A stretch of 64,000 nucleotides of DNA from Polynucleobacter sp. MWH-S4W17 (GCF_018687535.1 NZ_CP061295.1:496001-560000), one strand, 5' to 3'; shown: positions 1-64,000, counted from the stretch's first letter. The notes: generated by a model not told the origin, from the letters alone. Made by a program: numbers and translations.

Positions 1-476
1 CTGATGGCAAGATTGATGTGTTTGTAGCGGGTGTTGGAACTGGCGGAACAATCTCCGGTGTCGCTCGTTACATCAAGAACACTAAGAAAAAGAATATTGA
101 GGTAGTCGCGGTTGAACCCACCTCAAGTCCAGTCATTACACAAAAACTCAATGGTGAAGAAATTAAACCAGCCCCTCATAAGATTCAGGGTATTGGCGCA
201 GGCTTTATTCCGGACAACCTGGATTTATCAGTGGTCGATAAAGTTGAGCAAGTCAGCAACGAGGAAGCCATTGAATTTGCCCGTCGCATCGCCAAAGAGG
301 AGGGTATCTTGGTAGGCATCTCTTGTGGTGCCGCAGCTGCAGTTGCGGTTCGTTTGGCCAAGAGGCCTGAATACGAAGGAAAAACCATCGTGGTTGTTCT
401 GCCCGATACCGCGGAGCGTTACTTAAGCTCAGCATTATTTGAAGGCGTGTTTGATGAAAAAGGTTTGCCTACCTAA
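1..476 (+). CDS. cysK: Cysteine synthase (O-acetylserine sulfhydrylase), 3' part
   Basis: The reading frame is open from base 3, so the gene begins before the window and only about the last 157 residues are present. The product is a PLP-dependent fold-type II enzyme that makes cysteine from O-acetylserine and sulfide in the cytoplasm. Visible motifs are the PLP-phosphate loop GTGGT near the start of the fragment, the [10 protein letters not shown] block typical of CysK-like proteins, and GISCGAA, whose serine contacts the pyridine nitrogen. The internal GTG at 18 is not a real start, because the homologous frame runs through it. CysM-type or cystathionine beta-synthase-like relatives cannot be fully excluded without the N-terminus. 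Confidence 0.88.
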
Positions 477-536
477 GTCGCTCACTCAGTATTGCTTTTA
501 GTAGGCTCTTTAGTCTAAATGGTTTATAAAGAGCTT

Positions 537-2228
537 ATGAAAAATACTTATAAGTTTCTTGCTCTCTTTTTAGCTACATTTTCATTAGCTTCCACCGCTA
601 ATGTTACTGCGCCCACCGTGTACTTCAACGGCGATATCCTCACGATGGAGGGCGATACCCCTAAGTATGTTGAAGCCCTTGTTGTCAAAGACAACAAGAT
701 TGCCTTCACCGGCGACATGCGCGAAGCATTGACTCAGGCTGGATCTAATGCCGCTCTACAAGATTTGAAAGGGCACACCCTATTACCTGGCTTTATTGAT
801 ACTTGGGGCCACTTTGCATTAATTGCCCAAGATACGCTCGGCGTCAATCTTGCCTACTTCTCTAGAAATCCTCCGCAGACTAGAGCCCAGTTAATTAACA
901 GGCTGCGTTCAGAGGCGAAAGTATTTAATGGTTGGATTGTTGGTACAGGTTACGCTGAAGCAATGCTTTCTGATGGTGGATTAACAATCGCGGATCTTGA
1001 TGTAGCATTTCCAAACCAAGCGGTGTTGCTGGAGAATATCTCTACGCTGACTGGCATGGTGAATTCTGCTGGCCTAAAGAAGTTAGGAATTACAAAAGCC
1101 ACTAAAGCTGTATCTGGGTTTATTCCGGTGGACCCTAAAACTGGTCAACTCACAGGTGAATTGATTGGCATGCCTTATTTGGAGGCGGTTGCTAAAGCGG
1201 TTGGTAAGTATTCACAAGAGCTGACGTTTGAAACTTACCGCAAAGCTGAGAAGATCTATGTCTCCAATGGTTTTACAACGGCACAAAGTTACGAAGCCAG
1301 TATTGCGGATATGCACAATATGCGCTTAGCTATCGATAGAAAAATTGTCACTATCGATTTAATTGCTTTACCAACTTTCGATATCGTCGATCAAATGTTG
1401 GCTTCTAATCCAAATACCCAGTTTGGCGTTTATAGCCACGGAGATGGAGGATTTAAAGTTGCCGGAATTCAGGTGCCAACGGATGGAGCGCCGCAACTGC
1501 GTTTGGCCTACTTTACCAAGCCCTATCTTGATACCACAGGCTTTCCAAAAGATTGGCGTGGCTTTGCCTACTACCCACAAGCCTTGTTTGATAAGTACAC
1601 CAAGATGGCTTACGAGAAAAATATTCAATACTTTGGATATAGCAATGGTGATGCTGGCATTGATATGACTCTAGCTGCTTTAAGTAAAACGATTGCGGAG
1701 ACTGGTATTACAGAAGATCGTCGTACCGTGATTGCACATTCGTTTTTTGCACGCGATGATCAGTTAGATGACTACAAGAAGAAAAATATTATGGCAGTGA
1801 TGATGCCAAACGATACCTGGTTGTATGGCGATGTTTATAACAAGGTCTTAGGCGGTGAAAGAGCGGCTAATTTAAGCCCTGCGAATAGCGCTAATGCAAA
1901 AGGCATAACACTTGCTCTGCATAATGACACTCCTTCGTCCGGCCCGAATGTGCTCTTTTCAGTTTGGAGTGCCGTGAACCGTAAGACATTCTCTGGTGCA
2001 GTGTTGGGGCCTGAACAGCGGATTACTCCGTATTTGGCTCTACAGGGCTTTACTCGCAATGCAGCCTATCAATATAAGGAGGAGCTCAGCAAGGGATCGC
2101 TAGCACCAGGAAAGCTGGCTGATTTAGTAATTCTTGATCAAAACCCCTTAAAGGTTGCGCCAGATGATATTAAGAATATACAGGTCCTTAAAACCATTAA
2201 AGGCGGCGTTGAGGTCTATGGCAATTAA
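537..2228 (+). CDS. Exported amidohydrolase family 3 (YtcJ-like) protein with altered metal ligands
   Basis: This is a 563-residue protein. I prefer ATG 537 over 519 because it puts a normal signal peptide (MKNTYKFLALFLATF) at the N-terminus and has AAAGAG just upstream. The rest resembles the metal-dependent amidohydrolase superfamily: an N-terminal beta-sandwich strand (VYFNGDILTMEG), a barrel entry motif LPGFIDTWGHF, a late AHSFFARDD histidine, HNDTPSS near the metal-ligand aspartate, and a C-terminal LAPGKLADLVILD. The usual HxH of the first motif reads WxH (W90, H92), and the usual histidine before NGD is tyrosine (Y368 in GYSNGD). Substrate and activity are unknown. It is probably periplasmic. 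It stands alone between cysK and a terminator shared with lysS. Confidence 0.75.
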   Translation: MKNTYKFLALFLATFSLASTANVTAPTVYFNGDILTMEGDTPKYVEALVVKDNKIAFTGDMREALTQAGSNAALQDLKGHTLLPGFIDTWGHFALIAQDTLGVNLAYFSRNPPQTRAQLINRLRSEAKVFNGWIVGTGYAEAMLSDGGLTIADLDVAFPNQAVLLENISTLTGMVNSAGLKKLGITKATKAVSGFIPVDPKTGQLTGELIGMPYLEAVAKAVGKYSQELTFETYRKAEKIYVSNGFTTAQSYEASIADMHNMRLAIDRKIVTIDLIALPTFDIVDQMLASNPNTQFGVYSHGDGGFKVAGIQVPTDGAPQLRLAYFTKPYLDTTGFPKDWRGFAYYPQALFDKYTKMAYEKNIQYFGYSNGDAGIDMTLAALSKTIAETGITEDRRTVIAHSFFARDDQLDDYKKKNIMAVMMPNDTWLYGDVYNKVLGGERAANLSPANSANAKGITLALHNDTPSSGPNVLFSVWSAVNRKTFSGAVLGPEQRITPYLALQGFTRNAAYQYKEELSKGSLAPGKLADLVILDQNPLKVAPDDIKNIQVLKTIKGGVEVYGN

Positions 2229-2262
2229 GTGATTGCTTGTATGGCAGTAAAAAAGAAGTTAA

Positions 2263-2290
2263 AAAAAGAGAGGTAGTTGCCTCTCTTTTT
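2263..2290. terminator. Bidirectional Rho-independent terminator
   Basis: A perfect 11-bp stem (2263-2273 with 2280-2290) has a 6-nt loop. An A-run lies on the left and a T-run on the right. It sits between two convergent genes, so it can end transcripts of the amidohydrolase (plus) and of recJ-prfB-lysS (minus). Confidence 0.85.
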
Positions 2291-2304
2291 CTTTGCTGAA
2301 GAAT

Positions 2305-3855
2305 TTATTCTTCTTCGCGCCGCAAGTGCGGAAATAGAATCACATCGCGAATATTAGGTGCATCCGTCAGTAGCATAACTAAACGATCGATGCCAATACC
2401 ACAACCACCAGTTGGAGGCATGCCGTACTCGAGGGCGCGGATGAAGTCATGGTCAAAGTACATGGCTTCTTCATCACCAGCTTCTTTTTGTTCTACTTGC
2501 TTACGGAAGCGGTTCGCTTGATCTTCAGCATCATTTAACTCAGAGAAGCCATTGGCAATTTCACGGCCGGTAATAAAGAGTTCGAAGCGTTCAGTGATGC
2601 CTGGGCGGGTATCGGATTCTCTGGCGAGTGGGCTGACTTCAATTGGGTAATCAATGATGTAAGTTGGCTCCCAAAGATGTTCCTCAGCAACTAATTCAAA
2701 TAAAGCAAGTTGAAGTGCGCCGATACCTGCATTCTTGAGGGTTGGGGCGTCTGGGTTCTCACCACCTTTTTTCAATTCAGCGCGAATGAAGTTGATGTCA
2801 TCCAACTGAGATGCATCATAGTCTTTGCCTGACTGGCCACAGTATTTGAGGATGGCCTCAGTAATAGTTAGGCGTTGGAATGGTTTGCTCAGATCAAGTT
2901 CGCGACCTTGGTGAGTTAGTACAGCAGTGCCTTGGGCATCTATTGCTGCTGCACGAATTAAGCCTTCTGTGAAGTCCATTAACCAGCGATAGTCTGTATA
3001 TGCCGCATAGAATTCCATCATGGTGAATTCAGGGTTATGACGTGGGCTTACGCCTTCGTTACGGAAGTTGCGGTTGATTTCAAAGACACGCTCAAAGCCT
3101 CCGACTACCAAACGCTTGAGGTAAAGCTCTGGAGCAATACGCAAGAACATTTGCATGTCGAGTGCATTGTGGTGAGTAATGAAGGGCTTCGCTGCTGCAC
3201 CACCAGGGATAGGGTGGAGCATTGGTGTCTCTACTTCCATGAAGTCGGCATCTAACATATGGCGACGTAAAGATGCGATTGCATTACTACGTGCTTTAAA
3301 TGTATTGCGACTTTCTGGGTTCACAATGAGGTCTACATAGCGCTGGCGGTATTTAGTCTCTAGGTCTGAGAGGCCGTGAAACTTATCAGGCAGCGGACGC
3401 AGTGATTTACTGAGTAAGCGTAAGTTGCTGCACTCAACAGACAATTCACCTTTATTGGTCTTAAAGAGATTGCCTTCAGCAGAGATAAAGTCTCCCATAT
3501 CCCAATGCTTGAAAGCACCATGAATGTCGGCACCGCTGAGCTCATCATTGATGTAGAACTGAATCTGTCCACTGCGATCTTGAATGGTGGCAAAGCTGGC
3601 TTTACCCATCACGCGTTTGAGAACCATGCGTCCGGCTACTTTGACATGAACTTTCTTGGCGGCTAATTCTTCTTTAGCCAGACTGTCGTAATGAGCATGT
3701 AAATCAGCCGCTAAATGAGTAGGAACAAAGTCATTCGGAAATGCAACACCACCAGCACGTAGCTTGGCCAGTTTTTCACGACGCTCCGCAATGATGTGAT
3801 TTTCATCAACTACTTCAGTAGCTGGGGCAGTATCTAAATGGGTTTTATCGTTCAT
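2305..3855 (-). CDS. lysS: Lysyl-tRNA synthetase, class II
   Basis: The 516-residue enzyme charges tRNA-Lys with lysine using ATP in the cytoplasm. An N-terminal OB-fold anticodon-binding domain (about residues 60-170; [21 protein letters not shown]) is followed by the class II catalytic core. Core motifs are motif 1 around [16 protein letters not shown], motif 2 [15 protein letters not shown], and motif 3 [15 protein letters not shown] near the C-terminus. Length matches bacterial LysS. The gene starts 32 bp after prfB, reproducing the recJ-prfB-lysS order known from Proteobacteria, so co-transcription from upstream is likely. The last codons lie close to a bidirectional terminator. Confidence 0.97.
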
Positions 3856-3887
3856 ATCTATAGTGGTGCAGTAATGGGTGTTAGTTA

Positions 3888-4992
3888 TTACACGCCTTGT
3901 TTTAGGCTGGCTTCAATAAAGGCATCGAGATCGCCATCTAATACTTTTTGAGTGTTGGAGATTTCGACGTTAGTGCGTAAGTCTTTAATGCGGCTTTGGT
4001 CAAGGACGTAGGAGCGGATTTGATGTCCCCAACCCACATCGGTCTTGCTGGCTTCTAACTTATCTTGTTCGGCACGGCGCTTTTGCATCTCATGTTCGTA
4101 GAGGCGAGACTTCAGCATGCTCATCGCTTCAGCGCGATTGCGATGCTGACTACGGTCGTTCTGACACTGCACCACAATTCCCGTTGGTATGTGGGTTAAG
4201 CGGACGGCTGAGTCTGTTTTATTAATGTGCTGACCACCCGCACCAGAGGCGCGGTAGGTGTCAGTGCGGATATCGGCAGGGTTAACGTCGATCTCAATCG
4301 AGTCATCAATCTCTGGATACACGTAGATAGAGGCAAACGAAGTATGACGACCGTTAGAGGAGTCAAAGGGGGATTTGCGCACCAAACGATGCACGCCAGT
4401 TTCAGAGCGAAGATGTCCGTATGCGTATTCACCATCGACTTTAATCGTCGCACTCTTAATGCCTGCAACATCACCATCAGACTCTTCGAGAATTTCTGTT
4501 TTGTAACCCTTACGCTCGCAATACTTGAGGTATTGACGATAGAGCATGCTAGCCCAATCACAGGCTTCAGTACCACCAGCTCCAGCTTGAATATCGATAA
4601 AGCAATTACATGAATCCATCTCGTTGTGGAACATGCGGCGGAACTCTAGATCACCGATAGTCTTGCTATAGCTCTCAACATCTTTCTCAATAGCGCCGAT
4701 TGTTTCAAAATCGCTTTCCTCTTTGGCCATATCAAACAGTTCAAGCGCGCTAGTAATATTGGTATTGAGATCGGTAAGAGTCGCCACTACGCCATCAAGC
4801 AATTTCTTTTCTTTGCCCAGTGCTTGTGCTTTCTTTTGATCATCCCAAATGGTGGGATCTTCCAGAATGGAGTTAACTTCGGTAAGACGACGTGACTTTA
4901 CTTCGAAGTCAAAGATACCCCCGAAGAGCTTGCTCACGGGTGAGCAGATCGGACAAGGTATTCGAAATAGTATTTAGTTGTTCAGCTTCCAT
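3888..4992 (-). CDS. prfB: Peptide chain release factor 2, made by programmed +1 frameshift
   Basis: RF2 terminates translation at UGA and UAA. The C-terminal reading frame contains the SPF-type recognition motif ([11 protein letters not shown]) and the catalytic GGQ ([11 protein letters not shown]). The ATG at 4992 opens a 27-codon zero frame ([17 protein letters not shown]...) that ends at UGA 4911-4909 in the string CTTTGAC. A +1 slip onto GAC joins it to the long frame, giving about 367 residues, the usual RF2 length. The GTG at 4937, which opens the long frame without a shift, gives an N-terminus unlike RF2 and should not be used as the start. The gene sits 34 bp after recJ and before lysS. 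Confidence 0.96.
4908..4922 (-). promoter_or_regulatory. RF2 autoregulatory frameshift site
   Basis: On the minus strand the sequence reads GGGGG-TAT-CTT-TGA-C: a Shine-Dalgarno-like G-run three bases before the slippery CTT codon, then the in-frame UGA and a C. This matches the layout known from E. coli prfB. When RF2 is scarce, ribosomes pause at UGA and slip +1, restoring RF2. Seen directly in the sequence; the mechanism is established for the family. Confidence 0.93.
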
Positions 4993-5026
4993 CCCTTGAT
5001 TATAAGGGGGTTATTGCCTTCGACCC

Positions 5027-6787
5027 TTAGGTGCTGGTCGCCTCATCATAGGCTTCAATCATGATCTGTACTCGGGCTTGACCCTGATACCGGTCAGTGA
5101 CAAGGCGATAGGCTAATTTGGCTTTAGCGGGCAGGCTTTGAGTGCGGTTAAACCAAACAGCGGTGAGTGGTTTGCCAGTCGGCTTGGGTTCAGAGCCGCT
5201 AATAGGGCGAACCATCAGTCGTAAATGCTTTTCTTTCATGAGGCTTTGCTGGGTAATCTCGAATTCCCCATAGAAAACGGGCTGAGGGAAGCCCTGACCC
5301 CAGATCTCTTCAGCAAGTAGATCACCAATCTCAGGGGTAAATTCAGAGAGCTCCAACGTGCCATCGTGGGCATGGCGACGCTCTAGTAACTCATCCGTTA
5401 ATAGGCTACTTGCTACCTCCTGAAAGCACGCATCAAACTTTTCAAAATCACTTTTTCGAATCGTCAAGCCTGCTGCCATCGCATGACCGCCAAACTTCAA
5501 AATCAGTCCGGACTCTTTTTTAGAAACAAGATCTAAGGCATCTCTCAAGTGAAAGCCTGTCAGTGAACGACCGGAGCCACGTAATTCTTCACCGGTGCTG
5601 CCATCGGCAGGAGCAAACACAATCGCTGGGCGATTAAAACGCTCCTTCAGTCGTGAAGCCACAATGCCAACAACTCCCTGATGCCATTCGGGATTCCATA
5701 AACAAATGCTAGAGCGCTCAGTCATAGTGCCATCAAGTTGATCTTCTGCAAGATGAGAGAGGGCAGTTTCTTGCATCCCCGTTTCAATCACGCGGCGTTC
5801 GCGATTAATGCGATCGAGTTCATGCGCAAGATTAAGAGCCTCATCTATATTGTCAGTGAGGAGCAAGCGGATGCCTAAAGTCATATCCGCTAGACGCCCA
5901 GCAGCATTGAGTCTGGGGCCGATGGCAAAGCCTAGGTCAAAGGTATTCGCTTTACGTGGATCTCGTGTTGCCGCCTGAAATAGAGCCTGAACGCCTGGCT
6001 GGGATATCCCAGCGCGGATACGCTTCAAGCCATTAGAAACTAATACTCGATTGTTGCGATCGAGTTGTGCTACGTCAGCAACTGTTCCTAAGGCAACAAG
6101 GTCGAGGAGGTTTTCTACTTTAGGTTGAGTTTCATTGGTGAATTTTCCGCGCTTGCGAAGTTCAGCGCGTAATGCCACCAGCATATAAAACATCACGCCA
6201 ACACCAGCAAGAGCTTTGCTTGGAAAGCTGCAACCTGGTTGGTTGGGATTAACAATTGCCAGCGCCTTCGGTAAGTTATCTCCAGGTAGATGATGGTCGG
6301 TCACAATCACTTCCATACCTAATTCACGAGCACGATCAACGCCAGCCTCACTAGCAATGCCGTTATCGACAGTGATCAGGTATTTCGGTTTAGGCGTTTG
6401 CTGTGCTGCTAACTCAACAACCTCAGGCGTGAGGCCATACCCCATTGTAAAGCGGTTCGGAACCAGAAACTGAATTGGGGTGTCAGGTCCGCCGAGCATG
6501 CGTAGGCCCCGCAGGCCAACAGCACAAGCGGTTGCGCCATCACAGTCATAGTCTGCGACGATCAGCATAGGCTCTTTTTTCTCAAGGATATCAGCGAGTA
6601 AAGAGGCGGTACTGATGCAATTCTTTAGTTCAACTGGTGAAATCAGTTGTTTTAAATCGAGCGAGAGTTCTTCTGGAGATTGCAGGCCTCGAGCGGCATA
6701 GAGTCTAGCCAGTAGTGGGTGTAAGCCACTCTGCGCTAACCAGGTAGCAGTGCGTTCTGAGAAAGGACGTTGTGAAAATAAGCTCAT
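5027..6787 (-). CDS. recJ: Single-stranded-DNA-specific exonuclease RecJ
   Basis: The 586-residue 5'-to-3' ssDNA exonuclease acts in RecF-type recombination, mismatch repair and base-excision repair. DHH-superfamily motifs are visible: motif I VADYDCDGATA (about residues 78-88), the DHH itself in IVTDHHLPGD (about 164), and LNAAGRLADM, which is part of the RecJ catalytic core. The DHHA1 domain carries GGHAMAAGLTI, and the C-terminal OB-fold contains FYGEFEI. Length is near that of other RecJ proteins. It is the first clear member of the recJ-prfB-lysS run and follows the COG4255-like gene by 18 bp. Confidence 0.96.
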   Translation of the reverse strand: MSLFSQRPFSERTATWLAQSGLHPLLARLYAARGLQSPEELSLDLKQLISPVELKNCISTASLLADILEKKEPMLIVADYDCDGATACAVGLRGLRMLGGPDTPIQFLVPNRFTMGYGLTPEVVELAAQQTPKPKYLITVDNGIASEAGVDRARELGMEVIVTDHHLPGDNLPKALAIVNPNQPGCSFPSKALAGVGVMFYMLVALRAELRKRGKFTNETQPKVENLLDLVALGTVADVAQLDRNNRVLVSNGLKRIRAGISQPGVQALFQAATRDPRKANTFDLGFAIGPRLNAAGRLADMTLGIRLLLTDNIDEALNLAHELDRINRERRVIETGMQETALSHLAEDQLDGTMTERSSICLWNPEWHQGVVGIVASRLKERFNRPAIVFAPADGSTGEELRGSGRSLTGFHLRDALDLVSKKESGLILKFGGHAMAAGLTIRKSDFEKFDACFQEVASSLLTDELLERRHAHDGTLELSEFTPEIGDLLAEEIWGQGFPQPVFYGEFEITQQSLMKEKHLRLMVRPISGSEPKPTGKPLTAVWFNRTQSLPAKAKLAYRLVTDRYQGQARVQIMIEAYDEATST

Positions 6788-6805
6788 ATGAAATTCATGC
6801 GTAAC

Positions 6806-7765
6806 TCATGACTGACTAATTTCCTTCCAAGTCAGAGGCTCTGCTTTTTTCCAGAAGGCCCAAGATCTTTTATTGAGATCTGTAGCGGTGAAAATACGTT
6901 CACGAACTTTACCCTTGGGAAAGTCAATGATGACAACCTCATCTAATTGCTTGCTATGCAGTGCTGCGCTTAACAGTGGCCAATCAGTTTCCGGTTGATC
7001 AAGCCAGGCAAATGAACCAACCAAAGATTTCTCATCTACAACGATTTCGTGTGGAAGGTTTAATAGCCTTGATAGACCAGCCAGTATAGGGTGTGAGCCG
7101 ATGAGGCGCTGCGATTGTTTTAATAGTACAGGCGCTTGAACATCATTGAGCTTACCGATACCGCTAATCCAGATTGAGTTGATGCTGGGCATGCCACGTT
7201 GTCCGCGCTCTTCATTGACGGGGCCGATATGCCAAAGCATTTGGATTTCATTTTGCAGTTTGCGCCATCGTTTCGCGATGCCTTCTTCTTGAGTATCACG
7301 CGGCATCCACCAATCAATATTTCGGCCATGAGCTTGATCCACGCTGTAACTTGCTAGGCTAGAAAATGGGCCGGCAGGAACAAACCAATAATGCTGGTTA
7401 TGAAAAAGTACGGAACCCTGAAAATCTTCTTCAATAAAAGGTAGCGCTGCTTGCAGAAGCTCGGCTGACTCTTCCGGGGTCAGATCAATCTGGTTTTGAC
7501 CCATCAAAATGAGGTGATCTCGGGTGGCATGCAGATGAACGGGCTGTAAGCAGGCAATGACTTCGTTTGGGTTGACTGTTTGATTGAATTGACCGAGCAG
7601 TAAGACTGGTGCAAGAGGGAGTAATTCTCCGAGCAAAAAGCGCTCATGAGGGAGTCCCTTGTGGGGGCTATCTCTACTTTCGAGCTCATCCAAGGCATCT
7701 TCCCCTGAAAGCATCAGGGTGAAGCGGCGTAGCGGGGCCTTGGGGGAGGTGAAATTCGCAGTCAT
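6806..7765 (-). CDS. Conserved betaproteobacterial protein, COG4255-like (RpfE-type / phosphoglycerate-mutase-like)
   Basis: This is a 319-residue cytoplasmic protein without a signal peptide or clear membrane segment. The start was moved to ATG 7765, which has AGGGGA directly upstream; an in-frame ATG at 7786 lacks one. It resembles proteins annotated in Burkholderiales as regulatory protein RpfE type, or as cofactor-independent phosphoglycerate mutase-like (recognised by overall pattern, e.g. the paired WPLL and DFPKGKVRERIF blocks). No catalytic motif can be assigned with certainty, so the function is open. It lies just upstream of recJ, 18 bp apart, and is divergent from lolC. Confidence 0.6.
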   Translation of the reverse strand: MTANFTSPKAPLRRFTLMLSGEDALDELESRDSPHKGLPHERFLLGELLPLAPVLLLGQFNQTVNPNEVIACLQPVHLHATRDHLILMGQNQIDLTPEESAELLQAALPFIEEDFQGSVLFHNQHYWFVPAGPFSSLASYSVDQAHGRNIDWWMPRDTQEEGIAKRWRKLQNEIQMLWHIGPVNEERGQRGMPSINSIWISGIGKLNDVQAPVLLKQSQRLIGSHPILAGLSRLLNLPHEIVVDEKSLVGSFAWLDQPETDWPLLSAALHSKQLDEVVIIDFPKGKVRERIFTATDLNKRSWAFWKKAEPLTWKEISQS

Positions 7766-7832
7766 TCCCCTGATTTTAGGTGGCATTTAAGTATTCCATC
7801 AGTTTGTCCGCGCGATTCACTAAACTGTGGCT

Positions 7833-9095
7833 ATGTTGAGACTTCCTATTGAGCTAGAAATTGGCCTGCGATACACCCGATCCAAGCGTCGTAAGACCGT
7901 GGGAAAGCGCGATGGTTTCCTATCCTTTATCTCTGGGATTTCTACTGCTGGTATCGCTTTAGGGGTTGCTGCGCTGATTGTGGTTCTTTCGGTGATGAAT
8001 GGTTTCCAAAAGGAAGTACGTGATCGCATGTTGTCGGTGCTATCTCATGTGGAAATTACTGCTCCTGATGGTTTGGCAAATTGGGAGCCACTGGCGCTGA
8101 AGGTTGCAACTCAACCACACGTTATTGGTGTGGCACCCATGGTGAGTTCGCAAGGTTTATTGACTCGCGAAGGGGTAATGCGCGGCGTTGCTATTCGTGG
8201 CATCTTGCCTAGCGAAGAAGGTAAGGTTTCGGATTTACCAAAACAATTTGTTACCGGCAATATTGATGATCTAAAGCCCGGTAGTTTTGGTGTTGCTCTG
8301 GGCGCACAACTTGCAGCCATAGTTGGTGCACATGTCGGCGATCGTATTAATTTAATTGTTCCTGAAAGTGATTTAACTCCAGCAGGTGCTATGCCGCGGA
8401 TGCGTACTTTGCAGGTAGTCGGCATTGTTGATAGCGGTCATTATGAATACGATAGCTCTCTAGCCATCATGCATTGGAAGGATGCTGCTGCCTTGTTACG
8501 CCTACATGATCCATCTGGTCTGCGCGTCAAGGTGGATGATATGCAGCGGGCCCCAGAAGTCGCTAATGAGTTAGCAGCGATTGTTCCTCAGGCGCTTTGG
8601 GTCACTGATTGGTCAAGATCTAACCGAAATTGGTTTGCAGCAGTTCAGACTGAAAGAAAGATGATGTTCATCATTCTGACTTTAATTATTGCCGTAGCCG
8701 CATTTAATTTGGTGTCCACCTTAGTCATGACGGTGAACGAGAAGCAAGCTGACATTGCCATTCTGAGAACTATGGGTGCAAGCCCTGGACTCATTCAAAG
8801 AATATTCTTAATTCAGGGATTGGCGATTGGTCTTTTAGGCTCTTTGGTTGGTGTTGCATTAGGTCTGTTGATTGCGCTGAATATTGATGTCATCGTGCCG
8901 GTCATTGAGGCCATTTTCCATGTGCAGTTCTTGCCGCGTGAGGTGTATTTCATTAGCGAATTACCTTCTGATGTTAGGGCAAGTGATGTGCTGACAGTGG
9001 GGTTAATGGCATTTGGTCTTTCTGTATTAGCGACCCTTTACCCAAGTCGTCGTGCTGCCAAGGTCCAGCCTGCGGAGGCCCTGCGTTATGAGTAA
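7833..9095 (+). CDS. lolC: Lipoprotein-releasing ABC transporter permease (LolC/LolE type)
   Basis: The 420-residue inner-membrane protein extracts lipoproteins from the outer face of the cytoplasmic membrane for hand-over to LolA. The N-terminus [18 protein letters not shown] is the family signature, followed by a first membrane segment around [21 protein letters not shown] long periplasmic domain follows (about residues 50-265), and then three membrane segments, including the FtsX/MacB-type [22 protein letters not shown] 7833 is preferred over GTG 7827, since it matches the usual MLRLP start. The stop overlaps the start of lolD by 8 bp, so the two are translationally coupled. With only one permease gene here, it may act as a homodimer (LolF-like). 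Confidence 0.9.
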
Positions 9096-9798
9096 TTCAG
9101 CTATGAGTGATTTAAATACCTTAGTGCTGAAGGCCAGGGGCTTAGCTAAGACCTATGGTCAAGGACCCACTGGCGTAGAGGTATTAAAAGCGATTGATTT
9201 GGATATTTCTACATCGGAGAAGGTGGCTATTGTCGGTTCTTCAGGTTCTGGCAAGAGCACCTTGCTTCACTTATTGGGTGGTTTAGATACTCCAAGCGCT
9301 GGCTCCGTCATGTTGGCTGGTTCTAACTTAAATAACTTATCAGTGAAGAAGTTAGATCAGCTGCGTAACCATAGTCTTGGGTTTATTTATCAATTCCATC
9401 ATCTCTTAGATGAATTCAGTGCTGCAGAGAATGTGGCTTTGCCTTTGCGTATTCGTGGCCTTAGTAATGATGAGTCAATGGATCGCGCTAGCAAGATGCT
9501 TAAAGCGGTTGGCTTGGCTGCACGTGAACTCCACACTCCAGGTGAATTATCTGGAGGAGAACGTCAACGTGTGGCGGTAGCTCGTGCCTTGGTTGGTAAC
9601 CCCGCTTGCGTTCTGGCGGATGAGCCAACAGGCAATCTCGATACCGAGACTGCAGACGGCGTATTTGATTTGATGTTGAACATCGCTCGAGATCAAGGCA
9701 CAGCCTTTGTGATTGTGACGCATGACCCGGTGCGCGCCAAGCGTTGTGATCGGATCTTGCATTTAGAGCGTGGAGTATTAAAGCCATTCTCAGTGTGA
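9088..9798 (+). CDS. lolD: Lipoprotein-releasing ABC transporter ATPase
   Basis: The 236-residue ABC ATPase powers the LolCDE complex. Visible are Walker [10 protein letters not shown], the Q-loop region [12 protein letters not shown] (the FQFHHLL variant typical of LolD), signature [15 protein letters not shown], Walker [12 protein letters not shown] and the switch histidine VIVTHD. ATG 9088 is chosen because GGAGG lies 9 bases upstream and the longer frame from 9052 would run inside lolC with unrelated residues. It overlaps lolC by 8 bp and is followed at once by the TatD-type gene. Confidence 0.94.
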
Positions 9799-9809
9799 GT
9801 GGACATCCC

Positions 9810-10655
9810 ATGTGGATCGATACCCATTGCCATCTAGATGCCCCTGAGTTTGCGGATTCATTGCCGACAATTATTCAGGCGGCTACTGAAAAAAACGTTG
9901 CAGCAATACTGTTGCCTGCTGTGAAGGTGGCTGACTGTACTCATGTTAGAGAGTTAGCCCATCAATATAGTCAAGAAATCCCAGGTTTGGTTTATACCCT
10001 AGGAATACACCCGCTCTATACCAATCAAGCCCAAGAGGGCGACATTGAAACACTTGAGAAAAGAATTGTCGAATCCCTATCTGATCCTCGCTTTGTGGGT
10101 GTCGGTGAAATTGGTTTGGATTATTTTGTAGAGGATTTAGACCCTCATAAGCAGGAGTTCTTTTTCAATGCGCAATTGGATTTGGCTCAGAAATATCAAT
10201 TGCCCGTAATTCTGCATGTGCGTCGCTCTCAGGATACGATTCTGAAGGCTTTACGTCGCCGCAATATCCCTGGCGGAATAGCGCATGCTTTTAATGGCAG
10301 CTTTCAGCAGGCCGAGCAATTTATTGAACTCGGATTTAAATTGGGATTTGGAGGAGCCGCGACGTATGAGCGCGCTTTACAAATCCGCAGACTTTTAAAA
10401 GAGTTGCCGCTTGACAGTATTGTGACTGAAACAGATTCTCCCGACATCCCGCCGGCATGGCTTAGGGGGGAGGGCACTGCTTTTAATGAGCCCGCCTTTC
10501 TGCCGCGGATTGCAAAAGAACTCGCCTTAGTTAGGGGTGTAAGTGACGCTGAATTTACTTCGGCGGTATGGGCTAATGCAATGCAAGTGTTGCCACGCTG
10601 GTCTGCCCTCTGCGCAGGTATTCCTCAGCTCTCAAGTCTCAACTTAGCCTCTTAA
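9810..10655 (+). CDS. TatD-family metal-dependent deoxyribonuclease
   Basis: The 281-residue cytoplasmic TIM-barrel hydrolase has metal-binding motifs in order: WIDTHCHLD at the N-terminus, GVGEIGLDYF (about 105), VILHVRRSQD (about 135), GIAHAFNGS (about 160) and TETDSPDIPP (about 210). These match TatD/YcfH-type DNases, which remove 3' nucleotides and may act in DNA repair. ATG 9810 is taken, with GAGTGGA six bases before it. A GTG at 9795 overlapping the lolD stop would add five residues and cannot be excluded. It sits between lolD and comEC in one run of genes. Confidence 0.88.
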   Translation: MWIDTHCHLDAPEFADSLPTIIQAATEKNVAAILLPAVKVADCTHVRELAHQYSQEIPGLVYTLGIHPLYTNQAQEGDIETLEKRIVESLSDPRFVGVGEIGLDYFVEDLDPHKQEFFFNAQLDLAQKYQLPVILHVRRSQDTILKALRRRNIPGGIAHAFNGSFQQAEQFIELGFKLGFGGAATYERALQIRRLLKELPLDSIVTETDSPDIPPAWLRGEGTAFNEPAFLPRIAKELALVRGVSDAEFTSAVWANAMQVLPRWSALCAGIPQLSSLNLAS

Positions 10656-10659
10656 TTAC

Positions 10660-13146
10660 TTGCGATTAGCTATTACGGCATTCATCGCCGGGGGATTACT
10701 CCTTTTGCTTTTGCCGCAATTGCCAGAATATTGGCTCATTTCCTGCATTACTTTTAGCGTAGTTTGTTTGCTGACAATCCTGCTTTCTAATCAAGGATCT
10801 CTTCTTAAGAAATTTGCAGTGATTGGCCTGCTATTTGTAGTGGGGTTTGCATGGAATGCTTTGTATGCTGAAAATCGCTTAAAGAATGTTCTCGCCACAG
10901 AGTTGGAGGGCAAAGAGTTAACGCTCAAGGGAAGAGTTGTAGCATTGCCGCAAAGTAATTCATCGGGTGCCAAGTTTGCCTTTGAGGTCGATGAGGCCTT
11001 CTCTGGAAAAGAAGCCCTGAATCACTTTCCAGAGAGAATCTATTTGAGTTGGCAGCCTGCCTGGAGAAATCCTCAAGCAATTCCAGAGGTAATTCCTGGG
11101 CAGCGCTGGAAGATCATGGCAAAGCTAAAGCGTCCTTATGGTTCCTTAAATCAACATACCTTTGATTTTGAGCGTTGGTCTTTTCATCAAGACTTTGGAG
11201 CTAGTGGATCAGTAAGGTCTGGGGAGTTATTGCTGGATAAAGATATCTTTTGGACAGAGCTTGAGTTACGTATGGAGCTTGCTAGATGGCATCTGCGAAA
11301 AAAGATTCAGTCTATGCTGCCGGATGATGCAAGGTATGTCGGTGTTTTGATTGCTTTGGTAATGGGTGATCAGAACGCCATCGATCAAGATGACTGGCAA
11401 GTATTTAATGCAACGGGCATTGGGCATCTCATCTCTATATCTGGGCTTCATGTAACTATGTTGGCGGGTGTTGGTGCTTCATGTGCTGCATTTATATGGC
11501 GTAGACGCACTTGGCCTCTGATTGCTCCAGTCAGCAAGGTAGCGGCAGTAGCGGGATTTGTAACTGCGTTTATCTATGCGTGGTTGGCGGGCTTTCAGAT
11601 TCCAGCGCAAAGAACGATGTATATGGTTGGGGTGGTGGCATTTGCGTTATGGACTGGCCGAAATCCACGTTCTTTTGATATCTGGTGGTGGGCCCTGGCA
11701 TTCGTGTTGCTCATTGATCCTATGGCGCCCTACACACCAGGCTTTTGGTTATCTTTCGGTGCAGTGGCTGCCATACTCTATGCCATGGGGGATTCGTCTG
11801 GTTTATTGGGCATCCCTACGGGTAAAGAATTAGAAACGCATTGGATGTATCGCATCGGGCAAGCCCTTCGTGAGGCATGTCGTGTCCAAGCCGTTGTCAC
11901 ACTGGCGCTGCTGCCATTGACTTTGTATTGGTTTTACCAAATTTCAATTGTTTCACCATTGGCAAATGCGTTTGCTATTCCGCTGGTAAGTTATATCGTG
12001 ACTCCGCTGGCAATTGCCGGCGCCTTACTTCCGGAATTTATCGGCCGCTGGCTCTTATTGCCGGCGCATGCATCCATGGAATATCTTGCAGTCATCTTGG
12101 AGTGGATGGCGAGCTGGAGTTGGTCTGTGGCTTGGTCAAAGCAGCCTGAGTGGTGGATGCTGGTGATTGCTGGATGCGGAATTGTGTATGCAATTCGACC
12201 TGGTCCGATTGGTGAAACGTGGAAAGGTCGATTGCTTGGCGTCTGTTTATCTGGCCCCTTATTTTTTTGGCCAAGCCAATTATTTGGAGATGCCTCTCGC
12301 GCTCAAGGAGAGTTTAGGGCTAGCGTTTTTGATATTGGTCAGGGCACAGCAGTTCTCATCGAAACCGCTAATAGAAAATTGTTATACGACACAGGGCCTA
12401 TTCAAGGCAAGAAAGATGATGCAGGTCAGAGAGTGATTCTCCCCTATTTACGTGGCAAGGGAATTAATCACATTGATCTGATGGTAATTAGTCATAGCGA
12501 TAGTGATCATATTGGTGGGGCTGCAACACTTCTGAAGAGTATTCAATTTGATTTGATGATGGGATCTTTACCCAGCGCTAATCCACTACTTCAAAATTTA
12601 TATAAAAGAAAGATTCCAGCCCTTCCCTGTCGCTTCGGTCAGAGCTGGAAATGGGACGGTGTCGAGTTTGTCATCTGGCACCCTCATGAAGAGACAGTAT
12701 TTACTGATCAATATCCTGGGAAGCCTAACGAAATGAGTTGTGTGCTTGAGGTACGCAATCAACAAAGCTCGCTTTGGTTAACAGGCGATGTTGAAAAGCA
12801 AGGTGAAGCAGAAATTACCGAGCGCTTAGATGAAAAAATGTTGCATGAAATTGGCGATAGAGAATTAATTTTTATGGCACCACATCATGGCAGCAAAACC
12901 TCCTCTTCCTTGGCGCTCCTTCAAAGATTGGAGCCTCATCAGGCTTTTGCACAAAATGGCTATCGCAATCGTTATGGGCATCCACATCCAGATGTCACGG
13001 CACGCTATCAAGGCTTGGGGATTCCTTTTCATCAAACCCCGAAAACAGGTGCCCAGACTTGGCTATTTAAAAGTAATTCAAAATCTTCGACACAGTTTTT
13101 GCGGCATGATATAAAACGGATATGGCATCGATCGATGTCAAATTGA
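10660..13146 (+). CDS. comEC: DNA internalization competence protein ComEC/Rec2
   Basis: The 828-residue inner-membrane channel takes up single-stranded DNA during natural transformation. It starts at TTG 10660, four bases after the previous stop. Order of parts: two N-terminal membrane helices, a DUF4131-like periplasmic OB region (about 50-215), the Competence domain with ISISGLHVTMLAG (about 260) and several membrane segments to about 530, and a C-terminal metallo-beta-lactamase-like domain. That last domain has VFDIGQGTAVLIE, the metal-site motif SHSDSDHIGG (about 610) and FMAPHHGSKTSSS (about 742). Length and architecture are those of full proteobacterial ComEC, so competence is plausible in this organism. 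Confidence 0.95.
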   Translation: MRLAITAFIAGGLLLLLLPQLPEYWLISCITFSVVCLLTILLSNQGSLLKKFAVIGLLFVVGFAWNALYAENRLKNVLATELEGKELTLKGRVVALPQSNSSGAKFAFEVDEAFSGKEALNHFPERIYLSWQPAWRNPQAIPEVIPGQRWKIMAKLKRPYGSLNQHTFDFERWSFHQDFGASGSVRSGELLLDKDIFWTELELRMELARWHLRKKIQSMLPDDARYVGVLIALVMGDQNAIDQDDWQVFNATGIGHLISISGLHVTMLAGVGASCAAFIWRRRTWPLIAPVSKVAAVAGFVTAFIYAWLAGFQIPAQRTMYMVGVVAFALWTGRNPRSFDIWWWALAFVLLIDPMAPYTPGFWLSFGAVAAILYAMGDSSGLLGIPTGKELETHWMYRIGQALREACRVQAVVTLALLPLTLYWFYQISIVSPLANAFAIPLVSYIVTPLAIAGALLPEFIGRWLLLPAHASMEYLAVILEWMASWSWSVAWSKQPEWWMLVIAGCGIVYAIRPGPIGETWKGRLLGVCLSGPLFFWPSQLFGDASRAQGEFRASVFDIGQGTAVLIETANRKLLYDTGPIQGKKDDAGQRVILPYLRGKGINHIDLMVISHSDSDHIGGAATLLKSIQFDLMMGSLPSANPLLQNLYKRKIPALPCRFGQSWKWDGVEFVIWHPHEETVFTDQYPGKPNEMSCVLEVRNQQSSLWLTGDVEKQGEAEITERLDEKMLHEIGDRELIFMAPHHGSKTSSSLALLQRLEPHQAFAQNGYRNRYGHPHPDVTARYQGLGIPFHQTPKTGAQTWLFKSNSKSSTQFLRHDIKRIWHRSMSN

Positions 13147-13163
13147 GTAAGAGGATTCTGCTG

Positions 13164-13535
13164 ATGAATAAGTTACTTGTCCTATGTTCTCTGGTGGTTG
13201 CTGTGACATTTGGATGCGCTGGTGCGAATGTTCGCCCCCTCGTAGATATGAAGGGCGTCAATGAGGCTACTTATGAGAGCGATTTAAAAGACTGTCAAAA
13301 TTATGCTCAACAACAATCAGGAATGGGTTCTACAGCCGCCAAAGGAGCTGGTGCTGGCGCGGTAGTCGGTGGTCTGCTGGGATTGGTTACTGGCGGCAAC
13401 GGATCAGGAATTGCGCAGGCTGCTGGAGCTGGCGCCGTAATTGGTGGCGCAGGTGGTGCGTTTAGTGGAAACCAAGCTCAAGAGGCTGTTGTGAAGAGGT
13501 GTTTGAGTGGTCGCGGTTACAAGGTTTTGAACTAA
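13164..13535 (+). CDS. Small envelope protein with glycine zipper, probable lipoprotein
   Basis: This 123-residue protein is probably exported. The start at ATG 13164 follows AAGAGGA and opens a signal sequence (MNKLLVLCSLVVAVTFGC). The cysteine at residue 18 could be lipidated, but TFGC is a poor lipobox, so this is uncertain. Residues about 55-110 form two Gly/Ala-rich zipper segments (GAGAGAVVGGLLG and GAGAVIGGAGGAF) like those of the OmpA-like/Rick_17kDa glycine-zipper family. The C-terminus carries a CLSGRGYKVLN motif often found in such proteins. It lies 17 bp after comEC. The exact role is unknown; members of this group sit in or near the outer membrane. Confidence 0.72.
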   Translation: MNKLLVLCSLVVAVTFGCAGANVRPLVDMKGVNEATYESDLKDCQNYAQQQSGMGSTAAKGAGAGAVVGGLLGLVTGGNGSGIAQAAGAGAVIGGAGGAFSGNQAQEAVVKRCLSGRGYKVLN

Positions 13536-13559
13536 AGCCACCCTGAAATAGCTAAAAAG

Positions 13560-13580
13560 CTCGAGTAATCGGGTTTTTTT
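13560..13580 (+). terminator. Weak Rho-independent terminator
   Basis: A short imperfect stem (CTCGA with TCGGG, one G-T pair) precedes seven Ts. It follows the glycine-zipper gene by 24 bp. The stem is weak, so the call is tentative. Confidence 0.35.
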
Positions 13581-13597
13581 ATGCCCAGAAAAGCAAA

Positions 13598-13620
13598 AAG
13601 CCCTTAAAGATTAAGGGCTT
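13598..13620 (-). terminator. Terminator of tRNA-fMet
   Basis: A perfect 10-bp stem (13598-13607 with 13611-13620) with a 3-nt loop is followed on the minus strand by a T-rich tract. It lies 14 bp beyond the CCA end of the tRNA gene. Confidence 0.8.
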
Positions 13621-13633
13621 AGTACGTAAATTT

Positions 13634-13710
<77 letters not shown>

Positions 13711-13722
13711 TCTGAAGCTGAA

Positions 13723-13752
13723 ATTCTACCATTTTTTGGGGGTCCCTGTCGA
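13723..13752 (-). promoter_or_regulatory. Probable sigma-70 promoter of tRNA-fMet
   Basis: On the minus strand a -35 TCGACA (13752-13747) and a -10 TAGAAT (13728-13723) are separated by 18 bp. The -10 lies 13 bp before the first base of the mature tRNA. Both boxes are five of six to consensus. Confidence 0.62.
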
Positions 13753-13865
13753 GATATTCCTGTAAATAACGCATAAATAAGGCGTTTTATCGAAGAAATT
13801 CTCGTTTTAATCGCTGCCGGCAAGGAGTAACATATTGCCACGCAACATCACGCCAAGGTTTAATA

Positions 13866-15809
13866 ATGTCAGTTAGCAATCCTGAGTTTTCAGAATCATC
13901 CTTATTGCGGCCTGTAGAGATTTCTCGAGAGGATCATCCTCACAAAAAAGGTGCCTCGATCTCCCTTATGTTCGCGGCTATCGGCGTTGTCTTCGGCGAC
14001 ATTGGTACAAGCCCCTTATATGCGTTAAAAGAATGTTTTAGTCCCGAGCATGGCATTCCGTTTTCTGCAGATGCTGTGTATGGCGTGATCTCGATGGTAT
14101 TTTGGGCTTTTGCGATTGTGGTCTCGCTGAAGTATGTTTTATTCGTGATGCGTGCAAACAATCATGGCGAGGGCGGTATTTTGGCGCTTATGGCTTTGGC
14201 ATTGAGAACTGTAAAGACTGGCTCAAAGCGTTCCTTGGTAATCATCATGGCTGGCGTCTTTGGGGCCTGTATGTTTTATGGTGATGCCATCATTACCCCA
14301 GCAATTTCTGTGCTTTCTGCTGTTGAAGGTCTTGAGGTGATATCCAGTGATTTAACGCGTTATGTCATACCGATCACTATTTTTATTCTAGTCGTCCTGT
14401 TTTTTATTCAGAAGACCGGAACCGATTTAGTTGGCAAACTTTTTGGCCCGATCATGATGGTCTGGTTTATTGCTATCGGATTGATGGGGGTGCATCAGGT
14501 TATTCAAAACCCAGCTATTTTTGCTGCCATTAATCCTCTTTTTGCTATTCGATTCTTGATCGAACATTCATTGCAAGGCTTTATTGTTTTGGGAGCGGTC
14601 TTCCTGGTATTGACTGGTGCTGAAGCTTTATATGCCGACATGGGTCACTTTGGACTCAAGCCTATTCGTATGGGTTGGTTCTTCATTGTTATGCCTTGCT
14701 TGCTCCTGAATTACTTTGGTCAGGGCGCCATGTTTTTGAACAACCCAGAGACGATTACCAACCCATTCTTTTTGATGGTTCCCGAATTCCTGGTATTTCC
14801 TTTGGTGATATTGGCCACTGCTGCAACTGTGATTGCTTCGCAAGCGGTGATTTCTGGTGCGTTCTCAATGACCAGCCAAGCAATCCTTTTGGGCTTTGTC
14901 CCACGTATGAAAGTGCGTCACACCTCTGATAGAGAAATTGGTCAGATCTATATGCCCTTGGTGAACTGGGCTTTGTTGATTCTAGTGATCGCCGTGGTTT
15001 TAGCATTTAAGAAATCTGAAAATTTGGCGGCTGCATACGGTATCGCTGTTACAACTACGATGATCGTAACCACCTTCTTGGCCGCTATTGTGATGCGTGT
15101 TGTGTGGCGTTGGAATACTCTATTGGTAACTTTAGTTATTAGTGCTTTTTTGGTCGTGGATTTAGCTTTCTTAACTGCTAATCTCTTAAAAATTATGGAA
15201 GGCGGCTGGTTCCCGCTGCTACTCGGTGCCGCATGCTTCTTATTGCTGATGACTTGGTATCAAGGTCGCAAGATTTTGCGTCACAACGCAATGAATAATG
15301 GTATTGAACTGAAGAGTTTTATTGAGGCTTTGATGAAACATCCTCCGCATCGTGTAGAGGGCACTGCTGTTTTCTTGACGGCGCACGTGGATTACGTACC
15401 AGTTTCTTTCCTGCATAACCTAAAACATAACCATGTACTCCATGAGAGAGTATTTTTCTTAAAGGTCAGTATTTGGGATGTGCCGTACGTAAAAGACAGT
15501 GAGCGTATTACCTTGCGCGATCTTGGTAATGGCATTTATGTTGTTCGTGCGGTTTATGGTTTCAATGAAACTCCAGACATGGGTCAAATCATTGAATTAA
15601 TCGAGAAGAGTTCTGGATTGAATTTTGATTTGATGAATACCTCATTCTTCTTATCGCGTGACACGATAGTTTCTACTGAGATACCGGGTATGGCTATGTG
15701 GCGTGAAAGATTATTTTGCTGGATGTATCAGAATGCCGGTCGCCAGTCAGACTTCTTCAAAATTCCTGCAAACCGTTTGGTTGAGATGGGTGCGAAGGTC
15801 GAGATTTGA
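13866..15809 (+). CDS. kup: Kup-type low-affinity potassium uptake protein
   Basis: The 647-residue inner-membrane K+/H+ symporter has the KUP/HAK/KT signature [17 protein letters not shown] after a short cytosolic N-terminus (about residues 37-55). About 12 hydrophobic segments follow, up to roughly residue 480. [23 protein letters not shown] and [15 protein letters not shown] are family landmarks. A hydrophilic C-terminal tail of about 165 residues follows. ATG 13866 is preceded by AAGG at a suitable distance. The stop codon overlaps the TTG start of the next gene. Confidence 0.96.
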
Positions 15810-16315
15810 GAAAGAGTCTTTTGCTCCAATCAAAAATATTGATTTCAATATTTTTATTGGCTTCTGCACTGAACGGTGTTGTATTGGCCACTCCTGCAGA
15901 AGAGGCTGACCTCGATCAGTTGAATAAGATTGAGCAAGAGCTTGAGGTGCAGCGTGACTGGGCTAAATATCGCTGGGGCAAAGCATCCTCTGAGTGCTAC
16001 CAGAATTACTGGGTTAACTCTTGCTTGAGAAGTGCTCGCGCAGACTATCGCAAGGAAATCGATCCGATTCGTGAGCAAGAGGTGGCTTTGCATGAAGTGC
16101 AACGTAAGCTTCGTGATAGTTTAAAGACTCAAGAAGACGCTAAGCGTGCTGCTGAGAGGGCCTCGCCTGAAAAAGCGGCTGAAAGAGCAGCCAATCAACG
16201 TGAGTTTGAGCAAAAGCAAAAAGATGCTGCAGCCAGAGCGGCTGATCTAGAGCAACGACGTAAGGATGCCCCTAAGCGCGCACAAGAAAATAAAGCGGGC
16301 ACTCAGCTCGATTAA
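15806..16315 (+). CDS. Small exported coiled-coil protein of unknown function
   Basis: This 169-residue ORF starts at a TTG that overlaps the kup stop (TTGA). It has a basic N-terminus and a hydrophobic signal segment ([16 protein letters not shown]), so the mature part is probably periplasmic. The rest is strongly helical and charged, with two cysteines ([20 protein letters not shown]) and a C-terminal half of Ala/Lys/Arg/Glu heptad-like repeats ([19 protein letters not shown]). I do not recognise a named family with confidence; similar unannotated exported proteins occur in Burkholderiales. Coupling to kup and proximity to radA are the only context. The real start could be further in, but no better one is visible. 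Confidence 0.7.
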
Positions 16316-16353
16316 TTTCGATTTAATTATTTTTATATTTCATTAGGCAACTC

Positions 16354-17718
16354 TTGGCTAAAGTCAAATCGGTTTATATCTGTCAGTCTTGTGGTGGTAC
16401 CTCTGCTAAGTGGCAGGGCCAGTGCCCATCTTGCCAGGCTTGGAATACTTTGGAAGAGGGTCTGCCAGAAACAACATCTAATTCTCGCTTCCAGGGCTTG
16501 GCGCAATCTCTTCCAAGACAAAAGTTATCCGCTATTAGTGCTGAAGACCTACCGAGATTTAGCACAGGCGTTGAAGAGTTTGATCGCGTTCTAGGTGGTG
16601 GCTTGGTTCCTGGTGGCGTGGTACTTTTGGGTGGCGATCCTGGTATTGGTAAATCTACCTTGCTACTCCAGGCATTAGCAGAGATGAGTTCTGCGGGCAT
16701 GAATGTGCTCTATAGCAGCGGCGAAGAATCCGCTGCGCAGATTGCTCTGCGTGCAAAGCGTATTGCTTTAGATGCACCTCAGCTTGAAGTGTTGGCGGAG
16801 ATTCAGCTGGAAAAACTGATTTCGATTATGGATACCGTGAAGCCGCAAGTATTGGTAGTGGATTCGATTCAGACTTTGTATTCAGAGGTGTTAAGTTCAG
16901 CTCCTGGCTCTGTTGCGCAGGTTCGTGAGTGTGCGGCGCAGCTCACTAGGGCCGCTAAATCAAGTGGTATCTGTGTGCTGATGGTCGGGCACGTTACCAA
17001 GGATGGTCATCTTGCTGGTCCTAGGGTCTTAGAGCACATTGTCGATACCGTTTTGTATTTTGAGGGTGATACACATTCCTCTTTTCGCTTAGTGCGTTCA
17101 ATTAAGAATCGTTTTGGCGCAGTCAATGAGCTGGGCGTATTTGCAATGACTGAAAAAGGTCTGCGCGGTGTAACTAATCCATCAGCAATTTTTCTGTCAC
17201 AACATGAGCAAATGGTTCCGGGCGCTTGTGTATTGGTGACCCAAGAGGGTAGTAGACCTTTGCTGGTAGAGATTCAGGCTTTAGTAGATACGGCGCATGT
17301 GCCTAATCCCCGTCGTTTAGCGGTTGGCTTGGAGCAAGCTCGTTTAGCGATGCTCTTGGCGGTACTGCATCGTCATGCTGGCGTCGCTTGTTTTGATCAA
17401 GATGTTTTCTTAAATGCGGTAGGTGGCGTCAAGATTTCTGAGCCGGCCGCTGACTTAGCCGTTCTTCTGGCGATTCAGTCTTCGATTCGCAATCGCGCAT
17501 TGCCAAAAGAGTTGATTGTCTTTGGTGAAGTAGGTTTGGCTGGTGAGATTCGTCCTTGTCCTCGTGGTCAAGAGCGCTTGAAAGAAGCTGCTAAATTAGG
17601 CTTCACTGTTGCCATTATTCCAAAAGCAAATATGCCCAAGACCAAGATTCCGGGATTGAAAGTAATTCCAGTCGAGCGAATTGATCAAGCCATTGCTGCG
17701 GCTGCTGAGCTGAGTTAA
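16354..17718 (+). CDS. radA: DNA repair protein RadA
   Basis: The 454-residue RecA-related ATPase acts in branch migration and processing of recombination intermediates, including during transformation. An N-terminal C4 zinc finger (CQSCG...CPSC, residues 9-30) is followed by Walker A GDPGIGKST (about 91-99) and Walker B VLVVDSIQT. The RadA-specific KNRFG motif (about 250) and a C-terminal Lon-protease-like domain (about 290-450) complete the usual layout. The start is TTG 16354; the frame immediately yields the standard MAKVKSVYICQ N-terminus. The gene converges on prmB with a 4-bp gap. Confidence 0.96.
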   Translation: MAKVKSVYICQSCGGTSAKWQGQCPSCQAWNTLEEGLPETTSNSRFQGLAQSLPRQKLSAISAEDLPRFSTGVEEFDRVLGGGLVPGGVVLLGGDPGIGKSTLLLQALAEMSSAGMNVLYSSGEESAAQIALRAKRIALDAPQLEVLAEIQLEKLISIMDTVKPQVLVVDSIQTLYSEVLSSAPGSVAQVRECAAQLTRAAKSSGICVLMVGHVTKDGHLAGPRVLEHIVDTVLYFEGDTHSSFRLVRSIKNRFGAVNELGVFAMTEKGLRGVTNPSAIFLSQHEQMVPGACVLVTQEGSRPLLVEIQALVDTAHVPNPRRLAVGLEQARLAMLLAVLHRHAGVACFDQDVFLNAVGGVKISEPAADLAVLLAIQSSIRNRALPKELIVFGEVGLAGEIRPCPRGQERLKEAAKLGFTVAIIPKANMPKTKIPGLKVIPVERIDQAIAAAAELS

Positions 17719-17722
17719 TTCC

Positions 17723-18619
17723 CTAGCGTAAGTCTTCCGCTTGAATTAATAAGACTTGCTCTTCTCCTGCGGAGACTTCCATCCAGATTGCTGGAATTTG
17801 TGGGAAAGCTTTTTTGAAATGCTCATACTCATTACCAATCTCGAGCAAAATAGCGCCGCGCTCAGATAGGTAATCGGGTGCTGAAGCAATAATTCGCCTG
17901 ATGATGTCCATCCCATCCTCTCCACCAGCTAAAGCCAATTCTGGTTCCGCGTGATATTCAGTAGGAAGCGCATTCATCGAAGCGGCGTTTACATATGGTG
18001 GGTTACAAATAATGAGATCAAAGAGGTTATCTTCATTAGGCTCTGGTAGGGCATCCCACAGATCGCCATCTAATAGCTCTACTTGAGAGCTGAGACCGTG
18101 ACGATCTAAGTTACGGGCAGCCACAGAGAGTGCGGGCATGCTGATATCGCATGCACTTACATGAATATCCGGGCATGACAGAGCTAAGAGGATTGCCAGC
18201 GAACCGTTGCCAGTACAAAGATCAAGCGCCTTGCCATCAGCTGGCAGCCAGGTCTCTAGTGAGCCATTTACGATAAGCTCTGCAATCCAGGAACGCGGCA
18301 CAATACTTTGCTCGCTGCAGAAAAAAGGCACACCCATGAGCCATGCTTCACCTAAGATGTAGGCAAGTGGTTTGCGTGTCGAGATTCTGATATCGGCAAT
18401 AGCGGATGCTTTTTGCTGTTGCTCATCAGAGATTGAATCATCTAGATGATCTAAAGCTTCTGCTGGACTGAGATTGAGCTGCTTGCTCACAATCCACAAG
18501 GCTTCACTTTGGGCATCAATTGCCCCGTGGCCATAATGTAAGTTTGCTGCTTCGAGCATTTGTGCGATCTGATTAACGCACTGGTTTACTGTGACGTGTT
18601 GCTGAGACTCAGGATCCAT
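17723..18619 (-). CDS. prmB: Ribosomal protein L3 N5-glutamine methyltransferase
   Basis: The 298-residue SAM-dependent methyltransferase modifies a glutamine of ribosomal protein L3. It has the SAM-binding motif ALDLCTGNGSLAI (about 132-144), an acidic ACDIS loop, and the glutamine-MTase motif LIICNPPYVN (about 198-207). An N-terminal helical domain of about 95 residues is as in PrmB/PrmC. HemK/PrmC is the alternative, but the PYVN variant, the length and the E/QLLDGDLWDAL region fit PrmB better. It is third in a dapD-dapE-prmB run on the minus strand. Confidence 0.85.
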   Translation of the reverse strand: MDPESQQHVTVNQCVNQIAQMLEAANLHYGHGAIDAQSEALWIVSKQLNLSPAEALDHLDDSISDEQQQKASAIADIRISTRKPLAYILGEAWLMGVPFFCSEQSIVPRSWIAELIVNGSLETWLPADGKALDLCTGNGSLAILLALSCPDIHVSACDISMPALSVAARNLDRHGLSSQVELLDGDLWDALPEPNEDNLFDLIICNPPYVNAASMNALPTEYHAEPELALAGGEDGMDIIRRIIASAPDYLSERGAILLEIGNEYEHFKKAFPQIPAIWMEVSAGEEQVLLIQAEDLR

Positions 18620-18665
18620 GATGGAGGGGTTCTTTAGAAGAAAAGGCAGGTGCGCAATTAATCGA

Positions 18666-19817
18666 TCAAGCGATTAATTGTTCGAGTGTCTTGCGATAGA
18701 TATTTTTGAGTGGCACCACATCATCAACAATAACGCACTCATCGATCTTGTGACTAGTCGCATTGAGGGGGCCAAACTCCACTACCTCTTTGCAAATCTT
18801 GGCGATAAAGCGGCCGTCACTAGTCCCACCAGTAGTAGAGAGTTCTGTATCAATATTCACTTCTGCTTTGATAGACTTGCGTAATGCTCCAGCCAGGTCA
18901 CCATCACCAGTGATGAACGGGCTACCGCCCAATACCCAGTCAATCTCAAATTCAAGACCCGCATCTTTCAGAATCTTTTCTAGACGCTCACGCAATTGCT
19001 CTGGCTTACTCTCAGTAGAGAAGCGGAAATTAAAGTCGATCACCAACTCACCAGGAATCACGTTATTAGCACCGGTGCCAGCATGCACGTTGGAGATCTG
19101 AAAGCTGGTGGGTTGGAAGTATTGATTACCTTTGTCCCACTCGGTTTCTACTAATGCAGAAATCGCTGGTGCCGACAGATGAATTGGATTTTTGCCGAGG
19201 TGAGGGTAGGCGATATGCGCCTGAATACCCTTCACTTTAAGTTTGCCCGAAAGGGATCCACGGCGACCATTCTTAATCATGTCGCCAAGCTTATCCACTG
19301 AAGTAGGCTCACCAATAACGCAGTAATCCAAACGCTGACCTTGTTTTTGCAAGCGATCGCACATAATGACTGTGCCATCGTTAGCAGGACCCTCTTCATC
19401 GCTTGTAATTAAGAACGCAATAGTGCCCTGATGATCTGGGTGTGTAGTGACAAATTCTTCTGTAGCGACCACAAAGCCTGCGAGGGATGTTTTCATATCC
19501 GCTGCACCACGGCCATAGAGCATGCCGTCACGAATGGTTGGGGTAAAAGGATTATTTGTCCACTTCTCCAATGGGCCGGTGGGCACCACGTCGGTATGCC
19601 CAGCAAATACTAATACCTTGCCTTGATCACCAGACTTACCTTTTTTAATGGCCCACAAGTTGGTTACCTGGAAGTTTTCAGGACCACTCACCACGCTTTC
19701 AGTATGAAAGCCAATCGCTTGGAGGCGTTTAGCAATTAAGTCTTGGCAGCCACCATCGGCCGGAGTTACGGAATGGCAGGCGATGAGAGCTTCGGTGAGC
19801 TCAAGTGTGGCGCTCAT
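18666..19817 (-). CDS. dapE: Succinyl-diaminopimelate desuccinylase
   Basis: This 383-residue M20-family di-zinc hydrolase acts in the succinylase branch of lysine and meso-diaminopimelate synthesis, needed for peptidoglycan. Metal-site motifs are [16 protein letters not shown] (about 71), [10 protein letters not shown] (about 104), and the catalytic/metal glutamates in TSDEEGPA (about 138). [20 protein letters not shown] is typical of proteobacterial DapE. Length is standard. The gene lies 9 bp after dapD, which catalyses an earlier step in the same pathway, so the two are almost certainly co-transcribed. Confidence 0.96.
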
Positions 19818-19826
19818 GGATTTAAC

Positions 19827-20654
19827 TTAGTCGCGGAGTAATTCGTTAATAGCTGTCTTTGCTCTTGTTTGAGCATCAACCTTCTTGACGATGATTGCGG
19901 CATACAAGCTGTATTTGCCGCAAGCGGAGGGAAGTGAGCCTGGAACAACTACTGAGCCAGCTGGAACGCGGCCGTAGTGGACTTCGCCAGTTTCGCGGTC
20001 ATAAATCTTGGTGCTTTGGCCAATATAGACACCCATGGATAAAACAGCGTTTTCTTCAATCACAACGCCTTCAACCACCTCAGAGCGAGCGCCAATAAAG
20101 CAGTTATCTTCAATAATCACTGGGCCAGCTTGGATTGGCTCCAAAACACCGCCAATACCAACGCCGCCAGAAAGGTGAACATTTTTGCCAATTTGGGCGC
20201 AAGAACCTACGGTTGCCCAGGTATCGACCATCGTGCCTTCGCCTACATAAGCGCCAATATTGACGTAAGAAGGCATTAAAACAGCGTTTTTGCCAATAAA
20301 TGAGCCGCGGCGGGCCATGGCAGGGGGAACCACGCGGAATCCACCGGCAGCAAAGTCGGCGGCAGTGTAGTTTTCAAACTTGCTGGGAACCTTATCGTAG
20401 AACTGGGTAAAGCCACCAGCACTCATAGGTTGATTGTCTTCTAGGCGGAATGAGAGCAAAACAGCCTTCTTAACCCACTGATTTACCTCCCATTTACCGA
20501 CGTCACGTCGCTCAGCCACACGGATAGTGCCGGCATTGAGGCCTTCTAAAACGGCATTTACGGCATTACGGACATCCCCCGGGGCGCTATCTGGGGAGAG
20601 GTTTGCGCGGTTTTCCCAGGCTTGTTCAATGATGTTTTGTGGTGATTGGCTCAT
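19827..20654 (-). CDS. dapD: Tetrahydrodipicolinate N-succinyltransferase
   Basis: The 275-residue trimeric left-handed beta-helix enzyme transfers succinyl from succinyl-CoA to tetrahydrodipicolinate. An N-terminal helical domain (about 1-105) precedes hexapeptide repeats ([20 protein letters not shown], then [28 protein letters not shown]). The conserved [12 protein letters not shown] lies near the end. Length is typical. It is the first gene of the dapD-dapE-prmB run, with a candidate promoter 60-90 bp upstream, and is divergent from smc. Confidence 0.97.
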
Positions 20655-20711
20655 GCTTTTTAGTTAACTATCAGATTGTTAAGGGATTTTGTCCCGGGAG
20701 GTAGATTTATC

Positions 20712-20741
20712 ATTATATAGATGGGGCAAAAACGCGTCCAA
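20712..20741 (-). promoter_or_regulatory. Candidate sigma-70 promoter for dapD-dapE-prmB
   Basis: On the minus strand TTGGAC (20741-20736) and a perfect TATAAT (20717-20712) are spaced by 18 bp. They sit 58 bp before the dapD start in the dapD/smc divergent gap. The -35 is only moderately close to consensus. Confidence 0.5.
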
Positions 20742-20828
20742 GCAGGCAAGAGCTTGCTATCATCTTCCCACTTTAGCTTTAATTTTTACCCCTTTATTTG
20801 AACCCCTTTTTTCCCTGCAAAGTACGCC

Positions 20829-23800
20829 GTGCAACTGAAATCCATCAAACTTTCCGGCTTTAAGTCTTTCGTAGACCCAACCCATTTTGAAATGCCTGGC
20901 CAACTCATTGGTGTCGTGGGTCCTAACGGTTGCGGAAAGTCGAACATTATTGACGCCGTCCGCTGGGTTTTGGGAGAGTCCCGCGCCAGTGAGTTGCGTG
21001 GCGAATCGATGCAGGACGTTATTTTTAATGGTTCTGGTTTGCGTAAGCCATCTGGGCGCGCTAGTGTTGAACTCATTTTTGATAACACTGAAGGGCGCGC
21101 TCAAGGCCAGTGGAGTGCTTTTACAGAATTGGGTATTAAACGCGTTTTAACTCGCGATGGAAATTCAAGTTACTACGTGAATAACCAAGTAGTACGTCGT
21201 AAAGATATTCAAGATATTTTCTTGGGCACCGGTATGGGTCCAAGAGGTTACGCCATTATTGGTCAAGGTACGATCAACCGCATTTTGGAAGCAAAGCCAG
21301 AAGAGTTGCGTGTGTTTTTGGAAGAGGCCGCTGGTGTTTCAAAATATAAAGAGCGTCGCAAAGAAACCGCCTCACGTTTAGAAGACACGGTAGAAAATTT
21401 AACGCGCGTTGAAGATATCTTGCGTGAACTCGATCAACAGTTAACACGCTTAGAAAAACAAGCCACTGTTGCTGAGCGTCATGCTGAGCTTTCTACACAG
21501 ATGAAGTCCCAGCAACAACTGCTTTGGTTTGTGCGCCAGACCGAGGCGGGTAAAGAGCAAGAGCGTCATGCTAACGGTATTCGCGATACGCAAGTTGGCC
21601 TGGAAGAACAGACAGCTAAGCTACGCCATGTCGAGGCTGAACTAGAAACTATGCGTACACAACAGTACGCATTACAAGATAAAGTTTCTCAAGCGCAAGG
21701 TGATTTATATCAAACCAATTCTGATGTGAGTCAGGTTGAGGCACAGATTCTTTATGTGCAAGAGGCGCGTCAACGTTTGCAGCAGCAAACTCAGGATCTA
21801 CAAGCGCAGTTACAGCGCTGGACCGTGCAAGAAACAGATGCAGCACAAGCGCAGCGTACAACTGAGCATGAGTTGTCTTTAGCTGCTGAAAAAGAACAAA
21901 CACTCTTAGCCGATTTAAATGGTTTGCAAGAGCAAATGCCAAGTCGTGAAGAGGCTTATCAAAATGCCTCACGCGAACTCAATAGCGCACGTGATTCAGT
22001 TGCATCTATTGAGCAACGTTTAGCCAGTTTGGGTGAACGTCTTCGTTCAATGTCAGCTCAATCAGATGAATTGAAGGGGCGCGAAACTCGCCTTGTTGGT
22101 GAATTCGATGGCTTACGCCGTCCTGATGCTGAAGCTTTACAAACAGCAATAGATCGTCAGGTCATGGCCGCCCGCAAAGTGGAGGAGGCTAAGCAGCGCG
22201 CTGTTGAAACCCAACAACGCGTTCCGGCTGCTGATGAAGCCCGTAATACTGCGCAACAACAGATTCAAATGGCCAATCAAGATCTTGCTCAAACTGAAGC
22301 CAAGTTGACGGCATTGACTGCCTTGCAGGCAAGCGTGCAAGCTCAAGGGAAGATTGGGCCTTGGCTTGAAAGCAAGGGCCTTAAAGAAAGCAAGCGCCTC
22401 TGGCAAGAACTTAAAGTAGAGAGTGGCTGGGAAACTGCGCTGGAATCCGTACTGCGTGAGCGTTTGGCTGCTGTGACTGCAAAGAGTGTGCAAGAAACAT
22501 TGGCCCTGGCTAATGATGCGCCCCCAAGCCGTTTAGCAATTTTGCTTACAGAAGAAATCACGCCAGCGCATACCTCTGCTCCTGCGGACTTCACACTATT
22601 ATTGAGTCGCGTGCAAAGTGCGGGCGCTCCAAGACTCACATCTGTATTGCAAGAGTGGTTAGACAATATCTATATTGCTAGCAGCCTTGAGGATGCTTTG
22701 CATCGCCGTGAAAAATTACCGGCTGGTGGCACATTCGTTACCCAGCAAGGTCATTTAGTGAGTCGTGTTGGCGTACAACTTTACGCAGCCGATTCTGAGC
22801 AAGCCGGTATGTTGGCGCGTGCTCAAGAGATGGAAAGTCTCGAGAAGCAATTGCGCGCACAACAACTGATGCAAAGTGAGCTCAAGGGTGAGTTGGATCA
22901 ATGTGTTGCTAACTATCAAGCAGCTCACCAAGCAGCAGAACATGCTCGTGAGAATGCAGAACATGCTGTTCAAGAATCGCACGGCTTTGAAGTGGAAAGA
23001 ATGCAATTAACTCAAGCTGAAGAGCAATACAGTCAACGTGCAGCACAGATTCAGAGTGAGTTAAGCGAGTTGCGCCAACAGATGGAGCAATTGAGTCAGA
23101 CCCAAGAGCAGTCTGCTGCTGAGTTGCTTGAATCCGAAGAATCTAAAGAAGGCTTGCAAGAAGCTTTGCAGGTAGCACAAGAAAAATTAGAGCACTCCAC
23201 TGATGAGCGCGATCGTTTGCGTGAGTCTCTCCGTTCTGCTGAAATGGCTGCTCAAGAGGCGGCCTTTGCAACGCGTTCATTGCAACAGCGCATTACTGAT
23301 TTGCAACGTGACCAAAGTACCGCCCGTACTCAGATCATGGAAATTCAGGATAAGCATGATGCCGCTGCTCATGAACTAGAAACTTTGAGCGACGAAGAGG
23401 CGCAAGATAAATTACAAGGTCTATTACTAGCCCGCAGTGCACGTGAAGCAGCTTTGGCAAATGCGCGTACTGAGCAGGATGCTTTATTGCATCAACTGCG
23501 TGAAGCCGATGAGTCTCGTATGCAGGTTGAGCGCAGCCTACAGCCAATGCGTGACAAAGTGGTGGACTTGCAATTGCGTGAGCAGGCTGCTCGTTTGAAC
23601 TTTGAGCAATTTGCCACATTGCTATCTGATGCAGAGGCTGACCTTACTGCACTTGAAGCAAATTTCAGTGCTGACTTAAAAGTTGGCGCCTTGCAGAGCG
23701 AAGTTAATCGCTTGAATACTGAAATTCAGTCTTTAGGCCCAGTCAATATGGCTGCTTTGGATGAGTTATCAAGCTCTCGTGAACGCAAGCAGTTCTTGGA

Positions 23801-24350
23801 TGCGCAGTCTGCCGACTTGAATGAAGCAATGCAGACTCTGACAGATGCGATCGCCAAAATCGATGCTGAAACACGTGATCTATTGCAGGGCACCTTTGAC
23901 CAGGTCAATACCCACTTCGGTAAGCTCTTCCCTGAGTTATTCGGTGGTGGTCATGCTGAATTGGTAATGACTGGTGAAGAGATTTTGGATTCTGGCGTAC
24001 AGGTAATGGCCCAGCCTCCTGGCAAGAAAAACAGTTCCATTTACCTCCTCTCTGGTGGTGAAAAAGCCTTGACTGCGATTGCCTTGGTATTCTCGCTCTT
24101 CCTCTTAAATCCAGCCCCATTCTGCTTGCTCGATGAGGTGGACGCTCCATTAGATGATGCAAATACCTTGCGTTATGCACAGCTAGTAGCCAAAATGTCA
24201 GATAAGACACAGTTTTTGTTTATCTCACATAACAAGATCACTATGGAAATCGCACATCAATTGATTGGTGTCACGATGCAAGAGCAGGGCGTATCCCGCA
24301 TTGTTGCGGTAGACATCTCTTCTGCTGTTTCAATGGTGGAGGCCGCCTAA
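20829..24350 (+). CDS. smc: Chromosome segregation protein SMC
   Basis: The 1173-residue condensin subunit organises and segregates the chromosome. Walker A GPNGCGKSN (residues 31-39) follows the MQLKSIKLSGFKSFVDPT start. There are two long coiled-coil arms (about 170-500 and 660-1000) with a hinge between them (SRLAILLTEEITPAH... to LVSRVGVQLYAAD). The C-terminal head has signature LLSGGEKALTAIAL and Walker B CLLDEVDAPLDDAN. The GTG start at 20829 matches the usual N-terminus. It is followed without a gap by zipA. Confidence 0.97.
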   Translation: MQLKSIKLSGFKSFVDPTHFEMPGQLIGVVGPNGCGKSNIIDAVRWVLGESRASELRGESMQDVIFNGSGLRKPSGRASVELIFDNTEGRAQGQWSAFTELGIKRVLTRDGNSSYYVNNQVVRRKDIQDIFLGTGMGPRGYAIIGQGTINRILEAKPEELRVFLEEAAGVSKYKERRKETASRLEDTVENLTRVEDILRELDQQLTRLEKQATVAERHAELSTQMKSQQQLLWFVRQTEAGKEQERHANGIRDTQVGLEEQTAKLRHVEAELETMRTQQYALQDKVSQAQGDLYQTNSDVSQVEAQILYVQEARQRLQQQTQDLQAQLQRWTVQETDAAQAQRTTEHELSLAAEKEQTLLADLNGLQEQMPSREEAYQNASRELNSARDSVASIEQRLASLGERLRSMSAQSDELKGRETRLVGEFDGLRRPDAEALQTAIDRQVMAARKVEEAKQRAVETQQRVPAADEARNTAQQQIQMANQDLAQTEAKLTALTALQASVQAQGKIGPWLESKGLKESKRLWQELKVESGWETALESVLRERLAAVTAKSVQETLALANDAPPSRLAILLTEEITPAHTSAPADFTLLLSRVQSAGAPRLTSVLQEWLDNIYIASSLEDALHRREKLPAGGTFVTQQGHLVSRVGVQLYAADSEQAGMLARAQEMESLEKQLRAQQLMQSELKGELDQCVANYQAAHQAAEHARENAEHAVQESHGFEVERMQLTQAEEQYSQRAAQIQSELSELRQQMEQLSQTQEQSAAELLESEESKEGLQEALQVAQEKLEHSTDERDRLRESLRSAEMAAQEAAFATRSLQQRITDLQRDQSTARTQIMEIQDKHDAAAHELETLSDEEAQDKLQGLLLARSAREAALANARTEQDALLHQLREADESRMQVERSLQPMRDKVVDLQLREQAARLNFEQFATLLSDAEADLTALEANFSADLKVGALQSEVNRLNTEIQSLGPVNMAALDELSSSRERKQFLDAQSADLNEAMQTLTDAIAKIDAETRDLLQGTFDQVNTHFGKLFPELFGGGHAELVMTGEEILDSGVQVMAQPPGKKNSSIYLLSGGEKALTAIALVFSLFLLNPAPFCLLDEVDAPLDDANTLRYAQLVAKMSDKTQFLFISHNKITMEIAHQLIGVTMQEQGVSRIVAVDISSAVSMVEAA

Positions 24351-25421
24351 GTGTACATAGAACAAATCATGACGATGTTGGGTTTGTCTGATTTGCAATT
24401 AGCATTGGCTGTTATTGGGCTATTAATTCTGATAGCAGTCGCGGTTCTGAATATTAAGTATGCTCGTGCTCGTCGTAAGGCAAAAGAGCTCAGTGAATAT
24501 TCTGTAGATGATCGCTTTGGAAAAGAGCCGAGTTTTGGTCAAGGTTTTGCCGATGGCGATGCAGGGCGCACTGAGCCTAGTTTCGGCGAAGTGATCACAA
24601 CCATTTCTGCCCCAGAAAAGTTTACGATTGATCCACGGATTGATTGTGTCATCACACTGCGCTTTGATGAGGCTATTAGCGGCTCAGAAATTCTAGAAGA
24701 AATTAATGCCTGGACGGATCTTGAGGCGCAATCGACTGCACGCTGGATGTGTGAGGGCTTAAATGCCAATCTAGATGTTGCTGAGGACTGGGAAGTACTC
24801 CATCCTGACTCTAAGTATTCTGATTTACAGCTAGCCATTCAGCTAGCAAGCCGCAAAGGTGCTATCGGCGTTCTAGAGCTATCTGATTTTTGCTCTCGCA
24901 CCCAAGCGCTTGCTGAAACTTTGGGCTCCCAAATCGATATGCCTAGCGTGAGCACAATGTTGGAAAGTGCGAATGAATTAGATGTCATGGCTGCTGAGAG
25001 CGATATTCAGTTGAGTATCAATGTTCTGTTTGATGAACCATGTCCATGGGGTAACTTTGATGCGCTCATGCGTCAACGTGGCTTTAAGTTATCTCGTAAT
25101 GGCCGCCAATATGAATATCTCAGCAAAGGCGTAGTACTTTTTAGTAGCACTGATTTTGATCCAAATAAATCGGTAACTCAGGTGACCTTATTGCTTGAAG
25201 TTCCCTTGGTCCCGCAAGAAGAGCGTGCATTTGAGCGAATGCTCTCTGAAGGTGTGGAGATTGCACAAGCTGCTCATGGGCGCTTGGTGGATGACAATGG
25301 TATCAACTTGAGTGAGGCTGCGGTCATTAGCATTCGTCAGCATCTCGATGTTCTCTATGCCAATCTTGAGAAATCTGGCGTTCCTGCTGGATCTTCTACA
25401 GCTAGCAGACTATTTAGCTAG
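24351..25421 (+). CDS. zipA: ZipA-like cell division protein
   Basis: The 356-residue protein has an N-terminal membrane anchor (about residues 14-34, LQLALAVIGLLILIAVAVLN), a short basic and variable linker, and a C-terminal domain of about 250 residues. That domain fits the ZipA FtsZ-binding fold (YLSKGVVLFSSTDFDPN, VTQVTLLLEVPLVPQEERAFERM). It would tether FtsZ to the inner membrane at the septum. The GTG at 24351, directly after the smc stop, is supported by GGAGG eight bases upstream; ATG 24369 is a possible alternative. The smc-zipA-ligA order is typical of Betaproteobacteria. Confidence 0.85.
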   Translation: MYIEQIMTMLGLSDLQLALAVIGLLILIAVAVLNIKYARARRKAKELSEYSVDDRFGKEPSFGQGFADGDAGRTEPSFGEVITTISAPEKFTIDPRIDCVITLRFDEAISGSEILEEINAWTDLEAQSTARWMCEGLNANLDVAEDWEVLHPDSKYSDLQLAIQLASRKGAIGVLELSDFCSRTQALAETLGSQIDMPSVSTMLESANELDVMAAESDIQLSINVLFDEPCPWGNFDALMRQRGFKLSRNGRQYEYLSKGVVLFSSTDFDPNKSVTQVTLLLEVPLVPQEERAFERMLSEGVEIAQAAHGRLVDDNGINLSEAAVISIRQHLDVLYANLEKSGVPAGSSTASRLFS

Positions 25422-27446
<2,025 letters not shown>

Positions 27447-27477
27447 GGGTGATTACATCCATTTGCTTGCCTTGGTC

Positions 27478-27512
27478 AGTCCGCTTCGGCCACTTTCAGT
27501 CAGTCGAGTGGG
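27478..27512 (+). repeat. Dispersed intergenic repeat, copy 1
   Basis: CAGTCCGCTTCGGCCACTTT is related to AGTCCGCTATCGGCTAG at 49864 and to the TCGGCCA cores at 50512 and 54656. It lies in the gap after ligA. Confidence 0.4.
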
Positions 27513-27647
27513 ATTAAGTATTGGAGTCTGTCGAGGCTTTATTTAATGAGATATTGCGCATTTGATATAGATCAATTACTCAGCCCCTAAATAAGAATGG
27601 CATAGTTTTACTGGCTAATATTCCCATTTGAACATTCTTAGTCCTCT

Positions 27648-27653
27648 TATAAT
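27648..27653 (+). promoter_or_regulatory. Candidate -10 box of the membrane protein / pepsin autotransporter pair
   Basis: A perfect TATAAT lies 24 bp before ATG 27678. A TTGAAC at 27628-27633 is the nearest -35-like box, but the 14-bp spacing is short, so the -35 assignment is doubtful. Confidence 0.45.
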
Positions 27654-27677
27654 TACTCTCTTCAATAGGGTGTTTAA

Positions 27678-28319
27678 ATGATTGCTGATGACAAGAAAAA
27701 ACTCATTGAAGCGGAAGAAATCTATCGGCATGAATTCAAGAAGACGCTAGAAACAACTGACACTTCAATTTCCAAAACTTTAGATCAAGTAGTTTCAGGG
27801 GTTAAGCTTGAGAAGTCCAAGATGGGTGCGCAGATTATGGCGTTGCTCAATAGCTCAGTGGGTATGTGGTTTCTATCGTCAGTAGTGATTACTGGTGGAG
27901 CGGCAGTAATTCAGCAAATTCAACACAAATACGAAGTTGAGCAAAAGAACCACGCTCAATTGATCTCTTATAAATTTGAGATTGAAAATCGTCTCGATAA
28001 TATGGAATACGCCTTACGTCGAGCTAAAACAGTCGGCGATGCAAAAGACTCTCTCGATAGATTATTTAAGAGCAAATTTCCATTAACACCCGAATTGCAA
28101 AACAGAAGCTTGGGATCCTTATATTTAAATATTTACGAACTGGTGCCTGGGACGGAGAAGCAAAAAGCCCAAGCTGCCATTAACTTCATTCGCGAGATGG
28201 AAGATGCGGAATATTTGCTTCAGTCACAACCTGATAACAAGACAATAGATGACCAAGAGAAGGCCCGCTTTAATAAATTAATTCAATCAATACGAGAGTT
28301 GCGCTTAAATGCTACCTAA
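27678..28319 (+). CDS. Single-pass membrane protein of unknown function
   Basis: This 213-residue protein has no recognised domain. Residues 1-50 are charged and helical (DDKKKLIEAEEIYRHEFKKTLE), and residues about 58-78 form one membrane segment (LLNSSVGMWFLSSVVITGGAAVI). The remaining 135 residues are hydrophilic and mainly helical, with a coiled-coil-like stretch (YEVEQKNHAQLISYKFEIENRL). There is no cleavable signal peptide. Its last 11 bases overlap the start of the pepsin-like autotransporter gene in another frame, which points to co-translation. That makes a helper or partner role possible, but nothing in the sequence proves it. Confidence 0.72.
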   Translation: MIADDKKKLIEAEEIYRHEFKKTLETTDTSISKTLDQVVSGVKLEKSKMGAQIMALLNSSVGMWFLSSVVITGGAAVIQQIQHKYEVEQKNHAQLISYKFEIENRLDNMEYALRRAKTVGDAKDSLDRLFKSKFPLTPELQNRSLGSLYLNIYELVPGTEKQKAQAAINFIREMEDAEYLLQSQPDNKTIDDQEKARFNKLIQSIRELRLNAT

Positions 28320-31044
28320 CCCCCTGGTTGCTGCGTTTATTTTTCTTAGACCTCAAAAACTACTAGCGACTTTCTTATTTCTACTATTTGCCAGCACCGT
28401 CGGGGCGCAAGGCCTTACTAATTGGAATTTGTATGGCAACACGGAATCTGCATTGATTCCGTTTACCAATACGACTCCGTTGACCCCTGGATCAACTCCA
28501 ACACTTTCGCTGCAGGTTGGCGGAGGTTCTGCAATGTCTTTTGGGATGGATACTGGATCTACGGGGATAGCCATTTCATCGACTCTCTACACCCCCGGTG
28601 CAAACGATAGATTGATTGGATCAGGCGCTACCCAGTACAGTAGTAGCGGGCTTCAATATAACGGTAATGTATATCAAACTACAGTCAATATAAATGGAGC
28701 TGCAGGGTCTGTTGTTGCTACGTCCGTGGTAGATGTACTGGTTGTAACGGGCGCTACCTGTTATAAATATCAGGCTACCTATTGCCCAGGGGGGGTTAAT
28801 ACTACGCCTGTAGGCGTAAATATCACTGATATTCACTATGCTGGAATTGGCTTTGCCGCCGGCAATGGGTTTATGGGGAGTGCAATAGCAGCTTCTGCCG
28901 CAAACCCTTTTACCAATATTGTGACAATCAGTGGTCACGCAGTCACTACCAATAACTATGTCCAAGGTTATGTTATTACCCCAAGCGGGGTAAATCTAGG
29001 TCTAACTTCAAGCAATACTTCCAATTTTGCTTATGTGAAGTTGGGTGCGCAGCCAGCCCAGACCGATGCTACGCTATGGGGAAGGGCTGCTGCCCTTGTC
29101 ACCACAAGTACCCCAATCCCAGGTGGCTCTAGTACTGTTTCCGGGGTAGGTCATGTTCTTACGGATAGCGGCGTTGGTGAAATGATTATTTCCCCGGCCG
29201 CTGGAAGTGGTTTAGTTGTCGGGGCTGCACCAAATCCTGGTACCGTCATTACCGTTAATCTTGGTGGTCAGTCAGGAAGTCAAAATTACTATTCATTTAC
29301 GGTTGGGGGAAATATCGGAACGCCTCAAATTGCGCCTACGACTATTGAGGTGGCGGCCGATACTGGTGTTTTTGTTAATACCGGCAGACTTTTCCTTAAT
29401 GGATTTAATTACCTCTACGATGCTACCAATGGATTTGTTGGGTACTCGTGGACTAATGCGGTAAGCGGTGTCTCTGGTCAAACAACGCCATCCATTCAAT
29501 TTCAGTGTGCTCCGGTCAATTGTAATTTTTATATGCCAGACGGCTTTAGCACTAATCTTCCTGCTTGGTTAGGAAGTGATACCACCTTTACCTCTTTGGG
29601 CTTAGCTACTCTCTCCGGCGTGATTTCAGGTAGTGCTAATCTCACAGTAGATGGCTCTGGTTCGCTAGAGCTATTGGGCCAAAATACCTACACGGGAACT
29701 ACCACCATTAATCCTGGCGCCGCACTGTATTTAACCGGGGTTGGAAGTATTGCAACCTCCAGCGCGGTAATCAATAACGGTATTTTTAATATTACTGGTG
29801 CAAATGGGGGTGTTGTATTGGGAGGCTCCTATGTCCAATCCTCGACAGGGAATCTTTCAATGAATTTTGCCTCAACTAGTAATCAGCGGTTGAATGTGGC
29901 TGGGACTGCAGCATTGGGTGGTGGCTTGAGCTTAAATGTGGCACCTGGACATTATGTACCCGGTAAATACGCAATCATTACTGCGACAGGTGGCGTAACT
30001 GGTGCTTTTAATATTTGGACCCTTACATCTAACTTGACCAATTATTCTAATCTCGCTTCATCGGTTTCTTATGATGCCAACAATGTTTACTACAATATTT
30101 TGCCTTCCACGCTTGCCGATAATCAAGCATCAGTAGTTAATTTGGCCAATGCGCTTGCACCTATTTTTACTCTGCAAAATACAGTATTGGCCAATAGTTT
30201 TACTTACGATTGCCCGGTCTTTGGCGCGAATAATGTTTGCGTATCTGCTGGTGGGCGTAATACAGCAGTACAAGCTAGCGATGGATTAAATAATACTAGC
30301 GCTTTACTCATTGCCGCTTATCGCGCTGCACCTCATGTCAGAATTGGTGGTTATGCCGATCAAAACTTATCGGTAAATAACGCAAGCACAGGCATTAATC
30401 TTGGGAACAACACGCCGTTGATTGGGCTTTTCGGTGTATGGAATGAGAATCTAGATGGGACTGGCGCAGAGCTAAAAGCCTCTACTGCTTATGGTCAAAA
30501 GAACACTACGCTTACTCGTCAAGTGGTTAGCAATACTGAGCCCGGATCAGGCTCCTCAACTTTAAATAGCCAAGGCGCACAAATAATGGCGAAATATGGG
30601 TTTGGCCTCATGAGCGATCTAATTGTTTCTCCTTATGTTGGCATGCGTTTCACGCACAATAATTTGGCAGGCTATACAGAGGGCGCATCCTCCAATGTCA
30701 GCGCCCCACTTACTTACAGTACGCTCAATACCAGCGCCTCAACTGCATTGTTTGGCATTGGAGCTTTGTATAAGGGGATTCCAAAGACCACCTTATTTGC
30801 AAGTGCAGGTATTGAGACGGGCGTTAGCACGAATAATGGCTCAATTAATTCAGCCGGCATCATTGGGTTAACTTCTATGGCCTTAAACCCAAACCCAGTG
30901 AATACTCGATCCACGGCCTCAATTGGGGCTTACTATGATGTTGAGAAAAATCAACGTTTAGGTATTAACGCAATTTATCGCCAGGAAGCTTATCAAGCAA
31001 TTTCAACAACCACTGCCATGACAACTTATACAGTGGGATTCTAA
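28309..31044 (+). CDS. Autotransporter with pepsin-like aspartic protease passenger
   Basis: The 911-residue product starts with a signal peptide (about 1-34, ending STVGAQ). Residues about 45-390 read as a bilobal pepsin-type protease. The first active site is MDTGSTGIAIS (D81). A flap-like tyrosine at Y110 is followed by SSSG, and HYAGIGFAAG (about 177) matches the family's DGILGL region. The second active site is LTDSGVGEMII (D286), and FLNGFNYLYDATNGFVGYSW (about 362) matches the C-terminal lobe motif. Cysteines at 151/159 and 400/405 could form disulfides. Residues about 430-500 contain an autotransporter-associated repeat (LLGQNTYTGTTTI). From about 600 the protein becomes a beta-barrel domain ending in TYTVGF. 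Similar C-terminal residues occur in the autotransporter at 50.7 kb. Active display of a pepsin on the cell surface is inferred. Confidence 0.8.
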   Translation: MLPNPLVAAFIFLRPQKLLATFLFLLFASTVGAQGLTNWNLYGNTESALIPFTNTTPLTPGSTPTLSLQVGGGSAMSFGMDTGSTGIAISSTLYTPGANDRLIGSGATQYSSSGLQYNGNVYQTTVNINGAAGSVVATSVVDVLVVTGATCYKYQATYCPGGVNTTPVGVNITDIHYAGIGFAAGNGFMGSAIAASAANPFTNIVTISGHAVTTNNYVQGYVITPSGVNLGLTSSNTSNFAYVKLGAQPAQTDATLWGRAAALVTTSTPIPGGSSTVSGVGHVLTDSGVGEMIISPAAGSGLVVGAAPNPGTVITVNLGGQSGSQNYYSFTVGGNIGTPQIAPTTIEVAADTGVFVNTGRLFLNGFNYLYDATNGFVGYSWTNAVSGVSGQTTPSIQFQCAPVNCNFYMPDGFSTNLPAWLGSDTTFTSLGLATLSGVISGSANLTVDGSGSLELLGQNTYTGTTTINPGAALYLTGVGSIATSSAVINNGIFNITGANGGVVLGGSYVQSSTGNLSMNFASTSNQRLNVAGTAALGGGLSLNVAPGHYVPGKYAIITATGGVTGAFNIWTLTSNLTNYSNLASSVSYDANNVYYNILPSTLADNQASVVNLANALAPIFTLQNTVLANSFTYDCPVFGANNVCVSAGGRNTAVQASDGLNNTSALLIAAYRAAPHVRIGGYADQNLSVNNASTGINLGNNTPLIGLFGVWNENLDGTGAELKASTAYGQKNTTLTRQVVSNTEPGSGSSTLNSQGAQIMAKYGFGLMSDLIVSPYVGMRFTHNNLAGYTEGASSNVSAPLTYSTLNTSASTALFGIGALYKGIPKTTLFASAGIETGVSTNNGSINSAGIIGLTSMALNPNPVNTRSTASIGAYYDVEKNQRLGINAIYRQEAYQAISTTTAMTTYTVGF

Positions 31045-31183
31045 ATAATTGTATTGATTTAGCTCCAACAGAGAGCCCGGTTTACGCGAGTTTTTTGCTA
31101 TCTTGAATGTCTTCAATGGGTTGAAATCAAGGTCGTTAGCGGCCCCTTATTCTTTTCCATAGACGAACCCCGACAAGACTTTA

Positions 31184-33781
31184 TTAAGCCCCTAAAGCCT
31201 CAAGTAGTTCAGTTTCTAGCTGGATCTGCAGCTTTGGATTCTTACCCAGGTTTGCTGCATCCAAGAGTAGGATATCTTCCACTCTTTCTCCCAGTGTATT
31301 AATCCTGGCAGTATGAATCGAGACCTGATGTTTCGCTAACACTCTGGAGATCGTATAGAGCAGGCCGGTACGGTCACTTGCAGAGAGTGCCAATGTGTAA
31401 TAGCGGCCACGATCATCCGGAACCATATGCACGCGTGGCTGAATTGGGAAAGTGCGCGACTGTCTTGAAAGACGGCCCATGCTTGGGTTAGGTAGTGGCT
31501 CCGCATTCGTTAAAGCCTCGGTCAACTCAAATTCAACGAGTTGAATAATGTCGCGATAGCTACCACCTTCATCTACCAGGTTGCTGCCTGAGATTTGGAA
31601 GGTGTCCAAAGCATAGCCGTGCCGTGTTGTATGAATGCGGGCATCCCAAATGGAGAAACCATGCCTTTCAAAGTAGGCGCAGATACGAGCAAATAAATCT
31701 TCTTGGTCTTTAACGTAAACAGCCACTTGCAAACCTTCACCAATGGGGGACAGTCTTGCCCTCACAATCGGTTGGTCGCTATTCACCTTGTTGTATAGAT
31801 GACGTGTGAGCCAAGCAATGTCAGATGAGTCCTGCCTTAAGAAGAAGGCTACATCTAATTGCTTCCATAAATCTTCATAAGATTCGTCATTGATGCCATA
31901 CAGACGTAATTTAGCTTTGGATTCTTCTTGGTGCTGCGCTAATTCTGATGAGGCATCTGTCTTGGCTCCGCCGAGCACTCTTAAGGTCGCGCGATAGAGA
32001 TCTTCCAGGAGCTTGCCTTTCCAGGCATTCCATACTTTAGGGCTGGTTCCACGCACGTCAGCCACAGTCAGCAAATAGAGTGCAGTCAGGTGGCGCTCAT
32101 CACCCACCTTTTTAGCAAATGCTCTTACTACATCTGGGTCGGTGATGTCTTGTTTCTGAGCGGTTTGACTCATGTTGAGATGCTCAGCAACCAACCAAAC
32201 TAATAGCTCAGTATCTTTTTTTTCTAAGCCGTGATCCTTGGCGAACTTGCGCATGTCGGCTCTGCCCAATTGAGAGTGATCACCGCCACGTCCTTTGGCA
32301 ATATCATGAAAGAGTGCGGCGATGACCAGTAACCAAGGTTTCTCAAAGTGAGCAATAAGGCTGCTGCAGAAAGGGAACTCATGCGTATGCTCAACCACCA
32401 TAAAGCGGCGTACATTCCGCAATACCATCAAGATATGTTGATCAACGGTGTACACGTGAAATAAGTCATGCTGCATCTGCCCAACAATCTTGCGGAAGGC
32501 TGGGAGGTAGCGACCTAGCACGCTGCTGCGATTCATGAGATGGAAGGCGCGACTGACGCCTTCGGGTTGCTTTAGCAACTTAATAAAGAGGGCTCTATTG
32601 ATCGGGTCGGCACGCCACTTGCTATCCATCTTGGTACGAGCGTTATAGAGAGCTCTAAAAATAGTTGCGGACAGACTCTTTACATTCGATGCTTGGGCAA
32701 ATACCAAGAAAGTTCTCAGAATCTGTTCAGGATGATTTTGAAAAAGCTGGGGATCGGTAATATCCAATACCCCTTGACGCTCAATAAAGTGCTCGTTACC
32801 TTCGCCTGGAATGGTGAGAATCGTTTTGGACTCTTGCGGAAAGAGCAGGGCTTCAATGTTTTGCAAGAGAACGTCATTCAATTGGGTTACTGCTTTAGCT
32901 GCCCAGTAGTAGCGACGCATGATGGCTTCGCTGGCTTGACGTGAAGATTCCTCTTTAATCCCCATCGATGCTGCTAATGCTGCTTGCAAATCAAATGCAA
33001 GAACGTCTTGCCTACGTCCCGCTAACAAATGGAGGTTGGCGCGCAGGGTTTCCAAGAAACGTTGATTGCGTTTGAGCTCAGTGAGTTCGCGCTGCGTCAC
33101 CAGACCAGCTTCATTGAGGTCCTTGAAGGTGTCCCCCAATAGCGCAGCCTTACTAACCCAGGTGATGACCTGTAAGTCACGCAAGCCCCCAGGACTCTCT
33201 TTGCAATTAGGTTCTAAAGAATAAGGGGTGTTTTGATATTTGTAATGACGCTGAATTTGTTCAGCTTGTTTGGCTTGAAAAAAGGCTTTTGGATCCATCG
33301 CCGCTTCAAAAGCTTTGGCAAAGTCCTTGAAGAGCTGCTTCTTGCCGCAAATGAGTCGCGCCTCTAAAAGGGAGGTACGCACTGTGATGTCTTGTTCTGA
33401 CTCAGAGATGCATTCAGCAACATTTCTGACTGAGGAGCCAATTTCTAATCCAGTATCCCAGCAGCTGGCAACAAATTGCTCAACTTGCTTTGAAAGGGCT
33501 CTAGCCTGTCCTTCATCAGCAGGCAGCAGAATCAGAATATCAATATCGGAGTAAGGAAAAAGTGCGCCCCTACCGAATCCGCCAACTGCGATTAAGGTGG
33601 CTTCATTATTTAAGCCGCAGCTATTCCAAAGATGGGAAAGGAGCTGATCGCTTAATTTAGAGAGTTGCTTAGTTAATTTACCAACAGACTGTGTTTTTCT
33701 AAACTCGTCGTAAGCAATTTCGCGAGCGGCACGTAGACTAGCTGCATCAATAACATTGCTAACTGCTTGCGACTGACTCAT
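31184..33781 (-). CDS. glnD: PII uridylyltransferase / uridylyl-removing enzyme GlnD
   Basis: The 865-residue bifunctional nitrogen sensor uridylylates PII proteins when glutamine is low and removes UMP when glutamine is high. The nucleotidyltransferase motif [19 protein letters not shown] (about 67-85) carries the catalytic aspartates. The HD domain for UMP removal shows [14 protein letters not shown] (about 490). Two C-terminal ACT domains (about 680-760 and 795-865) sense glutamine. Length is standard. It follows map by 4 bp, an arrangement common in Betaproteobacteria (map-glnD divergent from rpsB). Confidence 0.96.
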
Positions 33782-33785
33782 TCTA

Positions 33786-34622
33786 TTAAGCGCTTACTAA
33801 TGTCGGTCTAAATGAAAGGCCTTTAACGCAATCAGGAGGTGGGTTGCTTCCTTCTGACCAAGTCAGCACTTCAACGCCTGTTGGGGTAACCAACAGCGTA
33901 TGCTCCCATTGGGCTGACAAGCTGCGGTCTTTTGTCTTCACGGTCCACTGGTCAGGCATGGTGCGAATATCTCGTTTGCCCGCGTTGATCATTGGCTCGA
34001 TCGTAAAGGTCATGCCGACTTCTAACTTTTCACCAGTACCTGGTTTGCCATAGTGAAGAATCTGTGGGTCTTGGTGGAATACTTTGCCAATGCCATGACC
34101 GCAGTATTCGCGCACGACTGAGTAACCTGCTTTTTCAGCGTGGGTCTGTATTACGTGACCGATATCGCCAAGTGATGCACCTGGTTTCACTTGAGCAATT
34201 CCTAACCACATGCACTCAAATGTGATTTGTGTAAGGCGTTTTGCCATGACAGAAACTTCGCCCACCATGAACATGCGACTAGTGTCGCCGTAGTAACCAT
34301 CGGGGGTAATAACGGTAATGTCTAAGTTCACAACATCACCATTTTTGAGAACCTTGTCGCCTGGAATTCCGTGGCAGATCACATCATTCACGGAAGTGCA
34401 GATGGATGCTGGAAAGGGAGGGTATCCAGGCGGCTGATAATTTAATGGAGCCGGAATGGTCTTTTGGACATCGCGCATGTATTCATGACAAATCCGATCC
34501 AATTCTCCCGTGGTAACTCCCGCCTTAACGTGGGGAGCCACATGGTCCAAAACTTCGCTAGCTAAGCGGCCAGCTTCGCGCATCCCAAGGATGTCTTTTT
34601 CTGCGGTAAATACACTATTCAT
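33786..34622 (-). CDS. map: Methionine aminopeptidase, type I
   Basis: The 278-residue di-metal enzyme removes the initiator methionine from nascent proteins. Metal ligands lie in [20 protein letters not shown] (two aspartates), [16 protein letters not shown] (histidine), TIEPMIN (glutamate) and QWEHTLLV (glutamate). [17 protein letters not shown] carries the substrate-binding histidine. Length fits proteobacterial Map. It is divergent from rpsB and precedes glnD with a 4-bp gap. Confidence 0.96.
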
Positions 34623-34776
34623 GCCTTGATTATCAACGACTTGGATAGTTTTGGCTTGGTCATATTGCCTAAATTTTAGGCAAATATCCCATTTTTGGGG
34701 CTTCTAGGGCCTATTTTGAGAGTTGACCCCTTTTATTGCTTGGGGGTGAGGGTGGCTAGAGCATTGATATTTAAGC

Positions 34777-34782
34777 TATAAT
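34777..34782 (+). promoter_or_regulatory. Candidate -10 box of rpsB-tsf
   Basis: A consensus TATAAT lies 109 bp before the rpsB ATG in the map/rpsB divergent region. No good -35 box is visible at 16-18 bp, so this may be an activator-dependent or weak -35 promoter. It would give a leader of about 100 nt. Confidence 0.45.
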
Positions 34783-34817
34783 TTTGGTCTCGGGTCTATT
34801 TTGGACTTGAAATCGCG

Positions 34818-34865
34818 AGTTGAGCCTTCCAGGGTGGCGTTTTTTAGCGCAGCTAGGACTCAACT
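34818..34865 (+). promoter_or_regulatory. Possible structured leader of rpsB
   Basis: AGTTGAG (34818-34824) and CTCAACT (34859-34865) can pair and enclose a G-rich/T-rich loop (GGGTGGCGTTTTTTAGCGC). This lies between the candidate promoter and the rpsB ribosome binding site. Leader control of rpsB by protein S2 is known in other Proteobacteria; that this hairpin does the same is inference. Confidence 0.4.
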
Positions 34866-34890
34866 TTAGAACCAACCCTTAGGAGAAGTT

Positions 34891-35640
34891 ATGTCAGTAA
34901 CTATGCGTCAAATGCTGGAAGCCGGTTGCCATTTTGGTCACCAAACTCGCTTCTGGTCACCAAAGATGGCCCCATTCATTTTCGGTCATCGCAACAAAAT
35001 CCACATCATCAACTTGGAAAAAACATTGCCAATGTTTCAGGACGCCCTGAAATTTGCAAAACAAGTTGCTTCTAATCGTGGCACTATTTTATTTGTTGGT
35101 ACTAAGCGTCAATCACGCGAGATCATTGCTGAAGAAGCTGCTCGTGCTGGTATGCCTTACATCGACAGCCGTTGGTTGGGTGGCACACTCACCAACTTCA
35201 AAACTGTTAAAGGTTCCCTCAAGCGTTTGAAAGACATGGCAGTTGCTAAAGAAGCTGGTGACTGGGAAAAGCTCTCCAAGAAAGAAGCTTTGACTAATGA
35301 CCGTGATCTCGACAAATTGCAAAAAGCACTTGGCGGTATTCAAGATTTGAATGGCGTTCCTGATGCAATTTTTGTAGTGGACGTTGGCTATCACAAGATT
35401 GCTATTACTGAAGCTAACAAGCTTGGTATTCCAGTAATCGCTGTTGTAGATACCAACCACTCACCAGAAGGTGTTGATTACATCATTCCTGGTAACGATG
35501 ACTCCAGCAAAGCGGTTCTCCTTTACGCACGCGGCATTGCAGATGCAATCCTCGAAGGCAAAGCTAACTCTGTTCAAGAAATCTTGACAGCAGTTAAAGA
35601 AGGCGAAGAAGAGTTTGTTGAAGAAGGGAAAGCTGAATAA
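34891..35640 (+). CDS. rpsB: 30S ribosomal protein S2
   Basis: The 249-residue small-subunit protein has family motifs from the first residues: [22 protein letters not shown], then [23 protein letters not shown] and [25 protein letters not shown]. Its C-terminus is rich in glutamate. AGGAG lies upstream of ATG 34891. The stop overlaps the tsf start (TAATG), the usual rpsB-tsf coupling. Confidence 0.98.
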
Positions 35641-36524
35641 TGGCCGCTATTACCGCTGCAATGGTTGGCGACTTACGCGCCAAAACTGATGCTCCGATGA
35701 TGGAGTGCAAAAAAGCTTTGACTGAGGCTGATGGTGATATGGCTCGTGCAGAAGAAATTCTGCGTGTAAAGCTGGGTAGCAAAGCTGGTAAAGCAGCTTC
35801 TCGTGTTACGGCTGAAGGTATTGTTGCTACTTCTATCAATGGTACTACTGGTGCCTTGTTAGAAGTGAACTGCGAAACTGACTTCGTTTCTAAGAACGAC
35901 GATTTCTTGGCATTTGTAAATGACTGCGTGAAGTTGGTTGCTGAAAAGAACCCGGCTGACGTTGCTGCATTGTTAGCATTGCCATTGAATGGTCAAACTG
36001 TTGATGAGGTTCGTAGCGCACTGATCGGTAAGATCGGCGAGAACATCATGCCACGTCGCTTTAAGCGTTTTTCTGGTAGCAACAAGTTGGTTTCCTATCT
36101 CCATGGCGCTCGTATTGGTGTCATGGTTGAGTTCGAGGGTGACGAGACTGCTGCTAAGGATGTAGCAATGCACATTGCTGCAATGAAGCCAGTGGCCCTG
36201 TCTATGGCTGACGTTCCTGCTGAAGCAATTGCTGTTGAGCGAAGCGTTGCTGTTCAAAAAGCTGCTGAATCTGGTAAACCACCAGAAATCGTTGAAAAGA
36301 TGGTTGAAGGTTCTATTCAGAAGTACCTCAAAGAGGTTTCTTTGTTGAACCAAACTTTCGTTAAAAACGACAAGCAATCTGTAGAGCAAATGCTCAAGGC
36401 TGCAAATACAACAATCAAGGGTTTCACCATGTTTGTTGTAGGTGAGGGCATTGAGAAGCGTCAAGACGACTTTGCGGCTGAAGTAGCCGCACAAGTGGCT
36501 GCCGCTTCTAAAGCAACAGCTTAA
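35640..36524 (+). CDS. tsf: Elongation factor Ts
   Basis: The 294-residue nucleotide exchange factor recycles EF-Tu. The N-terminal UBA-like domain contains [26 protein letters not shown]. The EF-Tu contact motif [11 protein letters not shown] is at about residues 80-90, and core and coiled-coil regions follow. It overlaps rpsB by one base and ends before a strong terminator. Confidence 0.98.
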
Positions 36525-36564
36525 TAGGCTAGTTTGGGGCTTGCCCCACTGCTTGGTAATACCC

Positions 36565-36600
36565 AAAAGGGCATAGAAACCTTAGTTTCTGTGCCCTTTT
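36565..36600 (+). terminator. Rho-independent terminator of rpsB-tsf
   Basis: A 16-bp stem with one G-T pair (36565-36580 with 36585-36600) and a CTTA loop ends in a T-run. It lies 40 bp after tsf. Confidence 0.88.
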
Positions 36601-36622
36601 CTTTGATCCTTCTCAAGCCCTT

Positions 36623-36628
36623 TATAAT
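36623..36628 (+). promoter_or_regulatory. Candidate -10 box of pyrH cluster
   Basis: A perfect TATAAT lies between the tsf terminator and pyrH, 82 bp before the start. The -35 region is not clear. Its place after a terminator makes a fresh promoter here likely. Confidence 0.45.
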
Positions 36629-36709
36629 TTGGCAGAGATATTAAAAAGTGCTTAAAGATCAATAAGCTAAGTAAGTAAATTACTTGGCAAATTACGGAAA
36701 ATAAAAAAC

Positions 36710-37420
36710 ATGCCAGCCTACAAACGAGTCCTCCTAAAACTATCTGGTGAAGCCCTTATGGGCGATGATGCTTTTGGCATCAATCCAATCACTATCGATT
36801 CCATGGTTAAGGAAATCGCCGCTATTGTGAATATCGGAGTGGAGCTAGCGATTGTGATTGGCGGCGGAAATATTTTCCGCGGAGTTGCAGGTGGTGCCGC
36901 CGGCATGGATCGCGCAACTGCCGATTACATGGGTATGTTGGCAACCATGATGAATTCTTTAGCATTGCAAGATGCGTTGCGTCAAAAAGGTGTTGAAGCG
37001 CGCGTGCAATCTGCACTCCGTATGGATCAAGTGGTTGAGCCCTACATTCGTCCACGCGCAATTCGCGCGATGGGTGAAGGGAAAGTGGTTATTTTCGCAG
37101 CGGGTACTGGTAATCCATTCTTCACTACTGATACTGCTGCCGCTCTGCGTGGGGCTGAGATGGGTGTCGAGATTATGCTCAAAGCAACGAAGGTGGATGG
37201 TATTTACAGTGCCGATCCAGTAAAAGATCCAACTGCCACCTTATATAAAACCATTACGTTTGACGAAGCATTAATCAAGAATCTGCAAGTCATGGATGCA
37301 ACTGCATTTGCATTGTGCCGCGATCGCAAATTACCAATCAAAGTATTTTCAATTCTCAAGCCAGGCGCATTAATGCGTGTAGTGCAAGGTGAACCTGAAG
37401 GTACTTTAGTACACGTTTAA
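36710..37420 (+). CDS. pyrH: Uridylate kinase
   Basis: The 236-residue hexameric UMP kinase makes UDP for pyrimidine nucleotide synthesis. It shows the amino-acid-kinase fold with [14 protein letters not shown] at the N-terminus, [10 protein letters not shown] (about 51-60), [19 protein letters not shown] (about 130-148) and the [15 protein letters not shown] loop. Length is standard. It opens the long pyrH-to-rnhB cluster and is followed by frr after 11 bp. Confidence 0.97.
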
Positions 37421-37431
37421 TAGGAGGCCTG

Positions 37432-37992
37432 ATGTCCGCAGCAGAAATTAAAACCAATACCGATCAAAAGATGCAAAAGTCTCTTGAGGCTTTGAAGACC
37501 AATTTAGCCAAGATTCGCTCTGGCCGTGCTAACCCAGGAATTCTGGAGCATATTCAGGTGGATTACTACGGTAATCCAACACCATTAAGTCAGGTTGCCA
37601 GCCTAGGCTTAGCGGATGCGCGCACCATTAATGTTCAACCATTTGAAAAGACGATGGTTGCGGTTATTGAAAAAGCGATTCGTGATTCAGACTTGGGTCT
37701 AAATCCAGCCTCTCAAGGCACGGTAATCCGCGTGCCAATGCCTGCTTTGACTGAAGAGCGTCGCCGCGACCTCACTAAGGTTGTGAAGAATGAGGGCGAA
37801 GAAACTAAGATTGCTGTTCGTAATTTACGTCGCGACGCGAATGAGCATTTAAAGCGTCTCACTAAGGATAAAGAAATTTCCGAAGATGAAGAGCGTCGCG
37901 CTACTGATGACATACAGAAGATGACGGATAAAGCAGTGATCGATGTCGATAAGATCGTTTCTGAAAAAGAAAAAGAAATCATGACGGTTTAA
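37432..37992 (+). CDS. frr: Ribosome recycling factor
   Basis: The 186-residue protein splits post-termination ribosomes together with EF-G. It has [23 protein letters not shown], the [14 protein letters not shown] region, [19 protein letters not shown] and a basic helical C-terminus, all standard for RRF. AGGAGG precedes the ATG at 37432. Confidence 0.98.
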
Positions 37993-38015
37993 GGCCGTTA
38001 TGTATTTTAGCCCCC

Positions 38016-38789
38016 ATGACTCAACACTCTAGTTCCACCCTAGCCATCCCAGAGGTAAGTGCTATACCTCGCCATGTGGCGATCATCATGGATGGTAATG
38101 GGCGTTGGGCTAGTAAGCGCATGATGCCTCGCGTTGCGGGGCACTCAGAAGGTTTGAGCGCTGTGCGAAAAATCGTTGAAGAATGCCGCAAGCTTGGTGT
38201 TGAATACCTTACTGTATTTGCCTTTAGTTCAGAGAACTGGCGACGCCCACCAGAAGAGGTAGGTTTCTTAATGAAGTTATTCCTGAAGTCACTGAAGGGT
38301 GAAGTGTCTCGTTTGGCGGAAAATGATATTGCTTTGCGTTTAATTGGCGACTTGAGCCGTTTTGATTCTGCTATCCAGGAGATGGTGCAATTCTCAGAAC
38401 AAAAGACTGCCGGGTGCAAAGGGTTAACTTTTACGATTGCTGCTAACTATGGTGGTCGCTGGGATATCTTGCAGGCAATGCGCCAATGCCTTTCTGCTAA
38501 TCCCAATTTAAAGCCAGAACAGGTTACTGAAGAATTGCTTCAGCCGCATCTTTCAATGGCTTACGCACCAGAGCCGGATTTGTTTATTCGTACCGGTGGT
38601 GAGCAGCGTGTAAGCAATTTCTTGTTATGGCAGCTTGCATACACCGAGCTGTACTTCACAGATATTTTGTGGCCTGACTTTGATGAAAAAGAATTGCACA
38701 AGGCGTTTGACTGGTTTAGCCAGCGCGAGCGCCGTTTTGGTCGTACCAGTGCTCAGCTTGCATCTCAAGCCGTGAGCGATGCAGTTTGA
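38016..38789 (+). CDS. uppS: Undecaprenyl diphosphate synthase
   Basis: The 257-residue cis-prenyltransferase makes the C55 lipid carrier for peptidoglycan and O-antigen. The catalytic aspartate lies in [14 protein letters not shown] (about 26-39). [15 protein letters not shown] and the C-terminal [20 protein letters not shown], with [13 protein letters not shown], are the other conserved blocks. It lies between frr and cdsA. Confidence 0.97.
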
Positions 38790-38817
38790 CGCTGCTAATT
38801 ACTAAGTTTAATTCCCC

Positions 38818-39645
38818 ATGTTAAAAACCCGAGTCATTACCGCCCTTGTTCTATTGGCGGTATTGCTGCCTATTCTATTTTTACTCCCCGCAATGTACAT
38901 TGGCGTATTCTTTTTGGTGGCATTGTTGGCCGCTGCTTGGGAGTGGAGTCGCTTATTAGCGCCTGAGGCAGGACGTGCTGCCTGGCTATACGCATTATTT
39001 TGCTTGGCCATTATTTTGTTTTTTCTAGGCATGCAGAATGCCTCCTGGCAATTCGCTTTATTACTTCTAGCTGTCATTTTCTGGTTCTTTATTGCGCCAT
39101 TTATATTAGCCAAAGGCATGAATCTTTCGCTGGAAAAGCTGCGACCTTTTTATGTGGTGCTCGGCTTCATTTTATTGCCAGCCACTTGGTTTGCATTGGT
39201 GTTCTTACGTGAGTTAGGCCTGATCTTTTTGCTTAGTAGTATGGCTCTAGTGTGGATTGCCGATATTGGCGCTTACTTTGTTGGTAAGGCGTTTGGTAAA
39301 CACAAGCTTGCCGTGCAAATTAGTCCGGGTAAATCGATTGAAGGTGCTATCGGCGGTTTAATACTTTGCTATGTTTATGCATTCTTGTGCGTTTACTTTT
39401 TGCCTTTTGAATCGACTTTGTTTGGCGCCTGGGCCATTCGCTTTGGTTGGGTTCCCATGTTCCTCATGGTGACGGTATTAACGGCCTTCAGTATTTTTGG
39501 GGACTTATTTGAGTCTCAGTTAAAGCGTTTAGCTGGCGTCAAAGACTCCAGTCATTTATTGCCAGGACATGGTGGCGTATTGGATCGGGTAGATGCTTTG
39601 ATTCCGGCAATGCCCATCGCAGCGCTCTTGGCCGGATTTGTGTAA
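38818..39645 (+). CDS. cdsA: Phosphatidate cytidylyltransferase
   Basis: The 275-residue inner-membrane enzyme makes CDP-diacylglycerol for phospholipid synthesis. About eight hydrophobic segments are visible. The C-terminal family signature runs from [20 protein letters not shown] to [12 protein letters not shown] (about 222-258) and carries the acidic metal-binding residues. Its stop overlaps the dxr start (TAATG). Confidence 0.96.
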
Positions 39646-40841
39646 TGCCAGTCAAGCAGGTCGCTATCCTAGGCTCTACTGGCTCCATCGGCGTTAATAC
39701 GCTCGATGTGATTCGTGCCCACCCAGATCGCTTTAGGGTAGTCGCACTTACCGCAGCAAAGCAGGTAGATTTGCTGGCTGAGCAATGTGCTGAATTTAGA
39801 CCCAATATTGCGGTAGTAGCGGATGCTGATGGCGCCGCTCGCTTAAGTAAGATTTTGCTCGAGAAAAAAATCAATACCCAGGTCTTGCATGGACCGCAAG
39901 CTTTAGTTGGCGCTGTTACTGAATCGAATTGCGATACCGTTATGGCTGCGATTGTAGGTGCCGCAGGATTGGTGCCTACCTTGGCTGCTGCAAAAGCTGG
40001 CAAAAGAGTGTTACTCGCCAATAAAGAAGCCTTGGTGATGTCTGGCGATTTGTTTATGCAGGCGATGAAGGCGGGGGGCGGAGAATTACTGCCAATCGAT
40101 AGTGAGCACAATGCCATCTTTCAGTGTCTACCAAATCAATTTTCTAAAGCCCCTAATCCGAGTTTGGGGGTTGAAGAGCTATGGTTGACTGCCTCCGGTG
40201 GACCATTCAGAAATACGCCACTTGATCAATTGGCCAGCATTACTCCCGAGCAAGCTTGCGCACATCCGAACTGGGTGATGGGCAGAAAAATTTCGGTTGA
40301 TTCTGCAACGATGATGAACAAAGGCCTTGAAGTGATCGAGGCGTTTTGGTTGTTTGGTTTGCCTTTAGAAAAAATTAAAGTATTAATCCATCCGCAAAGC
40401 GTTGTGCATTCAATGGTTCGTTATCGTGACGGTTCTGTGCTTGCTCAACTGGGTCAGCCCGATATGCGAACTCCTATTGCTTATGGTCTAGCATGGCCAG
40501 AGCGTATCGAAGCAGGTGTAGCCCCGCTCAGTTTGACGCAGTTGGCAAACTTAAGTTTTACTGATCCAGAGCTAGAACGTTTCCCTTGTCTTTCTTTGGC
40601 GTTTGCTGCTGCTAAGGCTGGTGGTACTGCACCGGCTGTTCTGAATGCTGCTAATGAAATTGCAGTAGCAGCATTCTTAGATGAAGGTCTGCCGTATTTA
40701 CAAATTCCGCATGTAGTGGAGAGCGTGTTGAACTCTATTTCTTCCGTCAATGCAGACTCGCTAGAATTAATTTTGGATGTGGATGCTCGTGCTCGTCAGG
40801 CGGCACAAGTGGTAGTGAAGGATATTCTTTGCAGGCATTAA
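39645..40841 (+). CDS. dxr: 1-deoxy-D-xylulose 5-phosphate reductoisomerase
   Basis: The 398-residue enzyme catalyses the first committed step of the MEP isoprenoid pathway. The NADPH-binding motif [15 protein letters not shown] is at residues 8-22. [26 protein letters not shown] (metal and substrate residues), [21 protein letters not shown] and [11 protein letters not shown] follow in the usual order. It supplies precursors to UppS, encoded nearby. The 3' end overlaps rseP. Confidence 0.97.
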
Positions 40842-41962
40842 TTACTCTTGCAGCTTTTTTGTTAACCCTGGGCGTGTTGGTTAGCTTTCATGAGTTCGGC
40901 CATTTTTTTGCAGCTCGCTGTTGCGGGGTTCGAGTCCTTCGCTTTGCTGTTGGCTTTGGTAAACCGTTATTCACTTACCGCGCAAAAAATAAAACAGAGT
41001 GGGTATTGGCTGCAATCCCATTGGGCGGCTATGTGAAATTGCTCGATGGTCGAGATCGTCAGCAAGTGATTGCTCCCGCTGATGAATCTGAAGCGTTTGA
41101 TCAAAAGTCCTTATGGCAGAGATCTTTGATTGTGGCCGCGGGCCCATTAGCCAATTTCTTTTTAGCGATTGTCTTTTTTGCCCTGATCTATATTTCTGGC
41201 GCCCCACAATTACCAGCCGTTCTGCAAAACCCCCCTGAGCATTCTGTTGCTGCCAAGCTGGGGGTAATAGCGGGTGATCGGGTAATTGGTTGGCAGAATT
41301 TGGGGTCTGAAGAGGGTGGCACGCCCCTTTTGGGGGATTTTGACCCCGTACCGAGTTGGAATGCCTTGCGCTGGAGCTTGATGGATGCGCTTACCGGAGC
41401 GGGAGGATTTGCTCTAGAGTTAGAAACGCCTACTGGTGGAAGCTCAATAAAGTCCTTTCATGCTAATGAGTTACCCAAAATTAGCCCTCATCAGGATCCG
41501 ATATTGGCCCTGGGCATTCTGCCTGCACTAACACCGCTGGCGCAATGGCAGGACCTGAAATTAGGGCCGGTAGACGCCCTCATTTTTGCCACAAAGAGGG
41601 TGTGGGTAATTACGAAGGTTTCTGCAAGGCTAATGGCTGGTTTGTTTACCGGCAATACCTCCTTAAAACAGCTGGGTGGACCCCTCAGTATTGCGGACAT
41701 GGCTGGGAAATCAGCCCAGGTAGGGTGGCAGCCATTTTTGGCCTTTTTGGCACTTATGAGCATTAGCATTGGTTTGTTGAATTTGCTCCCCTTTCCGATG
41801 CTTGATGGGGGTCAGCTACTGTATGATGCATGGGAGTTGGTCGCTGGTAAGCAGATTTCGACATCAACGCAGGAGCGCCTCCAAAAAGTGGGCTTTATTT
41901 TGCTGATCTCTATGTCATTACTGGCCTTGTTTAACGATTTACAACGCTATATTTCGCCTTGA
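40829..41962 (+). CDS. rseP: Site-2 intramembrane metalloprotease RseP
   Basis: The 377-residue inner-membrane protease cleaves anti-sigma factors such as RseA in the envelope stress response. The zinc motif HEFGH lies at about residues 21-25 in the first membrane segment. One PDZ-like domain region is seen (about 120-230), shorter than the two in E. coli. The second conserved motif [13 protein letters not shown] (about 312-324) supplies the remaining ligand. The TTG start at 40829 overlaps dxr by 13 bp and has AAGGA six bases upstream. Confidence 0.95.
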
Positions 41963-44298
41963 ATCCTCTGACACGTTCTTTCCGTATTTTTGCCCGATTT
42001 ATTACCCATATCTTGGTATTTTCTGCGCTTGGGTTGAGTTTGAATGCCTCTGCGGCCGAGTCATTTGTGGTGAAAGATATTCGCGTTGAAGGTTTGCAGC
42101 GCGTAGAGGCTGGAACGGTATTTAGTTATTTGCCCGTTCAAGTAGGCGATACCTTTACCGAAGAAAAAGGTGCCGAATCGATTAAGGCCTTGTATAGCAC
42201 TGGGTTCTTCAGGGATGTGCAAATTCAAGAGCAGGGCAACGTTCTGATTGTGATCGTGGAAGAGCGCCCAACCATTTCTCGTATTGAATTTACGGGAATG
42301 AAAGAGTTTGATCCCGAGATAGTGCGTAAGTCCTTAAAAACAGTGGGTGTTGCTGAAGCGCGTTTTTACGACAAAGCCCTGATTGATAAGGCCGAGCAAG
42401 AATTAAAGCGCCAATACGTTGGTAAAGGTATGTATGCGGCTGAGGTAGTCGCTACGGTTACCCCGGTTGAACGTAACCAAGTTGCTATTTACTTTAATAT
42501 TGATGAAGGCCCTGTTGCCAAAATTCAAGAGATTAACTTTATTGGTAATGAAGTCTTTAGCGAGGGTACGCTAAAAAGCGAGATGCAGTTAAAAACTGGC
42601 GGTTGGTTGTCTTGGTACAGCAAAGACAATCTTTATTCTAAGCAAAAGTTAACTGCCGACTTAGAGTCCATTCGATCTTATTACCTTAATCGTGGTTATC
42701 TCGAGTTTGTAATTGAGTCCACTCAGGTGTCGATTACCCCGGATAAAAAGGGCATCTACCTCACCATTAGTATTCGTGAAGGTAAAAAATTTACCGTTAA
42801 GGATGTGCGCTTAGCAGGAGAAACTTTAGGCAAAGAAGCAGAGTTGATGCAGTTGGTTGTTTTGAAGCCTGGGGATACTTTCTCATCAGCTAAATTAACC
42901 GAGAGCACCAAGGCAATTGCTGAGATATTGGGTTCTTATGGATATGCATTCGCAACTATCAATCCGCAACCAGATATTCGTCGTGACGTTGCCGAGGTTG
43001 ACCTTACATTAGTGGTTGATCCGGGGCGTCGTATCTATGTACGCCAAGTGGCAATTTCTGGAAATGCAAAAACTCGTGACATGGTGGTTCGCCGCGAAAT
43101 GCGTCAGTTCGAAAGCTCTTGGTTTGATAGCGACAAAATCGATTTATCTAAAAAGCGTTTGGGTCGCTTGGGTTATTTCACTGAAACTGATATCACCACG
43201 GAAGATGTTCCGGGTTCCCCTGATCAGGTGGATGTGAATGTGAAGGTTACAGAAAAGCCAACGGGTGCCGTCACCCTTGGTGCAGGCTTTTCTTCAACTG
43301 AGAAATTGATTTTGTCTGCCGGTGTTAATCAGGATAACGCGTTTGGTACTGGTACTGCGATTGGTTTGAATGCGTCGCTAGGTAAGATTACTCAAAATCT
43401 AACGCTCTCAAATTACGACCCGTACTTTACGGAAGATGGCATTAGTCGTTATACCGATCTTTACTATCGTTCATCCAAGCCTTTGTACTATGCTGGCGAT
43501 CCGGATTATCAAATTAAGTCAGTTGGCTCCAACATTAAATTTGGTGTTCCGTATACCGAAGTGGATCGCGTGTTCTTTGGAACAGGTATTGAGGTGTTCA
43601 GTATTTATGCCACCACCAATACGCCGATCCCTTATCAGAATTATGTAACTAGCTATGGTGGAACAGTGCCAGGCCGTTTGCAAACATACAACGTACCCCT
43701 AACAGTCGGTTGGGCGCGTGATGGTCGCGATAGCACTTTGATTCCTTCTGACGGTTCATTGCAGCAGCTCTCTGCTGAAGTGGGAACCCCTGTTGGAGAC
43801 CTCACTTTTTATCGTATTTATGGCCAGTACCAGAAATACCACTCATTCTCAAGAGGCAATATTTTGTCCTTTAATGGTGAGGTTGGCTATGGCGAGGCTT
43901 ATGGCAGCAAGCCCTTCCCGATTACTAAAAACTACTATGTGGGTGGTATTGGCTCTGTTCGTGGCTATGCTCCTGGCTCTTTGGGCCCTCAGTACTACAA
44001 CACCATTGTTGGTTCCTACCAGCCTACGGGCGGTCAGTCGAAAATTGTTACTAATGTGGAATACACCTTCCCTGTTCCAGGTTCGGGCGTTGATAAGACC
44101 TTGCGCCTATTTACCTTTGTGGACGGCGGTAATGCGTTTGGGGAAAACATCAATCTAGTTCTGAGATATTCCTATGGATTGGGTTTATCATGGATATCAC
44201 CTTTAGGGCCACTGAAATTTAGCTACGGTATTCCGTATAAGTCACAACCAACGGATAACGTTCAGCGTTTGCAGTTCCAAGTGGGTACAGCGTTTTAA
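41959..44298 (+). CDS. bamA: Outer-membrane assembly factor BamA
   Basis: The 779-residue Omp85 protein inserts beta-barrel proteins, likely including both autotransporters of this window. A signal peptide (ending NASAAES) is followed by five POTRA domains (about 35-425) and a 16-strand barrel. The L6 motif VRGY is seen in GSVRGYAPGSLGP, and the protein ends in phenylalanine (VGTAF). The TTG start at 41959 overlaps the rseP stop by four bases; no better start is visible. skp follows directly. Confidence 0.97.
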   Translation: MNPLTRSFRIFARFITHILVFSALGLSLNASAAESFVVKDIRVEGLQRVEAGTVFSYLPVQVGDTFTEEKGAESIKALYSTGFFRDVQIQEQGNVLIVIVEERPTISRIEFTGMKEFDPEIVRKSLKTVGVAEARFYDKALIDKAEQELKRQYVGKGMYAAEVVATVTPVERNQVAIYFNIDEGPVAKIQEINFIGNEVFSEGTLKSEMQLKTGGWLSWYSKDNLYSKQKLTADLESIRSYYLNRGYLEFVIESTQVSITPDKKGIYLTISIREGKKFTVKDVRLAGETLGKEAELMQLVVLKPGDTFSSAKLTESTKAIAEILGSYGYAFATINPQPDIRRDVAEVDLTLVVDPGRRIYVRQVAISGNAKTRDMVVRREMRQFESSWFDSDKIDLSKKRLGRLGYFTETDITTEDVPGSPDQVDVNVKVTEKPTGAVTLGAGFSSTEKLILSAGVNQDNAFGTGTAIGLNASLGKITQNLTLSNYDPYFTEDGISRYTDLYYRSSKPLYYAGDPDYQIKSVGSNIKFGVPYTEVDRVFFGTGIEVFSIYATTNTPIPYQNYVTSYGGTVPGRLQTYNVPLTVGWARDGRDSTLIPSDGSLQQLSAEVGTPVGDLTFYRIYGQYQKYHSFSRGNILSFNGEVGYGEAYGSKPFPITKNYYVGGIGSVRGYAPGSLGPQYYNTIVGSYQPTGGQSKIVTNVEYTFPVPGSGVDKTLRLFTFVDGGNAFGENINLVLRYSYGLGLSWISPLGPLKFSYGIPYKSQPTDNVQRLQFQVGTAF

Positions 44299-44316
44299 TT
44301 GTTTAAGGAAAGTTTT

Positions 44317-44844
44317 ATGAAGCTTTATCAATGTTCCAAATGGATTCAAGTTGGCGTGATTGCTGCCATGACAGCAATCGTAGCCCCTCAAGTTTTTGCT
44401 CAAGATGCAGGAACGCGCGTTGCGGTTGTGAATTCTGAGAAAGTCTTCAACGAGTCCAACCTAGCTAAAGCAATGCAAACTCGTTTGCAAAATGAATTTA
44501 CTAAGCGCCAGAACGATTTGCGCGATAGCGCTCAAAAGATTAAATCTGCTGCTGAAAAGTTAGATCGTGATGCTGCGGTTATGAATGAAGCTGAGCGCGT
44601 GCGTCGCCAACGTGAGTTGGCTGATCAGGATCGTGAACTACAACGCAAGCAACGCGAATTTACTGAAGATCTTAATCAGCGCACTTTTGAGGAGCGCGCC
44701 AAGATTGCAGAAAAAGCAAATGCAGTGTTGAAGCAAATTGCAGAACAAAGAAAAATTGATGTCATTGTTCAAGAAGCAGCTTATGTCAGCCCTAAGGCCG
44801 ATGTAACCGATGACGTTATCAAGGCTTTAAATAGCCAGAAGTAA
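44317..44844 (+). CDS. skp: Periplasmic chaperone Skp/OmpH
   Basis: The 175-residue trimeric chaperone carries unfolded outer-membrane proteins to BamA. The signal peptide ends near PQVFAQ. The mature protein is mostly charged coiled-coil ([20 protein letters not shown] and following) with the small [14 protein letters not shown] beta-body at the start. ATG 44317 is used, with AAGGAA upstream; the TTG at 44299 would add an unlikely extension. It lies between bamA and lpxD, as usual. Confidence 0.93.
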
Positions 44845-44849
44845 GCTTT

Positions 44850-45917
44850 ATGCCGACCGCCATTGAGCTGGCCGAACAGTTTCAAGCAAGCTTGGTGGGG
44901 GAGGCTTCCCATGGATTTACTGGCCTCGCTCCTTTGGAGCGAGCGCAGCCAGATCAAATCTCCTTCCTTTCCAATCCGCTTTATAGACAGCAAGCTAGTG
45001 ATAGCGTTGCTGGAGCATTGATTGTTGGCAAGTCTGATTTAGAGTTTTTGCAGGCAAATCCTAGCGCTCATTCCGCAAAGCGGGTGTACTTTGTTTCTAA
45101 AAATCCATACGCTACTTTTGCCAGAATGGCGCAACACTTTGCAAAAGTGATTAGCCCAATCTACGCCCCCGGAATACATCCTAGTGCAGTTATTGATTCC
45201 ACTGCAAGCGTTCCATCTTCCTGCCACATCGGACCATTTGTTCAGATTGGCGAGGGCGTAAAGTTAGGCGAACGTGTTTCTATTCTGGGAAATTCCATCA
45301 TTGCCAGGGATAGCATTATTGCAAGCGATACGCTGATCTATCCATCTGTTTCTATTTATTACAACACTCAGATTGGTGAGCGTTGCATTATTCATAGCGG
45401 CGCAGTCATCGGCGCCGATGGCTTTGGTTTTGCCCCAGACTTTTCTGCTACGGGCGGTGAGTGGGTCAAGATTCCTCAGACGGGGCGAGTGGTCATTGGC
45501 AATGATGTCGAGATTGGCGCTTCAACCACAATTGATCGTGGCGCGATGAGTGATACGGTTGTGGGCGCAGGAACAAAAATTGATAATCAGGTGCAAATAG
45601 CGCATAACGTAGTAATAGGTAATTGCTGTGTTGTCGCTGGGTGTGCAGCTGTATCTGGAAGTACCAAAATTGGCAATTTCTGCATCATTGGCGGCGCAGC
45701 AAACTTTGCGGGTCATCTCACGATTGCCGACAGAACGACGGTGTCTGGTAATACTTCCATTATTCGATCTATTACAGAGCCTGGACAGCATTTCACAGGC
45801 GTTTATCCATCAATGCTCCACGGCGCCTGGGAGAAAAATGCGGCCATTTTGCGTGGGCTAGATAAAATACGTCAGCGCTTGCGCTTGTTAGATAAAAACA
45901 AAACTACTGAATCTTGA
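44850..45917 (+). CDS. lpxD: UDP-3-O-acyl-glucosamine N-acyltransferase
   Basis: The 355-residue left-handed beta-helix enzyme adds the N-linked acyl chain in lipid A synthesis. An N-terminal uridine-binding domain (about 1-100, with [12 protein letters not shown]) leads into hexapeptide repeats ([14 protein letters not shown] onward). The catalytic region contains [20 protein letters not shown] and [10 protein letters not shown], and the trimeric helix ends at [14 protein letters not shown]. Length is standard. Confidence 0.96.
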
Positions 45918-45963
45918 GATTCTGTAAAACCAAAATTAATATTTACTTTTCAGCGGGTCATTT

Positions 45964-46413
45964 ATGAGCACACCAATCGCAATCGACATCAATAAGATTC
46001 TTCAATTGCTACCGCATCGCTACCCATTCCTATTGGTAGATCGCGTATTAGAAATTACCCCGCGTGAAAGTATCACCGCATTAAAAAACGTCACCATGAA
46101 TGAGCCTTTCTTTCAGGGTCATTTTCCGGATTTCCCAGTCATGCCTGGTGTGTTGATTATTGAGGCTTTAGCTCAAACAGCTGCTTTGCTTACTTTCTCT
46201 GAAGAGCGTGCCGAGGATGCAATCTATTACTTTGCTGGCATTGATGGGGCACGTTTTAAAAAGCCCGTATTGCCTGGCGATCAGTTAATCATGACTGCCA
46301 AGTTAGAGCGCGAACGTGCTGGCATATACAAGTTTACGGTTCAGGCTACTGTGGATGGTGAGATTGCTGCAGAGGCTAATATCACTTGTGCGGTTCGTAC
46401 GAAAGGCGCGTAA
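45964..46413 (+). CDS. fabZ: 3-hydroxyacyl-ACP dehydratase FabZ
   Basis: The 149-residue hotdog-fold enzyme dehydrates beta-hydroxyacyl-ACP in fatty acid synthesis, a branch point with lipid A. The active-site histidine is in [34 protein letters not shown] opens the fold. Its stop overlaps lpxA (TAATG). Confidence 0.97.
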
Positions 46414-47210
46414 TGACTCGGATTCATGCATCTGCTGTAGTAGACAGTAAGGCTGAACTAGCTAGTGATGTTGAGGTTGGCCCATACTCTGTCATTGGTC
46501 CTAACGTGAAGATTGGCCCTGGTACTAAAGTAGGGTCTCATACGGTGATTGAGGGCTACACCACAATCGGTGCGCATAATAGCTTTGCCCACTTTGCAGC
46601 CATTGGTGGTCCTCCGCAAGATATGAAATACCGTGGCGAGCCAACGCAGTTGATTATTGGTGATCGCAACACTGTTCGTGAGTTCACGACGATTCATACG
46701 GGTACGTCACAAGACGAGGGCATTACTCGCATCGGCAATGACAACTGGATCATGGCTTACGTTCACATTGCGCATGACTGTCAGGTTGGTAATCACACCA
46801 TCTTTTCAAGCAATGCGCAAATAGCAGGGCACGTGCAAGTAGATGATTGGGCGATTATGGGTGGCATGTCCGGTGTGCATCAATTTGTGCGCATTGGTCA
46901 ACATGCCATGCTTGGCGGTGCATCCGCTTTAGTGCAAGACATTCCTCCATTTGTGATTGCTGCTGGAGATAAGGCTTCTCCTCATGGCATTAACGTCGAG
47001 GGATTAAAGCGTCGTGGCTTCTCAAGCGAGACAATTTCGGCCTTGCGTCAAGCTTATAAGATTCTCTATAAAGATGGCCTCAGCTTTGAAGAGGCTAAGG
47101 TAGAAATCCAGAAAATGGTTGCTGCAAACTCTGCAGACACTCAAACTGCAGAAAAGCTCGCGCAGTTCCATGATTTCATTGCCGCCTCTACTCGCGGCAT
47201 TATTCGGTAA
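46413..47210 (+). CDS. lpxA: UDP-GlcNAc acyltransferase
   Basis: The 265-residue trimeric beta-helix enzyme starts lipid A synthesis. It shows [20 protein letters not shown] hexapeptides, the typical [16 protein letters not shown] block and the catalytic histidine in [14 protein letters not shown] helical C-terminal domain follows. ATG 46413 overlaps the fabZ stop; the longer frame from 46386 lies inside fabZ and is not used. Confidence 0.97.
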
Positions 47211-47220
47211 CGGAATTACT

Positions 47221-48426
47221 TTGCCAAAGTTAGCTTGTGTAGCTGGCGAACCTTCTGGCGATCTTTTAGCGGCGCCAGTTCTTAGTGCGCTAAATCAAAT
47301 TCCAGACATGTCTGGTTTAGAGGTGCATGGTATTGGCGGTCCCCGCATGCAGGCTGAAGGCATGCGCTCTAATTGGCCCATGGAAACCTTAAGTGTGCGA
47401 GGTTATGTTGAAGCTATTAAGCAGCTTCCAGCCATTCTGAAGCTGCGTAAAGAGCTGATTCAAAATCTACTCAATGAAGGTCGCCCAGATGTTTATTTGG
47501 GAATTGATGCGCCAGATTTTAATTTGGGTGTCGAGTTGCAATTACGTAAAGCAGGTATCCCAACTTTGCATTTGGTCTCACCTTCTATTTGGGCATGGAG
47601 AGCAGGGCGCATCAAGAAAATTTCCCAAGCAGTGGAACGCATGCTTTGCATCTTCCCTTTTGAGACTGAAATTTATGACAAAGCTGGTGTGGCATCTACT
47701 TATGTGGGGCATCCCTTGGCCAGCGAAATTCCACTTGAGCCAAATATTCAGCAAGCGCGAGAAAAGATAAGCGAACACCTGAATTTACAGGCAGAATCCC
47801 TTGACGGTCTCGTTATTGCAGTGCTCCCTGGAAGCCGTGGATCAGAGATTGAGCTCATAGCCCCCGTCTTTTTTGAAACGATGCAGTTATTAGCCAAGAG
47901 ATTAAAGGGGCAGAGGCTCAACTTTTTAATTCCGGTGGCAACACCACAATTACGCGAGCCTCTTGAGCAACTTTTACTCAAGACAAAAAACAGCAATCCA
48001 GATATTCAGATTCATCTGCTAGATGGCATGGCCGATGAAGTGCTAGAAGCTTCAGACGTAGTGTTGATTGCAAGCGGCACAGCTACCTTACAAGCGGCTT
48101 TGTGGAAAAAGCCGATGGTGATTTCTTATAAGGTGCCTTGGTTAACTGCGCAGATCATGAAGCGCCAAGGCTATATGCCTTATGTAGGTCTACCAAACAT
48201 CTTGTGCGGCGAATTTATTGTTCCTGAGTTTCTGCAAGATGATGCCACTCCAGAAAAACTAGCTCATGCCGTACAGGCTTGGTTAGAGCATCCAGCTAAA
48301 GTTGCTAAGCTCAAAGAACGCTTTGCCCAGATGCATGAAACTTTGCGTCGTCCTACGGGTTTATTAGTTGCGCAAGCGATAGCACAAACTATTGCCAATC
48401 AACGCAAGAACAAAACAAGCATATGA
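47221..48426 (+). CDS. lpxB: Lipid-A-disaccharide synthase
   Basis: The 401-residue GT19 glycosyltransferase joins UDP-diacylglucosamine and lipid X. The family N-terminus [15 protein letters not shown] follows TTG 47221. [17 protein letters not shown] and the C-terminal donor-site region ([21 protein letters not shown]) are conserved. The frame extends upstream into lpxA, but residues before 47221 are not LpxB-like. The 3' end overlaps rnhB by 4 bp. Confidence 0.95.
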
Positions 48427-49016
48427 GTCTGATTTGGATCTGCGGCGTAGATGAAGCAGGGCGAGGACCATTAGTTGGTGCGGTGGTTGCTGGTGCCGTA
48501 GTGCTCGATCCCAGTAATCCAATTGAAGGTTTAAAAGATTCTAAGAAATTAACTGCTATTCGTCGTGAATATCTCTATGAGCAGATCATGGAAAAGGCAA
48601 AGGCTTGGGGTGTTGGTGAAGCCAGTCCAGCCGAGATTGATGAGATTAACATTTTGCAGGCCACGATGCTGGCAATGCGCAGGGCAATCGAAGATCTAAC
48701 CACTCGCTTAGGCGCTTGGCCTGATAAAGCGTTGATCGATGGCAATCGTTGCCCAGAGTTGCCAATTGCTGCAGAAGCAATTGTTAAGGGTGATGCTAAG
48801 GAGCCTGCAATATCTGCGGCATCGATAGTCGCCAAAGTTACTCGTGATCGACAGATGCAAATATTGCATGAGCGTCATCCAGAATATGGATTTGCACAAC
48901 ATATGGGTTATCCAACGGAAGCCCATTTTGCTGCACTTAAACAATATGGCACATGCGATCAACACAGAAGAAGTTTTTCACCAGTGCGCAAAGTTCTCGA
49001 AAATCAAAACCATTAA
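48423..49016 (+). CDS. rnhB: Ribonuclease HII
   Basis: The 197-residue enzyme removes ribonucleotides and RNA from DNA hybrids. The catalytic acidic residues are in [13 protein letters not shown] (DEAGRG motif), in ALIDGNR, and in the later aspartate region. [20 protein letters not shown] carries the conserved lysine/serine loop. It overlaps lpxB by four bases, matching the common lpxB-rnhB order. Confidence 0.96.
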
Positions 49017-49019
49017 GTC

Positions 49020-49844
49020 ATGAACTTCGATCTCATCACCTCCAAAGAGAATCCGCTATTTAAGGAGATTCGCAACCTACAGGCCACCGGATCTAAAGGG
49101 CAGAAGGCTAGGCTCGCTAGCGGCCAAGCATTATTGGAAGGCATTCATCTAGTTCAAACTTGGGTGGGTGATCCTGCTTTAAGAGCTCTCCTCACATCAG
49201 AAGTCGGTCTCAAGAATGTAGAGATCGCACAAGCCGTCTACGAACATCTCGAGATCTGTCCAGAGGCCAAGGTATTCCAGTTAGATAGCGCACTCTGGGA
49301 CTTGCTTTCTGATTTGGTGAATGCGCCACATATTGCAGGCTTACTCGATCTTCCTAGACCCACGCTCACAACACCTCAATCCATTGCAACCTTTAATGGC
49401 GATGTGGTGATATTGGATCGAGTACAAGATGCGGGTAACGTAGGCTCTATTCTGCGCAGTGCAGCAGCCGCAGGCTTTACCCAAGTGATTGCTTTATCAG
49501 GCTGCGCCCATCTATGGTCTACAAAAGTATTGCGTGCTGGTATGGGCGCTCACAAACTTCTAGATTTATATGAGGGCTGGTCTAACCAACAATTACTGAG
49601 TGCCGTGACTGCACCTTTATTGGCGGCTACAGCAGATGCAGAGCAAGACCTTTATTCCCTTAAAAAAGATTTACTCCACCCAGTTGCTTGGGTGATGGGT
49701 AGCGAAGGGCAGGGAGTGTCTGAAGACCTTCTGGCTCAAGCCAAGGGGGTATCAATCCCGATTGATCCAAGAGTGGAATCTCTCAATGTATCCACTGCAG
49801 CAGCAGTGTGCCTATTTGAGACCCTGCGGATGAGGCGCGGTTAA
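49020..49844 (+). CDS. TrmH/SpoU-family RNA 2'-O-ribose methyltransferase
   Basis: The 274-residue protein has an N-terminal L30e-like substrate-binding domain (ENPLFKEIRNLQATGSKGQK) and a C-terminal knotted SPOUT domain. Its motifs are LDRVQDAGNVGSILRSAAA (about 141-159), VMGSEGQGVSEDL and IPIDPRVESLNVSTAAAV. It probably methylates a ribose in 23S rRNA or tRNA; which site cannot be told. Three bases separate it from rnhB, and it ends the long cluster. Confidence 0.9.
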   Translation: MNFDLITSKENPLFKEIRNLQATGSKGQKARLASGQALLEGIHLVQTWVGDPALRALLTSEVGLKNVEIAQAVYEHLEICPEAKVFQLDSALWDLLSDLVNAPHIAGLLDLPRPTLTTPQSIATFNGDVVILDRVQDAGNVGSILRSAAAAGFTQVIALSGCAHLWSTKVLRAGMGAHKLLDLYEGWSNQQLLSAVTAPLLAATADAEQDLYSLKKDLLHPVAWVMGSEGQGVSEDLLAQAKGVSIPIDPRVESLNVSTAAAVCLFETLRMRRG

Positions 49845-49860
49845 TTAACATTCTTTTCTC

Positions 49861-49890
49861 GATAGTCCGCTATCGGCTAGTAGGAGACCT
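49861..49890 (+). repeat. Dispersed intergenic repeat, copy 2
   Basis: The stretch GATAGTCCGCTATCGGCTAG is related to the repeats at 27478, 50506, 54575 and 57961. It has an internal dyad (GATAG...CTATC). No gene is visible in 49845-49972. Confidence 0.4.
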
Positions 49891-49972
49891 TCTATTTTTG
49901 TTAATCAATAAGTCATGACTATCTTCAGGAGATTGAATGGACAAGCTTAAGAAGCGAGTTTAAATACCCCAA

Positions 49973-50401
49973 TCATTCTTCCTGTTTCGATTCATCATCA
50001 AAGACATCCTTCATGATTAAAAGTGCATTGGTCGCCGCCGGGAATCCGCAGTAAGCAGTCATTTGCGTGATCACTTCAGCAACCTCAGGGCGTGAAGCAC
50101 CACATCGAAGTGCAGCCCTTATATGAAGTTTTAATTGTGGCAAGGCGAAACCTTGAACCGTCAGAGCTGCAATAGTACATAACTCTCTAGTTTTTAAGTC
50201 GAGTATATTTCTGGAGTACAGCTCACCAAAAGGAAAGGCAACATTGACCCATGCAAACTCCTCGGAAATGGACTTAAGTTGCCTAATGTATTCATCCGCC
50301 GAAGATCCAAGCTGCTTATGCAACTCTTCCATACCTTTTTGGTAGAGGGCAGATTTCTCGCTCTCTTCTAATATTGGTTTGCTGTTCATCATATTTCCCA
50401 T
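49973..50401 (-). CDS. Carboxymuconolactone decarboxylase family protein
   Basis: The 142-residue protein of the CMD/AhpD-like all-helical fold has LKTRELCTIAALTVQGFALPQLKLHIRAALRCGASRPEVAEVI-type helices (about 70-115) and a C-terminal CGFPAATNAL. The CxxC of AhpD peroxidases is not present, so it is closer to PcaC-like decarboxylases. Substrate is unknown. ATG 50401 gives MGNMMNSKP; the ATG at 50389 is an alternative. It is isolated between repeats and divergent from the second autotransporter. Confidence 0.8.
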   Translation of the reverse strand: MGNMMNSKPILEESEKSALYQKGMEELHKQLGSSADEYIRQLKSISEEFAWVNVAFPFGELYSRNILDLKTRELCTIAALTVQGFALPQLKLHIRAALRCGASRPEVAEVITQMTAYCGFPAATNALLIMKDVFDDESKQEE

Positions 50402-50717
50402 TATAGAAAACTAATTTTTCAGTATTGTTTGGTGGCGAGTTACTTAGCTTTGGAGAGTCTGAAAGAGGTCGAATAGTGCCCAATTGCTCAAATTGATACA
50501 GGCGACTCAAATCGGCCAATTTCAGACATTCATGAAGTTGGGTTTATTGCTTTTAGAGGCCTCAAATCGGCAAATTTCGGTGCAATGGGCTAATTTGGCT
50601 TCAGTTCAGGACTCTCATTACTGCTGAAAGAGGGAGGGGTTCTACCTAGTCAAGAAATTTTTGCGAAACTCCACGATGCGAGAGTGGCAATTATGTCATC
50701 TTCAACGGTGCCCCAAA
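50402..50717. other. 316-bp non-coding gap with direct repeats
   Basis: No gene is supported here if the autotransporter starts at 50718. The stretch contains GTCGAATAGTGCCCAATTGC (50469-50488) and two near-identical direct repeats, CTCAAATCGGCCAATTTC (50506-50523) and CTCAAATCGGCAAATTTC (50561-50578), which belong to the dispersed repeat family. AGGGAGGGG at 50631-50639 is too far from the start to be its ribosome binding site. Confidence 0.55.
50506..50578 (+). repeat. Direct repeat pair, dispersed repeat copy 3
   Basis: Two 18-bp copies, 50506-50523 and 50561-50578, match at 17 positions and lie 55 bp apart, start to start. The first continues into CAGACATTC, also found in the copy at 57961. 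Confidence 0.6.
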
Positions 50718-53700
50718 ATGATTTCATTTAAATTTATTTGCCCCAATATTAGGCTAACTTTAGTAATTGGCTTGCTGATGCTAGCTCTAATGCATGGAGC
50801 GCATGCAAGTTGCCCGAGTACAGGAACAATTAGTTCAAGTTGTACCGATCTTAACTGGAGTTCTGGGAATGTGACAATTAACACCGGCGTTTCAGTGACG
50901 TCTACTAGTAATTTTCCAATTATCGTCACTGGCGGTGGCTCTTTAGGTACGCTTACTAATAATGGCTCAGTAAGTGGGTATGGTACCTTTTATACCTATG
51001 GCGGTGCGAATATTACGGCCATTACCAACAATGGAACAATGACAGGCTCACAATTTGAGATATATAACTATTCTGGACCAATTGGAACTTTTACCAATAA
51101 TGGTACGTTGAATGGTGGATATGAAAATATTTATTTCTATGACTCGGTGGGTACTTTTGTAAATAATGGCACTATTAGCGGGGCAAGCCAATACGGCATA
51201 TTCAATTATGGAACTATTGGAAGCTTTACTAATAGCTTAACCATTAATAGCGGTGCTCATGCCATTGATAACCTCGGCACCATTTCATCCTTCGCTAATA
51301 CTGGTGCAATTACTGGCACATCAGATGCAATCAATAACAGCGGCACTATTAGTAACATCTCTAATAGTGGGGCTTCAGCTATCATCACCGGCGGAATAGT
51401 TAATAACTCTTCGGGAATAATTGGCGGCGCATCTCAAGCTTACGGTATTAGCAATACTGCGGGCGGTTCAATTGATTCAATTATTAACAATGGAACAATT
51501 AGCGGAAACTCTAGCGCTATTTATAGTAGCGGAACCATTGGATCTTTGGTGAATAACAGTGGGGGCGTAATTTCTGGGGTTGGTGCGGGAAGTTATGGTT
51601 TAAATATCTCAGGAAGCTTTAATAGTGTTGTTAACTATGGAAGCATTTCGGGGGAGGCCGGTTCTATATTGACATCTGGCACAGGTGGTAGTCGTAATAT
51701 TAGCAACTATGGATCTCTAACTGGCAACGTAGTTCTGGGAAATGCTGTATCAATTAGCAACTATGGATCTCTCGCTGGTAATGTGGTTCTAGAAAATGAT
51801 GCATCATTAACGGTTCTCGGAAACTCTAGTACCGTTAATGGCAATGTAGATGGAAGCTACTCTGGTGGTGGGGTCGTTAATATTGGTGATGGAACAACGG
51901 CCACCACATCAACTTCTTATGGACATTTCGGCTCCAACCATGCTTTATCTGCCTTTAATGTAAATTCTGGCGCTCAATTTATCCTATCCAATGACAATAG
52001 TATTGCTGCGAATGGTATTTCTGTTGATGGAATTTTGGCTGCTAGCGGCGCTTTAACTGGCGATGTAGTGCTGGGGAATTCAGGAACATTAACCCTTCTC
52101 GGAAACTCTAATGCGGTTAATGGCAATGTAGATGGAAGCAGTGCTGGTAGAGGGGTCGTCAATATTGGTGATGGAACAACGGCCACCACATCAACTTCTT
52201 CTGGAAATTATGGGGCAACCAATCGCCTATCCGCCTTTAATGTAAATTCTGGCGCTCAATTTACTTTATCCAATGGCAATAGTATTGCTGCGAATGGTAT
52301 TTCTGTTGGTGGAATTTTGGCTGCTAGAGGTGCTTTGACTGGCGATGTAGTGCTGGGGAATTCAGGAACATTAACCCTTCTCGGAAACTCTAATGCGGTT
52401 AATGGCAATGTAGATGGAAGCAGTGCTGGTAGAGGGGTCGTCAATATTGGTGATGGAACAACCTCCACCACATCAACTTCTTCTGGAAATTATGGGGCAA
52501 CCAATCGCCTATCCGCCTTTAATGTAAATTCTGGCGCTCAATTTATCCTATCCAATGGCAATAGTATTGCTGCGAATGGTATTACGATTAACTCTGGTGC
52601 TTCATTATATTTATTGGGCGCTCCTAGTCTTAGTGTTGCTAATGGAATTATTAATAGCGGAACGCTCAGTTTTTCTGGGGCGTCTAGCGGTACATCGATT
52701 CAGTCGCTATCTGGAGCGGGCGCCACTAATTTAGGATCACAAGCACTGTCCATCTCTAATGCTACAGGCAATCTTTATGGGGTAGTGAGTGGTAACGGTA
52801 GTCTCAATATCACCGGCGGCGCTCAAACCCTTTCTGGTAACAATACATTTACTGGTGGCGTACAAGTGCAGTCTGGCGCAGCACTATCGATTCCTGCGGC
52901 TAGCGTACTTGGCTCAGGTGCTTTATCGTTAATTGGTAGTAGCACTACACCAGCCACTTTAAATGTTACCGGTACTACTACGATCGCTAATGCGATTACT
53001 GTAGCTGGTGACCCAGTCTTTAATATCACCACAGGCACTACAACTACCGTTTCTTCACCCATTACCAATGGTGGTGTTGCAGGTGATGTAGTGGTTGCTG
53101 GCGGAGGTACATTAAACCTCACGGCGGCTAATACCTATACAGGTTTAACTAATATTGCTGCGGGCTCTACGATGGCTTTAACCGGTAATGGCTCAATTAC
53201 GCCATCCGTCTCAGTGACCAACAACGGCACACTCAATGTCGCCAGTAAGACGGGCAATGTGGCATTAGGTGGATCGTTTACCCAAACTTCAAGTGGTGGC
53301 TTGGTGATGGGCTTTAGTCCAACATCCAATCAACGGGTCACGGTTGCTGGAGCAGCTGCTTTAGCAGGTTCTTTGAACCTAGTTGCTAGTAGCGGCGCTT
53401 ACTCAGCAGGTAAATACACTTTACTGACTGCTAATGGCGTGACGGGAACCTTTGGAACCTTTAGCTCTAATTTAAATAGCTACACCAGTATGAGTTACTT
53501 ATTAAGCTATGACGCCAATGATGTGTACTTAAATCTATTCACCAATGGCCCCTCAGCTGCTAATACTCAGAGTTCTTTAGTCAATGCCTCACAAGCATTA
53601 CAAAGCACCTATACCTTGCAGAACTCAGTCTTAGTTAATAGCTTCTCCTATGACTGCACTGAGTTTGGGGCTAACGGTATTTGTATTAGTGCTGGCGGTC

Positions 53701-54500
53701 GCAATACTGCTGTGTCCGCCGCTAATGGATTAAACAACACCAGCGGTTTACTCATCGCCGCCTATCGCCCACACCAAAACTATCGTGTTGGCGCTTATGT
53801 TGACCAGAATCTCTCAGTGAATAATGCAGGAAGTACCGTTAATCTTGGCAACAACACCCCAGTCATTGGTGTGTTTGGTGCTTGGAATCAAAACTTAGAT
53901 GGCACCGGCACAGAAGTTAAAGTCGTTGCTGCTTATGGTCAAAAAAACACTACGATTAATCGCTCTGTTGTCGGTACAGGTGATACCGCTTCTGAAGCAG
54001 GTTCTGGCTCATCTAAGTTGAATAGCCAAGGCGCACAAGTAACAGCAAAGTATGGCTTTGCTGTTCTGCCTGAAGTGATTCTGTCTCCCTATACTGGTAT
54101 CCGTTACAGCCAGAATAATATGGGTGGCTATACCGAAGGCACCTCAAGCACCGTTACAGCTCCATTAACCTACAGTGCACTTAACACCAATGCGACAACT
54201 GCTTTAGCTGGGCTAGGGGCGTCGTATCACTTCATTCCAAAAGCCATGGTATTTGCTAGTGCTGGTGTAGAAACTGACACCAATACCGCTAACGGAACTT
54301 ACTCTGCTACTGGTGTTACCGGCCTAACTCCGATTAACTTCAACGCCAATCCAGTCAAGACTCGTCCAACAGCAACCTTAGGTGCTTACTATGATGTTGA
54401 GAAGAATCAACGCGTAGGCGTTACGGGAATCTATCGTCAAGAGCCCTATCAAGGCGTATCAACCACTTCAGTGATGGCGACTTATATGATTGGTTTATAG
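50718..54500 (+). CDS. Large autotransporter with tandem-repeat beta-helix passenger
   Basis: The 1260-residue product starts at ATG 50718, which gives a signal peptide (MISFKFICPNIRLTLVIGLL...AHAS). Earlier starts at 50661 and 50676 only add a non-signal-like extension. The passenger begins with many short TNNGT/NNGTISG-type repeats (about residues 50-370), as in beta-helices. Three 94-residue tandem units follow, then two autotransporter-associated repeats (LSGNNTFTGGVQV, LTAANTYTGLTNI). The last about 310 residues form a beta-domain sharing long blocks with the pepsin autotransporter (ISAGGRNTAVSAANGLNNTS). The protein ends in YMIGL, not the usual aromatic residue. Function, perhaps adhesion, is unknown. 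Confidence 0.85.
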   Translation: MISFKFICPNIRLTLVIGLLMLALMHGAHASCPSTGTISSSCTDLNWSSGNVTINTGVSVTSTSNFPIIVTGGGSLGTLTNNGSVSGYGTFYTYGGANITAITNNGTMTGSQFEIYNYSGPIGTFTNNGTLNGGYENIYFYDSVGTFVNNGTISGASQYGIFNYGTIGSFTNSLTINSGAHAIDNLGTISSFANTGAITGTSDAINNSGTISNISNSGASAIITGGIVNNSSGIIGGASQAYGISNTAGGSIDSIINNGTISGNSSAIYSSGTIGSLVNNSGGVISGVGAGSYGLNISGSFNSVVNYGSISGEAGSILTSGTGGSRNISNYGSLTGNVVLGNAVSISNYGSLAGNVVLENDASLTVLGNSSTVNGNVDGSYSGGGVVNIGDGTTATTSTSYGHFGSNHALSAFNVNSGAQFILSNDNSIAANGISVDGILAASGALTGDVVLGNSGTLTLLGNSNAVNGNVDGSSAGRGVVNIGDGTTATTSTSSGNYGATNRLSAFNVNSGAQFTLSNGNSIAANGISVGGILAARGALTGDVVLGNSGTLTLLGNSNAVNGNVDGSSAGRGVVNIGDGTTSTTSTSSGNYGATNRLSAFNVNSGAQFILSNGNSIAANGITINSGASLYLLGAPSLSVANGIINSGTLSFSGASSGTSIQSLSGAGATNLGSQALSISNATGNLYGVVSGNGSLNITGGAQTLSGNNTFTGGVQVQSGAALSIPAASVLGSGALSLIGSSTTPATLNVTGTTTIANAITVAGDPVFNITTGTTTTVSSPITNGGVAGDVVVAGGGTLNLTAANTYTGLTNIAAGSTMALTGNGSITPSVSVTNNGTLNVASKTGNVALGGSFTQTSSGGLVMGFSPTSNQRVTVAGAAALAGSLNLVASSGAYSAGKYTLLTANGVTGTFGTFSSNLNSYTSMSYLLSYDANDVYLNLFTNGPSAANTQSSLVNASQALQSTYTLQNSVLVNSFSYDCTEFGANGICISAGGRNTAVSAANGLNNTSGLLIAAYRPHQNYRVGAYVDQNLSVNNAGSTVNLGNNTPVIGVFGAWNQNLDGTGTEVKVVAAYGQKNTTINRSVVGTGDTASEAGSGSSKLNSQGAQVTAKYGFAVLPEVILSPYTGIRYSQNNMGGYTEGTSSTVTAPLTYSALNTNATTALAGLGASYHFIPKAMVFASAGVETDTNTANGTYSATGVTGLTPINFNANPVKTRPTATLGAYYDVEKNQRVGVTGIYRQEPYQGVSTTSVMATYMIGL
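51810..52583 (+). repeat. 282-bp tandem repeat inside autotransporter
   Basis: Units run 51810-52091, 52092-52373 and a partial third to 52583, all in frame (94 codons). Units 2 and 3 differ at only a few bases over 200 bp, while unit 1 is more diverged. Each carries GNVDGS, VVNIGDGTT and LSAFNVNSGAQF. Confidence 0.9.
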
Positions 54501-54523
54501 GTAATACATTGGCTTTAAACAAG

Positions 54524-54553
54524 AACCTGCTTGATGGATTAAGCAGGTTTTTT
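54524..54553 (+). terminator. Rho-independent terminator of the second autotransporter
   Basis: A perfect 9-bp stem (AACCTGCTT with AAGCAGGTT) has an 8-nt loop and six Ts. It lies 24 bp after the stop codon. Confidence 0.88.
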
Positions 54554-54574
54554 GTTATCTGTGACTGTCTCAAA

Positions 54575-54670
54575 TGGGTCGATAGGAGTCATTCAAAGAC
54601 CAACGGATCGTTGGTCCGCTGCTCTGGAGTGCCGAATGACCGTTATCGGCCAATAAGAGGCGGTAGTGCC
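54575..54670 (+). repeat. Dispersed intergenic repeat, copy 4
   Basis: This stretch contains GGGTCGATAGGAGTCATTC, an inverted repeat ACCAACGGATCGTTGGT and GACCGTTATCGGCCAATAAG. It is the longest member of the family seen here. It lies between a terminator and the 3' end of the MerR-type gene. Confidence 0.45.
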
Positions 54671-54679
54671 ACCTCTTTT

Positions 54680-55078
54680 TTACTTCACGGGTAGCGATAA
54701 TTTATTTAAGATCCCGCAGTGTGCTGAGTCCTGATTCGCATGACATTGTTTTCTGAGCAGCTTTAATTGTCGTTCAAGTTGGCGTAGCTCATTAATTCGA
54801 TTGCTTACACCTTCAATATGGGCATCAAGCAATTCATTTACTGCATCACAGTTTTCATCGGGCAAATCTTTTAAGCGAAGTAATTGACGAATTTCACTTA
54901 AGGTCATGTCCAGCGAGCGGCAGTGGCGAATAAATGTAAGGCGTTGCAGGTGCTGATCCCGGTAGATTCGGAAGTTACCCTCAGATCGAGCCGGTTTTGC
55001 TAACAAACCCTCTTGCTCATAAAACCGAATAGTTTCCACTTGAGTGCCTGTGGCTGTTGCTAGTTCACCAATTCTCAT
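54680..55078 (-). CDS. cadR: MerR-family heavy-metal regulator (CadR/PbrR-like)
   Basis: The 132-residue dimeric regulator has the MerR helix-turn-helix at residues 1-40 (MRIGELATATGTQVETIRFYEQEGLL), a coiled-coil dimer helix and a C-terminal metal site. Cysteines lie at about position 78 (ENCDAVNEL), 113 and 121 (CHANQDSAHC). This spacing matches the Cd(II)/Pb(II)-responsive CadR/PbrR group better than CueR or ZntR. It is divergent from cadA and probably activates the shared promoter upon metal binding. Confidence 0.85.
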   Translation of the reverse strand: MRIGELATATGTQVETIRFYEQEGLLAKPARSEGNFRIYRDQHLQRLTFIRHCRSLDMTLSEIRQLLRLKDLPDENCDAVNELLDAHIEGVSNRINELRQLERQLKLLRKQCHANQDSAHCGILNKLSLPVK

Positions 55079-55114
55079 TTGACCTCCAAGTTTTTACATT
55101 TTTATTCTAATCCC

Positions 55115-55145
55115 TTGACTCTATAGTTACTATAGGTTGTTAAAT
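55115..55145 (+). promoter_or_regulatory. MerR-type operator/promoter of cadA
   Basis: A -35 TTGACT (55115-55120) and a -10 TTAAAT (55140-55145) are separated by 19 bp, the long spacer that MerR-family activators untwist. The spacer contains the dyad CTATAG-TTA-CTATAG (55121-55135). It lies between cadR and cadA, reading towards cadA. Confidence 0.85.
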
Positions 55146-55176
55146 GTTCTATGTCTTCATCATTTAGGTTTCCGCT

Positions 55177-57357
55177 ATGAGCGAATGCAATACCTCCTGT
55201 AGTTGTTCTGCATCAACTCCTGTGACAAAGGCTTCTGAGATGCCGAGCAAGAATAAGGCCATCTATCGCATTGAAAATATGGACTGTCCAACTGAAGAGG
55301 CGCTTATTCGCAAAAAGCTAGCGAGTGTAAGCGGCATTGAGTTGCTGGACTTTAACTTAATGCAAAGGATGCTCACGGTTGGTCACAATCTCAACTCACT
55401 TGACGCTATCGAGTCCGCTTTGGGTTCAATTGGAATGCAGGCGGTGCTACAAAGTGGTGAGACTTCTACAAAGGACAGCTCGATTGAGCCTATACCTAAA
55501 ACAAATTGGTGGCCATTGGCTGTTGCAGGTATCACTGCAACCTTGGCTGAAATCATGGAATTGCTGCAACTTGGTAATCAGTGGATTGTCATTGCTCTAG
55601 TAATCGCCTCAATTGCTTCAGGGGGCCTTACCACTTATAAAAAGGGCTGGATTGCATTAAAGAATAGCAATCTCAACATCAATGCCTTAATGTCAATTGC
55701 AGTCACAGGCGCGATGGCGATTGGAAGTTGGCCAGAAGCCGCCATGGTGATGTTCTTATTTACTCTAGCTGAAGTAATTGAAGCCAAGTCATTAGATCGT
55801 GCTCGTAATGCGATTCGTGGCTTATTAGACCTCACCCCTGAAACCGCAACCGTTCAGCAAGCCGATGGCTCTTGGGCGCTAACGGATGTAAAGGCTATCG
55901 CTTTAGGTGCTTTAGTTCGAGTGCGTCCTGGAGAGCGAATAGCTTTAGACGGCATATTAATAAGTGGTAACTCGGCAGTAAATCAAGCGCCAATTACGGG
56001 TGAGAGCCTACCCGTCGATAAGATAGTTGGCGATGAGGTATTTGCAGGAACGATCAATGAGACGGGATCATTCGAATACAAAGTTACTGCAGAAGCGACT
56101 CATTCAACGCTAGCTCGAATTATTCATGCAGTAGAAGCAGCGCAAGGAAGTCGTGCGCCCACCCAGCGTTTTGTTGATCAATTCGCCAAGATCTATACGC
56201 CAGCTGTTTTTTTGCTTGCGGTGTTAGTCGCTGTTTTGCCTCCATTGTTAATGGCGCAGTCATGGCAGGAATGGATCTATAAAGCATTAGTCATGTTAGT
56301 GATTGCCTGCCCTTGTGCTTTGGTGATCTCAACACCTGTAACGATTGTGAGTGGCTTAGCAGCCGCTGCAAGAAAAGGCATCTTAATTAAAGGAGGTGCT
56401 TTTTTAGAAGCAGGCCGGAGCATGAAGGTCTTGGCAGTAGATAAGACAGGGACCCTCACCTACGGGAAGCCTGCACAAACGGACTTTTTTGCATTAAGTG
56501 GCAATGACAAGCATATTCACGAAATTGCCATCAGTCTTGCAGCACGATCTGATCATCCCGTATCTCTAGCAATTGCCCATGCTAATCAAGAGCAAAAGAA
56601 TGATTTAAAGACTGTAGATAGCTTTGAGGCGATTCTGGGTCGCGGTGTCAAAGGCGTTATTGAGGGTAATTTGTATTACCTTGGCAATCATCGACTGATT
56701 GAAGAATTGAGTTTGTGCTCTGATGATATTGAGAATCGTTTATTACCACTAGAGCAGCAAGGCAAAACGGCCGTATTGCTTACCAACCAAACAGAGGTTT
56801 TAGCCATTATTGCGGTAGCCGATACTGTTAGAGAAACAAGCAAGCAGGCTATTGATGAGCTTCACCAATTAGGTGTGACTACCATCATGCTCACTGGTGA
56901 CAATGAGCATACCGCCAAGGCAATAGGTAAGCAGGTGGGTGTCGATGAGATTTTGGGTAATTTATTGCCTGAAGATAAGCTCAAAATAATTGACAGTCGC
57001 CTAAAAAAGGATCCCAATGTAAAGGTAGGCATGGTTGGAGATGGCATTAATGATGCCCCTGCTTTAGCAAGAGCAAGTATTGGATTTGCGATGGGGGCGG
57101 CTGGAACCGATACTGCGATAGAGACTGCTGATGTTGCGCTAATGGATGATGATTTACGCAAGATTGCTACCTTTATTCGGCTATCCAAATCAACCGCTCT
57201 AATTCTGACTCAAAACATTGTTCTTGCTCTAGGCATTAAGGCTATCTTCCTTGTGCTTACCTTTACAGGGCAAGCCACGATGTGGATGGCGGTATTTGCG
57301 GATATGGGTGCGAGCTTGCTAGTAGTGGCAAATGGATTGCGGTTATTAAGAAGCTAG
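55177..57357 (+). CDS. cadA: Cd/Zn/Pb-exporting P1B-type ATPase
   Basis: The 726-residue inner-membrane metal pump has a Cys-rich N-terminus (ECNTSCSCSAS) and a heavy-metal-associated domain with IENMDCPTEEALI. These precede the membrane helices. The transmembrane CPC motif is in IACPCALVIST (about 376), the phosphorylated aspartate in DKTGTLTYG (about 423), with TGES (about 274), a SDHP-type HP motif and GDGINDAPAL. The set fits CadA/ZntA-type (Zn, Cd, Pb) rather than copper ATPases. It is under the MerR-type promoter. A gene for a Met-rich protein follows. Confidence 0.93.
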   Translation: MSECNTSCSCSASTPVTKASEMPSKNKAIYRIENMDCPTEEALIRKKLASVSGIELLDFNLMQRMLTVGHNLNSLDAIESALGSIGMQAVLQSGETSTKDSSIEPIPKTNWWPLAVAGITATLAEIMELLQLGNQWIVIALVIASIASGGLTTYKKGWIALKNSNLNINALMSIAVTGAMAIGSWPEAAMVMFLFTLAEVIEAKSLDRARNAIRGLLDLTPETATVQQADGSWALTDVKAIALGALVRVRPGERIALDGILISGNSAVNQAPITGESLPVDKIVGDEVFAGTINETGSFEYKVTAEATHSTLARIIHAVEAAQGSRAPTQRFVDQFAKIYTPAVFLLAVLVAVLPPLLMAQSWQEWIYKALVMLVIACPCALVISTPVTIVSGLAAAARKGILIKGGAFLEAGRSMKVLAVDKTGTLTYGKPAQTDFFALSGNDKHIHEIAISLAARSDHPVSLAIAHANQEQKNDLKTVDSFEAILGRGVKGVIEGNLYYLGNHRLIEELSLCSDDIENRLLPLEQQGKTAVLLTNQTEVLAIIAVADTVRETSKQAIDELHQLGVTTIMLTGDNEHTAKAIGKQVGVDEILGNLLPEDKLKIIDSRLKKDPNVKVGMVGDGINDAPALARASIGFAMGAAGTDTAIETADVALMDDDLRKIATFIRLSKSTALILTQNIVLALGIKAIFLVLTFTGQATMWMAVFADMGASLLVVANGLRLLRS

Positions 57358-57398
57358 GTGTTAGTTCATATCAAGCAGTTAACTCAAGGATTACTAAA

Positions 57399-57911
57399 AT
57401 GAAAAAGCTAGGATGGGTTGCGATTTTAAGTTTAGGTGTTTTACTAAGTGCGCCCGTTTTGGCGCAAACAGCAGGGGCGGGCACTAAGGCCTCACAGACA
57501 CAACAAAAAAATGTTGATGTAGCGGAGTTTGATAAGCAAGCCGCTCAAATTCAAGAGAACTTTAAAAAGATGCAACAGCAGATGGATCAGATCCGTGCAA
57601 CTCAAGATCCGCAAGAAAGGCAAAAGCTGATGCAGGCTCACTGGAGCACAATGCAGGGCAACATGAATATGATGCAAGGCATGTGGGGTTCGGGAATGAT
57701 GGGTTGTTGTGGTGGTAACGGCGGCATGATGGGTGGACACATGATGGGTCCAATGATGGGTTGGAATGGTATGGGCCCCTATTACTCTAAATTAACACCT
57801 GAGCAGTTAAAGCAACGCCAATACATGATGGATCAATACATGGGTATGCAGCAGAACATGATGAACCAAATGATGCAGCAGAACTATATGTGGATGGATC
57901 GGTCAAGGTAG
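57399..57911 (+). CDS. Secreted methionine-rich protein, probable metal binder
   Basis: The 170-residue protein starts at ATG 57399, with AAGGA eight bases upstream; the longer frame from 57282 lies inside cadA. A signal peptide ends at PVLAQ. The mature protein has a helical Gln/Lys part and then about 25 methionines within 110 residues, arranged as MM pairs with GG, H and CC (GMMGCCGGNGGMMGGHMM). Such Met/His/Cys clusters bind soft metals like Cu(I), Ag(I) or Cd(II). It lies 41 bp after cadA and is probably co-transcribed. No named family is recognised with confidence. Confidence 0.8.
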   Translation: MKKLGWVAILSLGVLLSAPVLAQTAGAGTKASQTQQKNVDVAEFDKQAAQIQENFKKMQQQMDQIRATQDPQERQKLMQAHWSTMQGNMNMMQGMWGSGMMGCCGGNGGMMGGHMMGPMMGWNGMGPYYSKLTPEQLKQRQYMMDQYMGMQQNMMNQMMQQNYMWMDRSR

Positions 57912-57960
57912 TAACACACTAGGGGGATGAGTTACTAGACTTGTCCTCCAAGGTCTCCCT

Positions 57961-57980
57961 TGGGTCGAAAGCAGACATTG
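57961..57980 (+). repeat. Dispersed intergenic repeat, copy 5
   Basis: TGGGTCGAAAGCAGACATTG resembles the GTCGAWAG and CAGACATTC parts of the copies at 50469-50530 and 54575. It lies between two convergent genes. Confidence 0.4.
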
Positions 57981-57992
57981 AAAAATACTATT

Positions 57993-58820
57993 TCACCCTA
58001 GTATCGTTTTATCCGATTTGATTGCTTGTAATACTGTTGTAGCAATTTCCTCAATGGATTTGCTTGTAGTGAGCACCCAAGGAATAGATTGTTTTTTCAT
58101 CATCGCCGTCGCTTCGTTAATTTCATAACGGCAGTTTTCGAGCTTGGCGTAGTTACTACCAGGTCTGCGCTCATTACGAATCTCTGAGAGTCGTTCAGCA
58201 TCAATCATTAAGCCAAAGATTTTTTGACGGTAAGGCACCAGATCTTTTGGGAGCTGTCCTCGTTCAAAGTCTTCTGGAATGAGTGGGTAGTTAGCTGCTT
58301 TGAGCCCATACTGCATAGCCAGGTAAAGACTGGTTGGCGTCTTGCCAACCCGGGAGATGCCAATCAGAATGACATCGGCTTCAGCCAGGTTTTGATTGGA
58401 TTGACCATCATCATGGGCCAAGGAATAGTTAATGGCCTCAATCCGGTTCTTATAGGCCTCGGTATCGGCATTATGGTGAAGGCGGTTCATGGCATGGGTG
58501 GATTTCATGCCTAAAGCCTCCTCTAGAGGGGCTACGAAGGTCTGAAACATGTCCAAAATAAGGCCATTTGCCTTGGCCACGATTGCATTGAGCTCGGAGT
58601 TCACCAAAGTGGTGAAAACGATGGGTTGCACCCCATATTTAGTAGCCGCTTGATTGACGCTGCTAACGGCATCGTAGGCCTTATCGACGCTATCCACAAA
58701 AGGCACTCGAATATGCTTAAAAGTAGCCTCAAATTGGGCCAAAATCGACTGGCTGAAGTTCTCGGCAGTAATGCCGGTGCCGTCAGAGACAATAAAAACA
58801 ATGCGGGTTTCGTTGGACAT
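57993..58820 (-). CDS. ppsR: PEP synthase regulatory protein (kinase/pyrophosphorylase)
   Basis: The 275-residue DUF299 protein inactivates PEP synthase by ADP-dependent phosphorylation and reactivates it by phosphate-dependent removal. It shows VFIVSDGTGITAENF at the N-terminus and the P-loop-like GISRVGKTPTSLYLAMQYG (about 153-171), with NYPLIPEDF. It is divergent from its target gene ppsA, with 106 bp between, an arrangement that supports the call. Confidence 0.95.
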   Translation of the reverse strand: MSNETRIVFIVSDGTGITAENFSQSILAQFEATFKHIRVPFVDSVDKAYDAVSSVNQAATKYGVQPIVFTTLVNSELNAIVAKANGLILDMFQTFVAPLEEALGMKSTHAMNRLHHNADTEAYKNRIEAINYSLAHDDGQSNQNLAEADVILIGISRVGKTPTSLYLAMQYGLKAANYPLIPEDFERGQLPKDLVPYRQKIFGLMIDAERLSEIRNERRPGSNYAKLENCRYEINEATAMMKKQSIPWVLTTSKSIEEIATTVLQAIKSDKTILG

Positions 58821-58926
58821 GGATTTGGCTTAAAAGTCAGGGTCAGCACTACAATAGAGTCATATTAAAGCACGCCCCCTTTAGGGTGGCCGCTACACCA
58901 GTTTCCTTATCTTTTGAGAGTATTTT

Positions 58927-61332
58927 ATGTCCAACCAACAGCAACAAAATAGCAGTATGGCTGATGCCTACGTTTTGCCTTTTGAACAACTCCGCATGAC
59001 TGATGTTGAATCGGTTGGTGGTAAGAATGCGTCATTAGGAGAGATGATTTCTCAGTTGGCGTCTACTGGGGTTCGTGTTCCTACGGGTTTTGCAACGACT
59101 TCGTTAGCATTCCGTGACTTTCTAAAGCACAACAATTTGACTGAGCGCATTCAACAGCGCTTGGAAGGCTTGAATATTGATGATGTGCGCGCATTGGCGC
59201 AAGCTGGTGCAGAAATTCGTAGCTGGATTGAGACAGCGCCATTTCAACCAAAGTTGGACGAAGAAATTCGTAAAGCATTTTCTGTATTGGATGACTCTGG
59301 TAAAGGTTCATTTGCGGTACGTTCATCAGCTACTGCCGAAGACTTGCCAGATGCTTCTTTTGCTGGTCAGCAAGAAACCTTTTTGAACGTCGAAGGTATT
59401 GATGATGTTCTAAAGAAGATTCGTGAAGTATTTGCTTCTTTGTATAACGATCGCGCGATCTCCTACCGTGTTCATAAGGGCTTTGCCCACGCTGAAGTAG
59501 CCTTATCTGCTGGTATTCAACGCATGGTTCGTTCTGACTTGGGCGCTGCTGGCGTGATGTTTACTCTGGACACCGAGTCAGGATTTGAGGATGTAGTTTT
59601 TATTACCTCAAGCTATGGCTTGGGCGAGACCGTTGTACAGGGCGCAGTAAATCCAGACGAGTTTTATGTTTTTAAAACCACTTTGGCTCAAGATAAGAAG
59701 GCAATCATTCGCCGCTCCTTAGGCTCTAAGTTGATTCAGATGCAATTTGCCCCTAAAGGCTCTGCAGAAAAAGTACAAACTGTTGATGTCACTCCAGAAA
59801 AGCGTAACCGCTTCTCTTTGGAGGATGTGGATATCACTGAGTTGGCTAAGTACGCAGTGATCATTGAGAAACACTACGGTCGTCCAATGGACATCGAGTG
59901 GGGTAAAGATGGTCAAGATGGCCGTATCTATATCTTGCAAGCGCGCCCTGAGACTGTAAAGAGTCAAGCTGCTGGTCAAGTGGAGATGCGCTACAAATTA
60001 AAAGGTAGCTCAAAGGTATTGGCAAAAGGTCGTGCGATTGGTCAAAAGATTGGCGCAGGTCCAGTACGCATTATTCGTGACCCAAGCGAGATGGATCGTG
60101 TTCAGCCAGGAGATGTCTTGGTTGCCGATATGACTGACCCGAACTGGGAACCAGTCATGAAGCGTGCTTCAGCGATTGTGACTAATCGTGGTGGACGCAC
60201 ATGTCACGCAGCGATCATTGCCCGTGAATTAGGCGTACCTGCGGTTGTTGGTTGCGGTGATGCCACTGAGCACTTGCAAGACGGCATGATGGTGACGGTT
60301 TCTTGTGCTGAAGGTGACGAAGGCCATATTTATGATGGCTTGATCGAAACCGAAGTGACTGAAGTATCTCGTGGCGTATTGCCAGAGATTCCAGTGAAGA
60401 TCACCATGAATATCGGCAATCCTCAGTTGGCATTTGATTTCTGCCAGATCCCGAATGCTGGTGTTGGCTTGGCTCGCCTTGAGTTCATTATTAACAACTA
60501 CATTGGTGTGCATCCACGTGCTGTATTGGAATATCCAAATATTGACCCTGACCTCAAGCGTGCAGTTGAGAGTGTTGCTCGTGGCTATGCAAGCCCACGT
60601 CAGTTTTACGAAGACAAGCTGGTTGAGGGTGTAGCAACTATTGCTGCTGCTTTCTATCCAAAGCCAGTGATTGTTCGTTTGTCAGACTTCAAGTCCAATG
60701 AATATAAGAAGTTAATTGGCGGATCGCGTTACGAGCCTGATGAAGAGAATCCAATGTTGGGATTCCGTGGTGCGTCACGTTACGTTTCTGAAGACTTTGG
60801 CGAAGCCTTTGCTCTCGAGTGCGCAGCAATGAAGCGTGTTCGTGAAGATATGGGCTTGGATAACGTAGAAATCATGGTTCCGTTTGTACGTACTATCAAT
60901 CAGGCTAAGCGCGTGATCGACATGATGGAGAAGTTTGGCCTGAAGCGTGGTGTGAATGGTTTGCGTCTCATCATGATGTGTGAGATCCCATCTAATGCGA
61001 TTTTGGCTGATCAGTTCCTGGAGTACTTTGATGGTTTCTCAATCGGCTCAAACGATATGACTCAATTAACATTGGGTCTAGATCGTGACTCCGGTATGGA
61101 ATTGTTGGCTATCGACTTTGATGAGCGTGATCCAGCGGTAGAGTTCATGATTGCTCGTTCAATTGATGCTTGCCGTAAGCAAAACAAATATGTTGGTATT
61201 TGCGGTCAAGGTCCTTCAGATCACCCAGACTTTGCCCGTTGGTTGGTTGAAAAGGGAATTACCTCAATCTCATTAAATCCAGATAGCGTAGTGGCTACTT
61301 GGGAGATGTTGGGTAAGAATTTAAAAGCCTAA
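58927..61332 (+). CDS. ppsA: Phosphoenolpyruvate synthase
   Basis: The 801-residue enzyme converts pyruvate and ATP to PEP in gluconeogenesis. The N-terminal ATP-grasp domain has [10 protein letters not shown] and [24 protein letters not shown]. The phosphohistidine domain has the catalytic [14 protein letters not shown] (about 419-432). The C-terminal PEP/pyruvate barrel ends with [17 protein letters not shown] and [13 protein letters not shown]. The length is that of PpsA and not of pyruvate phosphate dikinase. It is controlled by PpsR, encoded divergently. Confidence 0.97.
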
Positions 61333-61355
61333 ACCAAAGCAGATAGCGTTAACGC

Positions 61356-61385
61356 AAAAGGCCTAGATTTTTTCTAGGCCTTTTT
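61356..61385. terminator. Rho-independent terminator of ppsA
   Basis: A perfect 12-bp stem (61356-61367 with 61373-61384) encloses a 5-T loop and is flanked by A- and T-runs. It lies 24 bp after ppsA and 37 bp before the 3' end of the convergent anbu gene, so it may serve both. Confidence 0.9.
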
Positions 61386-61421
61386 GTTTGTAAATGCATC
61401 CAACACTTCATTAATGGAGGA

Positions 61422-62318
61422 TTATTTTCTCTTTGCAGCCACCCTCTTCGGCGCCACTTTCTTTGCCATCTTCTTTACGGGGGTAGCCTTAGTTGTTCTT
61501 GTGGCCTTTTGAGCTCTCGCCTTAGATGGTGGATGATTGATAGGAACAATCCCCATTTTTTTAGCAGGAGTGGAGATATCACTCGATTTATGAGCGCCGC
61601 TCCAACTGGGTTCCGCTATGGAGTTAAAAGCCTCGCGTAGTTTCTCGCCCCAGGCTTGATGGATCATTGCGAAATAGGGGTTTGCATCATCTAGAGTCAC
61701 GAGCTTCGTGGCTTTCAGAGAATTTATTTCGTAAACCAACATATCCAGAGGTAGTCCAACCGAAATATTACTTTTCAAGGTGGAGTCCATGGAGATGAGG
61801 GCGCACTTAGTTGCCAGATTAAGCGGTGTATTGAAATTGAGTACTCGGTCTAAGATGGGCTTGCCGTACTTAGATTCACCAATCTGGAAATAGCAAGTCT
61901 CGGGTGTAGCCTCAATAAAGTTCCCAGCCGAATAAATATTAAATAGGCGCGGTTTCTCACCTTTTACTTGACCACCAAAAATCATATTGCAGTTAAATTC
62001 AAGGCCCGATTTTTCAAGTGCGGCATGATCACGTTCATACACTTGTTTAATAGCATCACCCACAACAACAGCAGCTTCATAGGAGTTTTTGGCTGTCCAG
62101 AGGTTCTTGCCCTTAAAAAGCTGTCCTTGCAGCAGGATTTCTTTAACGGATTGGGTAATGGCGAGATTGCCCGCACTCATTAAGGTAAAGAAGCGATCCT
62201 TGTTTTGAAACAAGGTCATCTTTCTAAAGGTGCCGATTTGGTCGACGCCAGCATTTGTCCGGGTATCGGATAAGAAAACAAGACCATCTTTTAGGCAAAG
62301 CCCAACGCAATACGTCAT
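61422..62318 (-). CDS. Anbu-type proteasome-related peptidase with basic tail
   Basis: The 298-residue Ntn-hydrolase resembles Anbu, the bacterial ancestral-beta-subunit proteasome homologue. After Met removal the nucleophile would be the threonine of TYCVGLCL. D17 (in SDTRTNAGVD) and K32 (FRK) fit the catalytic set. Anbu proteins are usually about 240-270 residues. Here the last about 35 residues form a Lys/Arg/Ala/Thr-rich tail (KATRTTKATPVKKMAKK...) resembling DNA-binding tails. It is third in a cluster with an alpha-E protein and a transglutaminase-like protein, as known for Anbu loci. Confidence 0.88.
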   Translation of the reverse strand: MTYCVGLCLKDGLVFLSDTRTNAGVDQIGTFRKMTLFQNKDRFFTLMSAGNLAITQSVKEILLQGQLFKGKNLWTAKNSYEAAVVVGDAIKQVYERDHAALEKSGLEFNCNMIFGGQVKGEKPRLFNIYSAGNFIEATPETCYFQIGESKYGKPILDRVLNFNTPLNLATKCALISMDSTLKSNISVGLPLDMLVYEINSLKATKLVTLDDANPYFAMIHQAWGEKLREAFNSIAEPSWSGAHKSSDISTPAKKMGIVPINHPPSKARAQKATRTTKATPVKKMAKKVAPKRVAAKRK

Positions 62319-62374
62319 ACACAGACCCTCTTCATTATTTCCTGGGATTATCTCTTAAATATCCCAGAGGGTTG

Positions 62375-63172
62375 CTATAGCAGCTGTTGAATCGAAATGT
62401 TAGCGCTGAGTTCTTCTCCACCACCGCCAGAGCGGACCCCTTTAACAGGCGCGGCGGAATAATAATCTCGACCAATAGCAAGGCGAATATGACGTGAGTC
62501 AACTAAGCAGGCGTGGGTGATATCTACGCCGGTCCAGATGCCTTTATCGATATCGCTACAAAAGTCAATCCAAGCATGGCTAGCAAGATTTGGAGATTCT
62601 TCTGCAAAGAAATAACCACTGACATATCGAGCGGGAATTCCAGAGGCGCGACAGAGACTTAACATAATGTGGGCATGATCTTGGCAAACACCAGATTTCA
62701 TGGCGAAGGATTGAGCTGCAGTAGTGGCAAAGTTCGTTTGGCCAGGAGAATACACAATCAAGCCTTGAACTGCCTCAGCAAGTTTAAGTATTTGATCAAC
62801 TGAATTTTTCTTTGGAATGCCATAAGAGAAATATTCCAACATTTCGTCTGTAGGCTCAGTCAGATTGGTTTGTTGCAGTAAGTAGTAAGGCGAAACTGCT
62901 TTAGCATCATCTAAAAACTCATATGCATCTTGTGTATGCACTTCACCTTCAGCCTCAATCATCATTGAGGTGTAAGGGCTCTCCTGCACGAATACACTGC
63001 AAAGATTGCCAAAAGTATCTATAGAGCTAGATGCTTTAATTGGCGTGCTAATTCTCCATTTGTCGACTTGTTGGCCAGCGAGAGTAGGAGGCGTCAAGCG
63101 CAACTCTTGTATGGAATAACGCACCGGTGTTTCATAGCGATATTCCGTGCGATGGCGAATTTTAAGATGCAT
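62375..63172 (-). CDS. Transglutaminase-like cysteine protease family protein
   Basis: The 265-residue cytoplasmic protein has an N-terminal bacterial transglutaminase-associated region (LKIRHRTEYRYETPVRYS) and a transglutaminase-like core. The triad is visible as C in KSGVCQDHAHIML (about 168), H in LASHAWIDF (about 204) and D in WTGVDITHACLV (about 221). It may hydrolyse or form amide bonds in peptides. It lies between the anbu gene and the alpha-E gene, with gaps of 56 and 17 bp. Confidence 0.9.
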   Translation of the reverse strand: MHLKIRHRTEYRYETPVRYSIQELRLTPPTLAGQQVDKWRISTPIKASSSIDTFGNLCSVFVQESPYTSMMIEAEGEVHTQDAYEFLDDAKAVSPYYLLQQTNLTEPTDEMLEYFSYGIPKKNSVDQILKLAEAVQGLIVYSPGQTNFATTAAQSFAMKSGVCQDHAHIMLSLCRASGIPARYVSGYFFAEESPNLASHAWIDFCSDIDKGIWTGVDITHACLVDSRHIRLAIGRDYYSAAPVKGVRSGGGGEELSANISIQQLL

Positions 63173-63189
63173 ATAGTCTTTGTGATTTC

Positions 63190-64000
63190 TTAGGCAACAG
63201 CCAGTGGAATGAGATAAGCATTGCTAAACTCATCGGCTATGAAGTTAATGCGCTCTAAGAAAGCCTCAATAAATTCTTCCAGGCCTTGCTCAAATACCTC
63301 ATCAATATCAGAGTAATCCAAACTTGCCTTGAGCTTTCCAAGCAAACGTTCAATTTCTTTGGATTGCTGATTCTTAACTTCGGAAATGAGGGGGATTAAT
63401 TCATTGACGCAGGATACCAAGGAGCGAGGCATCTGTTTATTGAAGATGAGTAGTTGTGCGACTTGTTTTGGTGTGACTTGATCAGAATAAATTTGACGAT
63501 AGATCTCAAATGCTGAGACGGAGCGCAGTAACGCCGCCCAGTGATAGAAGTCAAAGAATTCACCGTCTGTACCATCTTCCGAGGATTTCTTGGCGCCAAG
63601 AACTCTCAGGGCTGCTGGGTCCTCATACTTAGTTTCCAAAATACGTGCGGTGTTGTCGGCGCGTTCTAGCAGGGTTCCCACATTGATAAAGTAAAAGGCC
63701 TCATTCTTCAGCATCGTGCCGTATAGAACACCCCTAAAGAGGTGGCAGCGGTGCTTGACCCACTCCAAAAGGCGACTAGGATCAGCTTGATGTCTTGCCT
63801 CTAGGATGCGCTGCAGCTCAAGCCACGTAGTGTTTTGGGTTTCCCAAACCTCGGAAGTAATCTTGCCGCGGATAACGCGTGCGTTCTCACGCGCTGCAAA
63901 AAGGCAAGAAACGATACTAGAGGGATTACTGGTCTCATAAATCATGAAGTCCAAAACATTCTCACGATTAACGACATCATATTTGCTGAGGAAGGCTTCT
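63190..64000 (-). CDS. Alpha-E domain (DUF403) protein, 5' end missing
   Basis: The frame stays open to the window edge (EAFLSKYDVVNREN precedes the TTG at 63954), so the start lies beyond base 64000 and about 50 N-terminal residues are absent. The visible 270 residues are all-helical, with SNPSSIVSCLFAARENARVIRG and GTLLERADNTARILETKYED, which mark the alpha-E family. These proteins occur with circularly permuted ATP-grasp enzymes, transglutaminase-like proteins and Anbu in predicted peptide-modification or peptide-synthesis loci. The ATP-grasp partner would be expected just upstream, outside this window. Confidence 0.9.
   Translation of the reverse strand, partial: EAFLSKYDVVNRENVLDFMIYETSNPSSIVSCLFAARENARVIRGKITSEVWETQNTTWLELQRILEARHQADPSRLLEWVKHRCHLFRGVLYGTMLKNEAFYFINVGTLLERADNTARILETKYEDPAALRVLGAKKSSEDGTDGEFFDFYHWAALLRSVSAFEIYRQIYSDQVTPKQVAQLLIFNKQMPRSLVSCVNELIPLISEVKNQQSKEIERLLGKLKASLDYSDIDEVFEQGLEEFIEAFLERINFIADEFSNAYLIPLAVA

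Follow-up and report, generated by a model that had tools for sequence, protein, structure and literature searches.

A probable pepsin-fold aspartic protease as the passenger of a Polynucleobacter autotransporter, and its relatives in Proteobacteria

Whether an autotransporter can carry a pepsin-type protease to the bacterial cell surface is the question raised by an intact reading frame of 911 aa (28309-31044, + strand) in a 64,000-nucleotide stretch (hereafter the window) of the 2.05 Mb genome of Polynucleobacter sp. MWH-S4W17. The enzymes displayed by autotransporters have been divided mainly into chymotrypsin-like, subtilisin-like and GDSL-lipase types (PMC9289746, 2022 review). Aspartic proteases and pepsins go unmentioned in the autotransporter reviews PMC9289746 and PMC3419190, and the original prediction, too, had named no surface-displayed pepsin autotransporter as known. 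A full-text search of open-licence papers for aspartic-protease or pepsin passengers of autotransporters yielded only a paper on the retropepsin-like APRc of Rickettsia. Our reading is that the product of the gene is probably a type Va autotransporter that displays, as its passenger, an aspartic protease of pepsin fold on the cell surface, similar to PecA and PE_PGRS16 and probably active near neutral pH. Domain order, fold prediction, conservation of catalytic residues and recurrence of the architecture are the basis of this reading, and from them we infer catalysis, location, substrates and self-cleavage.

Gene context and domain order

The gene lies between ligA (25431-27446), located upstream, and the convergent glnD (31184-33781) on the other side. 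The ligA-glnD gap (27447-31183) is short in most relatives and variable across the genus: it is near-empty, contains only a NUDIX gene, contains a NUDIX gene together with a protease lipoprotein, carries the protease-autotransporter cassette or holds other longer inserts. Inside the gap, an ORF of 213 aa (27678-28319, + strand) with one hydrophobic segment and a coiled-coil-like character overlaps the start of the protease gene by 11 bases. Homologues of this ORF are present in 22 of the 121 genus genomes, and because those at the loci examined adjoin unrelated genes, its role as a dedicated partner of the protease was ruled out. It is probably a neighbour without any functional tie to the protease gene.

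The encoded protein comprises a putative signal peptide (residues 1-33), a protease-like domain (about 41-383), a linker (382-430), an autotransporter repeat (444-468) and a translocator (about 602-911). The signal peptide (28309-28407, + strand), read by eye from the sequence, shows the hydrophobic core LLATFLFLLFAS and a small-x-Ala site that would likely be cleaved after VGA; by eye, it has no lipobox. The passenger-associated transport repeat (29638-29712, + strand) scored 26.1 bits with TIGR02601, above the cut-off of 19.85, and gave an E-value of 1.3e-4 with PF12951, under the Pfam cut-off. The score of the beta-barrel region (30112-31041, + strand), whose last residue is Phe, fell under the Pfam reporting threshold for PF03797. 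We assigned it as a translocator because it shares up to about 60% identity with paralogues of the genus, several of which match PF03797 with E-values from 2e-15 to 8e-11. By way of these paralogues, the protein appears to possess the C-terminal PF03797 beta-domain with a terminal aromatic residue that defines type Va.

Catalytic residues, predicted fold and family placement

Homologues were collected stepwise, a profile built from three sequences being too narrow, and the resulting alignment contained 28 rows from Alpha- and Betaproteobacteria. The original prediction had pointed to a DTGSTG motif at D81 and a DSG motif at D286, separated by 205 residues, to a flap-like Tyr110, to a GIGFA block around residue 180 and to a FLNGFNYLYD/FVGY block. 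All of them are present in the protein and the alignment shows how strongly they are maintained. In the first catalytic motif (28549-28566, + strand), D81, G83, S84 and G86 are invariant in the 28 homologues, and the same holds for Tyr110 (28636-28638, + strand), found in the context QYSSSG, for G179 and G181 of the lobe-1 psi-loop motif (Y-A-)G-I-G-F-A (28843-28857, + strand) and for D286 and G288 of the second catalytic motif (29164-29172, + strand). Cys151 and Cys159 (28759-28785, + strand), which likely form a disulfide in lobe 1, are nearly invariant, with at least 90% Cys in both columns. The end of lobe 2, FVNTGRLFLNGFNYLYDATNGFVGY (residues 355-379; 29371-29445, + strand), reads N357-TGR..FLNGFNYLYD..GFVGY up to residue 379, contains the invariant N357, D371 and G375 and, with the register set by eye, likely corresponds to the FD..N..VGFA block at the C-terminus of pepsins. 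As read from the alignment, the succession of first motif, flap Tyr, GxG block, second motif and C-terminal LYDxxxGxxG[YF] block is the pepsin order. A third DTG, at D351, was ruled out as the second catalytic motif: it is not conserved and is replaced by DAG in a near-identical copy of the passenger (G172, see below).

Many autotransporters are rich in Gly, Ser and Thr, and the two motifs might have arisen by chance in an ordinary beta-helical adhesin. Such a pair, at a spacing of 150-250 residues, occurred in 59 of 20,000 shuffles of the passenger (∼0.3%) and in one (L010) of 17 autotransporters of the genus. Nevertheless, neither L010 nor any other autotransporter paralogue of the genus examined matches the protease profile, and the homology to stand-alone proteases, the lack of variation at the catalytic residues and a pepsin fold modelled with confidence all argue against a chance origin, which the model, as far as prediction goes, refutes and which we consider exceedingly improbable. 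For the protease reading, we take conservation as the decisive evidence, the motif pair alone being a weaker one.

AlphaFold2 modelling based on the 28-row alignment yielded a beta-rich structure (pLDDT 85.5, pTM 0.85), and this model, Foldseek and the profile delimit a predicted bilobal pepsin-like domain at residues about 41-383 (28429-29457, + strand). The top Foldseek match in the PDB was 4EHC, the aspartic-protease domain of PE_PGRS16 (E 9.8e-12, target TM 0.70, 22% identity), followed by BACE, renin and plasmepsin, all with a probability of 1.00, and pepsin-family enzymes were found throughout among the matches listed; the large rmsd values, 7 Å in the case of 4EHC, are in keeping with a distant relationship. 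A shallower AlphaFold2 model, made from nine sequences and with a poor C-lobe, also had only pepsins among the Foldseek matches listed. Thus, a pepsin fold was predicted instead of the beta-helix that the original prediction had named as the result that would speak against it.

At the sequence level, the 28-row profile recovered 4EHC from the PDB with an E-value of 7.2e-6. Relatives matched PF20729 (PE-PGRS_C) with a best E-value of 4.2e-10, one of them (L064) being above the cut-off, and matched the NCBIfam PecA model NF038019 with an E-value of 2e-6, under the cut-off. The window protein itself matched no protease family in Pfam, NCBIfam or the PDB, in direct searches and with phmmer; PF00026 gave no match and the PF20729 and PecA cut-offs were likewise not reached. 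An hhalign comparison of the profile with L062, a canonical A1 pepsin from bacteria, gave a probability of 1%, which is not significant and lends no support to sequence kinship with the A1 pepsins themselves. Two hydrophobic-D-[ST]-G motifs, a flap Tyr and a predicted bilobal fold are present as in family A1, but the PF00026 cut-off is not attained. With two motifs and two predicted lobes in each chain, the protein also departs from the retropepsins (A2), in which a single-lobe subunit dimerizes. Altogether, these results support the PE_PGRS/PecA aspartic proteases, and not the canonical A1 pepsins, as the nearest relatives. The pepsin-type passenger initially proposed is therefore sustained as regards a bilobal pepsin-like fold, through the profile, the model and eight analogous proteins with PF03797 barrels, but not as regards a canonical A1 enzyme.

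DUF3443 (PF11925) lipoproteins of Burkholderiales carry DTGSTG, IDSGS and CGGGG, and because such DTGSTG lipoproteins occur in the same genus, DUF3443 was considered as the parent family of the protease and discarded. The hhalign probability was 7%, over 35 columns only, which is not a convincing match, and PF11925 matched neither the window protein nor the related lipoproteins, nor any other part of the host genome.

A pepsin fold can also be kept for binding, as occurs in xylanase inhibitors of the TAXi type, and the passenger might accordingly be a pseudo-enzyme that serves as an adhesin, an inhibitor or a sugar-binding protein without proteolysis. PE_PGRS16, the nearest solved fold (4EHC), displayed no activity in vitro (quoted in PMC6819658), and therefore fold and motif are no guarantee of catalysis. 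In addition, the psi-loop motif (hydrophobic-hydrophobic-Gly), which reads YAG in lobe 1 of the window protein and MMG in relatives, reads FVN in lobe 2, so that, with the register set by eye, the invariant Asn357 apparently takes in all members the place of the second Gly of A1 pepsins. One aspartic-protease autotransporter (L113:1288-4770) has D-I-G as second catalytic motif and is perhaps an inactive enzyme. However, the 28 diverse sequences show no variation in the two Asp, in the flap Tyr or in the Ser that follows the first motif, a constancy that binding alone would not demand, and PecA, the nearest proven relative, is active. We consider a pseudo-enzyme unlikely and favour an active aspartic protease.

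Relatives of the protease domain and exchange of the translocator

Within the genus, the protease domain was found in only four of 186 genomes, namely that of the window, G172, G035 and G147. G172 is a MAG whose passenger is 98-99% identical to that of the window, and a scan of genome contigs for the passenger returned this near-identical copy alone; a viral collection searched for relatives of the passenger yielded none. In G035 and G147 the domain occurs as lipoproteins of 389 and 393 aa, placed within the same ligA-glnD gap.

Alphaproteobacterial homologues came from Methylobacterium and Azospirillum replicons, and then from genomes reached through searches by phylum, family and order. At least eight ORFs (L109-L115; 1037-1295 aa) present such a protease before a full PF03797 barrel (E 5e-50 to 7e-66), in host lineages that, judging from named homologues and shared families, are Hyphomicrobiales-like and Acetobacteraceae-like. 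One of the eight, L111:1942-5052, also exceeds the curated PF00026 cut-off. In the genome to which it belongs (G1425), a stand-alone protease and two protease autotransporters are adjacent. When three of the alphaproteobacterial protease autotransporters were compared with NCBIfam, their translocator was closest to that of EprS (NF051851; E 4e-103 to 2e-33), which suggests that these members carry a different protease on a translocator similar to that of a serine-protease autotransporter. Overall, the domain appears in the formats of autotransporter, lipoprotein, stand-alone protein and protein with an RTX-like tail, stand-alone proteins without a barrel being the most numerous found.

Among the remaining formats, ORFs of 720-759 aa (L105, L106 and L107) carry the protease domain first, then a transport repeat and glycine-rich tails of RTX-like type; they apparently lack a signal peptide, a layout that suggests a type I-like export. 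At L115, two frames (307-1761 and 1553-5437) are arranged in tandem: the first, 485 aa of protease and linker without barrel, overlaps the second, which encodes a complete protease autotransporter of 1295 aa, and looks like a duplicated, truncated copy. Beside the Azospirillum homologue, a very divergent protein (L055:4723-5901) containing FDTGG, MDTGA and VNTG...VLYD, and matched by no Pfam model, is likely another pepsin-like paralogue.

The linker of the window protein (29452-29598, + strand) separates protease and repeat by about 50 residues and includes two Cys. With a profile of nine linkers from alphaproteobacterial protease autotransporters it gave an E-value of 2e-4, compared to 0.011 for the best of 1000 shuffles, and it appears to be related to those post-protease linkers. 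Comparison of identity per 100 bases between the window and the G172 copy revealed that the DNA is 93-100% identical until about 29600 and only about 60% identical after that point, a sharp break that coincides with the linker/repeat border. The translocator (29600-31044, + strand) would therefore be an exchangeable module that was replaced while the protease stayed. The G172 copy sits in a genomic context different from that of the window, although G172 is an impure MAG and this placement is uncertain.

In the phylogenetic tree, the window passenger groups with the G035 and G147 lipoproteins (support 100/99), and this group adjoins the alphaproteobacterial autotransporters L109 and L115 with support that is not firm (89/88). 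A topology that brings all autotransporter passengers together, with the lipoproteins outside, was rejected (AU p 0.002). The similarity of the window protein's linker to its alphaproteobacterial counterparts hints that in this genus the autotransporter came first and that the barrel was lost on the way to the lipoproteins, although the reverse order may also hold.

Proposed working and comparison with known systems

The N-terminal signal would direct export of the protein through Sec, the C-terminal barrel would be inserted into the outer membrane and the passenger would then be translocated. Outside the cell, the two lobes would fold with the aid of the linker and the autotransporter repeat, the C151-C159 disulfide would be formed, and the lobes would bring D81 and D286 together beneath the Tyr110 flap, leading to the activation of a water molecule. 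The enzyme, either tethered or freed by a cut in the 382-430 linker, would cleave surface or extracellular proteins near neutral pH. Near-neutral rather than acid activity is probable because Val289 occupies the position of pepsin Thr218, a residue whose loss in renin and retropepsin is associated with activity at neutral pH (PMC2761423). Folding outside the cell and cleavage of surface or environmental proteins are expected by analogy with PecA, a proven surface aspartic protease with DTG and DSG that cuts itself and other surface proteins (PMC6819658). Since PecA processes itself, and given the linker with two Cys between protease and repeat, the enzyme might mainly free itself or its stalk and do little else. 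That the barrel-less stand-alone homologues are the most numerous implies, by contrast, that the domain must have other substrates, and we regard self-processing as a doubtful main function compared to the cleavage of other proteins.

The mycobacterial PecA/PE_PGRS16/PE_PGRS35 domain (PF20729, NF038019, 4EHC) is the nearest PDB fold and profile match, with a bilobal fold and DTG and DSG motifs, and PecA is found at the cell surface, as we propose for the window protein. In contrast, PecA is exported by the ESX-5 type VII system behind a PE domain, whereas the window protein has no match to a PE domain at its N-terminus and presents instead a putative Sec signal and a barrel; the spacing between aspartates is 177 in PecA and 205 in the window protein. 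The described bacterial A1 pepsins (shewasins of Shewanella, Colwellia and others; PMC2761423, PMC4814920) share the two lobes, two D-T/S-G motifs and the flap Tyr, but they lack signal peptides and are intracellular, while the window protein falls outside PF00026 and its second psi-loop Gly is apparently replaced. The subtilisin-like and SPATE serine protease autotransporters and EprS also bear an N-terminal protease on an autotransporter translocator, although their catalytic domains are serine and not aspartic. APRc, RimB and RloA (family A2-like) are bacterial aspartic proteases with D-T-G, and RloA proteins have signal peptides, but these enzymes are retropepsin-like, with one catalytic Asp motif per chain, as opposed to two lobes in one chain plus a barrel.

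The sequences thus point to a recurrent kind of surface protease in Proteobacteria that is absent from the autotransporter catalogues. On balance, we lean towards aspartic-protease autotransporters being an additional class of type V secreted enzymes that extends across Hyphomicrobiales-like, Acetobacteraceae-like and Polynucleobacter-type bacteria. In this view, one pepsin-fold module has moved between autotransporter, lipoprotein, stand-alone exported and RTX-like-tail routes, and Gram-negative bacteria would thereby possess surface pepsins that process the surface proteins of the cell that makes them, like PecA in mycobacteria. Such a class would add to type V secretion a catalytic type that it has lacked and would provide a Gram-negative counterpart to PecA. 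A single genus shows the protease module in different export formats, with translocators swapped directly behind it.

A paralogue of the protease autotransporter, about 1274-1290 aa long, is encoded elsewhere in the window (50676-54500, + strand). The two share 57% identity in their C-terminal region, and the passenger of the paralogue gave no convincing family match except for transport repeats. The same type of translocator/repeat region is also found at G033:C1:793811-795316 (L006) and G000:C1:1135952-1136698, within open frames of 10,516 and 7,997 codons, respectively, that is, giant autotransporter-like genes in small genomes.
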